A DNA stretch of 44,454 bases. Origin: an archaeon (GTDB taxonomy: Archaea > Micrarchaeota > Micrarchaeia > CAILAH01). The DNA is taken from assembly GCA_024274875.1 (NCBI GenBank), contig JAJSAH010000010.1, positions 1 through 44,454 on the forward strand. The letters are read 5' to 3'. The translations under genes and the position numbers were made by a program. Shown here piece after piece: positions 1 to 44,454 of this stretch (positions are counted from its first letter, which is position 1; each line of letters opens with the position of its first letter). A model generated the notes under the pieces. It was not told the origin of the DNA. It saw only the letters and a list, made by a program, of their open reading frames with translations, and did not search any database.

Positions 1-663
1 CAATCATTGCTTACTTCCCGCGAGTTTATGCCAAAGAGCAATCATGGAATCAGAACCAGGTCAAAAGATGACAAGGATTACAATCCAAAATCATACCAAC
101 GCGGAGGCGTATGGCCGTTTCAATCATACGAGTTGGCGCAGACGCTATTGTTAAACGGAAATTACATGGGTCTAGAAATCATCAGAAAATGCGCGGAACT
201 GCGCAGCAATCCGGGAGATTATTTGTATGAAGTGTATGATGGAGATGCGCCTGCACCGCTGCCTCACACAAATGAAATACAAGCATGGTCTGCATCGCGG
301 TATATTGACTGCATCGTTAAAGGATTGTTCGGAATAAGCAACATCAAACCAGACTACTTATTAGTAAAGCCGTATATCCCAACGGAATGGGGAAGAATGA
401 GATTGGATAATTATAGATGCGGAGCTGGTGAGATTAATATTGAAGTGTTGAACAGGATTGAGGAAAACAATGAAATCATGCTGAACATCGAGCATGATGG
501 GTTGGGGCTTATGTGCGATGTCCAGCTTCGCGCAAGCAAAATGCCCAAAAAAGCTCTGTTCAATGAATCGCCAGTTGAGTATTCATACAGTGAAGATGGC
601 GTTATCAGAGTAAACAATTTAAAAATTAACTCGGGTAATAATAGCCTAAGGGTGCGTTTGTAA
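1..663 (+). CDS. C-terminal part of an (alpha/alpha)6-barrel glycosidase, possibly amylo-alpha-1,6-glucosidase-like (partial)
   Basis: The reading frame is already open at base 1, so this is the C-terminal ~220 residues of a longer protein cut by the window edge. The segment YQRGGVWPF followed by ELAQTLLLNG, then EVYDGDAPAPLP and EIQAWSASRY resembles the late catalytic barrel of glycogen-debranching/trehalase-like glycosidases, where a 'RGxVWP' strand-turn and an 'xQAWSA' helix are typical. A small C-terminal beta region follows (DYLLVKPYIPTEWGRMRL onward), as in several such enzymes. It would hydrolyse an oligo- or polysaccharide, but the substrate cannot be named because the catalytic N-terminal part is missing. 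Its stop overlaps the next start by one base (TAATG), so it is probably cotranscribed with the channel gene downstream. The family is a resemblance judged by eye. Confidence 0.6.
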   Translation, partial: QSLLTSREFMPKSNHGIRTRSKDDKDYNPKSYQRGGVWPFQSYELAQTLLLNGNYMGLEIIRKCAELRSNPGDYLYEVYDGDAPAPLPHTNEIQAWSASRYIDCIVKGLFGISNIKPDYLLVKPYIPTEWGRMRLDNYRCGAGEINIEVLNRIEENNEIMLNIEHDGLGLMCDVQLRASKMPKKALFNESPVEYSYSEDGVIRVNNLKINSGNNSLRVRL

Positions 664-1472
664 TGGTGCTCAATCTCGATGTATACACATTGGCTATTTC
701 TGTAGGGATTTTGGTTATAGGGTATCTCGCTGGCAGGATCGTTGAGAACCTCATAATCAAGCTGTACGAAAAAACCATATCGCGAAAGGCGAGGGAAACT
801 GGGCTGGAAGAGATGGAGGAGGAGATTGGGCTTGAGAAAGGAGTTAGGTCTCTTCTTGCAAGCCTGCTCAAATACATCATATACACTATTGCAATACTTA
901 TAGTTCTTGACCTGATAGGATTGACTCCCATATCAGAGATACTCATAGAAGTTGTAAAGTATTCATCTAATATACTCGGCGCGCTGATTATAATCGTGTT
1001 TGGGATTATGATTGCTGAGATTGCGGAGAACATAACATTGATTGTCCTGTCTGATGAACGGTTTGGCGCATCATTTAAAGAACTGCAAATCAACCTCTCA
1101 GGAACAGTTGGTCTTGCAGTTAAATATTATGTATATTTGATTGCGCTGACTATGGCGCTTTCTCAGCTGGGATTTGCTGCAATACCGCTTGAAATACTTA
1201 TTGCTGTAATCAGTTTAGGGATTACAGCTGCACTTGTGATTGGCGGTTATTTATTAACGCGAGATGTATTGCCGAATATATCAGCAGGCGAATATTTGAA
1301 AAGCAGGGGAAAAGTGAAAGAAGGGGATTATGTAAAAATTGGCGATGTTAAGGGCATCGTTGCTAAAGTTGGTTCGGTATACACAGAGATTGTTGATAAA
1401 AAGACGGTGCATCTTGTGCCAAACGAACACATGCTTAAAAAAACTGTTGTAATTATTAAGAGGAGTGAGTGA
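663..1472 (+). CDS. MscS-type mechanosensitive channel family protein
   Basis: 269-residue integral membrane protein. I see about five hydrophobic segments: residues ~8-30, ~62-85, ~95-122, ~138-158 and ~165-200. The last is followed by a small soluble domain of the MscS beta-domain type (VKEGDYVKIGDVKGIVAKVG, then HLVPNEHMLK). That beta domain follows the last membrane helix directly, as in small-conductance mechanosensitive channels and their archaeal 'conserved TM helix' relatives. Members release solutes on membrane tension. The start ATG overlaps the stop of the glycosidase (TAATG), and the ATP synthase operon begins 4 bases after the stop, so all may be read from one transcript. The glycine/alanine-rich pore helix is less regular than in E. 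coli MscS, so gating and conductance are uncertain. Confidence 0.75.
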   Translation: MVLNLDVYTLAISVGILVIGYLAGRIVENLIIKLYEKTISRKARETGLEEMEEEIGLEKGVRSLLASLLKYIIYTIAILIVLDLIGLTPISEILIEVVKYSSNILGALIIIVFGIMIAEIAENITLIVLSDERFGASFKELQINLSGTVGLAVKYYVYLIALTMALSQLGFAAIPLEILIAVISLGITAALVIGGYLLTRDVLPNISAGEYLKSRGKVKEGDYVKIGDVKGIVAKVGSVYTEIVDKKTVHLVPNEHMLKKTVVIIKRSE

Positions 1473-1476
1473 TTGT

Positions 1477-1785
1477 ATGAACAAAGAGTTGAAAGAGCTT
1501 AAGGATAAGGAGATTAAAGCTGAAAATATCATCGAAGACGCAAAAAAAGAGGCAGACAGAATTAGAAGCGAGTGCGATGCAAAAATCGTGGAGATGGAGG
1601 AGATTTGGAGGACTGAGGTTGAAAAAGAGAAGAAAGAGATGCATAAGCGCGCTGAAAAAGAGGCAGATAAAAAAATCCATAAAATCATGGAAAAAAATGC
1701 GCGCAAAATAAAAAATATTAGAGGAGTAAGGGCATCCATTAGAGATAAGATTGCCGATAAAATAGTTGATATTATTCTGGAGTGA
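1477..1785 (+). CDS. A-type ATP synthase subunit H (peripheral stalk)
   Basis: About 102 residues, nearly all charged helix with heptad spacing: many Lys/Glu, and alternating runs such as KKEADRIRSE and EKEKKEMHKRAEKEADKK. This fits AhaH/AtpH, which pairs with subunit E as the coiled-coil peripheral stalk linking A1 to the membrane subunit I. The assignment rests on this composition plus its position just before subunit I, the usual place in archaeal operons. I chose ATG 1477 rather than GTG 1465 because GGAGTGA at 1462-1468 is then a well-spaced ribosome site. The next gene starts 7 bases after the stop. Sequence conservation in this family is low, so context carries much of the call. Confidence 0.82.
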   Translation: MNKELKELKDKEIKAENIIEDAKKEADRIRSECDAKIVEMEEIWRTEVEKEKKEMHKRAEKEADKKIHKIMEKNARKIKNIRGVRASIRDKIADKIVDIILE

Positions 1786-1792
1786 GAGCTGA

Positions 1793-3592
1793 ATGTATCC
1801 TGAAAGAATGCTTAAAGTAGAAATTGTTGTGTTAAAGAGCCATGCAAAGCAAATAGTTGAGTTGCTCCATAATCTGGGCATGGTGCACCTTAAACTTGTT
1901 GAAGATAAAGATGATTGGATTCGCAACGCTGTGCCGTCTTCCGAACTTGATGAGTTATCTAAGGAGGCAAAAATGCTGCGCGATGTGAAAGCAATCGCCC
2001 GTGAATTGGGAGTCAGCGAGCGCGGTTCAGCAAAATATTCAAGGAGTGAATTGGAGCAAATCATCGGGCAGAATGTTGAGATTAATAAATTAAAGAATGA
2101 TGCAAAGAGCATTTCAAAACGCATTCAACTCTTGGGCATATTAAGAAGAACTCGTATTACGGCTCTGCCTAAAAGCGATAGAATATGCGTGCACCTGTTC
2201 GAAACAAATCCTCAAAAAATCAAGGAAATTGTTCTGTTGTGCGAAGAGAAAAACCTCGATTTTGAATTCAGCATAGATAGAAATGCAGGCAAGGGGTATA
2301 TAATAATAGGAGGGGGCAGGGATGATGCAGGGATGATTATGGATATTGCAAAAACATATGGATTGATTGAGATGCCCCTGCCCAAAGAAGAGATTGCTGA
2401 TATTAATTTAGAGATCGCAGAAAATGAAAAAGAGCTGGCGCGCATTGATAAGAACATCTCGCATATTGAGGAATCTTTGCGTTCAAAACTCTCTCGCATA
2501 ATCAGTTCTGTTGAGGAGGAATATGACAAGTATGATGTGCTCATCGAGCGCGCAAAAGTAATCTCTAAATTTGGAGAGAGCTCCGCATTGTATTTTATAG
2601 AGGGCTGGATAAGGAAGAGTGATAAAAAAATAATTTGGGATGCGATGGAGAAGCACGAAAAATACGCGGCAATATCATTCCATAAGCCACGCCACGGGGA
2701 GCTTGCGCCCACATCGCTTAAAACGCCGCCAAAACTCAAACCGTTTGAATCGCTTCTCACTTTTGTGTCCATACCGCGCAGTGATGAGATCGACCCGACA
2801 TGGCTTATTGCAATCACGCTCCCGCTCATATTCGGGATGATTGTTGGAGATATAGGTTACTCAATCGTGCTCCTTGCAGGATCGTTGTACTTTTCTAAGA
2901 AAATGAATGGGATACTCAAAGATATAATGCAAGTGATAACATATTCATCTTTCTGGGGCATTTTATGGGGAGTTGTGTTTGGGGAATTCTTCGGGTTTGA
3001 ACTCGAATATGTGCTGTTTGGAGTGCATTTTCCAATCATAAACCGATTGCACGGAGTTATGAATTTATTGTTTCTGACGATTGCGTTAGGCGCAGTGCAT
3101 CTTATGCTAGGCAACGCGTTGTCAGCAATCGAAGGGATTAGGCATAAGGATTTCAAGCATGCGCTTGCAAAAATATGCTGGGTGGCTCTTGAGCTTGGAG
3201 TGATCGCTATGATAGTGGATGTGCAGGTGGGAGGAATCATTTCTATCATATCGCTGTTAGGCATAGTTGCAACGGAAGGCGCAGTCGGGATAATTGAAGT
3301 GCCTGGGCTGTTGGCAAATGTTATGTCATACACGCGAATCGCGGCAGTTGGATTGTCCGGAGTAATACTTGCATTTCTTATTAATATTATGCGACCTGAC
3401 CCATCTCAAGGATTGCTTATGGTACTTACTGTGATTGCGTTCGGGGTAGGGCATTTTGCCGCAATATGCTTAGCGGCATTTGAATCCCTCATACAGGGTG
3501 GCAGGTTGCATGCAGTTGAGTTCTTCTCCAAATTCTTTAAGGGGGGAGGCATCATGTTCAATCCGTTTAGGATTAAAAATGAGGTGAAATAA
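1793..3592 (+). CDS. atpI: A-type ATP synthase subunit I (V-type a-subunit homologue)
   Basis: 599 residues, in the range of archaeal subunit I. The N-terminal half (~1-330) is soluble and alternates helical segments with two alpha/beta lobes. The C-terminal half has about eight membrane helices starting near residue 335 (WLIAITLPLIFGMIVGDIGY). The segment around MSYTRIAAVGLSG places the essential half-channel arginine at R515, and QGGRLHAVEFFSKFF near residue 570 matches the conserved helix carrying a second arginine (R571). The protein forms the ion path against the K ring and anchors the peripheral stalks. The start ATG is preceded by GAGTGAGAG. Subunit K begins immediately after its stop codon. 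Confidence 0.95.
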   Translation: MYPERMLKVEIVVLKSHAKQIVELLHNLGMVHLKLVEDKDDWIRNAVPSSELDELSKEAKMLRDVKAIARELGVSERGSAKYSRSELEQIIGQNVEINKLKNDAKSISKRIQLLGILRRTRITALPKSDRICVHLFETNPQKIKEIVLLCEEKNLDFEFSIDRNAGKGYIIIGGGRDDAGMIMDIAKTYGLIEMPLPKEEIADINLEIAENEKELARIDKNISHIEESLRSKLSRIISSVEEEYDKYDVLIERAKVISKFGESSALYFIEGWIRKSDKKIIWDAMEKHEKYAAISFHKPRHGELAPTSLKTPPKLKPFESLLTFVSIPRSDEIDPTWLIAITLPLIFGMIVGDIGYSIVLLAGSLYFSKKMNGILKDIMQVITYSSFWGILWGVVFGEFFGFELEYVLFGVHFPIINRLHGVMNLLFLTIALGAVHLMLGNALSAIEGIRHKDFKHALAKICWVALELGVIAMIVDVQVGGIISIISLLGIVATEGAVGIIEVPGLLANVMSYTRIAAVGLSGVILAFLINIMRPDPSQGLLMVLTVIAFGVGHFAAICLAAFESLIQGGRLHAVEFFSKFFKGGGIMFNPFRIKNEVK

Positions 3593-3883
3593 ATGGCAGC
3601 TGAATTGACAAACATAGTGGATTATGGATGGGCTATTGGCCTTACAGCCATTGGCGCTGGCTTAAGCATGGCTTTGGGAGCGATTGCCACAGGCAACGCG
3701 CAGTCCGCGATAGGCAGTTCTGCGGTTGGAGCGATCGCTGAAAGACCTGAGCTTGCCGGCAACATGCTGATATATGTAGCGTTGCCTGAAACAACGGCCA
3801 TACTTGCTCTTGCGATATCAGCAATGCTCATCGTGATGGTCGGAGGTCCTTTGGCCGGCGCAGTCAGTGGTGCAGCGCACTAA
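3593..3883 (+). CDS. atpK: A-type ATP synthase subunit K (proteolipid, rotor ring)
   Basis: 96 residues forming a single hairpin of two glycine/alanine-rich membrane helices joined by the polar loop AERPE (49-53). The ion-carrying carboxylate is E66 in helix 2 (LPETTAIL). Helix 1 contains Q37 (GNAQSAIG), and T67 follows the glutamate; this Gln plus Glu-Thr arrangement is the pattern described for sodium-binding rotor rings, so Na+ coupling is a reasonable prediction. The length is that of a one-hairpin c-subunit, not a duplicated V-type one. GAGGTGA lies 7 bases before the ATG, inside the end of atpI. Subunit E follows after about 10 bases. Confidence 0.95.
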   Translation: MAAELTNIVDYGWAIGLTAIGAGLSMALGAIATGNAQSAIGSSAVGAIAERPELAGNMLIYVALPETTAILALAISAMLIVMVGGPLAGAVSGAAH

Positions 3884-3893
3884 AGTGATTATG

Positions 3894-4469
3894 ATGAGAA
3901 TCGGAGATATCGGCGATTCAATAATCCGCGAAGCAAAGGATAAAGCAAAACATATTATTAGCGAAGCGAAAGATGAATCAGAGCGCAGGATTAAGCAAGC
4001 CAAGAAAGAGCTGAACAGGAAACGCATGCAGGAGATTGATGAGTACGAATCTGAGCTAAACAAGATGATTAATGAGATGGTCTCATCTGCTGAGCTCAAA
4101 GCAAAGAAGGGATTGCAAACAGAGAAAGAGAAGGTTGCGAACTCAATCATGGACAAAGCATTCAGCAAACTAAAAAGTTTGAGGAGGAGCAAAAGCAAAT
4201 ATTCAAAAGTGATCGCAAACCTGTACAAAAAAGGCGTTAGAGAGCTCGGCGGAGATACGTTCGAGATAATATGCAATAAAGATGATGCAAAAGTTGTAAA
4301 GAGCGTTGCAGGCAAGAAAGATTCAGTTAAGATTGATAACAGCATAGCGGGAGGCATAATCATTAAAAGGAAGGATATAAATGTGCTCATCGATTTAACA
4401 TTCTCCACATTGCTCAAAGATAAAGAGGATGCAGCAAAGATTTACATCTACCGCAAACTGTTCAAGTGA
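3894..4469 (+). CDS. atpE: A-type ATP synthase subunit E (peripheral stalk)
   Basis: About 191 residues. The N-terminal ~100 residues are a continuous charged helix (REAKDKAKHII and similar repeats) that would form a coiled coil with subunit H. The C-terminal ~90 residues form a compact alpha/beta head with the AGGIIIKRKDINVLIDLT pattern typical of V/A-type E subunits, which bind the A3B3 head. Two adjacent ATGs (3891, 3894) are possible starts. GTGAT just upstream acts as a weak ribosome site. In-frame GTG codons further upstream would run into the atpK coding region and are less likely. It lies between K and C, the usual archaeal order. Confidence 0.92.
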   Translation: MRIGDIGDSIIREAKDKAKHIISEAKDESERRIKQAKKELNRKRMQEIDEYESELNKMINEMVSSAELKAKKGLQTEKEKVANSIMDKAFSKLKSLRRSKSKYSKVIANLYKKGVRELGGDTFEIICNKDDAKVVKSVAGKKDSVKIDNSIAGGIIIKRKDINVLIDLTFSTLLKDKEDAAKIYIYRKLFK

Positions 4470-4480
4470 GGGATAGCTGA

Positions 4481-5449
4481 ATGAACATATACCAACGTGC
4501 GAGAGAGTATGGGTATATAAATGCGCGGTTGCGCGCCGCGCGGCCGCACCTGCTCACACATAGGGTGATGGAAAACCTGTGCGATGTGCAGAGCGTTGAC
4601 GCAATGGTAGAGATTCTTATGGGCACTGCTTACGGGCCTTACTTGGATGAACTGCGGTTAAAGCATAAAGGGGTTATGCTGATAAGCCATGCAGTGATGA
4701 AGCGTTTCAGCGAGAAAACAGGTATGATAGAGAGAATGATGAAGGACGATAACAAGAGAAAAATGCTTTATGTAGTGATAGGCAGGTTTGATGTGTATAA
4801 TCTCAAGAACCTGTTTCTCGAAGTGATGAAAGGGAGGAAATTTGGCAGTTATGTGAATGCTGGCGATGTTAGGAGAAAGCTCGATGCATTAAGGGAAATC
4901 AAAGATGTTGAGTTATTATGCAGAATCGTTTCTAATATGGGATATGCGATTAGCAAGGAATCAAAAACTTACGATCGAATCGTGGAGGATGTTGAGCGTT
5001 CGTATTACGAACGGATCTGCGCCCTGAAAAAATTGTGCGATGCGCATGATGAATGGGAAGTTAAAAAATATATCGAGAGCATCATCGACTACAAGAATTT
5101 TGATATTGCAATCAGGAAGGAAAAGGAAGTAAAGTTTATAGATGGCGGCAGCATTCATGCATCGCAAATAATTAATGCGATAAGCAAGGGCAGGGAAGCT
5201 TTAATTAAGCTGTTCGGCTTGCAAAAATTGTATAGCGAAAGCAATGAAGACCTATCATGGATGGAGGAGCTGTATGATAGAATGATGCTTAAGGATATAA
5301 TAAGAAAAGGCAATGTTAATCCATTCTCGCTCGCGGGAGTAATTGGATTCATAAAACTTTTAGACATTGAAAGGAGAAATATTAGGAGCATTGCAGTAGC
5401 AAAGAATGTCCTAAGCGCTGAACAGATAAAACGCAAAATCATATGGTGA
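4481..5449 (+). CDS. atpC: A-type ATP synthase subunit C (V-type d homologue)
   Basis: 322 residues, all helical, slightly shorter than the usual ~340-350. The N-terminal YGYINARLRAARPHLLT resembles the first helix of archaeal subunit C, and the end holds the LAGVIGFIKLLDIERRNIRSIA block, matching the conserved 'exxNiR.i' helix of V-type d/A-type C subunits. The protein is the funnel that couples the central stalk to the top of the K ring. This is relevant because its usual partner, subunit D, is not encoded downstream. The start ATG is preceded by GAGGGATAGCTGA. Confidence 0.92.
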   Translation: MNIYQRAREYGYINARLRAARPHLLTHRVMENLCDVQSVDAMVEILMGTAYGPYLDELRLKHKGVMLISHAVMKRFSEKTGMIERMMKDDNKRKMLYVVIGRFDVYNLKNLFLEVMKGRKFGSYVNAGDVRRKLDALREIKDVELLCRIVSNMGYAISKESKTYDRIVEDVERSYYERICALKKLCDAHDEWEVKKYIESIIDYKNFDIAIRKEKEVKFIDGGSIHASQIINAISKGREALIKLFGLQKLYSESNEDLSWMEELYDRMMLKDIIRKGNVNPFSLAGVIGFIKLLDIERRNIRSIAVAKNVLSAEQIKRKIIW

Positions 5450-5455
5450 TGAATA

Positions 5456-5773
5456 GTGAAAACTGTGGTTATTGGTTCAAAGGAGATATGTCTTGGATTG
5501 GGGTTGGCAGGAGTTAAGGAGCAGTATTACAGCGATGCTGTTGATAATATGACTGAATTGGTTGAAAGATTGCTGCAAAGGGAAGATGTTGGCATAATAA
5601 TTATCGATGATGGGTCATACTCATCGTTGAATTGGGCGCTCAAGAAAAAATTGGAGGTTGTCGCAAAACCCAGCGTTATTACGGTTCCAAATTATGGAAG
5701 CAGAACTGTTGAGAGTGAGAGCCTCAGCAATTTAGTGAAGAGAGCGCTTGGATTTGACCTTAAGAAGAAATGA
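5456..5773 (+). CDS. atpF: A-type ATP synthase subunit F (central stalk)
   Basis: 105 residues with a Rossmann-like alternating pattern: KTVVIGSKEICLGLGLAG at the N-terminus, then VGIIIIDDG, then PSVITVPNYGS. This is the signature of V-type F/A-type F subunits ('iGd.d...GF.LaGv', 'ialIlite', 'p.ii.ip'). Subunit F binds the rotor shaft formed by D. The start is a GTG at 5456, 6 bases after the atpC stop. GGTGATGAATA immediately upstream supplies the ribosome site, so an ATG start is not needed. The lysine-rich tail (LKKK) precedes subunit A by 18 bases. Confidence 0.92.
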   Translation: MKTVVIGSKEICLGLGLAGVKEQYYSDAVDNMTELVERLLQREDVGIIIIDDGSYSSLNWALKKKLEVVAKPSVITVPNYGSRTVESESLSNLVKRALGFDLKKK

Positions 5774-5791
5774 TTATAGAAGGTGGAAAAG

Positions 5792-7555
5792 ATGGGAATA
5801 ATAAAGAGAATCTCAGGTCCAGTAGTGGTTGCATCCGGAATCAGCGGTGCAAAAATGTATGATGTAGTTAAGGTTGGCAATGAAGGATTGATTGGAGAAA
5901 TCATCCGCCTAAATGGAGATGACGCAACAATACAGGTGTATGAGGATACAGCAGGCATACGTCCTGGCGAACCTGTGAAAAATACCGGCAGGGCGCTTGC
6001 AGTAGAGCTTGGGCCAGGGTTGCTCAAATCAATCATGGATGGGATTGCAAGACCCCTTAATAAAATTGAAAAGAAGAGCGGAGCGTTCATTACAAGAGGC
6101 GTTACCGTAAATACATTAAGCAGGAGAAAGAAATGGGAGTTTAAAGCAGTGGTGAAAAAAGGCGCCCATGTGAAAGAAGGGGATGTGCTGGGCACAGTGC
6201 AGGAAACTGATACAATACTGCACAAAATAATGGTGCCCTATGGAGTTCATGGGCAAATTAAGTCGATAAAAAGCGGTGAGTACAAAGTAGAAGATGTTGT
6301 TGCAGTGATTAAGGGGCCTAAAAAAGAGCATAAGGTTACATTAATGCAGAGATGGGAAGTAAGGAAACGCAGGCCATATGCAGAAAAGCTTCCCCCAAAT
6401 GTGCTGTTAAGCACTGGGCAGCGCGTTGTTGATACATTCTTTCCCATTGCAAAAGGAGGCGCTGCATGCATACCTGGGCCTTTCGGTTCTGGAAAAACAG
6501 TTACGCAGCAAAGCCTTGCGAAATGGAGCGATGCGCAAATTGTTGTATACATAGGATGCGGTGAGAGAGGGAACGAGATGACTGAAGTGCTTACAGAATT
6601 TCCTGAGTTGGAGGACCCAAGAACCAAAAAGCCGTTGATGGAGAGGACTGTATTGATTGCCAATACCTCAAACATGCCAGTGGCTGCGCGTGAAGCAAGC
6701 ATATACACAGGCGTTACTATTGCTGAGTATTACAGAGACATGGGCTACGATGTCGCGCTGATGGCTGATTCAACGTCCAGATGGGCGGAAGCGATGAGAG
6801 AAATCGGTGGGAGATTGGAGGAGATGCCCGGTGAAGAAGGATATCCTGCATATCTTGGTAGGAGGTTGGCTGAGTTTTACGAGCGAGCTGGAAGAGTTGT
6901 ATGCTTAGGCGATGATAAGAGATTGGGATCCATCACAATGATTGGGGCAGTGTCGCCTCCTGGCGGCGATATATCTGAACCGGTGTCTCAGAACACATTA
7001 AGAGTTACTAAGGTATTTCTTGCTCTTGATGCGCCGCTTGCGTACAGGAGGCACTTTCCAGCCATACACTGGCTCAAAAGTTATTCGCTGTACTTGGATT
7101 CGTTGGTCGAATGGTATGGCAAAAATGCTGCGCAGGATTTTGTTGAAAAAAGGAATGAAGCTATGAAGCTTCTGCAAAAGGAGGCGGAACTGCAGGAGAT
7201 TGTGCAATTAGTTGGGCCTGATGCATTGCCTGAAACCGAACAGGCAGTGTTAGGAACTGCAAGAATGCTGAGGGAAGATTTCCTGCAGCAGAGCGCATTC
7301 GTTGATTATGATATGTACACGCCTATAAAGAAACAGTACTTGATGTTGAAATCCATACTGCGAATGCATAAAAGAATTATAGATACGATTAATTTAGGCG
7401 TGCCATACAAAGAAATACTTAAGGAGCAGGGGCTGTTTGAGAGAATTGCAAGATTAAAGGAGATAAGCTCCGATTCAAAAATGGAGAAAGAATTCGAGAA
7501 AGTGTGGAAAGAGATTGATGAAAAAATGAATGAATTAAGAAATAGGGGTGCATAA
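5792..7555 (+). CDS. atpA: A-type ATP synthase catalytic subunit A
   Basis: 587 residues from ATG 5792, full length. The order is an N-terminal beta barrel ([15 protein letters not shown]), the non-homologous insert of V/A-type A subunits, the catalytic P-loop GPFGSGKT at about 229-236, GCGERGNEM, the Walker B region [14 protein letters not shown], and a helical C-terminus. The A-type P-loop motif GPFGSGKT is intact, so the enzyme should hydrolyse and make ATP. The ORF could start at GTG 5783, but the AAGGTGG at 5780-5786 is then buried; ATG 5792 has it 5-6 bases upstream. Subunit B starts one base after the stop. Confidence 0.97.
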
Positions 7556-7556
7556 G

Positions 7557-8945
7557 ATGGTTGAGAGCAGAACATTAATTAAGGAATACCAAACTGTTGA
7601 GCAGATCGCTGGACCTTTGTTGTTTGTCAAAGATGTTCCTAACGCGGCATACAACGAGCTTGTTGAAATCATTCTGCCCAGCGGAGAGCGCGTTAAGGGG
7701 CAGGTGCTTGATACATCAAAAGGGCTTGCGGTTGTGCAAATATTTGGTTCGACAACTGGAATTGATGTGCCAACGACAAGAGTAAGGTTTCTTGGGGAAA
7801 CTTTGCAGTTAGGGGTTAGCGATGAAATGCTTGGAAGAGTGTTCAATGGATTGGGTGAGCCGAGAGATAAGGGTCCTAAAATCATAGCGCAGGAGAAGAT
7901 TGATATTGGGGGGAATGCGATCAATCCATATTCAAGAGCGCAGCCAAACGAATTCATTCAAACTGGCATATCGGTAATAGATGGTATGAACACGCTTGTG
8001 CGAGGCCAAAAACTGCCTATCTTCTCAGGCGCAGGTTTGCCGCATAACGAGCTTGCTGTGCAGATTGCAAGGCAGGCGACTGTGTTAGGCGAAGAAAGCG
8101 CATTCGCAGTGGTGTTCGCTGCGATGGGCATTACATATGAGGAAGCATATTTCTTCATGAAGAGCTTTGAAAAAAGCGGAGCGCTTGATAGGACAGTGCT
8201 GTTCCTGAATCTTGCTGATGATCCTTCCGTTGAAAGGCTTATCACGCCACGTATGGCGCTTACAACTGCTGAGTACTTGGCATTCGAAAAAGATATGCAT
8301 GTGCTTGTAATACTTACAGACATGACTAATTACGCAGAGGCGCTTAGGGAGATAGCAAGCGCAAGGAATGAAGTGCCTGGCAGAAGAGGATATCCTGGAT
8401 ACATGTACACCGACCTATCAACCATCTATGAGAGAGCAGGGAGAATCAAGGGGAGGAAAGGAAGCGTAACGCAGTTTCCAATATTAAGCATGCCTGGAGA
8501 TGATAAAACGCATCCAATACCCGACTTGACAGGATACATTACTGAAGGTCAGCTAATATTGGATAGGGCATTGCACAGAAAAGATATATACCCGCCTTTT
8601 GATGTTCTGCAGAGCCTGTCAAGATTGATGAATCTTGGAATAGGAAAGAAGAAAACGAGGGAAGACCACAGAGGAGTTGCGGATCAGTTGTATGCAGCGT
8701 ATGCTGAGGGAAAGGATTTGAGAGCGTTGAGCGCGGTTGTTGGGGAAGAGGCGCTAAGCGAAAGAGATAAGAAATACTTAAAGTTTGCAGATGAATTCGA
8801 GAAGCAGTTCATACAACAAGGATTCTATGAGAACAGAGAGATTGAGAAAACGCTCAGCATAGCGTGGGACTTGTTTAGCATTATTCCTGAAACTGAATTG
8901 AAGAGAGTTAAGAAGGAATACATACAAAAGCACCTGAATAAATAA
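7557..8945 (+). CDS. atpB: A-type ATP synthase regulatory subunit B
   Basis: 462 residues, typical for the family. The N-terminal barrel contains [17 protein letters not shown]. The nucleotide-binding core has the degenerate P-loop replacement [12 protein letters not shown] found in all B subunits, which alternate with A and bind nucleotide without catalysis. [15 protein letters not shown] and [22 protein letters not shown] are near-invariant family blocks. The start ATG follows the atpA stop by one base, with GGGGTG at 7545-7550. It is the last subunit gene in this cluster: a T-rich stretch and a new promoter follow, where archaeal operons normally continue into subunit D. Confidence 0.97.
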
Positions 8946-8946
8946 A

Positions 8947-8960
8947 CTTTTTTCATTTTT
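8947..8960 (+). terminator. T-rich terminator after atpB
   Basis: Two T-runs (six and five T) separated by CA begin directly after the atpB stop. Archaeal RNA polymerase terminates at such U-tracts without needing a hairpin. The site lies just upstream of the next gene's own TATA box, which supports the end of the ATP synthase transcript here. Confidence 0.6.
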
Positions 8961-8976
8961 CAGAAATATTGGAAAG

Positions 8977-8986
8977 GTTTATATTT
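8977..8986 (+). promoter_or_regulatory. TATA box for the gene at 9008
   Basis: GTTTATATTT is centred about 26 bases before the ATG at 9008, the spacing expected when transcription starts at the start codon. No ribosome site precedes the ATG, so the mRNA is probably leaderless. Confidence 0.65.
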
Positions 8987-9007
8987 AGTCCAAACATAAC
9001 ATTAAAC

Positions 9008-9715
9008 ATGGCAGTATCATCAAGGGATAGAGGTAATGATCTGCGCAGAGTAAGGTTTTCGCGGCAGCAGGCTAAGTGGGATAACCTGTTCATCGGATTT
9101 AGGAAATCCAATCTTGAAACTGAGCTTAGAAATGATGAGGGAAGAACTCTGTCAAACAGATACTTGATCGGCACATCTATGTACAGGACTGAAACTATAA
9201 GCAATATGCAAAAAGTTAAAGAGGCTGTGGTTGACGAGTTTGTTGAAAAATCAGTAGATAATTTTAGGAGCGCTGCAAAAATGAAAAATGAGATAGAACA
9301 ATATGAAAACCCTGCCAGAGATGAATTACTGAAAATAGTTCTGCTTGAAGCGATTAAAAAATACATATTCATGGAATTGTACGCGAAACTTTTGGAAACG
9401 AGAGATATTAAGCTGTGCACTCTGCTGTCAAACATATACGCAACAATGAAAGGGCTTACATACAATCCAATCACTATTGTAAGCGAGGATCCAGGATCTT
9501 TCGGGAGAAAGGTATGGATGTATATATGCTCTGAGTGCTCATATCTTAAAGAATACATGAGCATAACAGGAAATATTTGGAATATGGTAAATGCATTTTA
9601 CGATACTGAGGAATACAAAAAACTTATGGGGTATGTGGAGAGCAAAGTGAGAGCAAAAGCGGTGAAGATGAAAATAGACCCTCACAAGCTTGCAGATTTT
9701 GCGCTAGGTCCTTGA
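9008..9715 (+). CDS. Uncharacterised 235-residue protein
   Basis: I do not recognise the family. The protein is mostly helical and charged, with no signal peptide or membrane segment; the middle (ARDELLKIVLLEAIKKYIFMEL) is amphipathic helix. There are two cysteines close together in YICSECSY. It occupies the place where subunit D of the ATP synthase normally sits, but it lacks the N-terminal 'NPTKMELLRLKRRL' type segment of D and its two long coiled-coil helices, so I do not call it D. The TATA spacing sets ATG 9008 as the start; an upstream in-frame ATG at 8969 would precede the TATA box. The last 34 bases overlap the end of the convergent large gene. Confidence 0.75.
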   Translation: MAVSSRDRGNDLRRVRFSRQQAKWDNLFIGFRKSNLETELRNDEGRTLSNRYLIGTSMYRTETISNMQKVKEAVVDEFVEKSVDNFRSAAKMKNEIEQYENPARDELLKIVLLEAIKKYIFMELYAKLLETRDIKLCTLLSNIYATMKGLTYNPITIVSEDPGSFGRKVWMYICSECSYLKEYMSITGNIWNMVNAFYDTEEYKKLMGYVESKVRAKAVKMKIDPHKLADFALGP

Positions 9716-12700
9716 ACTGGGGGTTCAAACGACTCAACTGTTTTTACGAATTTATTCCTCAGAGATTGCATCTTATTGCTCTCAAAATATGCAAACAAAT
9801 CCTCAGTGTTCCTGATATATCTGGATTCATCGCCGCTGAATATTTTAAGCAAATCATCATAGATGGGTATGTCTCCCAACTGCCTGCGCGCAACCTCAGG
9901 TTTGTACTCCCTCAATATTGAGATGATTCTATTGGAATTTTCAACAAATTTTGTTGGGTTATCAGTAGCTACGCCTATCGCCCTGCATATGAGCGCATCC
10001 GATGCAGATTTCTTGGTTGCATTGCGGACATACACAGAGTTAATTCCTGTTTCTGAAAACTTTGCCCCTTCCTGCACTAAACGCTTAGTGATTGTTGATG
10101 CAAGCTCCGCTTCCAGCGCTTCGGTATAACCCTTAGTGATTACATACTTGAACGGGCTTATGCGCTTAACTGAAATTTTCTTGCTTTTGGCAAAATCTTG
10201 CACAGCGACCTCAACAACATCTGCGATGAAATCCGTGCCAGGATGCCCAAAGAATGTGTTAAGACCGCGCATGCCAAAATACCCGCTGCGAACTTCATTG
10301 TAACCCTTGCGCGTGGAAACCTCCATAAGTTTTCCGAACATGCCCTTAAATTTTTTCCATCCGCCAAGCTTGAACTTTAACTCAATCAAATGGCCTGAGA
10401 AAACCTCATTCTCCCCAACTCCTGCCAATTTGAACTCAATGCCGGACTTTGATTTAATGTTAAATTTCTTCCTCATTTCCTCAAAATTAAGCTTTTTTGA
10501 AATGAAACGCTCCTTGTATGTCAGCTTTACATTATTCTCAGCATCCCTCACCATAGCGGAGATAGGGTTCTCATCGCCAACAGGAACTTTTTTCAGCTTC
10601 TTGCCGAATAAACTCCTGCTTACCTTAACAACTTCCGAACCTTCAAACGAAAAAATGCTTGAAATTTCAGCAGATGAAGAAACTGCCTGCACCTCATGCC
10701 TAAACATGCTCAACTGCTTCCTAAGCAGCGGAAGGTCAACCTCTCCATTCCTAACCATAAGAAGCGTCTCTTCTATTGCTTCCGAATGAAATTTCCCTAT
10801 GTTTTTCCTTAATTTCATAAGCAAATCGACATCTTTACAGGTGAATGCAAGGTATATCTCATCGCTGTTCTCAGAAACGCGCATCAAGTGTATAGATACA
10901 TTTTTGTATTTCTGCTTTACTAGTTTGCCCATCATATCAAGCGAAATCACATACGCATCTATTGCAGAATCCCCAAGATCCCAAGAGATGTTGTTGTAGC
11001 TGTTCAGGGCGCTCTTATCCAATACCATTCCAAACATATGCTCATTCTTATCGCGGAGATTCCTAGATATATTCTCCTCAAACACCTGCAGCTCGCTAGT
11101 TGGAATTGTGCTTCGCGCGCCTTCGCCATACTTAATCTCACCTTCAAACTTCTCAAACACCTTCTTTATGCTCTTTGATGATTTTATCTCTTCTATGGCT
11201 CTCGATGCCTTCGCAATCTTAATGTCATTTATCACAGATGAATGCAGTTCTTCTAAAGGTAGTTTTGCACGCTTCATCGCCTTCTGAAATCCCACCTTAA
11301 AATGCGCGTGGAACAACGGAATAGAAAACATCGCAAGCTGTTCCAACCCTTCTAAATACCTGCCTTCCTTGAACAGAGCATATGTTCCTACTGCTCCAAC
11401 TCCAAGCATGGCCAATCCACCACTAATTTGTAGTGTATAAACAGACCTTTCAACCAAGGTCGCGACATCCTTTTCTACCCTGAATGATTTCAATACATTG
11501 CTAACTGCGCCGAGCGAAAAAACTGACATGCCAAGCATGGCCCAATTTTCCCAGGATACATTGCCAGAAAGGTATTGCTCGCGCATAACTGATTTAAGGC
11601 TTACCGCAACAAACGCAGGCGGGAACATAGATACTGCGAACTCCGCCCACTTATTCGCATGATCAGCAAAGTTCATCTTTTCACTGAGCAACTTCGCATC
11701 GCTGTCAAGCCTGTTGGCATATGCGTTCAGCATGCGAGAATCAACTTCCTTCCCATCAATCAAATCCATCTGCATCTTAGCAAGACCTGAAGCTGTTGAA
11801 ACCATGCGGGAAGCTATTGAGGATTCCTCTGTTGCAAACAATCTCTCCCCACTGTACCTTAGCGCGCTCTCAAATTCAATAAGAGTGCGGTTAAGGTCCA
11901 TGTGCTTTTCGTTGGGAATGCCTTCTAAAAATGCCGAATACAACTTAAGGGCGCCTTCCTTCAAAAACCTGTAATCATTGACCGATTTGCCGCTCCCTGA
12001 CCACATGTACGCCATCATGTTCATCTTTGCATCAAGCGCATCGCTCAGCGCAACATGCGCCTTTGAAAAATTTGATTTGGAAATATGGTAAAGCGCATCA
12101 TTCAGCTTGTTAACTGCCTCTTTATAAGTAAATTCCATGCGGCGCGCGTCTCCTGGATCAAGCTGCTTCAAATAATCATAGTAGGATTTCTCGCGAAGAA
12201 GCATATTCGCAACATAATTGTAAGATTGAACTTTTTTAACAAGCATCGAATACTCTTTAGCAAGCGAACTGAAAGCGCTCATAACATTCCCAAGCTCGTT
12301 TGCGCTGGCCGCATAATGCACTGAATCGCGAAGTTTCCTAATCTTCTGCAAAAGAGCATCCAACTCTCTACTGAGAGAATCGCAGCCCTTAAATCCCGAA
12401 GCAGCGCCTAACGAATCCTGCAATCTGCCTAAATGCTCGCCCATTTTCTCAGAACGGTTGATTATAGATCGTTTGTTCTCCTCTAATATTTGCTTCATCG
12501 CTGAAGGAATCTTTTTGTTAAGCTCATGAGAAAGTTGCATAACTTTGTCTACATCACCCTTTTCCGAAAACCCTCTCATCTTATCCATAATGGACTTTAT
12601 CTCCGGTCGATCTATGATTGATTTTGGAAGGTTGGTTGCGTATTTCTTGTAAGTTTCAACTGAAATTGCGTACGCCTGGCTTTTTGCGAATCCTTCGCTG

Positions 12701-13335
12701 AATAATTTTGATGAGTCCGAGCCCTTAAGCTCGCTCAATATTGCGCGCTCAATCTCTTCCCTGCCATGCCCTTTAACTATGCCTTTGTTGATGATGCAAG
12801 AAATATATGCATTAACCATGCCAAGCGCCTTGTAAGAGCGCTCCTTATTTGTCTCATTAAGCTGTTCCAGCTTAACAATAACATCAGCAAGGAATGCTCG
12901 CGTTCGTGAGCCATACTTATGAATAGATGTTTTCAGCTCATGAACCCCGCGCTCGAATTTTAACTCCTGCAATTTATAGTGCATACTGTTGGCTTCTTTA
13001 AGCACAGAGTTCAAATTCTTCGATGGATTTTCAAGCAGAGAGCTGACATCTAAAACAATATTGTTCTGCTTCGCATCGAGATATACGCTGCCTATGAATG
13101 CAATCTTCAACGCGCTTGCATAACTGCCCATATTGTAAAAATTCTGAGCGATACGGCGCAGATTTTTAATAACTTCATCATTGCTTTTCCGCATGAGATA
13201 AATCGCGGACTTCACATAACCTTTCTTAACTGCGGACCTCAGCGATTTTTCCTTATTCTGCAAAATTCTGCCTGATTCACGGTCGAGCACATTATTTATT
13301 CTTTGAGCTGGCTCCGATAAACTGCGCGCCATCAT
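9682..13335 (-). CDS. Very large helical protein with membrane-like middle and two degenerate GGDEF-like domains
   Basis: 1217 residues, the longest gene here. Residues ~1-560 are helical and coiled-coil-like. Residues ~563-585, ~596-617 and ~633-656 are hydrophobic enough for membrane or buried hairpin helices. Residues ~766-850 read as a degenerate GGDEF/nucleotide-cyclase palm: FGMVLDKSALNSY, then WDLGDSAIDAYV (the 'GH..GD..L' helix), then ENSDEIYLAF in place of GGDEF. A second copy at ~1017-1070 has LNTFFGHPGTDFIADVV (N1026, G1030, H1031, D1035 matching N...GH...D) and KRISPFKYVI where GGDEF would be. Neither keeps the catalytic GGDEF, so nucleotide binding or a structural role is likelier than cyclase activity. 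The start overlaps the stop of the small upstream gene, so the two form an operon. The domain call is by eye and unverified. Confidence 0.85.
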   Translation of the reverse strand: MMARSLSEPAQRINNVLDRESGRILQNKEKSLRSAVKKGYVKSAIYLMRKSNDEVIKNLRRIAQNFYNMGSYASALKIAFIGSVYLDAKQNNIVLDVSSLLENPSKNLNSVLKEANSMHYKLQELKFERGVHELKTSIHKYGSRTRAFLADVIVKLEQLNETNKERSYKALGMVNAYISCIINKGIVKGHGREEIERAILSELKGSDSSKLFSEGFAKSQAYAISVETYKKYATNLPKSIIDRPEIKSIMDKMRGFSEKGDVDKVMQLSHELNKKIPSAMKQILEENKRSIINRSEKMGEHLGRLQDSLGAASGFKGCDSLSRELDALLQKIRKLRDSVHYAASANELGNVMSAFSSLAKEYSMLVKKVQSYNYVANMLLREKSYYDYLKQLDPGDARRMEFTYKEAVNKLNDALYHISKSNFSKAHVALSDALDAKMNMMAYMWSGSGKSVNDYRFLKEGALKLYSAFLEGIPNEKHMDLNRTLIEFESALRYSGERLFATEESSIASRMVSTASGLAKMQMDLIDGKEVDSRMLNAYANRLDSDAKLLSEKMNFADHANKWAEFAVSMFPPAFVAVSLKSVMREQYLSGNVSWENWAMLGMSVFSLGAVSNVLKSFRVEKDVATLVERSVYTLQISGGLAMLGVGAVGTYALFKEGRYLEGLEQLAMFSIPLFHAHFKVGFQKAMKRAKLPLEELHSSVINDIKIAKASRAIEEIKSSKSIKKVFEKFEGEIKYGEGARSTIPTSELQVFEENISRNLRDKNEHMFGMVLDKSALNSYNNISWDLGDSAIDAYVISLDMMGKLVKQKYKNVSIHLMRVSENSDEIYLAFTCKDVDLLMKLRKNIGKFHSEAIEETLLMVRNGEVDLPLLRKQLSMFRHEVQAVSSSAEISSIFSFEGSEVVKVSRSLFGKKLKKVPVGDENPISAMVRDAENNVKLTYKERFISKKLNFEEMRKKFNIKSKSGIEFKLAGVGENEVFSGHLIELKFKLGGWKKFKGMFGKLMEVSTRKGYNEVRSGYFGMRGLNTFFGHPGTDFIADVVEVAVQDFAKSKKISVKRISPFKYVITKGYTEALEAELASTITKRLVQEGAKFSETGINSVYVRNATKKSASDALICRAIGVATDNPTKFVENSNRIISILREYKPEVARRQLGDIPIYDDLLKIFSGDESRYIRNTEDLFAYFESNKMQSLRNKFVKTVESFEPPVQGPSAKSASL

Positions 13336-13571
13336 CTCAACTCGCTAAGCAATCTTTTAAGGAATATTACGCTCTCAACAACTTCATCGTCAGTCTCTGG
13401 AGTTCCGTATGTCTCCTTCCACAACATCAAGGCGTTCCGCAGGTTAACATAATAATTCTTCTTAACTTTGCTCTTTATGCGTTTCATGTTGAAATTAAGA
13501 TCAATGCTTTTAAGCGTGGTATCTACCTCGCGCAGGACTGAACTGTGAAGGCTTGCAAACTCCTTATCCAT
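13332..13571 (-). CDS. Uncharacterised 79-residue helical protein
   Basis: Small basic-then-acidic helical protein, family not recognised. The frame stays open upstream to 13745, but that region is antisense to RNase Z. The ATG at 13571 sits 25 bases from the centre of the palindromic TATA box at 13592-13601, so I place the start there, with a leaderless mRNA. Its stop TGA overlaps the first ATG of the 1217-residue gene by three bases, so the two are translationally coupled and probably act together. Confidence 0.7.
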   Translation of the reverse strand: MDKEFASLHSSVLREVDTTLKSIDLNFNMKRIKSKVKKNYYVNLRNALMLWKETYGTPETDDEVVESVIFLKRLLSELR

Positions 13572-13591
13572 AATACAAATTTCATTCCAAC

Positions 13592-13601
13592 ATTTATAAA
13601 T
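13592..13601. promoter_or_regulatory. Palindromic TATA box shared by two divergent leaderless genes
   Basis: ATTTATAAAT is a perfect palindrome. Its centre is 25.5 bases from the minus-strand ATG (13571) and 26.5 bases from the plus-strand ATG of RNase Z (13623). No other TATA-like sequence fits either start, so one TBP site seems to serve both directions, with BRE sequences on each side deciding polarity. Confidence 0.7.
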
Positions 13602-13622
13602 AATCGGAATTGAGAATATATT

Positions 13623-14507
13623 ATGTTTAGGATAGTTGTGCTGGGAAGCGGTGGTGCGATTCCTTCCCCAAACAGAAATGTAAGTTGCGTCGGGATAAGG
13701 CATAATGGAAAAGTGTATGTTTTCGATGCATGTGAAGGCATGCAAAAACAGATGATGAAGTATAAGTTAAGCTACTATAAAACATGCGCAATATTTATTT
13801 CGCATCTTCACCCTGATCATTTCCTTGGGATTCCTGGATTGGCATACACTCTGCAGCTTAGCAATTTCGAAGGAACTTTGCGCATCATTGGACCAAAAGG
13901 AATTAAAAGAGTTGTTGAAGGACTGCTCGCAGGAAATGTGCCTAAATTTATGCGCATAGAGGAATTTCATAAAGAAGGAGTTGTGTTTGAAAATGGTGAT
14001 CTATCAGTGCTTGCGTTCAAAGTCAAGCATTCAAATACATCGTATGGATATGAGGTTAAACAAAAAGGAATTCGAAAGTTTGATGAGGAAAAGGCAAAAA
14101 TGCTCGGAATAAAAGGAAGGATGTTCAGAGATATTGAGGAGAAGGGATGTTTAATTGTAGGGAAGAAGAAAATAATGCTTGATGATGTAAGCTGGATTAA
14201 GGACGGGAAGCGGATTGTATATACAGGAGATACTATTAAGTGCAATAATGTGGCAGAGCATGCAAAACATGCGGATGTGCTCATACATGATGCAACATTC
14301 ATAGAGGCAGATAGAAAGGATGCTGATGAAAAAATGCATGCGACTGCACTCGACGCCGCAAAAACCGCTGAGGAAGCAGAGTGCGGCATCCTTGTGCTCA
14401 TTCATATAAGCAATAAGTATAAGAGCGATGAGGAGCACATTAAAGAAGCAAAAAACATATTTGGCGAAGCGATTGTTGCAAAAGATGGTCTTGAAATACA
14501 TATTTAA
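13623..14507 (+). CDS. rnz: Ribonuclease Z (tRNA 3' endonuclease)
   Basis: 294 residues, normal for the short tRNase Z form. It has the metallo-beta-lactamase motif HLHPDH at 61-66 (two zinc ligand sites, D65 as general base), H136 in KVKHSNTSYGY, D203 in YTGDT, and a C-terminal His in LIHISNKY (H261). GYEVKQKGIRKFDEEKAKMLGI resembles the substrate region of the family. It removes 3' trailers from tRNA precursors, needed where CCA is not encoded; the tRNA gene 27 bases downstream indeed lacks CCA. The mRNA is probably leaderless from the shared TATA box at 13592-13601. Confidence 0.95.
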   Translation: MFRIVVLGSGGAIPSPNRNVSCVGIRHNGKVYVFDACEGMQKQMMKYKLSYYKTCAIFISHLHPDHFLGIPGLAYTLQLSNFEGTLRIIGPKGIKRVVEGLLAGNVPKFMRIEEFHKEGVVFENGDLSVLAFKVKHSNTSYGYEVKQKGIRKFDEEKAKMLGIKGRMFRDIEEKGCLIVGKKKIMLDDVSWIKDGKRIVYTGDTIKCNNVAEHAKHADVLIHDATFIEADRKDADEKMHATALDAAKTAEEAECGILVLIHISNKYKSDEEHIKEAKNIFGEAIVAKDGLEIHI

Positions 14508-14510
14508 AAT
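14501..14510 (+). promoter_or_regulatory. TATA box for the tRNA-Pro gene
   Basis: TATTTAAAAT overlaps the end of rnz and is centred about 29 bases before the first tRNA base, giving a predicted start a few bases upstream of the mature 5' end. Confidence 0.55.
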
Positions 14511-14534
14511 TAGAGCGCTTAACAAGTATTCGTT

Positions 14535-14625
14535 GGGGCTGTGGGCTAGCTTGGTTATGCTACCAGCTTTGGGAGCTGGAGACCCCAGTTCAAAAGAAAG
14601 AGTTCTGAAAATCTGGGCAGCCCCA
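14535..14625 (+). tRNA. tRNA-Pro(TGG) with a 17-nt intron in the T-loop
   Basis: The acceptor stem pairs GGGGCTG (14535-14541) with CAGCCCC (14618-14624), discriminator A14625, no encoded CCA. The anticodon stem CCAGC/GCTGG (14563-14567, 14575-14579) holds loop TTTGGGA, giving anticodon TGG and G37, proper for proline. The T-stem CCCAG/CTGGG (14584-14588, 14613-14617) is perfect but the loop is 24 nt instead of 7. Removing 17 nt restores TTCAAAT. Exons are therefore 14535-14594 and 14612-14625, total 74 nt. The D-stem contains a G-U and a U-U pair, as is common in tRNA-Pro. Confidence 0.93.
14595..14611 (+). other. tRNA intron at position 59/60 with canonical bulge-helix-bulge
   Basis: The T-stem serves as the outer helix. 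It is followed by a 4-bp central helix (TTCA 14589-14592 with TGAA 14606-14609), a 3-nt bulge on each strand (AAA 14593-14595 and AAT 14610-14612), and an inner 3-bp helix (GAA/TTC) closed by the tetraloop AGAG. Cutting between the second and third base of each bulge, the known rule of archaeal splicing endonuclease, yields exactly the loop TTCAAAT. Confidence 0.88.
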
Positions 14626-14645
14626 TCTTATTCTTAACAAATCAT

Positions 14646-14707
14646 GCGATCAGAGTCAAGTCACTTCCTCATTCCATAGGTCAGGCAAGCTAAACTCATC
14701 ATCTCGC
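14646..14707 (-). ncRNA. Box C/D sRNA (2'-O-methylation guide)
   Basis: On the minus strand: box C ATGATGA (14702-14696), an 11-nt guide GTTTAGCTTGC, box D' CTGA (14684-14681), an 8-nt spacer, box C' ATGAGGA (14672-14666, one change from consensus), a 12-nt guide AGTGACTTGACT, and box D CTGA (14653-14650). GCGA just before box C pairs with TCGC just after box D, the expected terminal stem. All spacings match archaeal C/D sRNAs. By the 'fifth base from box D' rule the two guides point at the fifth base of targets AGUCAAGUCACU (A) and GCAAGCUAAAC (G). I cannot assign the target RNAs from this window. Confidence 0.85.
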
Positions 14708-14726
14708 TATTATAAGCATGTATCAG

Positions 14727-14736
14727 AATAAAAAGG
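14727..14736 (-). promoter_or_regulatory. Candidate TATA box for the C/D sRNA
   Basis: On the minus strand CCTTTTTATT is centred about 24 bases before the first base of the sRNA terminal stem, the right distance for independent transcription. Confidence 0.4.
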
Positions 14737-14756
14737 TTATGATGGGCTTGTAAAAG

Positions 14757-14767
14757 TTTAAAAAATA
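14757..14767 (+). promoter_or_regulatory. TATA box for the secretion ATPase operon
   Basis: TTTAAAAAATA is centred about 24 bases before the ATG at 14786. No ribosome site precedes that ATG, so a leaderless mRNA is likely. Confidence 0.5.
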
Positions 14768-14785
14768 CGCTGGCAAATTACTTTT

Positions 14786-16522
14786 ATGGAGATAAGCATT
14801 TCTACGAATGTGGATTTAATATGCAAGGCGATACAAAATAAAGGGGAGGTTGATTTAAGCCTGCTGTCAAAACAGCTTAAAATGAGCATGAAGGATTTAA
14901 TCAGAATTGCGGAATCGCTTGAAGATGCAGAGATGGCGGAAGTGAGGAAGGGCATCGGAAGAACAACCATTGAGTTGAAGAAGGCCATAAGTGAGGAGCC
15001 AGTTCCAAAGCTCGAAGGAAAGGTTGTTTCAAAATATGATTTGGAGCTGCACAATGTTCCCATATATGTGCGCATACTTGATATGAAGGAGGATCCAATA
15101 TTCATCTACGAACTAAGGACGGTTAAACTTGGGCCATACACAACGGAATACATGGAGTATTTGCAGGAGATTATTGCAAAACGCATCGTTCTGGAACCTA
15201 GCGAAATCATAGATCAGCGCAAGGCAATGCTTCTCGAAGATAAGTTTTACAGAGCATGCCTAAAATTATCAAAAGAATCATTTCCATACTTGGATGACAG
15301 CGCAGTCAAGATAATAGCAGGAATACTCTTGCACGAAGTTTACGGGCTCGGCAAAATGGAACTGCTGATGAGAGATGATATGTTGGAGGAAATTGTTATT
15401 AATGGGTCGTATGAGCCAGTAGTTGTTTACCATAAAAAATACGGATGGCTGAAAACAAACATCGTGTTCAAAAATGAGGAGGAAATATACAATATTGCTA
15501 CGCAGATAGGAAGAAAGGCTGGAAAAGAAATTAATGTTATGAACCCCATAATGGATGCGCACCTGCCTAACGGGGATAGGGTTAACGCAAGCCTGTTTCC
15601 AATATCTGCATATGGAGATACGATTACAATAAGGAGGTTCGTGAGAGAGCCGTGGACTATAGTGGATTTTATAAGCGAAGAGCTTAACACTATGTCTGTG
15701 GATATGGCTGCGCTGCTGTGGCAAGCAATGCAATATGAAATGAATATGCTGATCGTAGGGGGAACTGCAAGCGGCAAAACAAGCATGCTAAATACATTAT
15801 GCGCGCTGATACCTCCCACAAACAGAATTATCACAATTGAGGATACAAGGGAGATTAGCCTTCCAGAATACCTCAAATACAATTGGGTGCCGCTCGTAAC
15901 AAGGTCTGCAAGCGCCGAAGGCAAAGGCGGGATTGATATGCTCGACTTAATGGTATCATCGCTCAGAATGAGGCCAGATAGAGTTATAGTTGGAGAAGTG
16001 AGAAGAAGAGAGGAAGCGGAGGTTATGTTTGAGGCGATGCATACTGGGCATGCAGTGTATTCTACTCTGCATGCAGATACTGGAGATCAGGTTATGAGAA
16101 GGTTGATTAACCCTCCATTCTCAATACCAAACACTGAGCTTGAATCGCTGCATCTCATTGTGGTTATGTACAGAGATAGAAGGACTGGAAGAAGAAGAGT
16201 GTATGAGATTGATGAAGTGAACTTGGGGGTAGGTGGGGAGATTAACCTTAACAGGATATACAGGTGGAGAGCGCGCACGGACCAGTTTGAGAAAGTTAAT
16301 GAGAGCACGAGAATATTTGGTGAGTTGAGTTTGCACGCTGGAATGAGCATAGAGGATATTATCAGCGATATTGAAGATAAGGCAAAAGTGCTGAACTGGA
16401 TGAGGGAGCATAAAGTCAATTCTGTAGATAAGATTGGCAGTGTGATGGCAGTGTTCTACAAAAACCCTGAAAAGATCATAAAAGCGGCTGCAAAAGGAGT
16501 AAAGCCTGAAACCATACTTTAA
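14786..16522 (+). CDS. Type II/IV secretion-type ATPase (archaeal type IV filament motor)
   Basis: 578 residues. Residues ~1-70 look like a winged-helix domain, followed by an N-terminal regulatory domain and a RecA-like ATPase core. Visible motifs are Walker A GGTASGKTS (325-333), the Asp box IITIEDTREI (348-357), the Walker B region RVIVGEVRR (399-407), and the His box TGHAVYSTLHA (420-430). This is the GspE/FlaI/TadA superfamily; the ATPase drives assembly or retraction of pilus-like filaments from the cytoplasmic face of the membrane. It heads an operon with two platform proteins of the GspF/TadB-TadC type. No pilin or prepilin peptidase is encoded nearby, so the filament cannot be named (adhesive pilus, DNA uptake and archaellum-like remain open). 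Confidence 0.93.
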   Translation: MEISISTNVDLICKAIQNKGEVDLSLLSKQLKMSMKDLIRIAESLEDAEMAEVRKGIGRTTIELKKAISEEPVPKLEGKVVSKYDLELHNVPIYVRILDMKEDPIFIYELRTVKLGPYTTEYMEYLQEIIAKRIVLEPSEIIDQRKAMLLEDKFYRACLKLSKESFPYLDDSAVKIIAGILLHEVYGLGKMELLMRDDMLEEIVINGSYEPVVVYHKKYGWLKTNIVFKNEEEIYNIATQIGRKAGKEINVMNPIMDAHLPNGDRVNASLFPISAYGDTITIRRFVREPWTIVDFISEELNTMSVDMAALLWQAMQYEMNMLIVGGTASGKTSMLNTLCALIPPTNRIITIEDTREISLPEYLKYNWVPLVTRSASAEGKGGIDMLDLMVSSLRMRPDRVIVGEVRRREEAEVMFEAMHTGHAVYSTLHADTGDQVMRRLINPPFSIPNTELESLHLIVVMYRDRRTGRRRVYEIDEVNLGVGGEINLNRIYRWRARTDQFEKVNESTRIFGELSLHAGMSIEDIISDIEDKAKVLNWMREHKVNSVDKIGSVMAVFYKNPEKIIKAAAKGVKPETIL

Positions 16523-16532
16523 TGGTGTGTGC

Positions 16533-17444
16533 ATGAAGCTTAGGATACCATTGTTCATACTGAAAGATGTTGGGCTGAAAATAGTCAATGCATTTCCATC
16601 ATTAACAGGCATGCTGGAGGAGCAGCTCGGCGCATTGGGGAGAGATCTGGAACTGCTCGATGCAGGAATCGATTCGGGAAAGTATATGGCGCTCTCAATC
16701 GTTAATGCGGTTGCATGGGGAATAATATTCGGAATGCTTATTTTTGCACTATCATTCTCATTCGAAAAAAACCTTGCAGATGCGGGCATTGCTGGCATGC
16801 TCTCAGCATCGCTCGTGTCGGCGATGTTCTTGGTAATATTCGCAGTATATCCATCAATATTGCGCAAGAAAGATGTTGAAGAGATCGATGCAAAACTCAT
16901 ATACGCGCTTAATGACATGGTAATGCAGGTCACAGCAGGAACATCTCTTACTAGCGCAATGAGAAGAGTTGCAAAATCAAATTATGGAAAAGTATCAGAA
17001 GAATTTAGGAAAGTAATTGAACTTATGATAAGCGGGGACAGCCAGGAGAAAGCGTTGATTGAAGTTGCGCAAAAAAGCGAATCTGAATTCATGAGAAGGG
17101 TGCTTTGGCAGCTCGCAACTGTATTGCATACAGGCGCAGGGCTGGAAAATGCGATGAGAGACTTAATGCAGGATATAAGAACATACCAAGATAACCAAAT
17201 CAGAAAGTATTCGCAAAACCTTAATTTTTACATCCTTGTATATTTAATGCTCGCAGTCGTGCTTCCATCCCTTACTGTGTTGCTGCTAACAACAATATCA
17301 ATATTCATCTCAAGAGGAGGAGTTATACATATTGGAAAACTTGCGCTCGGAGTGGACCAAATATTGATAATTACAACAGTATTATACATCGCATCGCAAA
17401 TCGCAATCGTTGAATACATTAGAGTAAGGAGGCCGTTATTATGA
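16533..17444 (+). CDS. Type II secretion/pilus platform membrane protein, TadB/FlaJ-like (first)
   Basis: About 303 residues from ATG 16533, with GGTG at 16524-16527 as ribosome site; a GTG two codons upstream is less likely. The layout is N-terminal ~40 soluble residues, two membrane helices (~48-70, ~80-105), a cytoplasmic helical domain containing LIYALNDMVMQVTAGTSLTSAMRRVA and a second block ending LENAMRDLMQDIRTY, then two or three membrane helices at the C-terminus. This is one T2SF (GspF) domain, which forms the membrane platform on which the ATPase acts. It overlaps the next gene by four bases (ATGA). Confidence 0.9.
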   Translation: MKLRIPLFILKDVGLKIVNAFPSLTGMLEEQLGALGRDLELLDAGIDSGKYMALSIVNAVAWGIIFGMLIFALSFSFEKNLADAGIAGMLSASLVSAMFLVIFAVYPSILRKKDVEEIDAKLIYALNDMVMQVTAGTSLTSAMRRVAKSNYGKVSEEFRKVIELMISGDSQEKALIEVAQKSESEFMRRVLWQLATVLHTGAGLENAMRDLMQDIRTYQDNQIRKYSQNLNFYILVYLMLAVVLPSLTVLLLTTISIFISRGGVIHIGKLALGVDQILIITTVLYIASQIAIVEYIRVRRPLL

Positions 17445-18394
17445 ATCATGCAAGCATGGCAGACAGGTTGTATGAATCACTCGAGGAAAAAATCAGCTAT
17501 GCAGGGATGCATATGGACCCTGAGGATTGGCTTAAAAAGAGCATCATATATTCAATTGCCGCAAGCGTACTGTCTGCTGCTGCAACCATAATATTCTATG
17601 AGGCAAGCCTTGCGGTCGCCGCAGGAATGTTCATGTTTGCGATAGCGCTCATCGCAAGATACCTGTTCTTAGAGATGCGGATAGAGAATAGAAGAAAGGA
17701 AGTTGAGAAAGTGCTGCCAGATTTGCTGAGAGTTGTGGCAGCTAACATAAGCGCAGGGCTTACTCCAATAGTTGCGCTCAGAACTGCAGCACGGCCGGAA
17801 TTTGGGGTTATATCGAAGGAACTCAAATACATTACTACTCGGTCGATGAGCATAGAATCTATGGATGAAATTGTTACGGAGATACAACGGCGCATTAAAT
17901 CAGACCTTCTTTCAAGAGTGCTTATGGTATTCACTACCTCGTTGAGATCGGGAGGAGATGTCATCAGATCTCTTGAGCATAGCGCGGATGATATCCAAAG
18001 AATCTATGAGATGCATAACAGCCTCGTTGCGCGAACAAGCATGTACAGCACATTCGTAATATTCGGAATTATTATAACGATGCCTTTCCTGCTTGCAGTG
18101 AGCATAAATGTAATGGAATTGATGGCAAAAATATCAACATCGCAGCATATATCATATGCAAACGCATACATGAGCATAGGATTTCCTGAATTAAGTTCTG
18201 ATTATGTGGTGCTGGTTTCTGCGCTTGTGCTGTTGGGGTCATCGCTCAGCGCCAGCGTGCTTATGAGCGTAATAAGAACAGGAAATCGAATAGAGGGTGT
18301 TAGATACTTCATACCTATGCTTGCAGCATCGCTAATCGTATTCTACATATCAAAAAGCATAATAGTGCCCTTCATTATAGGAATATTGGGATAA
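17441..18394 (+). CDS. Type II secretion/pilus platform membrane protein, TadC-like (second)
   Basis: 317 residues, with the same plan as its upstream neighbour: two N-terminal membrane helices (~30-72), a cytoplasmic T2SF domain (VLPDLLRVVAANISAGLTPI, and later VFTTSLRSGGDVIRSLEHSA), then about three C-terminal helices ending in a hydrophobic tail. Two T2SF proteins in a row after one ATPase is the TadA-TadB-TadC arrangement, also seen in archaeal pili. The start overlaps the upstream stop (ATGA), implying translational coupling. The end faces the TRAM gene across about 44 bases. Confidence 0.9.
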   Translation: MNHASMADRLYESLEEKISYAGMHMDPEDWLKKSIIYSIAASVLSAAATIIFYEASLAVAAGMFMFAIALIARYLFLEMRIENRRKEVEKVLPDLLRVVAANISAGLTPIVALRTAARPEFGVISKELKYITTRSMSIESMDEIVTEIQRRIKSDLLSRVLMVFTTSLRSGGDVIRSLEHSADDIQRIYEMHNSLVARTSMYSTFVIFGIIITMPFLLAVSINVMELMAKISTSQHISYANAYMSIGFPELSSDYVVLVSALVLLGSSLSASVLMSVIRTGNRIEGVRYFIPMLAASLIVFYISKSIIVPFIIGILG

Positions 18395-18438
18395 AAAAAT
18401 GAAATGTTTAAGTGCAATAAAACTGAAAGAATAAGCAA

Positions 18439-18675
18439 TTATGCCTTTTCACCTATGGCAAATTTCCTGCCTATAAATGTAATATTCACCTCAACATCGT
18501 TGCCAACATCAGATTCTGTAGCCCCCTTAACAAAAACCACAAAACCTTCAACCTTGGCAACGCCATCGCCTTTCTCACCCATCGCTTCAACATGCACTTT
18601 AAGCTTCTCTCCAAGCTTTACTGGCTTGGGCGAAAATACCCTTGCGGGCCTGTTTTCCTCACCGGTTTCTTCCAT
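18439..18675 (-). CDS. TRAM-domain RNA-binding protein
   Basis: 78 residues, consisting almost only of a TRAM domain (residues ~20-78): KVHVEAMGEKGDGVAKVEGF, VVFVKGA and EVNITFIGRKFAIGE match the archaeal stand-alone TRAM family. Such proteins bind RNA and act as RNA chaperones in some methanogens. The N-terminal ~18 residues are polar and proline-containing. GGAAGTGA upstream of the ATG is a ribosome site, and TTTATTAATTATG about 60 bases upstream is the likely TATA box, so this gene has a short leader unlike many of its neighbours. Confidence 0.92.
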   Translation of the reverse strand: MEETGEENRPARVFSPKPVKLGEKLKVHVEAMGEKGDGVAKVEGFVVFVKGATESDVGNDVEVNITFIGRKFAIGEKA

Positions 18676-18757
18676 TCAATTCACTTCCTTATACCCTTCA
18701 CAAAATAGGGTCTTTGCTACTATTGAAATAGCATAATTAATAAAGATTACCTATGCA

Positions 18758-19378
18758 TTACTCCGTGATAACGGGGATCGAAGGATCTATAATATTGCAC
18801 TCTCTTCTCTTGCGCAAATAATGGTCAGTAATGCCGTTCAAAAACTCGGTCCTCACAATTTTGCCCGCCAAAAATTCAATATAATACATATGCCTGTCCG
18901 GTTTTACAACGATGCCTTCCATATGCGTGCGGGATCCATCGCGATCAATCGCATACTTAGAAATCCCAACAAGCTTATGAACGCTGGACAAGCTTAATTC
19001 AGAGGATTTGCAAATGAGCGGCACAGGGAATATTAAGCTTGAGCCAACATCTATTCTTCCTTTCTGTATATCCTCCCATACTTGCAGTTTTGCAGATCTA
19101 TCTAAGAAATAACCTGCAGATTTATCGAATACATCAAATAGTGCATATCTGCCAGGAATCCTGTACTTTATGCTGTGCCTCACCTTCAAATCCTCAACCC
19201 ATAGAATAAACTTATCAGTTTCTATGAATGATTGTTTGCCATCCATCTTCTCTTCAACAATAACTCTTCCTGAAAACAAGTACTCAGCATCTTTCTGAGA
19301 CATGTATCTTTTGCGCTTAACCTTCTTGCCAACTGGAAAGCGCAGGGGTTTGGGATATCTGCGCACTTGAAATGACAT
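18758..19378 (-). CDS. Small RNA ligase-like nucleotidyltransferase
   Basis: 206 residues. It carries the covalent nucleotidyltransferase motifs in order: motif I VEEKMDGKQ (AMP-accepting lysine K44), motif III YALFDVFD, motif IV EGIVVKP (E154), and motif V KIVRTEF (K173). This is the RNA ligase/capping enzyme/DNA ligase core without an OB domain, closest by eye to the small phage/bacterial RNA ligase group (RNA_ligase, Rnl2-like). It would seal RNA ends with ATP. I start it at the ATG at 19378 because the TATA box at 19401-19410 is centred 27 bases upstream; the longer frame includes that box. Its natural substrate is unknown. It lies in a run of RNA genes (TRAM, PIN-like, HIT, and a spliced tRNA 4 kb away). 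Confidence 0.83.
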   Translation of the reverse strand: MSFQVRRYPKPLRFPVGKKVKRKRYMSQKDAEYLFSGRVIVEEKMDGKQSFIETDKFILWVEDLKVRHSIKYRIPGRYALFDVFDKSAGYFLDRSAKLQVWEDIQKGRIDVGSSLIFPVPLICKSSELSLSSVHKLVGISKYAIDRDGSRTHMEGIVVKPDRHMYYIEFLAGKIVRTEFLNGITDHYLRKRRECNIIDPSIPVITE

Positions 19379-19400
19379 GATGAGTACTGGTTTTAGCAAG

Positions 19401-19410
19401 TATATATATG
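19401..19410 (-). promoter_or_regulatory. TATA box for the RNA ligase-like gene
   Basis: The alternating TA stretch on this strand is centred about 27 bases from the ATG at 19378, fixing a leaderless start. Confidence 0.6.
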
Positions 19411-19413
19411 TTT

Positions 19414-19944
19414 CTATGCTGATGAGAATACCTGCACTCTAGGCATGCGCTGCGCAAGGCAAGAAACATCTGAATCATCAGAAAGAATCAAGTACTGAGA
19501 GAACATATCATAAATGGCGTTTATGTGAGAAACTATAGACGCCTCTCCAGCGCCAACGCGTTCATTGCGCTTTGAAGAGTTATTGCGCATTTCAGCTTTC
19601 ATCCCCTCCACTTCATCATCAGACGGAGCGTGCTCCTCAACGCATATGTTGCTAGAACTTTGAGACATAGATTGAATCTGCGAGAGGTCATTCATAATGC
19701 TGCTTATCCTATTAGAATCAAGACCTACTCTCTTTACATTAACCTTAAACTCTTCAAGCACGCTGTTCATGAATATGACCGTTCCCAATTCAGCCAACCT
19801 TAATATGGAATCTTTGAATGAATACTCTGATTTTGCTATGCTGAGCAGGTAGCAGGTATCAGGATATATTGCAGTGTCCTCTTTAAGGTTCCTGCCAAAG
19901 CCGAATAGTTTATTCACATTCTTCTTTTTTCTAATAACTTGCAT
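19414..19944 (-). CDS. PIN-like domain protein
   Basis: 176 residues from ATG 19944. The order of acidic blocks resembles a PIN nuclease: DTCYLLSIAKS (first Asp), MNSVLEEFK (Glu), GAGEASIVSHI (the 'GE.S' helix), then LSDDSDVSCLAQRM (Asp cluster). PIN proteins cut RNA using these acids and a metal ion. The middle is a low-complexity Ser/Asn/Glu-rich insert (residues ~90-130). No antitoxin gene adjoins it, so a toxin role is not indicated. A TATA box at 19965-19976, centred about 26 bases upstream, sets the start; the frame upstream of it would include that box. Confidence 0.65.
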   Translation of the reverse strand: MQVIRKKKNVNKLFGFGRNLKEDTAIYPDTCYLLSIAKSEYSFKDSILRLAELGTVIFMNSVLEEFKVNVKRVGLDSNRISSIMNDLSQIQSMSQSSSNICVEEHAPSDDEVEGMKAEMRNNSSKRNERVGAGEASIVSHINAIYDMFSQYLILSDDSDVSCLAQRMPRVQVFSSA

Positions 19945-19964
19945 GTATATTTTATTGAAATACT

Positions 19965-20000
19965 TATATATATACTTTTCGATTTTTAGCAATATATTAT
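19965..20000. promoter_or_regulatory. Two back-to-back TATA boxes for the PIN-like and HIT genes
   Basis: An alternating TA stretch at ~19965-19976 is centred 26 bases from the minus-strand ATG (19944). AATATATTAT at 19991-20000 is centred 25 bases from the plus-strand ATG (20020). Both genes therefore seem leaderless, with separate TATA boxes 25 bases apart. Confidence 0.6.
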
Positions 20001-20019
20001 TTGAGTGCGCACTATATGT

Positions 20020-20436
20020 ATGGATTGCCCCTTCTGCAACAACAGAGATGAAGTGATAGAAGAGACGAATAACGCATATGTGATATTAGATAAACACCCC
20101 ATAGTGAAAGGGCATATGCTTGTAATACCAAAAAAACATTGCAAAAGTATTATGGAGATTGAAGATGAGGTATTGTACGAGATAATTCAATTAATTAAAG
20201 AGATGGAGATGAGAATGGTAAGTAAATTGGGGGTTGAAGGGATTACCCTGCGCCAAAACTGGATCCCATTCATAAAGAACAATCCTCTTGTGGTTGAGCA
20301 TGTTCATTTTCACCTCATACCGCGCCGATTGAACGACAAGCTTGTTGCGCGGACAGAACGAATCGCGCTGAGCAATGAAGAAATAGATGAGATTGTGAGC
20401 GCATTAAAGCAAAAACCAAAAGCCAAAGGGCAATAA
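20020..20436 (+). CDS. HIT-family nucleotide hydrolase
   Basis: 138 residues from ATG 20020; a GTG at 20005 is in frame but would lie upstream of the predicted transcription start. The histidine triad HVHFHLIPR is complete (H94, H96, H98, the last being the nucleophile that takes the nucleotide). The N-terminal CPFC (C3, C6) with H40 is the zinc site of Ap4A hydrolase-type and related HIT proteins. KHPIVKGHMLVIPKKHC is the standard first strand-loop. Members hydrolyse dinucleoside polyphosphates or adenylated compounds. An adenylated-RNA repair role beside the RNA ligase-like gene is possible but speculative. Confidence 0.93.
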   Translation: MDCPFCNNRDEVIEETNNAYVILDKHPIVKGHMLVIPKKHCKSIMEIEDEVLYEIIQLIKEMEMRMVSKLGVEGITLRQNWIPFIKNNPLVVEHVHFHLIPRRLNDKLVARTERIALSNEEIDEIVSALKQKPKAKGQ

Positions 20437-20538
20437 TTCTCCCACTCTTTAACGCAAACTCATTCTGGCTCCTCAGTGCATACCCATAACTGCGCGCTTG
20501 GATTTCATAAAAGATGCATCCAGCAAAATAAAATAAAA

Positions 20539-21408
20539 TTATATATGCTCGGCAAGCGTTTTTGACATGTCCACATTCATTATATCATGCTCAATGAGTT
20601 CCGCATCTTTAATCTGCGGCAGTTCATCTCCATAAGTGGAGCGTTCCGTTCTGTAAAACACGCCTATAGGCACTTTCTCATAACCCGTCATAACATCTTC
20701 AAGGGCTTTCTCATACGCTCTCAATTTATCTGATGGATCATGGCCTGCCTGATTCATATCATATATTCGCTCTTTAAACCACTGCGGAGTGTTAACCTTA
20801 TTCCAAGAGGGGCATACTTGCAACACATCAACCAAGGCAAAACCTTTGTGCGAGATTGCCTCCTCAACAAGCTTGGTTAAGTGTTGAATATTGCCTGTAT
20901 AACCACGTGCGACAAAGGTTGCATCTGAACTGATTGCAAGCGCAAGCGGATGTATTGGCATCTCAATTACTCCATGAGGGGTTGATTTAGTTTTCATGCC
21001 TTTCATGCTCGTGGGAGATACCTGGCCTGTCGTCAAGCCGTATATCTCATTGTTATGAACAATATAAGTTATGTCCAAATTTCTCCTGCACGAATGTATC
21101 AAATGGTTGAGGCCTATTCCATACCCATCTCCGTCTCCGCCCATGCCGATTACCGTTAGTTTCCTGTTGGCCAGTTTTATGCCTGTCGCAACCGGGAGCA
21201 CTCTGCCATGCAAACCCTCAAACCCATAAGTCCTAATATAGTGCGAATCCTTGCCGGAACACCCTATGCCAGATACAACCGCAACATTATGCGATTCCCT
21301 GCCAAGGTTGGCCAAAGCATTCTTCACTGCTATGAGTATCCCATAATTCCCGCAGCCGGGACACCATTGAGGTTTTTCAGCCGTAGTTAAATCCATAATA
21401 TCCACCAT
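20539..21408 (-). CDS. korB: 2-oxoacid:ferredoxin oxidoreductase beta subunit
   Basis: 289 residues from ATG 21408. CPGCG (C16, C19), C50 in GIGCSGKD and C199 in QVCPSW are the four [4Fe-4S] ligands found in two-subunit 2-oxoacid:ferredoxin oxidoreductases. GMGGDGDGYGIG and VHNNEIYGLTTGQ form the thiamine pyrophosphate and Mg2+ site. With the alpha subunit it oxidatively decarboxylates a 2-oxoacid (2-oxoglutarate or pyruvate and others) to acyl-CoA and reduces ferredoxin. The longer frame up to 21486 only overlaps the alpha gene; the chosen ATG is one base after the alpha stop. Substrate choice cannot be read safely from sequence. Confidence 0.94.
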   Translation of the reverse strand: MVDIMDLTTAEKPQWCPGCGNYGILIAVKNALANLGRESHNVAVVSGIGCSGKDSHYIRTYGFEGLHGRVLPVATGIKLANRKLTVIGMGGDGDGYGIGLNHLIHSCRRNLDITYIVHNNEIYGLTTGQVSPTSMKGMKTKSTPHGVIEMPIHPLALAISSDATFVARGYTGNIQHLTKLVEEAISHKGFALVDVLQVCPSWNKVNTPQWFKERIYDMNQAGHDPSDKLRAYEKALEDVMTGYEKVPIGVFYRTERSTYGDELPQIKDAELIEHDIMNVDMSKTLAEHI

Positions 21409-21409
21409 G

Positions 21410-23218
21410 TTATTCACCCACCAACTTTGCGCTATAATATTCAACACGCTCTTTATCGTAGACCGCAACATCCTTCTCCTTGCCATCTAAAATCAACTTG
21501 GCATGTTCAAACACTTCCTCAGCAAACAGAGGCCTGCCATCAAACCTGAGTATGCTGCCGGCAAACTCAACGCCTGCATGCTCTTTCAAATATCCACCGA
21601 ACTGCGCAGTACTGTTGTTCTCAACTATCACCAACCTCTTTGCAGATTTTAGCATCTCAATAGCTTTGGGAGGAATAGGATGAATGTATGAAAAATGTAG
21701 CGCGTTTACCTTAACGCCTGCATCATTGAGCAAATCAACAGCTTCAAACACAATCGGCTTGTGCGATCCCCAGCATACCAATGTCAAGTCAGCATCCTCA
21801 GGACCATGCAAGGCAGGGGGCTTCAAATCTTTCACGAGTTCATCAATCTTTTTCGCACGCTTCTGCACCATCTTTACCCTTGTCTCAAAATGCTCGGTGC
21901 TGAAGCTATTCTCCCAATGCTCATATGAAGTTGCAACATGCTCGCCTCCAATGATGCCCGGAATAGGTCTCGGGGATACGCCATCATCAGTGTATTCATA
22001 TCTCTTAAACTTCTCTTTTTGAGCAAGCGGTTCCATATCCTTGACTATTAGTTTTCCGCGCTGTATCGGAATCTTGTTGAGCTGATCAATATCTGCTGAA
22101 GTTGTGCTCTCAGATAAAAATTTATCGCTCAGTATCATAACTGGAATTTGGTATTTTTCGGCTAGATTAAACGCGTGTTGCGTCAATTCGTAGGCTTCCT
22201 GTATATCACCAGGAGCCAGCACAACGCGCAAGAAATCGCCTTGGGATGCATTAAGCACAAATTTTAAGTCCGCTTGCTCGGTCCATGTAGGCATGCCTGT
22301 GCTGGGCCCAACCCTCTGCGCAATAGCCATAACAAGAGGCGTTTCAGACAACGCTGCAAGACCTATTGCCTCAGTCATTAACGCAAACCCGCCTCCTGAA
22401 GTGGCAGTCATGGTTCGCACGCCAGCATACGCACCACCGATTGCCATGTTAACTGCTGCAATCTCATCCTCAGTGTGCTTAACCACTATGTTATGATCAT
22501 ACTCATGCTTGGCAACATAATGCAAAATGGATGATGCTGGTGTCATCGGATATGCGCAGTACATTTTCAATCCCGCCTGTATCGCGCCGGCGCCAATCGC
22601 CTCATTGCCAGTCATAAGGCATCTCTTAACCTGAGGTTTCGGCTCAAAAGAGAACGGATATTCGCTTGCATTGTAGTTATCAATTATATAGTCATAACCT
22701 CCCTTTGCAGCACGTATGTTCACATCTATTACATGTTCGCCCTTGCGCGCAAACACTTCTTTTATCAGCTCTTCAAGGTGGCTGAACGGATAATCAAGCA
22801 ATGCAAGAGTTGCGCCCATAGCAACAGTATTGCGCATTATAACTTCGCCGCCTGCCTGTTTAGCAATGCTCAGCAGAGGAACTTTATACAAAACAACATT
22901 CTGAGGAAGCGATAAATCAGACAAATCTATTTCATCCCCATCATATAAGATCCCCCCTCTTTCAGTGATCTCGTTCATATGAGCTTCAACCGCAAACTTA
23001 TTCAGCGCAACCAACAGATTGCATGTTTTTTTAGGATTGTGAACAGGTGCATCAGAAATGCGAACCTGCGTCGTGTTGTGCCCGCCCCTAATAAGAGAGG
23101 GATACTCTGAATAAACATGCGCGTGATAACCTGTTCTTGTGAATACCTTGCCAAACAGGATGCCAGATCCCATTATGCCGAATCCAGCTTCGCCGCCAAT
23201 CTTCCAAATGAACTCCAT
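21410..23218 (-). CDS. korA: 2-oxoacid:ferredoxin oxidoreductase alpha subunit (fused gamma-alpha)
   Basis: 602 residues. Residues ~1-190 are the gamma domain (KIGGEAGFGIMGSGILFG, EYPSLIRGGHN), and ~195 to the end is the alpha domain with YPMTPAS (223-229), matching the YPITP motif that contacts the 2-oxoacid. This fusion, with a separate beta subunit and no delta ferredoxin domain, is the two-subunit form known from Sulfolobus and Aeropyrum. GAGGTG at 23228-23233 precedes the ATG, and TTTTATATTTG at 23254-23264 is a TATA box, so this operon has a short leader. In a fermentative lineage the enzyme would supply reduced ferredoxin and acyl-CoA. Confidence 0.94.
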   Translation of the reverse strand: MEFIWKIGGEAGFGIMGSGILFGKVFTRTGYHAHVYSEYPSLIRGGHNTTQVRISDAPVHNPKKTCNLLVALNKFAVEAHMNEITERGGILYDGDEIDLSDLSLPQNVVLYKVPLLSIAKQAGGEVIMRNTVAMGATLALLDYPFSHLEELIKEVFARKGEHVIDVNIRAAKGGYDYIIDNYNASEYPFSFEPKPQVKRCLMTGNEAIGAGAIQAGLKMYCAYPMTPASSILHYVAKHEYDHNIVVKHTEDEIAAVNMAIGGAYAGVRTMTATSGGGFALMTEAIGLAALSETPLVMAIAQRVGPSTGMPTWTEQADLKFVLNASQGDFLRVVLAPGDIQEAYELTQHAFNLAEKYQIPVMILSDKFLSESTTSADIDQLNKIPIQRGKLIVKDMEPLAQKEKFKRYEYTDDGVSPRPIPGIIGGEHVATSYEHWENSFSTEHFETRVKMVQKRAKKIDELVKDLKPPALHGPEDADLTLVCWGSHKPIVFEAVDLLNDAGVKVNALHFSYIHPIPPKAIEMLKSAKRLVIVENNSTAQFGGYLKEHAGVEFAGSILRFDGRPLFAEEVFEHAKLILDGKEKDVAVYDKERVEYYSAKLVGE

Positions 23219-23253
23219 AAAATCAACACCTCATGCAATTTTAAAAGAGAACA

Positions 23254-23264
23254 AATATAAAACA
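23254..23264 (-). promoter_or_regulatory. TATA box for the korAB operon
   Basis: TTTTATATTTG on the minus strand predicts a transcript start about 15 bases before the korA ATG, enough to include the GAGGTG ribosome site at 23228-23233. Confidence 0.55.
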
Positions 23265-23290
23265 AATAGAAAAAAAATTCGGCAATTGCC

Positions 23291-23623
23291 TTATAAATAC
23301 CTCTTTGGCACAAGAGGAGGGGCTATGAATTCCACTTTCTTCTGCTGAAGAACTTCCCTGCCCTCTTTTATGGCAAGAGTGTATTCAAGAATGTATGTGC
23401 CTGGGCCCCTAAACAACCTCTCAGCAACAAGCTTCCATTTCTTGCCGCTCATGCTTTGATTAAGTATGTCTCTGTAATCCCTAACCAGTTTTCTTGCGCG
23501 GCGCAAATACTTGAAGTCAACGCACTCGGGGCTCTTCATTTCATTCTCAGTGAAAGCTATTCCCTTAGGCTTCTTCTGCAGGGAATCCCAGAATTCCTTA
23601 AATGTAAACTCCTCACTACTCAT
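23291..23623 (-). CDS. Uncharacterised 110-residue protein
   Basis: Family not recognised. The first ~75 residues are charged helix (FTFKEFWDSLQKKP, YLRRARKLVRDYRDILN), then a short beta-like part (TYILEYTLAIKEG) and a basic, proline-containing tail (PPLVPKRYL). There is no signal peptide or membrane segment. AGGTG lies seven bases before the ATG, and the 16-bp palindrome at 23659-23674 is the likely TATA element. The stop is about 70 bases before the korA start on the same strand; the korA promoter in between suggests separate transcription. Confidence 0.7.
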   Translation of the reverse strand: MSSEEFTFKEFWDSLQKKPKGIAFTENEMKSPECVDFKYLRRARKLVRDYRDILNQSMSGKKWKLVAERLFRGPGTYILEYTLAIKEGREVLQQKKVEFIAPPLVPKRYL

Positions 23624-23658
23624 TCAATAACACCTATTATTTATTAAGGGCAAAAACT

Positions 23659-23674
23659 ATTTATAATTATAAAT
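23659..23674. promoter_or_regulatory. 16-bp perfect AT palindrome, likely TATA element
   Basis: ATTTATAATTATAAAT reads the same on both strands. It lies 36-51 bases upstream of the minus-strand ATG at 23623, which fits a TATA box followed by a short leader with the AGGTG ribosome site. It could also be a regulator site. Confidence 0.5.
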
Positions 23675-23679
23675 CCTGC

Positions 23680-24207
23680 TTAAACGCGCTGTTCTTTAAG
23701 AAATTCGCGCAAAACTTTGTACGAATCATTATTCATTTTTTCTTTCAGCACATTTTCAGCGATTAACTCTATAAATTCTATCTTAATTTTTGCAGATTCG
23801 AGCTCATTAACTGCATCATCATACCTATGGTTGAGAAGGTAATAGAGAACAAGCAGAAATTCAACCTTCTTCTTTAATTCCGCATCATTTATTTCAATGC
23901 GTTTCAATATTTGCTCGATTTCAGAAGAATGATAATCAAGGTTGAACAAATCTGACGCTTGTATGAGCGATATTGCCTTCCTTATCTCAGGGGAGTCAAT
24001 TTTGTTAATGTTTGAGTTTATGAACTCAAGCGAATCTCTGAATCTCCCAAGCATATACAAGCAGTATGACACACCAAGTATCGCAAAAGCTGATTTTGAG
24101 TTTGATGCTAACATATCCTCAGCAATATCAAGCGCCCTTTCATAATTTCCCTTTTTAGCATTGTTCACAAAATCTTCTGCAAGAAACTGCTCTCTCTCAG
24201 AAACCAT
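23680..24207 (-). CDS. TPR-like helical repeat protein
   Basis: 175 residues, all helical. Several tetratricopeptide-like helix pairs are visible: NYERALDIAEDMLASNSKSA, AILGVSYCLYMLGRFRDSLEF, and HRYDDAVNELESAKIKI. These repeats usually hold protein partners. There is no signal peptide, so it should be cytoplasmic. The start ATG at 24207 is 25 bases from the centre of CTTTTAATTGT on the minus strand, implying a leaderless mRNA. The divergent lipoprotein gene begins only 34 bases away, with the two promoters interleaved. Client and function are unknown. Confidence 0.8.
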   Translation of the reverse strand: MVSEREQFLAEDFVNNAKKGNYERALDIAEDMLASNSKSAFAILGVSYCLYMLGRFRDSLEFINSNINKIDSPEIRKAISLIQASDLFNLDYHSSEIEQILKRIEINDAELKKKVEFLLVLYYLLNHRYDDAVNELESAKIKIEFIELIAENVLKEKMNNDSYKVLREFLKEQRV

Positions 24208-24210
24208 AAA

Positions 24211-24236
24211 GTATTTATTTTACGCACAATTAAAAG
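24211..24236. promoter_or_regulatory. Interleaved divergent promoters
   Basis: GTATTTATTTTA (24211-24222) is centred 26 bases before the plus-strand ATG at 24242. CTTTTAATTG on the minus strand (24227-24236) is centred 25 bases before the minus-strand ATG at 24207. Each TATA box lies within the other promoter's start region, so binding of TBP at one should hinder the other. Confidence 0.5.
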
Positions 24237-24241
24237 CATTC

Positions 24242-24925
24242 ATGCGCATATTGAAAAAGAGAGGAAGGATGCTGGCAAGAACTGCTGCCGCATTCGCATC
24301 TGCTTCTCTGTTATTGGGAGGTTGCAAAGATATGCAAGCAATGAAACGCGCGCCTGCGCAGGAAGAAAAATCGGGAACTGCCAAACTGAAGGCAATACCA
24401 AAAAAGAACAGTAAAATCTCGGCAAATAAAGAATTCAAAGTGGATGGGTATGTTATAAAGTATGATGCGCGCTCGCTGAGTGTTAATGGGAATGGAATTT
24501 CCTTAAACAGAAAAAGCAGGTTTTCAATAACAACGCGCTTCCAAAAAATCAAGAAAGGGCTGTATGTGCTCTATGACATAGGTCTATCAATGAAAGTCAG
24601 AATACTCGATTTAAGGGGCGAGCCTAAATTTTTGGAGAATTTCACAATTGGATTCTCATCGTACAGCCAAAAATACGCCTACTATAAAGAACATATAATT
24701 GGGGTGTTCAATCAAAGCGATGCAGTTTCAGTCGCAGTGTTTGACCTCTCTGCAAATGAGAGCGATCTGCTGGTCCCAGACAAGATTAAGATTGCTGAGC
24801 ATGATGATGCGATTGCGTTCATGAGAAGAATGAGCGTATCCGTAAACGGAAATCAATTGTTAGTGAAAATCGGAGAGAAAGAACATAAAGTAAACTTGGA
24901 TAAAATCATTAAATTAAACGGATAG
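24242..24925 (+). CDS. Predicted lipoprotein, uncharacterised
   Basis: 227 residues from ATG 24242. The N-terminus is a lipoprotein signal: basic start (MRILKKRGR), hydrophobic AAAFASASLLL, then lipobox LLGGC with the cysteine near residue 27. After cleavage the protein would be lipid-anchored on the outer face of the membrane. The rest is beta-rich, with alternating strands such as KVDGYVIKYDARSLSVNGNG and GLYVLYDIGLSMKVRILDL, a pattern resembling beta-propeller or sandwich folds, not assigned to a family. The frame upstream of 24242 is antisense to the TPR gene and is not used. The last 12 bases overlap the end of the convergent 414-residue gene. Confidence 0.8.
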   Translation: MRILKKRGRMLARTAAAFASASLLLGGCKDMQAMKRAPAQEEKSGTAKLKAIPKKNSKISANKEFKVDGYVIKYDARSLSVNGNGISLNRKSRFSITTRFQKIKKGLYVLYDIGLSMKVRILDLRGEPKFLENFTIGFSSYSQKYAYYKEHIIGVFNQSDAVSVAVFDLSANESDLLVPDKIKIAEHDDAIAFMRRMSVSVNGNQLLVKIGEKEHKVNLDKIIKLNG

Positions 24926-26158
24926 AGTGCGCTCGGCAAACTCCATCGCCCTCTTTGATTCTGAGATGTTGTAAAGCTCCTGCAGTGCAGGATCATCTAT
25001 CATCCTAAACTGCTTATGCCCCTTGCTTTCCATCGCTTTGGAGTACTGAGGATAGCCGTGGCCAAATATGTATGATAGCTTTCTGAACAGAGGTGTTCCA
25101 GCTCTTAAATAACCGCTTTTTATGAACTTCTTTACCTGCTTCAGTTCATCTTTAGTAAGCTTATACCATTGCTCAGAAGCACCACCACCCGCAACTTTGC
25201 CAGTAAATGCAATCTCTTTCACTGAATGAATATAGTCCTTCAACATCTCATCATCTATCGTGCTCTCATCTGCTGTTATAAGCCGGTGCATTAACCTAAC
25301 CTGCCTGTATTCATTCTGCGAATTGAACACATTGCCAACCTCAGCCATTAAGTATGCAGAGGCAAGCTCTGACTCGCTTTCAATCCCATACTTATCTTTT
25401 ATGTTTGCAAGCGCATCTACTTCCTTATCTGAGAGCGCTTCTGAAATTTCTTCTCCAAATTGCCTCAGCTTTTTCACCGATTCTTCATCAGCTAAACCAT
25501 TCTTAATTAGGAAATCGGAGGCATACTTAAAGGAGTAGGAGGCAGGGGCAATGCCGCTTTCAGCCATTGCGCACAACACATTAAATGTTTGGTTAACTGC
25601 TTCTTCGTCGCTTATCCTGCCCTCTCTCAGTCTTTTGGAAATGCTGCCCAACTCTTTTGCCATTTGAGTAACAACTTGAGGAGAGCCCACCTTTGACCTG
25701 TTTATGGATTTGTTAATGGAACGCACAAACCTATCAACATTCTTATGCACTAACTTCTGCGGAACTGCTAGTTTAGGTGCTCTGCGCTTTTGCGGGCGCT
25801 TCAGCATGGATTTCATAGATGCTACTGCCTTCCTATAACTGCGCGTTTCATTGTATATTCTCATGCCCTGTTCATAAATCTTCTTGAATCGAACGCTATT
25901 GCCTTTTGCGAGATATGCAGCATCCATTTTTATAGCTATCTTTCTCGGGACATTCCTATACACAAATGTAATGGCTTCCTTATACCCTTTTTCGCCCGCA
26001 ACTTTAAGCGCCTTCTTGAAAATATCATTCCCTATTGAAGTTTTAAGGTAATTAACATTGCCTGAGACAGATGCATACCAATTTGCGAACTTTGGAACAT
26101 CAAGAGCGCGTTTTGCGAACTCAATCGACTCTTCTTCTTTAATCTTCTTGAGCGCCAT
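24914..26158 (-). CDS. Uncharacterised 414-residue helical protein
   Basis: No family recognised. The protein is helical throughout, rich in Lys, Ser and Glu, with a strongly basic proline-containing linker near residue 125 (KRPQKRRAPKLAVPQK) between two helical halves. There is no signal peptide or membrane segment. The repeated short amphipathic helices (EGRISDEEAVNQTFNVL and similar) suggest a scaffold or protein-binding role, not catalysis. Of three nearby ATGs (26176, 26164, 26158) I chose 26158, because the TATA-like element at 26179-26189 is centred 25-26 bases upstream; the others would lie too close to it. Confidence 0.75.
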   Translation of the reverse strand: MALKKIKEEESIEFAKRALDVPKFANWYASVSGNVNYLKTSIGNDIFKKALKVAGEKGYKEAITFVYRNVPRKIAIKMDAAYLAKGNSVRFKKIYEQGMRIYNETRSYRKAVASMKSMLKRPQKRRAPKLAVPQKLVHKNVDRFVRSINKSINRSKVGSPQVVTQMAKELGSISKRLREGRISDEEAVNQTFNVLCAMAESGIAPASYSFKYASDFLIKNGLADEESVKKLRQFGEEISEALSDKEVDALANIKDKYGIESESELASAYLMAEVGNVFNSQNEYRQVRLMHRLITADESTIDDEMLKDYIHSVKEIAFTGKVAGGGASEQWYKLTKDELKQVKKFIKSGYLRAGTPLFRKLSYIFGHGYPQYSKAMESKGHKQFRMIDDPALQELYNISESKRAMEFAERTLSV

Positions 26159-26178
26159 AAGCATATATCTATACAATG

Positions 26179-26189
26179 CTATAAAAGGT
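26179..26189. promoter_or_regulatory. TATA box shared by two divergent leaderless genes
   Basis: CTATAAAAGGT reads as TATAAAAG on the plus strand and CTTTTATAG on the minus strand. Its centre is about 25.5 bases from both the minus-strand ATG (26158) and the plus-strand GTG (26209), so the start codons are placed symmetrically about one site. Confidence 0.6.
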
Positions 26190-26208
26190 TTAAGTGAGGA
26201 TTATTTGC

Positions 26209-26808
26209 GTGGAAATATATGACCCAAAAACAAGATTGCACTACAAACTCAATGAAGAGAATGGGCGCGCAGTGTTATGCATTTCCGGAATTAGAATGCA
26301 AGAAGGCGATCCTGTTGAAACTGCAAGAACAAAAACTCGGCTATTGAAAGCAAAGAATGGAATGAGCGTGCTGGAGATTTGCACAGGATTGGGCTATTGC
26401 ACATATGAGCTAATAAATAGAGGGTGCAAGGTGACCACAATAGAGAAAGATGAGAATGTGATTGCATTAGCGCGCACACTTCCGCATTTCAAGGTTGTTG
26501 AAACTCGCGCGCAATTAGTTATAGCTGATGCATTCGATAAAATTGAGGAGATTGCAATTGAAGGAGGGAAATTTGACCGCGTGCTTCATGATCCCCCTCG
26601 ATTCAGCAGAGCGCCTTTGCTGTATTCATCAAAATTCTATGAATTCGTAAGAAGCGTTTTGAAAAAGAATGGAATAATGGTGCATTATGTTGGAAACCCA
26701 TACTCAAGAAACCGAAAACGCAATTTTGTTGGCGGCGTGGTAAAGAGGTTGAAGGAGGCGGGTTTCAAGAGCATTAAGAGAATAGGGTATAACTTGGTTG
26801 TGAAATGA
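26209..26808 (+). CDS. SAM-dependent methyltransferase, COG2521-type
   Basis: 199 residues. Motif I is SVLEICTGLGYCTYEL, the acidic loop after strand 2 is TTIEKDENV, and motif IV is DRVLHDPPRFS, followed by FYEFVRSVLKKNGIMVHYVGNP. The CTGLGY and HDPPRFS blocks are those I associate with the archaeal COG2521 predicted methyltransferase; the substrate is unknown, with RNA or a small molecule possible. I start at GTG 26209, since it lies 25-26 bases from the TATA box at 26179-26189; a GTG at 26194 would be inside the promoter. The start therefore drops five residues from the longest frame. Confidence 0.85.
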   Translation: MEIYDPKTRLHYKLNEENGRAVLCISGIRMQEGDPVETARTKTRLLKAKNGMSVLEICTGLGYCTYELINRGCKVTTIEKDENVIALARTLPHFKVVETRAQLVIADAFDKIEEIAIEGGKFDRVLHDPPRFSRAPLLYSSKFYEFVRSVLKKNGIMVHYVGNPYSRNRKRNFVGGVVKRLKEAGFKSIKRIGYNLVVK

Positions 26809-26840
26809 ACCTATTTATGCTTTGCCTGCGTTTTTTATTT

Positions 26841-27416
26841 ATGAATGCGCATTTTATCGTTGATGTTGAAACTTGCCCTATAAGTTTAGAAGGGTATTTT
26901 GAGCTCGGGGAAGATGAGAAAAAGGAACGGTTGAACCCCATCGATTCGAGAATAGTTGCTATTGGAATAAGAAAGGATGGAAGGAATGATATTATTATGA
27001 ATAAAGATGAAAAGCAGATGTTGGTTGATTTTTGGAGCAAGTGGCGGAAGTTTAAGGATGAGGATAGGTTTGTTAAAATTGTTGGGTTTAACATACTTAA
27101 TTTTGATCTGCCGTTCATCGTTATGAGAAGTTTCATAAATGATGTTGCAATATTCCCATTCACGCTTAAAGAGGTTGTTGAATTAAGAGACAAAATAAAC
27201 GCATACAAACCCGGGCGCAGGAGGGGAAGATTGAAAGAGTTTGCGCAGTTGATGGGATTTGAGATTATGGATGCCAGCGGAGAAGATATCGCAGAACTCT
27301 GGAGAGATGAGAAGAGGGATATTATAAAAGAATATCTGGGAAAGGATTTGGAATTCACAGATGCGATGTATGGCAGGGCAGTTAGAACGAGAATCATAGA
27401 AATAGAAAGGTGGTGA
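26841..27416 (+). CDS. Predicted 3'-5' exonuclease, DnaQ/RNase H fold
   Basis: 191 residues. FIVDVETCP is the first exonuclease motif (D-x-E), GFNILNFDLPFIVMRS the second, and the C-terminal EFTDAMYG region supplies the last acidic residues. This matches the PolB-exonuclease-like family (COG3298-type) of stand-alone proteins that trim 3' ends of DNA or RNA. A TATA-like CTATTTAT centred about 25 bases upstream supports ATG 26841 over the earlier in-frame ATGs at 26805 and 26817. GAAAGGTGGTGATG at its end holds the ribosome site for the next gene, so the two are cotranscribed. Confidence 0.8.
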   Translation: MNAHFIVDVETCPISLEGYFELGEDEKKERLNPIDSRIVAIGIRKDGRNDIIMNKDEKQMLVDFWSKWRKFKDEDRFVKIVGFNILNFDLPFIVMRSFINDVAIFPFTLKEVVELRDKINAYKPGRRRGRLKEFAQLMGFEIMDASGEDIAELWRDEKRDIIKEYLGKDLEFTDAMYGRAVRTRIIEIERW

Positions 27417-27421
27417 TGCGC

Positions 27422-27703
27422 ATGGAATTTCCTAAGGAATGCATAACAACTGCAAAAAACGGAAAAAAAGAGGTGCGCGTGCTCATAAGTTCAGGCGCGT
27501 ATATCATGTACGAATATGAACAAGATGATGGCAGGAAATCAAATAAGTATTCAATATTGCTGAAAAGAAACGATGGAAAGATTGAGCATTTAATGATTGT
27601 GCCGCTTAAAGGGAAGGAACTTGTGGTTGCGCATAAAGTTGAGGGACTTAACAACAGAGCAATATGGGATAAGCGGCATAAAAAAGCTGTCATGTTTCCG
27701 TGA
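27422..27703 (+). CDS. Uncharacterised 93-residue protein
   Basis: Small, basic, mostly beta-strand by pattern (VRVLISSGAYIMYEYE, YSILLKRNDGKIEHLMIVPL), perhaps an OB- or SH3-like barrel, with a lysine-rich end (WDKRHKKAVMFP). No family recognised. ATG 27422 has GGTGATG about 5 bases upstream; the longer frame from 27410 overlaps the exonuclease end and is less likely. It lies between the exonuclease and the iron transporter-like gene with minimal spacing, so it is part of that operon. Nucleic acid binding would fit its charge, but that is inference. Confidence 0.7.
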   Translation: MEFPKECITTAKNGKKEVRVLISSGAYIMYEYEQDDGRKSNKYSILLKRNDGKIEHLMIVPLKGKELVVAHKVEGLNNRAIWDKRHKKAVMFP

Positions 27704-27707
27704 TCAA

Positions 27708-28604
27708 ATGAATAAAAAATACTCTAAACATAATTCGTCAATGAATGATAACTTTAAGGAGATAGAAAGGTTTCAGAAAAAGGAGATTACAGGGCATGTT
27801 CTGTACAGGTACCTTGCAGGCAGGGAGAAAAATACAAAAAACAAACAGATACTCAATAAAATTGCCAAGGATGAATTAAGGCATTACAATATGTGGAAAA
27901 AATATACTGGAAAAGATGTGCATTATGATTTTCTGGAAATTATAAAATACAAAATAATCGCAAACACTCTCGGAATAACCTTCGCCATAAAATTTATGGA
28001 GAAGGGTGAGGTGCTGGACCAAAGCATATATGCAAAGGTTGCAAAACGGCTCCCTGAAGCCATTAAAATCCTTGCTGATGAGGAAATGCATGAGAATGAG
28101 TTAATATCGTTGCTGAATGAAAAAAAGCTAAAATATGTCGGATCTGTTGTATTAGGGCTTAACGACGCGCTTGTTGAACTTACCGGAGCGCTTGCAGGCA
28201 TGAGCTTTGCACTGCAGAATATGAAAATCGTTGCGCTGGCAGGATTGATAACTGGAATTGCTGCCGCGCTTTCAATGGCAGCATCTGAATACCTATCGCA
28301 GAAAGCGGATGGGAACCAAAATGCACTCGAAGCATCTGCATACACAGGAACTGCATACATAATAACTGTTGCACTGCTTGTAGCTCCATTTTTCATATTC
28401 GAGCAGCTTGCGCACGCAATTTTCTCAATGCTCTGCACAGGGGTCATAGTTATTGCTGTGTTTACTTATTTCATATCCGTGATAAAAGGCCTATCATTCA
28501 AGAGCAAATTTATTGAGATGGCCTCAATAAGTTTGGGGGTTGCGCTCATATCTTTTGCGATTGGCGCATTGCTCAAAATGCTTATAGGAGATGCAGGGGT
28601 GTAA
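27708..28604 (+). CDS. Ferritin-like/VIT1 fusion, predicted iron or manganese exporter
   Basis: 298 residues. Residues ~15-135 form a rubrerythrin/ferritin-like helical domain with metal ligands in the right order: E26 (QKKEITGHVLY), E56 and H59 (DELRHY), E126 and H128 (DEEMHENEL). Residues ~145-298 form a VIT1/CCC1 membrane domain with about five helices, including VVLGLNDALVELTGALAGM and MAASEYLSQKADGNQNAL, the signature region of that family. The same fusion order is known from bacterial MbfA, which exports iron from the cytoplasm. ATG 27708 follows GTGATCA, and the frame upstream only overlaps the previous gene. It probably protects the cell from excess Fe2+ or Mn2+. Confidence 0.92.
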   Translation: MNKKYSKHNSSMNDNFKEIERFQKKEITGHVLYRYLAGREKNTKNKQILNKIAKDELRHYNMWKKYTGKDVHYDFLEIIKYKIIANTLGITFAIKFMEKGEVLDQSIYAKVAKRLPEAIKILADEEMHENELISLLNEKKLKYVGSVVLGLNDALVELTGALAGMSFALQNMKIVALAGLITGIAAALSMAASEYLSQKADGNQNALEASAYTGTAYIITVALLVAPFFIFEQLAHAIFSMLCTGVIVIAVFTYFISVIKGLSFKSKFIEMASISLGVALISFAIGALLKMLIGDAGV

Positions 28605-28607
28605 TGA

Positions 28608-29699
28608 ATGATTGCGTTGAAGTTTGGAGATAGCAAATCTCTGAAATCTTGCCGCATAAACGCTGCGTTCGTGCGGATGCTTCCAAAAACTGAGAGATTG
28701 AGAGTCGCAGTTGTGATCGCTGGCTCGAGAGGCAATGATAGGGCTGCAAACGCGTGCTGTGTTCAGCTATACAATCAATTAATCAAAGAGCGGAAATATA
28801 AAAAAGCGCTTGACATCGCAAAATCTCACAACATTAAAGCTGATTTAACATATCCTGCGGCTATGCTGGCGTGCGAATGTATGTGCGACCAAAAACATGC
28901 AGATGCTGAGAAAATTGGAGAAATGTACGGAGTTGATGAGGAATACTTAAAGCAGGGGGCGCTTGAAGCAATAGAACGACTGCTCGGAAAAGGAATGTAT
29001 GAGAATGTTGATAATATCATTAAGAGGTTCAGCATAGATGCGCAAGCAGTTGAGGGTGCTGCAACCAAGGTCCTAAAACAAAAGATTGATTGCTTATCCT
29101 TTGATGAGTCAATAAAGATTAAAGAGAGATACATAAAAAAAGAAGATATTATTGAATATGTTGCATCGCAGATTGAGAAGAATATTGATGGCGGTAATTA
29201 CGATGTTGCGTTGCGGCTTGCATCAACCTACGGCATAAAAAAACTTGTTGAGCGCAGTTCAAAAATGCTTGCCGAATCATGCTTTGAAAAAGGGCAGTTT
29301 AAGGAATGCGCAGAGATTGCAGCGAAGTTTGGGCATAAGCAGATATCTGTGCGAGCGTTAGTGGAGATTGCTGCGGATGAGATAAGTTCATACTATCCAA
29401 CTTCACACATGAAGATGCTTAAAGAAAAGCTTGGATTAAGCGATGAAGGGTTTGAACAGGCAGTTGACCTTGGATTGCGCAAACTATTGGAAGAGGGGAA
29501 ATACGCGCGCGCCATAGATGTTGCGAATGAGCTTGGAAAGAGTGAAACGCGCAAGCTGGCTGCAACGGAATTGATAAAGAGGGAGATGGGAAGAGGAAAT
29601 CTGGACCTAGCAAGAAGAACTGCAGATGAGTGCGGGCTGAACGAGGTATCAGAGCAAATATGCATCGTTCAGGCAATGCTATCTTCCGAAATAAATTAA
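28608..29699 (+). CDS. Uncharacterised helical-repeat protein
   Basis: 363 residues. After ~60 N-terminal residues the protein consists of repeated helix pairs of roughly 40 residues. Each has a pattern like 'GKYxxAxxxAxxxG': ERKYKKALDIAKSHNIK, GNYDVALRLASTYGIK, GQFKECAEIAAKFGHK, GKYARAIDVANELGKS and GNLDLARRTADECGLN. This is an alpha-solenoid of the TPR/clathrin-repeat type that would bind protein partners. There is no signal peptide. It starts 3 bases after the exporter gene stop, so it is the last gene of that operon. It ends 4 bases into the convergent DUF35 gene. Confidence 0.83.
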   Translation: MIALKFGDSKSLKSCRINAAFVRMLPKTERLRVAVVIAGSRGNDRAANACCVQLYNQLIKERKYKKALDIAKSHNIKADLTYPAAMLACECMCDQKHADAEKIGEMYGVDEEYLKQGALEAIERLLGKGMYENVDNIIKRFSIDAQAVEGAATKVLKQKIDCLSFDESIKIKERYIKKEDIIEYVASQIEKNIDGGNYDVALRLASTYGIKKLVERSSKMLAESCFEKGQFKECAEIAAKFGHKQISVRALVEIAADEISSYYPTSHMKMLKEKLGLSDEGFEQAVDLGLRKLLEEGKYARAIDVANELGKSETRKLAATELIKREMGRGNLDLARRTADECGLNEVSEQICIVQAMLSSEIN

Positions 29700-30097
29700 T
29701 CGGCCAATTTGAACTTGAAGCCATATGTTATAAGACCCTCTGGGTTGTCTTCATGGATTTTTCTAAATACCATTTCAACCTTCTGCCCTACTTCAATTTT
29801 GTCAGGGTCCGCATCAACTATCTGCCCGGTAATCTTTGCGCCCTCATCGAGATTTATTATGGCAAGCACATATGGAACAAAATACTCATAACCCTCAGGA
29901 GCAACGCGCACAACGGTGTATGAGTATATCCTTCCTTTTCCACTGAATTTATGCTCAACAAGTTTTCCTTTTCTTCTGCACTTTGGGCATACCGCCCTGC
30001 CAGGCATGTAATGCGTTCCACATGACTCGCACTTAGAGCCAATAAGATTATACCTTTCCTTAGTCCTCCTCCATAATAATGGCAATCCTGGTTTCAT
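29696..30097 (-). CDS. DUF35 OB-fold/zinc-ribbon protein of the mevalonate complex
   Basis: 133 residues. The N-terminal zinc ribbon has CxxC...CxxC (C23, C26, C37, C40), followed by an OB fold (GRIYSYTVVRVAPEGYEYF, PYVLAIINLDEGAKITGQI). This is the DUF35 family, whose archaeal member has been shown to bridge acetoacetyl-CoA thiolase and HMG-CoA synthase in one complex with a shared CoA site. The two enzyme genes lie directly upstream on the same strand, so that role fits well. ATG 30097 is chosen because the longest frame overlaps the thiolase stop; GGAGATGATTTTC precedes it. Confidence 0.93.
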   Translation of the reverse strand: MKPGLPLLWRRTKERYNLIGSKCESCGTHYMPGRAVCPKCRRKGKLVEHKFSGKGRIYSYTVVRVAPEGYEYFVPYVLAIINLDEGAKITGQIVDADPDKIEVGQKVEMVFRKIHEDNPEGLITYGFKFKLAD

Positions 30098-30102
30098 GAA
30101 AA

Positions 30103-31263
30103 TCATCTCCTCTTTAATATATGAACAACAGCTGTCGCGCCGGAACCTCCCACATTGTGCGTTAAACCATACTCAACACCGTCAATCTGCCTGCCCTCTG
30201 CCTGGCCTCTCAATTGCCATGCAACTTCAACAATCTGCTTAACTCCCGTCGCACCAACCGGATGGCCGCAAGCTTTTAATCCTCCGCTCGTGTTTACGGC
30301 AATCTTGCCTCCAATCTTTGTTTCCCCATCAAGCGTTGCTTTTCCGCCTTCGCCTTTCTTGAAAAACCCTAAGTCCTCAACCGCCATCACTTCAGCAATC
30401 GTAAAACAATCGTGAACTTCAGCAACGCCTATCTTTTCAGGACCTATGCCTGCCTGCTTGTATGCTTCGCTTGCAGCAATCTTCGTAGCGCGGATTTCAG
30501 TCAATGATTCCCTGTCATGCAGCGCAAGCGTATCGCTGGCTTGCGCGCTTGCAACAATCTCTACATAATTGTCCGTATGCTGTTTGGCTTTGTCCAAATC
30601 CATAAGTATCACAGCAGCCGCTCCATCTGTGATTGGGGAGCAATCAAGAACTTTTAACGGGTCAGCAACCTTCTTTGAATTAAGCACATCATCAATTGTA
30701 ATCTCTCTGCGAAATTGCGCATATTTATTATGCACAGCATTTGCGTGGTTCTTCACTGATGCAGCGGCAAGCATCTCCTCAGTTGTGCCGTACTCAAGCA
30801 TATGCCTTCTTGCCATCAATGCGTACAACCCTGGAAATGTTGCGCCTTGCAAAAGCTCCCATTCCTGATCTCCCGCGCCGCCCAGCGCAGTAACTGCTTC
30901 AGCTGTGCTTGCATCAGTCATCTTCTCAACGCCACCAACAACAACTGTATCATATGCGCCGCTTGCAATTGCAAAGTATGCATTCCTAAACGCTAAACTG
31001 CCTGATGCGCATGCGCCTTCAACACGAGTCGCAGGTATGGGATTAAGCCCCATCGCATCTGCAATTAATGCTGAAATATGCTCTTGGCCGATCAACCTGC
31101 CCGAGGCCATCGTGCCACCATAAAGTGCTTGAATTTCAGAACCTTCAAGATTTGCATCTCTTATTGCTTCAACACCTGCCTGAACAACCAAATCACGAAG
31201 GTTGTAATCCCATAACTCACCAAACTTGCTCATCCCTACTCCAACTACTGCAACCTTTTTCAC
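30103..31263 (-). CDS. Acetyl-CoA C-acetyltransferase (thiolase), archaeal type
   Basis: 386 residues. The nucleophile is C85 in VEGACASGS. HDCFT and the C-terminal block GGLKACGHPVGATG supply the His and Cys residues of the second active-site part. It condenses two acetyl-CoA to acetoacetyl-CoA, an unfavourable reaction that is pulled forward by direct transfer to HMG-CoA synthase in the archaeal complex. The start is GTG with GGTGATG six bases upstream. It lies between HMG-CoA synthase and DUF35, all within 10 bases of each other. A sterol-carrier-protein-type thiolase is the closest alternative, but context argues against it. Confidence 0.93.
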   Translation of the reverse strand: MKKVAVVGVGMSKFGELWDYNLRDLVVQAGVEAIRDANLEGSEIQALYGGTMASGRLIGQEHISALIADAMGLNPIPATRVEGACASGSLAFRNAYFAIASGAYDTVVVGGVEKMTDASTAEAVTALGGAGDQEWELLQGATFPGLYALMARRHMLEYGTTEEMLAAASVKNHANAVHNKYAQFRREITIDDVLNSKKVADPLKVLDCSPITDGAAAVILMDLDKAKQHTDNYVEIVASAQASDTLALHDRESLTEIRATKIAASEAYKQAGIGPEKIGVAEVHDCFTIAEVMAVEDLGFFKKGEGGKATLDGETKIGGKIAVNTSGGLKACGHPVGATGVKQIVEVAWQLRGQAEGRQIDGVEYGLTHNVGGSGATAVVHILKRR

Positions 31264-31271
31264 AACATCAC

Positions 31272-32312
31272 CTACAGCACCAATTTTCTCCTGTGCTTCG
31301 CATAAGTTCCATAATCAATGTATCTCTTGTTTTCTATAATCCTGCGGACAGGATATGCATTGCGCCTCTCATCAATCAAATCAGATGCTTCTATGTGGAA
31401 TGCATCGCTCCCTGCGCCCGAACCAAAGGATGCAACAAGTATAGCGTCTCCTGGCTTTGCTGCATCGAGCACCGCTGCAAGACCAATCAATGTCGCAGCA
31501 GAGTATGTGTTGCCAATGTATGGAGTTATAAGGCCCGGCTCAATCTGTTCCGCGGTGAAGCCCAACTTCTTTGCAACAGTTCTCGGAAATTTCCCGTTTG
31601 GTTGATGAAAAACTGCATATGCGTAATCTCGCGGTTTTGTCCCCATCTTCTCCATTATGCCCTTTGCTCCACCAATAACATGTTTAAAATAGCCTGGCGG
31701 ACCTGTGAACCTGCCGCCATGGGAAGGGTATATTGCATGCTCTCTTCTCCAAAAATCAGGAGTATCTGTCGCATATGAGTATATGCCCTCAATGTTAGCG
31801 ATCACATCTTTCCTGCCAAGCAAAAAAGCAGCCGCTCCTGCTCCTGCGCTGTACTCAAGCGCATCGCCCGGTCGGCCCTGCGATGTGTCAGCGCCTATAC
31901 CCATACCATAATCAATCTCTCCTGATTTAATCAACGCATATGTATTAATCACACCGGCGGTGCCTGCCTTGCACGCAAACTCATAATCAGCAGCAAATAA
32001 GTTGGGGGTTGCGCCTATCGCTTCAGCAACAATCGTTGCTGTGGGCTTGACTGCATACGGATGGGACTCAGAACCGATGAACATAGATTTTATGTCATAT
32101 GGATCGATGCCTGCATGAGAGACAGCTCTTCTTGCTGCATCAACTGCGAGCGTTGCTGCATCCTCATCAAGCCCTGGAACAGATTTCTCGCTCAAACCCA
32201 ACCCTTTCACAATTCTGCCCTCTTCTTCACCCCATACGCGCGCGATTTCGCCCGCCTTTATCCTATATGAAGGAATGCTTACACCATAACCTGCTATGCC
32301 CACGCAGCTCAT
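31272..32312 (-). CDS. Hydroxymethylglutaryl-CoA synthase, archaeal type
   Basis: 346 residues from ATG 32312. The catalytic triad of the family is visible: E82 ([12 protein letters not shown]), C114 ([10 protein letters not shown]) and H236 (FHQPNGKFP). It condenses acetoacetyl-CoA with acetyl-CoA to HMG-CoA, the second step of the mevalonate pathway that makes archaeal isoprenoid lipids. The gene order regulator, synthase, thiolase, DUF35 is a conserved archaeal cluster. The frame extends 14 codons further upstream into the regulator gene; ATG 32312 has AGGTAG just upstream and is preferred. Confidence 0.95.
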
Positions 32313-32322
32313 TCTACTACCT

Positions 32323-33021
32323 CTACAATTTCTTAAGCGAACTTTCAATGTCATTAATATGCGACTCTGTCAAAACCAAAGGTATGCGTTCCCTCTTAGC
32401 CAAAGCAACTGCAAGCTTATCAACTTTGCTTGGTTTAAGATTATGCAACGCAATCAAGCTTGGCTTAATAGGGTTTACTCTTACAACAACCATCGGCGAC
32501 CTCCCCGTGCTTACATCTGTGAATATAAACGCGCGCTCCTTTGCGTTTCCAAACAAAGAAGGAAAATCTGACGATTGCATCTCCATAATGGCACGCAGTG
32601 AATAAATAAGCGTGAACCCATACAATTTCGTTCTGTCCAAAACTTCTTCATTTGCAAGCACCTTGCCATTTATCAATTTTACAAAATCAACCCCAGTAAT
32701 AGCAGATGCAAATTCGTGCACATAAAAGAAGTCCGTCAATGGAACATCATTTGTGTACCTGCTTACTATATTGCCCCCTCTCTCCAAATCAATCTCTATG
32801 AGCGCAGTCACAAAGCGTTTAATAACACTTATGCCCGGATTTTTTCTGCGCTCCCCCTCGTAATCACTGATAGTTGATGAGCTTATATGCAAAAAATCGC
32901 TTAGCTCAATCTGCGAAACGGAAAAAAGTTCCCTCCATTTCTTCATAGTCCTGCCTGGAGAATTGGAGAAAACTATCTCGCTCGCTATCTTATGGCCAAG
33001 AGCTTCATACCTTTTTTCCAT
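32323..33021 (-). CDS. HTH transcriptional regulator (COG1709-type), likely of the mevalonate cluster
   Basis: 232 residues. A helix-turn-helix of the Cro/XRE type lies at ~24-65 ([36 protein letters not shown]). The remaining ~160 residues form an alpha/beta ligand-binding part ([21 protein letters not shown]). This size and layout match archaeal predicted regulators that sit next to HMG-CoA synthase, so it probably controls this operon and itself. It is the first gene of the operon; the synthase starts 10 bases after its stop. TTTATAAATA at 33042-33053 is centred about 26 bases before ATG 33021 (leaderless). Tandem palindromes overlap that box. Confidence 0.85.
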
Positions 33022-33041
33022 GCCTATATGAAATAACAAAT

Positions 33042-33080
33042 ATTTATAAATTTACCTAAATTTATTACGACAATAGTCGT
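33042..33080 (-). promoter_or_regulatory. Promoter and candidate operator of the mevalonate operon
   Basis: The TATA box lies at 33042-33053. Overlapping and next to it are two identical palindromes TAAATTTA (33047-33054 and 33057-33064) spaced exactly 10 bp, i.e. on one face of the helix. Further upstream is the inverted repeat ACGAC-AATA-GTCGT (33067-33080). Binding by the adjacent HTH protein would block TBP. The upstream repeat may instead belong to the 3' end of the PRPP synthase transcript. Confidence 0.5.
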
Positions 33081-34285
33081 TAATCCAAATACACATTCGA
33101 TACCGGCTGGTCTGTGTATAAGGTGTATATGGCTTCTGCAATCACAGGCGCAAGGGACACCTCAACATACCACGGATACCTTGCTCTGAACTCCTCAGAC
33201 CTAGGCACAGAATCAGTAGTGATCAACCTAAGCAACTTGTTCTGCTTGTATAATGTATTAAGCCGCTCTATCGCGGGACCGCTCAACAATGCATGCGTTG
33301 CGATAATTACTGCTGGGCGGGAGCCCAATTCATCATGCAGCTTGTGTATCAGCCCGTGCACGCTGCCCGAAGTATCAACAATATCATCAACTATTAATGG
33401 ATGCTTACCACTAACCTTGGCTGGATCTGTAATATTGGTGCTCGAAACAACATTAGATTTTGTGTAATCCCTAGATTTATAGCAGATAACAAACGGAATG
33501 TTAACATACTTTTTTGCAATGTACTCTACACGCTTGCCTGCGCTTGGATCCGGAGATACAAGAACAAACTTGTCCTTGTAATCCGGGAACATCTCCTTAA
33601 AATATGATGTGAGCGAAGATGTGTGGTACATGTTATCTGTATGACTCTCTGAAACAGCGGCTGTGCTCTGCGAATGAAGGTCGATAAACAAGAATGAATC
33701 AACGCCGCAACGCTCGAATGCCTTAATCTGCGTTCTGGAAGTAAGGCCTTCCCTGCCTCTCCTATGGTCTTGGCGGGAATTCGCAAAATACGGAAGTATA
33801 AGTATGACCTTGCGCGCCATGCAGTCCCTCTTTATTGCATCTATCAGCATTTCAGCGATCATATCATTTTCAGGAACTCTGCGCTCATCCTTGAACTTCT
33901 TAAGAAGAGCAATTTTCTCCTCAGCGGTCTCAGCACGCTCAATCAAGGACAACATTTCAGATGGAGAAGTCTGCGGCTCGTAAGAATGGTGTATAAGATA
34001 CACTTCCGCACCGCGCACGCTCTTCTTTATGATTGGCTTAATCTCGCTGCTTGAGAAAGTGACTATATCAATTGGCCATGGCTTGAAAGACATGCCGCCA
34101 AGCTCGCGCCGGTTCATCTCCAATGCCCATGCAATCCTAGAGAATAAATAATATTCAGGCGCGTGCGGAGTCGCATCTTTAAAACGATCGAATTCAGATT
34201 TAAACAAATCTGTGAGCTTTCGGCATACCTTATCAGCCAAAGGCCTGCCGCTTGGCGTTGAGCACACAACAAGTTTTCTTGGCAT
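33080..34285 (-). CDS. prs: Ribose-phosphate pyrophosphokinase (PRPP synthase), enlarged form
   Basis: 401 residues against the usual ~285-315. Core motifs are SSEIKPIIKKSVRGAEVYLI, the ATP/ribose site PYFANSRQDHR (165-175), DLHS (202-205), and the PRPP loop LIVDDIVDTSG (297-307). It makes PRPP from ribose 5-phosphate and ATP for nucleotide synthesis. Extra length comes from an N-terminal part rich in helix (residues ~25-70) and a charged insert of about 35 residues (~105-140) between the regions that normally adjoin. AAATATTTA centred about 26 bases upstream of the ATG suggests a leaderless mRNA and separate transcription from the mevalonate operon. Confidence 0.93.
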   Translation of the reverse strand: MPRKLVVCSTPSGRPLADKVCRKLTDLFKSEFDRFKDATPHAPEYYLFSRIAWALEMNRRELGGMSFKPWPIDIVTFSSSEIKPIIKKSVRGAEVYLIHHSYEPQTSPSEMLSLIERAETAEEKIALLKKFKDERRVPENDMIAEMLIDAIKRDCMARKVILILPYFANSRQDHRRGREGLTSRTQIKAFERCGVDSFLFIDLHSQSTAAVSESHTDNMYHTSSLTSYFKEMFPDYKDKFVLVSPDPSAGKRVEYIAKKYVNIPFVICYKSRDYTKSNVVSSTNITDPAKVSGKHPLIVDDIVDTSGSVHGLIHKLHDELGSRPAVIIATHALLSGPAIERLNTLYKQNKLLRLITTDSVPRSEEFRARYPWYVEVSLAPVIAEAIYTLYTDQPVSNVYLD

Positions 34286-34301
34286 GGTATTTTGAGATAG
34301 A

Positions 34302-35288
34302 TTAAATATTTATTTGTTCAAGAGAGTAATAGTTGGATAATAAAGAAAGAGCAACCTGCTCTAAATTCTTTTCGGTTCGGAGAGGAAGATTCATGCCCGC
34401 AGCATGTTCATGCCCTCCACCGCTGCCGCCGAGTTTTACACTTATCTCCATCGCAAGTTTGCCTAGATGAATGCCTACCCTTGGAGAAGAGCGAAGCGAA
34501 ACGCGCAACTCATCGCTCTTGGGATAAGGCGCATAAGCCATGCTGAAATCTGCGCCTATGCACTCAATAAGCTTTGTGGCTACAAGCGATTGAAATGACT
34601 GGCAGTCGCTCATAATGAACAAAAGGGATTTGCTTTTATCTTTGTACATCGCATAATTGTTGAATGAGCGAGCAAACACTATTTTTTCAGAGTCGGTTAG
34701 CACAGACCTGATCAGAGAAGCGAGAGAATCATAATCGCTTACGCCTTCCACAGAAAAAAGCTCATGCAAATCTTTGAACAAGCGCCTGTTGGGAACACTG
34801 GCAAGCATATGCGTGTCTGATAATATGCCCAGCAAAATAAGCTCAGATTGAATTTTTGTTGGGACTATTCCGTTCTCTTTCATCATGCTATATATAATAT
34901 GCGTCGTTGAAGGCGAATTGCGCTCAATTGCATAGTATTTGGATTTCACTGGGGAAGAAGATGTATGGTGGTCTATGCAAAGCAGGAACTCACCCTGCAA
35001 CGCAGGAATAAGAGAAGCATCGTTATTATCAACTAAAACCGCCTCTGCGCAATTTACTTCTTCTGCCTCTTGAACAACATACTCAAAACCATACGATTTT
35101 AGAACCCTCCTTGCAGTGTAAGTCGGCTTGTCAAAAAATACCACCTCATAACCTGGAAAAATAGTGCGCAGCAAAAATGAGCTGCACACAGCATCTACAT
35201 CAGCGAGATAATGAGTGCAAACGCGCAGATGCGCATTAGAACTTAATAGAGAGAATGCCTCTTTAAGATTTATATTGGAGCTAAGCAT
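34302..35288 (-). CDS. DHH-family phosphoesterase
   Basis: 328 residues. Metal-binding motifs of the DHH family appear in order: THYLADVDAV (H26, D30, D32), VDNND (D87), DHH at 106-108 (CIDHHTSSSP), and GILSDT. The C-terminal DHHA1 domain ends with GGGHEHAAG (about residue 293 onward), which binds the substrate phosphate. Members cut short oligonucleotides, cyclic dinucleotides or single-stranded DNA (NrnA/RecJ-like). The start ATG overlaps the prefoldin stop (TGATG); the TTG one codon earlier is less likely. The cluster Pcc1, prefoldin beta, DHH is found in other archaea. The exact substrate is not readable. Confidence 0.92.
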   Translation of the reverse strand: MLSSNINLKEAFSLLSSNAHLRVCTHYLADVDAVCSSFLLRTIFPGYEVVFFDKPTYTARRVLKSYGFEYVVQEAEEVNCAEAVLVDNNDASLIPALQGEFLLCIDHHTSSSPVKSKYYAIERNSPSTTHIIYSMMKENGIVPTKIQSELILLGILSDTHMLASVPNRRLFKDLHELFSVEGVSDYDSLASLIRSVLTDSEKIVFARSFNNYAMYKDKSKSLLFIMSDCQSFQSLVATKLIECIGADFSMAYAPYPKSDELRVSLRSSPRVGIHLGKLAMEISVKLGGSGGGHEHAAGMNLPLRTEKNLEQVALSLLSNYYSLEQINI

Positions 35289-35614
35289 CAACCACTCCTC
35301 TTGGAAGACTCAAACTTCTCAACAATTGACTGAAGCCTTGATCTATAAGTCCTCTCATTTTTCTCCAGGCTCTCAAGCCGAACACCAATCAGCTGTTTTC
35401 TCTCCAACAAGTCCTTCTCTATTGTTTCCTTGTCCCTCTCAACAAGCAGAGTGCCAATCATCTCGTAAGTTTTGCCCTCAACATCTTTGAGAGATTGGAG
35501 AGCGCGATCAATATCGCTTTGCTGCATCATCAGCTGCTGCTTCTCAACAGCAATCGCCTGCAATTTAGCCTGTATGTCCTGTAGTTCAGCAAGAGACGCA
35601 TTCATTTCGTTCAT
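35288..35614 (-). CDS. pfdB: Prefoldin beta subunit
   Basis: 108 residues: two long amphipathic helices joined by a short beta hairpin (VEGKTYEMIGTLLVERDKE), the plan of the beta prefoldin subunit. The coiled-coil arms hold unfolded proteins and pass them to the thermosome. ELQDIQAKLQAIAVEKQQL is the first helix. The start ATG overlaps the Pcc1 stop (TAATG) and has AAAGGTGG upstream. Its own stop overlaps the DHH gene start, so the three genes are translationally coupled. The alpha subunit is not in this window. Confidence 0.93.
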   Translation of the reverse strand: MNEMNASLAELQDIQAKLQAIAVEKQQLMMQQSDIDRALQSLKDVEGKTYEMIGTLLVERDKETIEKDLLERKQLIGVRLESLEKNERTYRSRLQSIVEKFESSKRSG

Positions 35615-35841
35615 TATAACCACCTTTCAATCTCTGAAACCCTTATTAATCGGGCATAATCATTCATAGCAGCCCTAAGGGCAGTTATATCCTTTGCACG
35701 TATTTTAATAAAAACCTTGCCCTCTCTGCAAGAAACCTCGCAATGCGTGCGATCATACTCATTCGCATGCTTTAAGCCGTCAGCGACTGCATCAGCATGC
35801 TGCGAACTGAACTCAATTACGCAATCATATTTATAAACCAT
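35614..35841 (-). CDS. pcc1: KEOPS complex subunit Pcc1
   Basis: 75 residues. The small alpha/beta protein has DCVIEFSSQHADAVADGLK, CEVSCREGKVFIKIRAKDITALRAAMNDYARLI, which matches the Pcc1 family: two strands, a helix, then the conserved 'A.D..ALRAa.N.yl' helix. Pcc1 forms the dimer interface of KEOPS, which makes the t6A modification of tRNA. I start it at ATG 35841, since the frame upstream overlaps the divergent gene's promoter. The shared TATA-like element at 35861-35874 is centred about 26 bases upstream, so the mRNA should be leaderless. Confidence 0.9.
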   Translation of the reverse strand: MVYKYDCVIEFSSQHADAVADGLKHANEYDRTHCEVSCREGKVFIKIRAKDITALRAAMNDYARLIRVSEIERWL

Positions 35842-35860
35842 ATATTGCTTCAGCAAAGTA

Positions 35861-35874
35861 AAAATTAAAGCTTT
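35861..35874. promoter_or_regulatory. TATA-like element shared by pcc1 and the divergent membrane protein gene
   Basis: AAAATTAAAGCTTT is AT-rich on both strands. The midpoint between the two start codons (35841 and 35894) falls at 35867.5, inside it. It is weaker than the other two shared boxes, since no clear TATA core is present. Confidence 0.45.
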
Positions 35875-35893
35875 TGCACAAAACATATAGTTC

Positions 35894-36802
35894 ATGGGAA
35901 AAGTTGATGATATAATAGACGCGTTGCAGAAAAGCATTAATTTCTTAAATCATCATTTATTATATGTTCTTCCATACTCAGTGCTGTTCTTTATCTCGGC
36001 ATTTATGTACAGCGTATCATGGTATGTGCTCGATTTCTTTAAGGATGTGGCATGCCTGAACGGCAATTATATCATAGAGCTGCTGTTCTGTAACCTATAC
36101 CTTGGGATTCTAGGAAAACACATCATCGCAATAATTATAAGCTCATCAACAATAATCCCGTTTGCAGCGCTCGTATACCTTACTCATAAGATTACATCTG
36201 GGGAAAAAAGGAGCATAATTGCATCGATAAGCAATAGCATACCAGGAATAATCAAGATCGTTACATTCAGAGTGCTGCTCACTCTCGCAATATTCTCCCC
36301 GTTTATCATATATCTGCTGTTAGGCGGAGATATAATCACATCTATGATTACTGACACAGGGAGGCTAACAATACAAAAATTAATGACGGTGAACCTTCTG
36401 CCAATACCTGTAACATTGCTGTTTGCGTTCACGCTAGCAGCTCTTCTCGAACCTGTGTTCCAATATGTTGAATATGAAGTCCTGATAAACAATTCAAGGT
36501 TAAGGAAAGCAGTATATTCATCATACAAATTAGCTATGAAATACAAGCTGGAGACATTCCTCACAGGAATGTTCTTTGTATTTGTATGGGACGCGCTAAT
36601 ACTCATGAAGTTCATGTACATGATACACATCCTGCTTGCAATCGCATTGATCGCGGCAGTATTCCTTGAAAGTTTCCTTGTCTTTCCTGTGCGGGCAATA
36701 TTCCTGTATTTCCTGTGGAACGACCTAAAAAGGAACAGCAGCAGAGGAATGGGATCTGCGAACAGCTTAAAAAGTTATACTAACAGAATGTTACTCGGTT
36801 AG
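35894..36802 (+). CDS. Uncharacterised integral membrane protein
   Basis: 302 residues with about six hydrophobic helices (near ~22-45, ~60-95, ~118-142, ~165-190, ~220-238, ~243-275). The N-terminal DDIIDALQKSINFLNHHLLYVLP and the central YEVLINNSRLRKAVYSSYKLAMKY resemble the archaeal multi-pass family related to glycerophosphodiester phosphodiesterase membrane domains (DUF7847-like), but I cannot be sure. No catalytic motif is visible. ATG 35894 lies about 26 bases from the shared TATA-like element. The next gene starts just after its stop, so they share a transcript. Confidence 0.7.
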   Translation: MGKVDDIIDALQKSINFLNHHLLYVLPYSVLFFISAFMYSVSWYVLDFFKDVACLNGNYIIELLFCNLYLGILGKHIIAIIISSSTIIPFAALVYLTHKITSGEKRSIIASISNSIPGIIKIVTFRVLLTLAIFSPFIIYLLLGGDIITSMITDTGRLTIQKLMTVNLLPIPVTLLFAFTLAALLEPVFQYVEYEVLINNSRLRKAVYSSYKLAMKYKLETFLTGMFFVFVWDALILMKFMYMIHILLAIALIAAVFLESFLVFPVRAIFLYFLWNDLKRNSSRGMGSANSLKSYTNRMLLG

Positions 36803-36803
36803 C

Positions 36804-38096
36804 ATGCTTTCGATGTTTGCAGAAGTTAAAAAGGTTAATGATATATTGGATTTGTACGAGTTGCCATCGGGAGAGGATGACTGCAACATAAAGATTGAGG
36901 AGATATCTGAAATAAGGAACAGGCTTATTGATAGGGGATTCAACAGGATTTTCTCGCCTTCGCTTAGGGGAATTGAGAATGCATCTAAAGAAGAGATTAG
37001 GGATATAAAGAAGCATCTTAGGGAAATCAGGTACATGAATTATCTGAAGAAAAGCACAATGAGAAGATTGGATTATGCGATGGCGAGCTATAAAATAGCG
37101 CTGATGTATTTCAAGAGCGGAGTTATGGAAGAGGTATATAAGCACCTGCCATATGATGGCAACATAATAGATCGAATAGCTAAGTTAGGGACAACCGCTG
37201 CGCATGTATATTTTGAAATATACGATCTGTTGAGCGGAGATGTAAAGCAAATAGGAATTTCAGTTGATGTTGCGGTGCCAAGCGAGCAAGGGATAAAGTA
37301 TGAGAGATTGCAGTTGTATGGAGTGAACAATCTTGATGACTACCTATCAAACCTCTACGGCAGAAATGTTGAGGTGGTGAAAACCATAATAATAAAGAAG
37401 CATAAAAGCTTGCTAACATCAGTTAATTACAGAAAAGTTCTGGCGTGCGCGTATGCATCAAGCGTGATGCTCGGTGAGAAGTTCAAACTGGAAAGTGATG
37501 ATGAAGATGTTGAAAAATACCTGGAAGTGCTGCGCAAGCATAAAATCTGCGAGCCCGTGAGGGTTGATTTGATTGGAGATGAAATATGCGAAGAGATGGT
37601 GGATGACCTCGTGAGAAATGGAATGGCATATTATAAAGATGGAAAAATGTTCCTAAATGATGAGCTTGCGATGAAAGTAAATGCGATGGCAAATAAGAGA
37701 TATTGGAGCAGCGTAAAAAAATCGTACACAAAAATAGTTCTGGATTTTGTCAAGTTAATTACGCTAACCACAAAAAATATGAGAAAATCGCTCGGAATAT
37801 TCTCTTTTGACGATGATGTTTCATTGATTAAACCTATACTTGAAAAAGCTGAAAGCAGAGGCCTGCAAAACTTGCAGAGGATGGTTGAGGATAAGTATAG
37901 AATTGATGAAAGCATTGGGTTCAGTGGAAGGAAAATTGGGCTTGCGCTGTTCGCATACTACTACGGAAAGCAAAAACTGAAGGGGCTATTCAACACAGAT
38001 TTTTCTGAAATAGCCGGAGAGTATAAAGTTGTTGAAGCATTCCTATCTGGAAAAGGGAGGGGGGATTTGTTCCTTGAGCATATTAAAGAACAATGA
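36804..38096 (+). CDS. Uncharacterised 430-residue helical protein
   Basis: No family recognised. The protein is charged and mainly helical, with the N-terminal half rich in acid/base helix (EEISEIRNRLIDRGFNRIF, KEEIRDIKKHLREIRYMNYL) and the C-terminal part containing a possible winged-helix segment near residues 245-285 (ICEEMVDDLVRNGMAYYKDGKMFLNDEL). There is no signal peptide or membrane segment. It starts 1 base after the membrane protein stop, so the two are likely in one operon. The next HTH gene begins inside its last 23 bases. A regulatory or scaffold role is possible. Confidence 0.75.
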   Translation: MLSMFAEVKKVNDILDLYELPSGEDDCNIKIEEISEIRNRLIDRGFNRIFSPSLRGIENASKEEIRDIKKHLREIRYMNYLKKSTMRRLDYAMASYKIALMYFKSGVMEEVYKHLPYDGNIIDRIAKLGTTAAHVYFEIYDLLSGDVKQIGISVDVAVPSEQGIKYERLQLYGVNNLDDYLSNLYGRNVEVVKTIIIKKHKSLLTSVNYRKVLACAYASSVMLGEKFKLESDDEDVEKYLEVLRKHKICEPVRVDLIGDEICEEMVDDLVRNGMAYYKDGKMFLNDELAMKVNAMANKRYWSSVKKSYTKIVLDFVKLITLTTKNMRKSLGIFSFDDDVSLIKPILEKAESRGLQNLQRMVEDKYRIDESIGFSGRKIGLALFAYYYGKQKLKGLFNTDFSEIAGEYKVVEAFLSGKGRGDLFLEHIKEQ

Positions 38097-38484
38097 AATT
38101 GAAATCAAGGGAAACAATGAAAATGCGATTAAAACAATTTTAGATAACAAGGATGGGGAAGCATTCAGCATAAAGCGAAAAATAAGTTATAGAATTATGT
38201 ATTTGCTGATACAAAACACCAATGTGAAAAAAATCATTGTAAGCAATGCAATCATTAAGCAACTGCCAAAAAAATTAATTGATGCTGCAAAAAAAGTAGG
38301 CATCAAAATTGTTATAGCAAAAACATCGCGCGGAAGAAAAAAAAGTTACGACGTGAATTATATGAAAAAAATCCTTAAAGGGAAAGAAAGTTTGAAAAAA
38401 ATTTCTGAAAAGAAAAAAATTCCTTTGAGAACTCTTTATCATTACAAAAAACAAATTATGCGCACTGAAGCAAAAAGCGAATAA
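38074..38484 (+). CDS. Small protein with C-terminal helix-turn-helix
   Basis: About 136 residues from TTG 38074, which has the purine run GGGAGGGGGG about nine bases upstream; no ATG is suitable. The N-terminal ~95 residues are alpha/beta (IKRKISYRIMYLLIQNT, KKIIVSNAIIKQLPKKLIDAAKKVGIKIVIAKTS). The last ~45 residues read as a helix-turn-helix of the resolvase/psq kind (YMKKILKGKESLKKISEKK, IPLRTLYHYKKQI). It could bind DNA. The codon usage is richer in AAA than its neighbours, giving an extremely lysine-rich product. It overlaps the upstream gene by 23 bases, so translation is coupled. Confidence 0.65.
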   Translation: MSILKNNEIEIKGNNENAIKTILDNKDGEAFSIKRKISYRIMYLLIQNTNVKKIIVSNAIIKQLPKKLIDAAKKVGIKIVIAKTSRGRKKSYDVNYMKKILKGKESLKKISEKKKIPLRTLYHYKKQIMRTEAKSE

Positions 38485-38485
38485 A

Positions 38486-38499
38486 CATTTTTATATTTA
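38486..38499 (+). promoter_or_regulatory. TATA box for the lysine-rich protein gene
   Basis: CATTTTTATATTTA is centred about 25 bases before the ATG at 38517. No ribosome site precedes that ATG, so it is likely leaderless. Confidence 0.65.
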
Positions 38500-38516
38500 A
38501 TTGCAGATATGATTGC

Positions 38517-38663
38517 ATGGCAGCAAAAAAGAAGAAGGCTTCTTCAAAAAAGAAGAAAACTAAGAAGAAGACTGTGAAGAAAAAGACAACGAAGAAGAAA
38601 ACTGTGAAGAAAAAAACTGTGACGAAGAAGAAGTCTTCAGCTAAGAAGAAGAAAAGAAGATAA
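38517..38663 (+). CDS. 48-residue lysine-rich protein, histone H1 tail-like
   Basis: The ORF runs from ATG 38517 to TAA 38661-38663. The product has 27 Lys and 2 Arg in 48 residues, with Thr, Val, Ser and Ala between, and no acidic residue. KKKT and TVKKK units recur, and the DNA shows matching short direct repeats (ACTGTGAAGAAAAA). This resembles the C-terminal tail of histone H1 and bacterial lysine-rich nucleoid proteins, so binding to DNA or RNA is a fair guess. It has its own TATA box and is followed by a clear T-rich terminator, which suggests a separately and perhaps strongly expressed gene. Low complexity makes homology searches unreliable. Confidence 0.8.
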   Translation: MAAKKKKASSKKKKTKKKTVKKKTTKKKTVKKKTVTKKKSSAKKKKRR

Positions 38664-38673
38664 GGAGAAACGA

Positions 38674-38715
38674 TTTTTAATCTCTCTGGGAGAATTTTTT
38701 CATTTTTTATTTTTT
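38674..38715 (+). terminator. Terminator with three T-tracts
   Basis: After the lysine-rich gene there is a T5 run, then a weak stem (TCTC/GAGA), then three T-runs at about 38695-38715. This is a strong archaeal U-tract terminator. The gene for the Sm-like protein follows. Confidence 0.6.
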
Positions 38716-38753
38716 AAGCTTTTGCGTTTGAAATTTGTATAAGGTGTTTAACT

Positions 38754-38984
38754 ATGGAAGCAAAGAGGCCTTTTGATGTGTTGAACGGGTCGCTGAACAA
38801 GGATGTGATCATAAAAATTAAAGGCGGGATAGAGTTGAGAGGAAGAATGGTTGCATATGATGTGCATATGAACCTGGTGCTTGAGAATACCGAACAGCTG
38901 GAAAATGGAGAAGTAAAAAGGAAACTCGGAACTATGCTGTTAAGAGGGGACAGCGTTATATTCATCTCCCCCTACATCCCTTAA
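38754..38984 (+). CDS. Sm-like (LSm) archaeal protein
   Basis: 76 residues, a single Sm fold. The Sm1 motif is visible in DVIIKIKGGIELRGRMVAYDVHMNLVLEN (the 'hNh.L..' part being HMNLVLEN), and Sm2 in LGTMLLRGDSVIFI (the 'hRG' pair being LRGD). Archaeal LSm proteins form heptameric rings that bind U-rich RNA. AAGGTG at 38741-38746 is the ribosome site eight bases before the ATG, so this gene has a leader, unlike its upstream neighbour. Its stop is 2 bases from the end of the convergent ACT gene. Confidence 0.95.
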   Translation: MEAKRPFDVLNGSLNKDVIIKIKGGIELRGRMVAYDVHMNLVLENTEQLENGEVKRKLGTMLLRGDSVIFISPYIP

Positions 38985-38986
38985 AA

Positions 38987-39460
38987 TCATCTCATTTTAT
39001 CCTTTTCGAACTCCTGCAAAGAAGATACGATTAGCTCATACGCGCGCATCCTAGTTTCAGGCTCGAGTATGAGCGTGATATTGCCGTAGCTCGAAAACAT
39101 CTCGATTATGTTGAGCTTCTCATCAGCCAGGCCTTTTATGGCCGCTGCTGCAACGCCTGGCTCATCAGTAAATTCGCTTGCATTTATGTTTATCAAGCTC
39201 TTGTTGCTCCTAAGAACCAACTCATTGAACGCGGTCGGACCGTTCTTAATCACATCTTTCATTATCGCAAACGATTTCTCCTCATCAACATAATCTACTA
39301 TGAATGTAATCGAATCCTCTCCTGTTGAAACCGCATAAACATTAACATCATTTTTGTATAGCGAGGATGAAAAATGCGCAAGCACCCCTGGAGTAACCCT
39401 AACCTTCTCGCCAAAAACAGTCACAAGGGATACTGGCCTGTTGAACAGCTTAACTTCCAT
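38987..39460 (-). CDS. ACT-domain regulatory protein
   Basis: 157 residues with two ACT-like domains: VSLVTVFGEKVRVTPGVLAHFSSSLYKNDVN (first, ~10-80) and INASEFTDEPGVAAAAIKGLADEKLNIIEMFSS (second, ~90-155). The PGV/LAHF and DEPGVAAAA turns are typical of the aspartokinase-type ACT fold, which binds amino acids. There is no catalytic domain, so it would act as a sensor or partner of another enzyme or regulator. ATG 39460 is chosen because CTTTATAAGT (39481-39490) is centred 26 bases upstream; the longer frame includes that box. Confidence 0.82.
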   Translation of the reverse strand: MEVKLFNRPVSLVTVFGEKVRVTPGVLAHFSSSLYKNDVNVYAVSTGEDSITFIVDYVDEEKSFAIMKDVIKNGPTAFNELVLRSNKSLININASEFTDEPGVAAAAIKGLADEKLNIIEMFSSYGNITLILEPETRMRAYELIVSSLQEFEKDKMR

Positions 39461-39480
39461 GAAAAAATTACTCAAAATAA

Positions 39481-39490
39481 ACTTATAAAG
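39481..39490 (-). promoter_or_regulatory. TATA box for the ACT protein gene
   Basis: CTTTATAAGT on the minus strand is centred about 26 bases before the ATG at 39460; the mRNA is probably leaderless. Confidence 0.6.
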
Positions 39491-39512
39491 CAAAGGGAAA
39501 TAAAAATAAAAA

Positions 39513-40517
39513 TTATTCGCAGGTTGATTCAGTGCCAGATAACTCCAATCTGAACATTCTGCCTTCTCCAACATCCATCCTTATTACCTGGCCGGAAGCG
39601 ATTGTCTGCTCAGTAGCGATGCCGTTTGCTGTCAATGAAATTTTTGCATACTCCATTCCGTCTGCGCGCAATACTGACAATACCTTCACTGAAACTCCAA
39701 GATCATTATCTCCATAGATATCTCCTGAACCAAGCACTGTGTCGCTGCCATTTATGTTCAACACTGCTTTTGCATAAGAACTTCCAGTGCCCAACAAATC
39801 AATCCCAACTTTTAAACTGGTCGCTTCATCAACTACCAATACAGATGTGTTGTCAACAACAGCTTCAATCTCTTCGCTTTTTACAACAATAAACTTCCCG
39901 CTTTCATTTTTCGATTCAACATAAACATCTGCTGACAACAGCGCATACTCAACCTTGCTTGTCCTGACCACATCATTAACGCTTACAATTATGTAATGCT
40001 TATCATCAACATCCATTCTCAAAGAACTTCCTTTGCCGATCACTTCTGTTTGCTGCGATGCTGAACCGCTGTAATACTCAACCTGCACTGCCGCAGAATT
40101 AATCTCTGTGGTGCCCTCTCCAAGCAACAACACTTGGACTCCATTAACCTCTACAGAATCGCCCGCAAAAAACACAGAATCACCGGGGTTATCGGCTTGG
40201 AGCAGTATTCCGTTCCCAATCTTAACTAATTCATATTGCTTTCCATTTATCTCAACTGAATCGCCGAACATTACTTTATTCTTCTCCCCATCTATGCTAA
40301 GCACAGCATATGAACCAAACTCGCATTTCTGCTTATCCTTAGATTCACTATCCGAGCCAACATCCTTGCCTTTGCCAACATCAGTATACCCTGTGCATCC
40401 AGGCACAGCAGAAGCCAATGCGGCCGCCGAAGAAGCAATAAGCAACATATTCTTGAACTTGTTTGCTTTGCTCTGTTTTGGCTTGCCGCCGCAAACATAT
40501 TTTTTACTCATTTTCAT
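39513..40517 (-). CDS. Predicted surface lipoprotein with repeated beta domains
   Basis: 334 residues. After a polar, lysine-rich start of ~20 residues comes a hydrophobic segment (MLLIASSAAALASAVPG) ending in a lipobox cysteine (about residue 41). The mature part is beta-rich and acidic, built of repeating strand pairs on the theme 'GDSVEVNGxxVxLLxIG' (e.g. MFGDSVEINGKQYELVKIGNG, FFAGDSVEVNGVQVLLLGEG, LGSGDIYGDNDLGVSVKVL). Such repeats recall archaeal S-layer-associated proteins. It starts two bases after the stop of the upstream surface protein, with GGTGAA as ribosome site, so the two are made together. No family is assigned. Confidence 0.82.
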   Translation of the reverse strand: MKMSKKYVCGGKPKQSKANKFKNMLLIASSAAALASAVPGCTGYTDVGKGKDVGSDSESKDKQKCEFGSYAVLSIDGEKNKVMFGDSVEINGKQYELVKIGNGILLQADNPGDSVFFAGDSVEVNGVQVLLLGEGTTEINSAAVQVEYYSGSASQQTEVIGKGSSLRMDVDDKHYIIVSVNDVVRTSKVEYALLSADVYVESKNESGKFIVVKSEEIEAVVDNTSVLVVDEATSLKVGIDLLGTGSSYAKAVLNINGSDTVLGSGDIYGDNDLGVSVKVLSVLRADGMEYAKISLTANGIATEQTIASGQVIRMDVGEGRMFRLELSGTESTCE

Positions 40518-40519
40518 GC

Positions 40520-42076
40520 TTATTCACCATCCTCTTGCGTAAGGAAATAAACGCCTACGCCCACTATTAGTATTAAAAGCACCACGAGCACTGCAACCAC
40601 TGATAGCGCTTCAGGGTTGTCACCCACCAACGCACCAACTATATCAAAAGATTGCTCTTCCTCATCGCCTTCGCTATTGATAGGCTTCTGAATAGCAATG
40701 AATGACAGCACATCGTTAGTCCCATCTACTACAAATGCATACTTTCCCTCTTTCATCGCAAACATCTTCGCAGTTCCAGCATTGTTCGTAATCAGCACAA
40801 TCTCTTTTCCCAAAGGATCAGTCACAATAATCTTCCTTCCAGAGATTGGGTTGCCATCTAAATCCTCCAACTGCAAACTTACTGCGCCGCCAACATAAAC
40901 CTTGCTTGTGTATTTCACCTTAAGCTTTGAGGGCTCTGCATTAGATTCTATTGGGATTTCAGGCTCTTCACTCTCCTGCTCTTCAGTCTCATTCTGAGAG
41001 TTGCGGTGGACCGCAACAACAGTTATAGAACCGCTTGAACGCCTGCCTGATGAACCGCTGCCTGAACTCGAACTTGAGCCTGCATTAGAGTTAGAATCTG
41101 AACCCGCACCATTATCACCGCTATCTGCGCCAGTTTTGTTAATGATACTAACTTTTGCGCGAGCCATTACTCCATCTGATACTGCGGTGATTAAGCACGA
41201 CTCCTCTACAGAGCCAGCATTAAACACACCTTCAACAACGCCTGAATCATCTGTCACAGCATTCACTATGAGACCCTCATCATTTCCAAACTTGAGGCTT
41301 GATTCAGGAACACCATTAGGAACGCTCAAGGATACAGCAACCTCTTTACCTGAGATTGGATTGCCATACTCATCAACAACCTTTATTTTAATATCAGATG
41401 ATTCATCAAGGTTCAACTCAGAGGGTGCGTTTATGCGCACTCCCGAAACATCGCCTGCTTCAACATTAACAACTGCTGACCCTGCGCACTCTCCGCTCGA
41501 AGCAGTGATCACAACTTGCAATGCGCTGCTGCCTCCAAGATCTGTTGGCGCAGTATATTCAGCTTTTCCTGGAGAAAGCTCAACAATCGTGCCTTCGCTT
41601 GCGCTCCAACTTACACTGGTTAAAGTGGATTCAAGCACAACCTTGCCTCCAGGGAACACATAAGATTCCTCGGGAGTAATACCTATGTAATAGCACAACT
41701 CAGGAGGCCTTTTTTCAAAAGAATGAACATCAGCATCGTAATCAACAACATCCGCAGAATCATAACGCTCAAAATCACTTCCCACGTCATCCTCTGAACC
41801 ACTATCGACCTCATACAACGGTTGCTCAAACTCGGTCGTGCCAGGAGCTACCTGCACAGAGCCATCGCCATCGTTGCTCTCCACTTCGCGCGAAGGAATA
41901 GTCAAATCATTCACGCCTGGAGCAACATCTACTGCACCACTGCCATCATTAGAGCTATCTGAGGCAACCACCGCATCGGTGCTAACAGTCACCGTTGGAA
42001 ACACTTGCAATCCAGTTGCCATCATCAAACTCAACATAATGGCAAACACTGACAAATATTTAGTAATTGCTACCAT
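40520..42076 (-). CDS. Membrane-anchored surface protein with Ig-like domains
   Basis: 518 residues. An N-terminal signal (KYLSVFAIMLSLMMATG) is followed by an acidic region holding two copies of a motif SNDGxGxVxVAPG about 30 residues apart. Then come Ig-like folds (around 190-290: IKVVDEYGNPISGKEVAVSL; around 395-450: LQLEDLDGNPISGRKIIVTD), separated by a Ser/Gly-rich linker near 305-335. A C-terminal membrane helix (LSVVAVLVVLLILIVGVGVYFL) ends in a short charged tail. The plan is that of an invasin/BIG-type stalk that projects from the cell. A TATA box at 42101-42108 fits a start at ATG 42076 with a very short leader. Confidence 0.85.
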   Translation of the reverse strand: MVAITKYLSVFAIMLSLMMATGLQVFPTVTVSTDAVVASDSSNDGSGAVDVAPGVNDLTIPSREVESNDGDGSVQVAPGTTEFEQPLYEVDSGSEDDVGSDFERYDSADVVDYDADVHSFEKRPPELCYYIGITPEESYVFPGGKVVLESTLTSVSWSASEGTIVELSPGKAEYTAPTDLGGSSALQVVITASSGECAGSAVVNVEAGDVSGVRINAPSELNLDESSDIKIKVVDEYGNPISGKEVAVSLSVPNGVPESSLKFGNDEGLIVNAVTDDSGVVEGVFNAGSVEESCLITAVSDGVMARAKVSIINKTGADSGDNGAGSDSNSNAGSSSSSGSGSSGRRSSGSITVVAVHRNSQNETEEQESEEPEIPIESNAEPSKLKVKYTSKVYVGGAVSLQLEDLDGNPISGRKIIVTDPLGKEIVLITNNAGTAKMFAMKEGKYAFVVDGTNDVLSFIAIQKPINSEGDEEEQSFDIVGALVGDNPEALSVVAVLVVLLILIVGVGVYFLTQEDGE

Positions 42077-42100
42077 GCATTACATTTGTGCATGAACGGG

Positions 42101-42108
42101 TTTATATA
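42101..42108 (-). promoter_or_regulatory. TATA box for the surface protein operon
   Basis: On the minus strand GTATATAAA lies about 29 bases before the ATG at 42076, giving a predicted transcript start a few bases upstream of the codon. Confidence 0.55.
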
Positions 42109-42119
42109 CTTTTCTATAA

Positions 42120-43655
42120 TTAGAGTTTTGCATTTTCAACAAAAGGAACATCCGACTGGGATAATTCAAGATACATTCTGCAGAGATTCTCTATTGCTTT
42201 CTTCCTATCAACACCTGCGCTTATCTGCTTTGCAAGCAATGCATTCTGCAAAGATGCGGGGCTATGGCCTAACTCAATCCTCCTTAATATAATACTTATG
42301 TATTTATCAGCCACATTGTCAGGCACACCAAGCGTTTTTAACCCTTCTTTTGAATAAGCTGCGATTTGATCCGCAACATATTGTATTGGAACAAATTTAA
42401 CCTCATCATCGAACAACCACAGGACAGGATGCCTTATGCTATGCTTAGCAACATCATAAAAATTATCATACAACTGAATGCAAATGCTGCTTTCCTCTTC
42501 ATAGTTCTTGGATTTAATGCGGCTAATGAAATCATTATCAACAAAATATCTAATAAGCCCGTAATACAAAGCAGCATTCGCAACCATATCAGTTATAGTA
42601 GGTCCTGCCGGAAGCGGCCGTATCTCTATTCCAACAGAAAACATGTCATCTTCGCAAGGATACACTTTCAGCCGTATCCAATGCCACACAGTGCTAAGAT
42701 GCAAAAACAGGTGAGAAAATGATGGCAACCTATTCGTAAGTTCTAAATCCTTTGGCCTGAGATACATCTTTGGATCCACATCTATAACAGGAAGGACTAC
42801 CTCCTCCATGAGAGAAGATAAAAACCACTCATCGGAATGATCCAAAAAAGATATTGGAAAGCGCGCTCTCTTAAGCCTGAATTCTTTTTGAATCTCAGAC
42901 CTAAAATCTACCGACTTCTCCAACAGCAATATCCTTGATTCATCATTAACATATGAATTGAATATGAATGGGCTGTTTGCTGAAACTGCAATAACCGCAG
43001 GAGTTGCAAGCATTGCGGCATTGAATAATTTAGTAACCTCATTAAGAGATGTGCTGTAATGAAGTTGAAAACTTGTGTTCATGCCTTCATGCATAAATTG
43101 GAGATTGTTTATTTTAAGGCCTTCGCCTTCATCAGTATGCAGTGATGCAGGACCGCGCGATTTTTCGCATATGTCCGCAAGCAATGAGTATCTTGGATTT
43201 GGATACATAGATTTCCTAGAGATGTCTGACCTTCTAATCATAGGCCATATGCCATGCATAACAGGAACTGCATCGCCATCTATGCTGTTCATTATTCCGG
43301 AGAGAACATTAACCTGAGTTGCTATCGCATCGCGCAGTTTGGTTAATATGTCTGTTCCGTTATCCGCTGGAACAGTGGGAGAGTTAAGTTCTATGTTGAA
43401 TGTTGCAAGCTCAGGCCCAACACCTTTCCCAAACCCTGCCAACTCGGACCTCTTAACAATTTCAGGGGAAATGCACTTAACCCGCAGCGTATTCTTATCT
43501 ATAAGGATGAGTTCCAACTCGCTCCCTATCCTTTTATCATCGCCTTTAAATCTTCTGCTGTGATGAATCATTCTGAGAAATTCAGAGCTCTCTTTCTTCA
43601 ACCGCCTTCTAAATTCAAACGCATCTTTTGAATCCGAACGCACCGCCTTGCCCAT
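42120..43655 (-). CDS. Glutamate-cysteine ligase family (GCS2) protein
   Basis: 511 residues. The family blocks are GSELELILID (44-53), NIELNSPT (87-94), the substrate region SFQLHYS (195-201) and IEIRPLPAGPT (343-353), in the order seen in GCS2/COG2170 ligases. These join the gamma-carboxyl of glutamate to an amine using ATP; gamma-glutamylcysteine is made this way in haloarchaea. No glutathione synthetase gene is seen, and the acceptor could be another amine. AT-rich ATATATATA at 43677-43688 is centred about 26 bases upstream of ATG 43655, so the mRNA is leaderless. This box lies just inside the stop end of the RpoK gene region. Confidence 0.85.
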   Translation of the reverse strand: MGKAVRSDSKDAFEFRRRLKKESSEFLRMIHHSRRFKGDDKRIGSELELILIDKNTLRVKCISPEIVKRSELAGFGKGVGPELATFNIELNSPTVPADNGTDILTKLRDAIATQVNVLSGIMNSIDGDAVPVMHGIWPMIRRSDISRKSMYPNPRYSLLADICEKSRGPASLHTDEGEGLKINNLQFMHEGMNTSFQLHYSTSLNEVTKLFNAAMLATPAVIAVSANSPFIFNSYVNDESRILLLEKSVDFRSEIQKEFRLKRARFPISFLDHSDEWFLSSLMEEVVLPVIDVDPKMYLRPKDLELTNRLPSFSHLFLHLSTVWHWIRLKVYPCEDDMFSVGIEIRPLPAGPTITDMVANAALYYGLIRYFVDNDFISRIKSKNYEEESSICIQLYDNFYDVAKHSIRHPVLWLFDDEVKFVPIQYVADQIAAYSKEGLKTLGVPDNVADKYISIILRRIELGHSPASLQNALLAKQISAGVDRKKAIENLCRMYLELSQSDVPFVENAKL

Positions 43656-43676
43656 GCATATGTTAAAAAAGAAACT

Positions 43677-43688
43677 AATATATATAAT
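43677..43688 (-). promoter_or_regulatory. TATA box for the GCS2 gene
   Basis: An alternating TA stretch (TAATATATATAA) is centred about 27 bases before ATG 43655. Confidence 0.6.
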
Positions 43689-43691
43689 TTT

Positions 43692-43871
43692 CTATTCCCG
43701 CACCACTTTTAGAGGTATAACTTCCTTCTCAAATTCCATGCGCGCGAGCATTATAGGATTAACTATGTCATTGCCAACCTCAATAAGAGGCGGCGCGCCA
43801 AACGAAAGCTGCAAAGCGCGAGCGCCTATGATGCGCGCAACCTCAAACCTGTCAAGAGCATCTTCACTCAT
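43692..43871 (-). CDS. rpoK: DNA-directed RNA polymerase subunit K (Rpb6/omega homologue)
   Basis: 59 residues, the full length of archaeal RpoK. RFEVARIIGARALQLSFGAPPLIE is the diagnostic block ('R.E.aRiigaRAlqis.GAPvL'), followed by DIVNPIMLARMEFEKEVIPLKVVR. The subunit latches the large subunit's C-terminus during polymerase assembly. ATG 43871 overlaps the end of the upstream PH-domain gene by eight bases, so translation is coupled. The longer frame by three codons is not needed. It is one of the clearest archaeal markers in the window. Confidence 0.96.
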   Translation of the reverse strand: MSEDALDRFEVARIIGARALQLSFGAPPLIEVGNDIVNPIMLARMEFEKEVIPLKVVRE

Positions 43872-44454
43872 TCTTATCATCCTTCTTCTTCCCTCTGCGG
43901 GATTTCTTCTTCTTTTTTAAGTCAACAAAGCTTTTTATATTAACAATTGATGGTTCAGGCTCTTTTTTTGCGCTTCTCAAAAACTCTGCTGGATGCTCCA
44001 CCCTTCCCCATTTTTGGGAGGATGATTTCTTATGTTCGGTCATGTGCTCATCAAGCTTTGCCTGAATGTTGCGGATGGATGAAGAGAGTTTGATAAGAAT
44101 CTCCCTCTCAGAAAGATACACTGCGCTGTTCTTAATATAATCATTCCCTTCAACATTCGCCATCAACCTCCTTAGGAACAACTCAGGTTCAGAGATGCCT
44201 GGAATTATAGCAAAACCTCCTCTCCATATTATCTTAATGCATGTGAGCCCAAATACTTGATCGAGAGCGTGCACGCCGGTGCGCAAAACTTTCGCGGAAG
44301 TAATCTGCTTGTATGGAATTATGCGCTCGCTCCGCTTCAGAATGCCCTTGCGAACAATGAATGCATCATCTGAGAACACATACTCAAAATTTCTGTAATA
44401 CAGCTCAGCGCCTATGGCAACTAATACTAATATAAATACAGACAATGCAAGTGC
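43864..44454 (-). CDS. PH-domain (bPH2) membrane protein, 5' end cut by window
   Basis: At least 196 residues; the frame is open to the last base of the window, so the N-terminus is missing. The visible part begins with the end of a hydrophobic helix (SVFILVLVAIGAELYY), then a bacterial PH-2 type domain (YVFSDDAFIVRKGILKRSERIIPYKQIT, and FGLTCIKIIWRGGFAIIPGI). After residue ~105 there is a soluble helical part and a lysine-rich tail (VDLKKKKKSRRGKKKDD). Such YdbS/YdbT-type proteins are membrane-bound with unknown function. It is cotranscribed with rpoK through an overlap of eight bases. Confidence 0.85.
   Translation of the reverse strand, partial: ALALSVFILVLVAIGAELYYRNFEYVFSDDAFIVRKGILKRSERIIPYKQITSAKVLRTGVHALDQVFGLTCIKIIWRGGFAIIPGISEPELFLRRLMANVEGNDYIKNSAVYLSEREILIKLSSSIRNIQAKLDEHMTEHKKSSSQKWGRVEHPAEFLRSAKKEPEPSIVNIKSFVDLKKKKKSRRGKKKDDKNE

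Follow-up and report, generated by a model that had tools for sequence, protein, structure and literature searches.

A predicted 17-nt T-loop intron with a bulge-helix-bulge motif in a tRNA-Pro(UGG) gene of the archaeal class Micrarchaeia

A tRNA-Pro(TGG) gene with a T-loop of 24 nt raises the question of whether the surplus is an intron that the cell removes, or whether the gene is decayed, its product unusual or its sequence in error. The locus lies in a 44,454-nt stretch of DNA that was analysed as a whole and is called the window here. Our reading, to which we give a probability of roughly 0.94, is that a Micrarchaeia (DPANN) archaeon has here a functional tRNA-Pro(UGG) gene, with a 17-nt bulge-helix-bulge (BHB) intron at position 59/60 that is spliced by EndA and RtcB. 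Judged from sequence, the 17 nt are very probably removed by the cell's own broad-specificity tRNA-splicing enzyme; we infer transcription, the cleavage positions, ligation and the function of the mature tRNA.

Read directly, the gene has the acceptor stem GGGGCTG/CAGCCCC, the anticodon arm CCAGC-TTTGGGA-GCTGG with the anticodon TGG, the T-stem CCCAG/CTGGG and A73. Pairing is complete in the acceptor, anticodon and T stems, and the D-stem is short, with three pairs of which one is G-U. The T-loop, TTCAAAAGAAAGAGTTCTGAAAAT, has 17 surplus nucleotides at 59/60, as an earlier note on this DNA had described. Features and their positions are collected in the table below. The Ribonuclease Z gene that lies directly upstream (259.5 bits with NF000801, against a cut-off of 252) is a neighbour and stands outside the intron system.

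Features of the locus and of related loci (positions without a contig or locus prefix are those of the window)
Feature	Location	Strand	Remarks
tRNA-Pro(TGG) gene with intron	14535..14625	+	91 nt; 74 nt once the intron is removed
5' T-stem strand	14584-14588	+	direct reading
TTCAAA	14589-14594	+	direct reading
Intron AGAAAGAGTTCTGAAAA	14595..14611	+	17 nt; T-loop position 59/60; removal gives TTCAAAT
T60	14612	+	direct reading
3' T-stem strand	14613-14617	+	direct reading
3' acceptor strand	14618-14624	+	direct reading
A73	14625	+	direct reading
BHB	14584..14617	+	direct reading; covariation in 21 homologous arms; R1 match
R1 match	14584-14625		window sequence is within the training set of the model
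Ribonuclease Z gene (tRNA 3'-end processing)	13623..14507	+	upstream neighbour; NCBIfam NF000801; Pfam Lactamase_B_2
Candidate C/D box sRNA	14646-14707	-	faces tRNA-Pro(TGG)
tRNA-Pro(CGG)	C18:54700-54837		17-nt insert at 59/60
EndA	L001:889-2049		386 aa
Second PF01974 protein	L002:1315-1764 (G000 C14)		149 aa
67-nt-unit array	L039:396-551 (G000 C20)		Arg-TCG T-loop intron
56-nt-unit array	L040:1666-1796 (G000 C16)		Tyr-GTA T-loop intron
67-nt-unit array	L043:1497-1653 (G000 C8)		initiator-type Met anticodon-loop intron
Tandem duplication at a Met tRNA 3' end	L043:1682-1934 (G000 C8 end)		period 137; 1.8 copies

Standard searches miss this gene. ARAGORN did not detect it even when anticodon-loop introns were allowed, and Rfam RF00005 matched positions 14535-14593 at 20.2 bits, below its 29-bit cut-off because the model skips the T-arm. 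Since both tools fail, annotation that relies on them reports as missing tRNAs that are actually present. A strict scan of both strands for a cloverleaf with a T-loop intron and a central helix returned this locus alone in the window, and the same architecture occurred in 0 of 60 first-order-Markov random windows of equal size.

The canonical BHB that the earlier note proposed is present exactly as described. The T-stem forms the outer helix, TTCA/TGAA a central helix of 4 bp and GAA/TTC an inner helix of 3 bp, with bulges AAA and AAT of 3 nt each and a terminal loop AGAG. When the intron was shuffled, the 4-bp central helix was kept in 2.7% of cases and both helices in 0.02%. The BHB is not the lowest-energy fold of the isolated arm: at -6.8 kcal/mol it is outdone by 2.3 kcal/mol by an alternative that lacks the central helix and has, within a 6x6 internal loop, a hairpin of 4 bp, AGAA/TTCT (minimum free energy -9.1 kcal/mol). 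We therefore argue for the motif from covariation and from the splice product, which is exact, and not from energy; because the enzyme binds the motif, a BHB of lowest energy is not strictly required. Covariation was scored on 21 T-arms from the window's genome and relatives, with loops trimmed to a common length. Here 92% of paired cells were filled by pairs, against 69% in shuffles, and the covariation score was 0.647, against 0.215 in shuffles (reached by 0 of 500); no slid structure exceeded 0.173. Pairing amounted to 100% in the T-stem, 96% in the central helix and 73% in the inner helix, and the weakness of the last fits the relaxed motifs seen in several members. Within the central helix, exon base 57 and its intron partner switch jointly from A-U to G-C.

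We envisage the following course of splicing. In the pre-tRNA, the BHB would arise by pairing of the intron with the T-stem and with TTCA, exon bases 54-57, and a homodimer of the epsilon2-type EndA would cut both bulges just ahead of their third nucleotide (AA^A and AA^T), setting free the 17-nt intron. RtcB would then ligate exon 59 to exon 60, giving the T-loop TTCAAAT and the predicted junction CCCAGTTCAAA|TCTGGG. T-loops nearly always have TTCRA, which makes the exon half of the motif ready-made, so that a spliceable insert would need little beyond a 3' end of (T/C)G(A/G)A and the bulge bases. This may be the reason that 59/60 is favoured in Micrarchaeia.

Both enzymes are encoded in the window's genome. 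The earlier note had held that an intron at this position calls for an endonuclease of broad specificity, of the epsilon2 or (alpha-beta)2 type, and an epsilon2-type EndA is indeed there: residues 10-386 align to residues 10-387 of the ARMAN-2 enzyme (4fz2; E=2.3e-124), a single chain across the whole alphaN-alpha-betaC protein, which makes it a three-unit, epsilon2-type EndA. Broad specificity is established for this type (PMC6379350, PMC12397907). Y236, H251 and K282 of the catalytic triad and Y160 and K161 of the loop, which are reported to be required for cleavage (PMC12397907), are all identical to 4fz2 in the alignment. A PF01974 protein was found in 60/60 relatives searched, nearly all with a long open frame of epsilon size, and the EndA of the ARMAN-2-like genome G037 reads the same as the aligned 4fz2 sequence, by which the window falls into Micrarchaeia, the class of ARMAN-2. 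The RtcB ligase was identified at E=8.4e-175.

Besides this EndA there is a second, shorter PF01974 protein. The paralogue recurs in 4/4 same-family relatives at 45-48% identity and also in some other families. Comparison of positions with the M. jannaschii sequence from the PDB put Glu at the catalytic His position in 5/5 paralogues, with the Tyr position variable and the Lys kept. Given the change of His to Glu and the variable Tyr, the paralogue is, on its sequence, probably a non-catalytic subunit.

The most direct comparison comes from G002, a genome of the same family. Its orthologous tRNA-Pro(TGG) is uninterrupted in the T-arm and reads exactly CCCAGTTCAAATCTGGG (CCCAG-TTCAAAT-CTGGG), the very T-arm that excision at the bulges of the window's gene would restore; the earlier note had predicted its loop, TTCAAAT. 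In place of a 59/60 intron the G002 gene has one at 37/38. At the empty site not a base is added or missing, and comparison of the two sequences says that the window's insert is a real intron, recently gained or lost; with such a site in a sister genome, gain and loss of 59/60 introns can be traced within one family.

The insert also has company in its own genome. The only other tRNA-Pro detectable there, tRNA-Pro(CGG), has an insert at the same site and of the same length, identical at 14/17 positions. In all, 59/60 inserts occur in 7 tRNAs of this genome (Pro-TGG, Pro-CGG, one with the anticodon CAT, Val-TAC, Arg-TCG, Tyr-GTA and Ala-TGC), each with a central helix of 4 bp or nearly so; in the 5 non-Pro tRNAs the inserts are 15 to 162 nt long. 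Two loci, C20:22822 and C16:3305, were considered as split tRNAs ending at 59 and rejected; their 3' parts follow 143-162 nt downstream, so they are long T-loop introns. A 37-nt tRNA-Pro pattern had no match in 60 relatives beyond the window itself, and a looser pattern returned the orthologs. An exact-pattern scan of viral contigs gave no match, and distant BLAST against plasmids and phages gave chance matches only (E about 0.7), so these searches show no sign of a mobile element carrying tRNA-Pro(TGG).

Three other explanations have to be weighed against splicing. If the mature tRNA kept the 17 nt, its T-arm lengthened by them, the gene would encode an unspliced structural variant, and the best fold of the isolated arm is indeed a long hairpin that contains an internal loop. 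We nevertheless regard this as very improbable: inserts at this one site vary in length between 13 and 162 nt, conservation lies in the splice motif and not in the insert body, and the cognate endonuclease and ligase are both encoded. Moreover, a 7-nt T-loop is needed for the contacts between the T-loop and the D-loop.

We give still less credit to the idea of a pseudogene, that is, a decayed extra tRNA-Pro copy with a small insertion while another copy is in use. The rejection of the gene by ARAGORN and RF00005 would speak for decay, but three stems are intact, the insert can be removed exactly, and inserts of the same type occur in other tRNAs of the same genome and in dozens of other genomes. 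The locus is also the only tRNA-Pro(TGG) found in the assembly. A second intact copy, which the earlier note had named as the sign of a pseudogene, was looked for and not found in the 833-kb assembly (24 contigs, 89.7% complete); at that completeness the missing sequence could contain an intact copy. The draft state of the assembly, in 24 contigs, is also what could be said for an assembly or sequencing artefact. To this we attach next to no weight, since a 59/60 insert with complementarity at the splice sites is found in tRNA-Pro(CGG) as well and independently in other genomes.

How common such introns are was assessed with R1, a covariance model with 42 positions that describes the splice motif of the T-arm and was trained on 21 arms, the window's included. 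R1 was run on class members only; a phylum-wide search returned class members only. At E<=0.001 it matched in 85/117 class genomes. Among the best 30 matches, which include some training-set sequences, all 30 had a paired acceptor stem and an upstream tRNA body, and all 30 gave TTCAAAT on removal of inserts of 13-48 nt. Together these counts make 59/60 introns ordinary in the clade, and the earlier note's view of them as rare outside Thermoproteales and some DPANN archaea needs correcting here. The hairpin, which the earlier note put close to the smallest that can carry a full BHB, is not itself the smallest: in relatives this site has introns of 13 and 15 nt, which places 17 nt near the minimum and not at it. 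G037 has four T-loop introns, all short. In G002 and G003 the tRNA-Lys(TTT) gene is split at 59/60; its orthologs in G004 (L103) and G001 (L104) are apparently interrupted after TTC (about 56/57), at another insertion point in the T-loop. For annotation, the window's gene offers a clean example of a known and easily overlooked type of tRNA, and throughout this class of uncultivated archaea tRNAs of that type can be recovered with a small covariance model of the splice motif.

The tRNA-Pro(TGG) T-loop intron is a fresh instance of an already known type. Position 59/60 is among the listed positions of archaeal tRNA introns (Yoshihisa 2014, PMC4090602), and the listed 59/60 introns resemble the window's in position, in the BHB at the exon-intron borders and in leaving a canonical T-loop after removal. 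They come mostly from Crenarchaeota and Nanoarchaeota, whereas the window's is a very short one from Micrarchaeia, and its central helix is AU-rich and built from the T-loop itself. Closer to home, multiple introns are listed for ARMAN-1 and ARMAN-2 (PMC4033280), whose intron-containing pre-tRNAs are cleaved by epsilon2 EndA (reviewed in PMC4033280 and PMC6379350); these share class and enzyme type with the window's intron. The assays in PMC12397907 used pre-tRNA-Ile(UAU) and pre-tRNA-Cys(GCA). In the literature searched, which did not extend to the primary report of 2011 on the EndA of ARMAN, we found neither a published test of a 59/60 intron from this class nor a description of T-loop intron frequency across it, and we do not claim that frequency as new.

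More distant parallels exist. The splicing enzyme of Pyrobaculum islandicum is of the (alpha-beta)2 type. Its tRNA-Pro(UGG), the same isoacceptor as ours and likewise interrupted in the T-loop, has three introns, at 25/26, 56/57 and 37/38, the T-loop one thus lying at 56/57 and not at 59/60 (PMC4090602). Candidatus Caldiarchaeum subterraneum, from another phylum, has an intron-rich tRNA set with introns in the D-, V- and T-arms (PMC3293823).

Several introns recur between different tRNAs. Tandem arrays inside introns of three tRNAs share the hairpin GAGGGCGCTTCCGCCCCTC, with units of 67, 56 and 67 nt in the Arg, Tyr and Met genes; the Arg and Met units are identical at 97/99 positions, and related sequence lies in a tRNA-Asp T-loop intron of G004. 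This sharing suggests that introns have been copied between tRNA genes. In G002, tRNAs for Val, Glu and Gly have near-identical T-loop introns (46-48 positions of 49-50), and a second intron is common to tRNA-Lys and a further tRNA-Gly (43/45), all at loci among L102, L105, L111, L175 and L176; the near-identical introns resemble the intron transposition described for Thermoproteales. It is conceivable, at somewhat less than even odds in our estimate, that Micrarchaeia are an undescribed hotspot of tRNA intron gain. In such a hotspot most genomes would have introns at a preferred 59/60 site, where the universally conserved T-loop (TTCAA) supplies the exon half of the motif, and families of similar introns, some with tandem repeats of 56-67 nt, would spread between tRNAs, in several families alongside a second, catalytically degenerate EndA paralogue that may belong to the splicing complex.

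Two minor features lie close to tRNA genes. The C/D box sRNA, a good candidate, has the boxes C (ATGATGA), D' (CTGA), C' (ATGAGGA) and D (CTGA) and a short terminal stem, GCGA/TCGC, and its match to Rfam sR60 is just 16 bits. At the contig end near the initiator-type Met array, the 3' end of this Met tRNA gene and about 100 nt downstream of it are repeated in tandem; this duplication could be attachment-site-like or an edge effect of the assembly.
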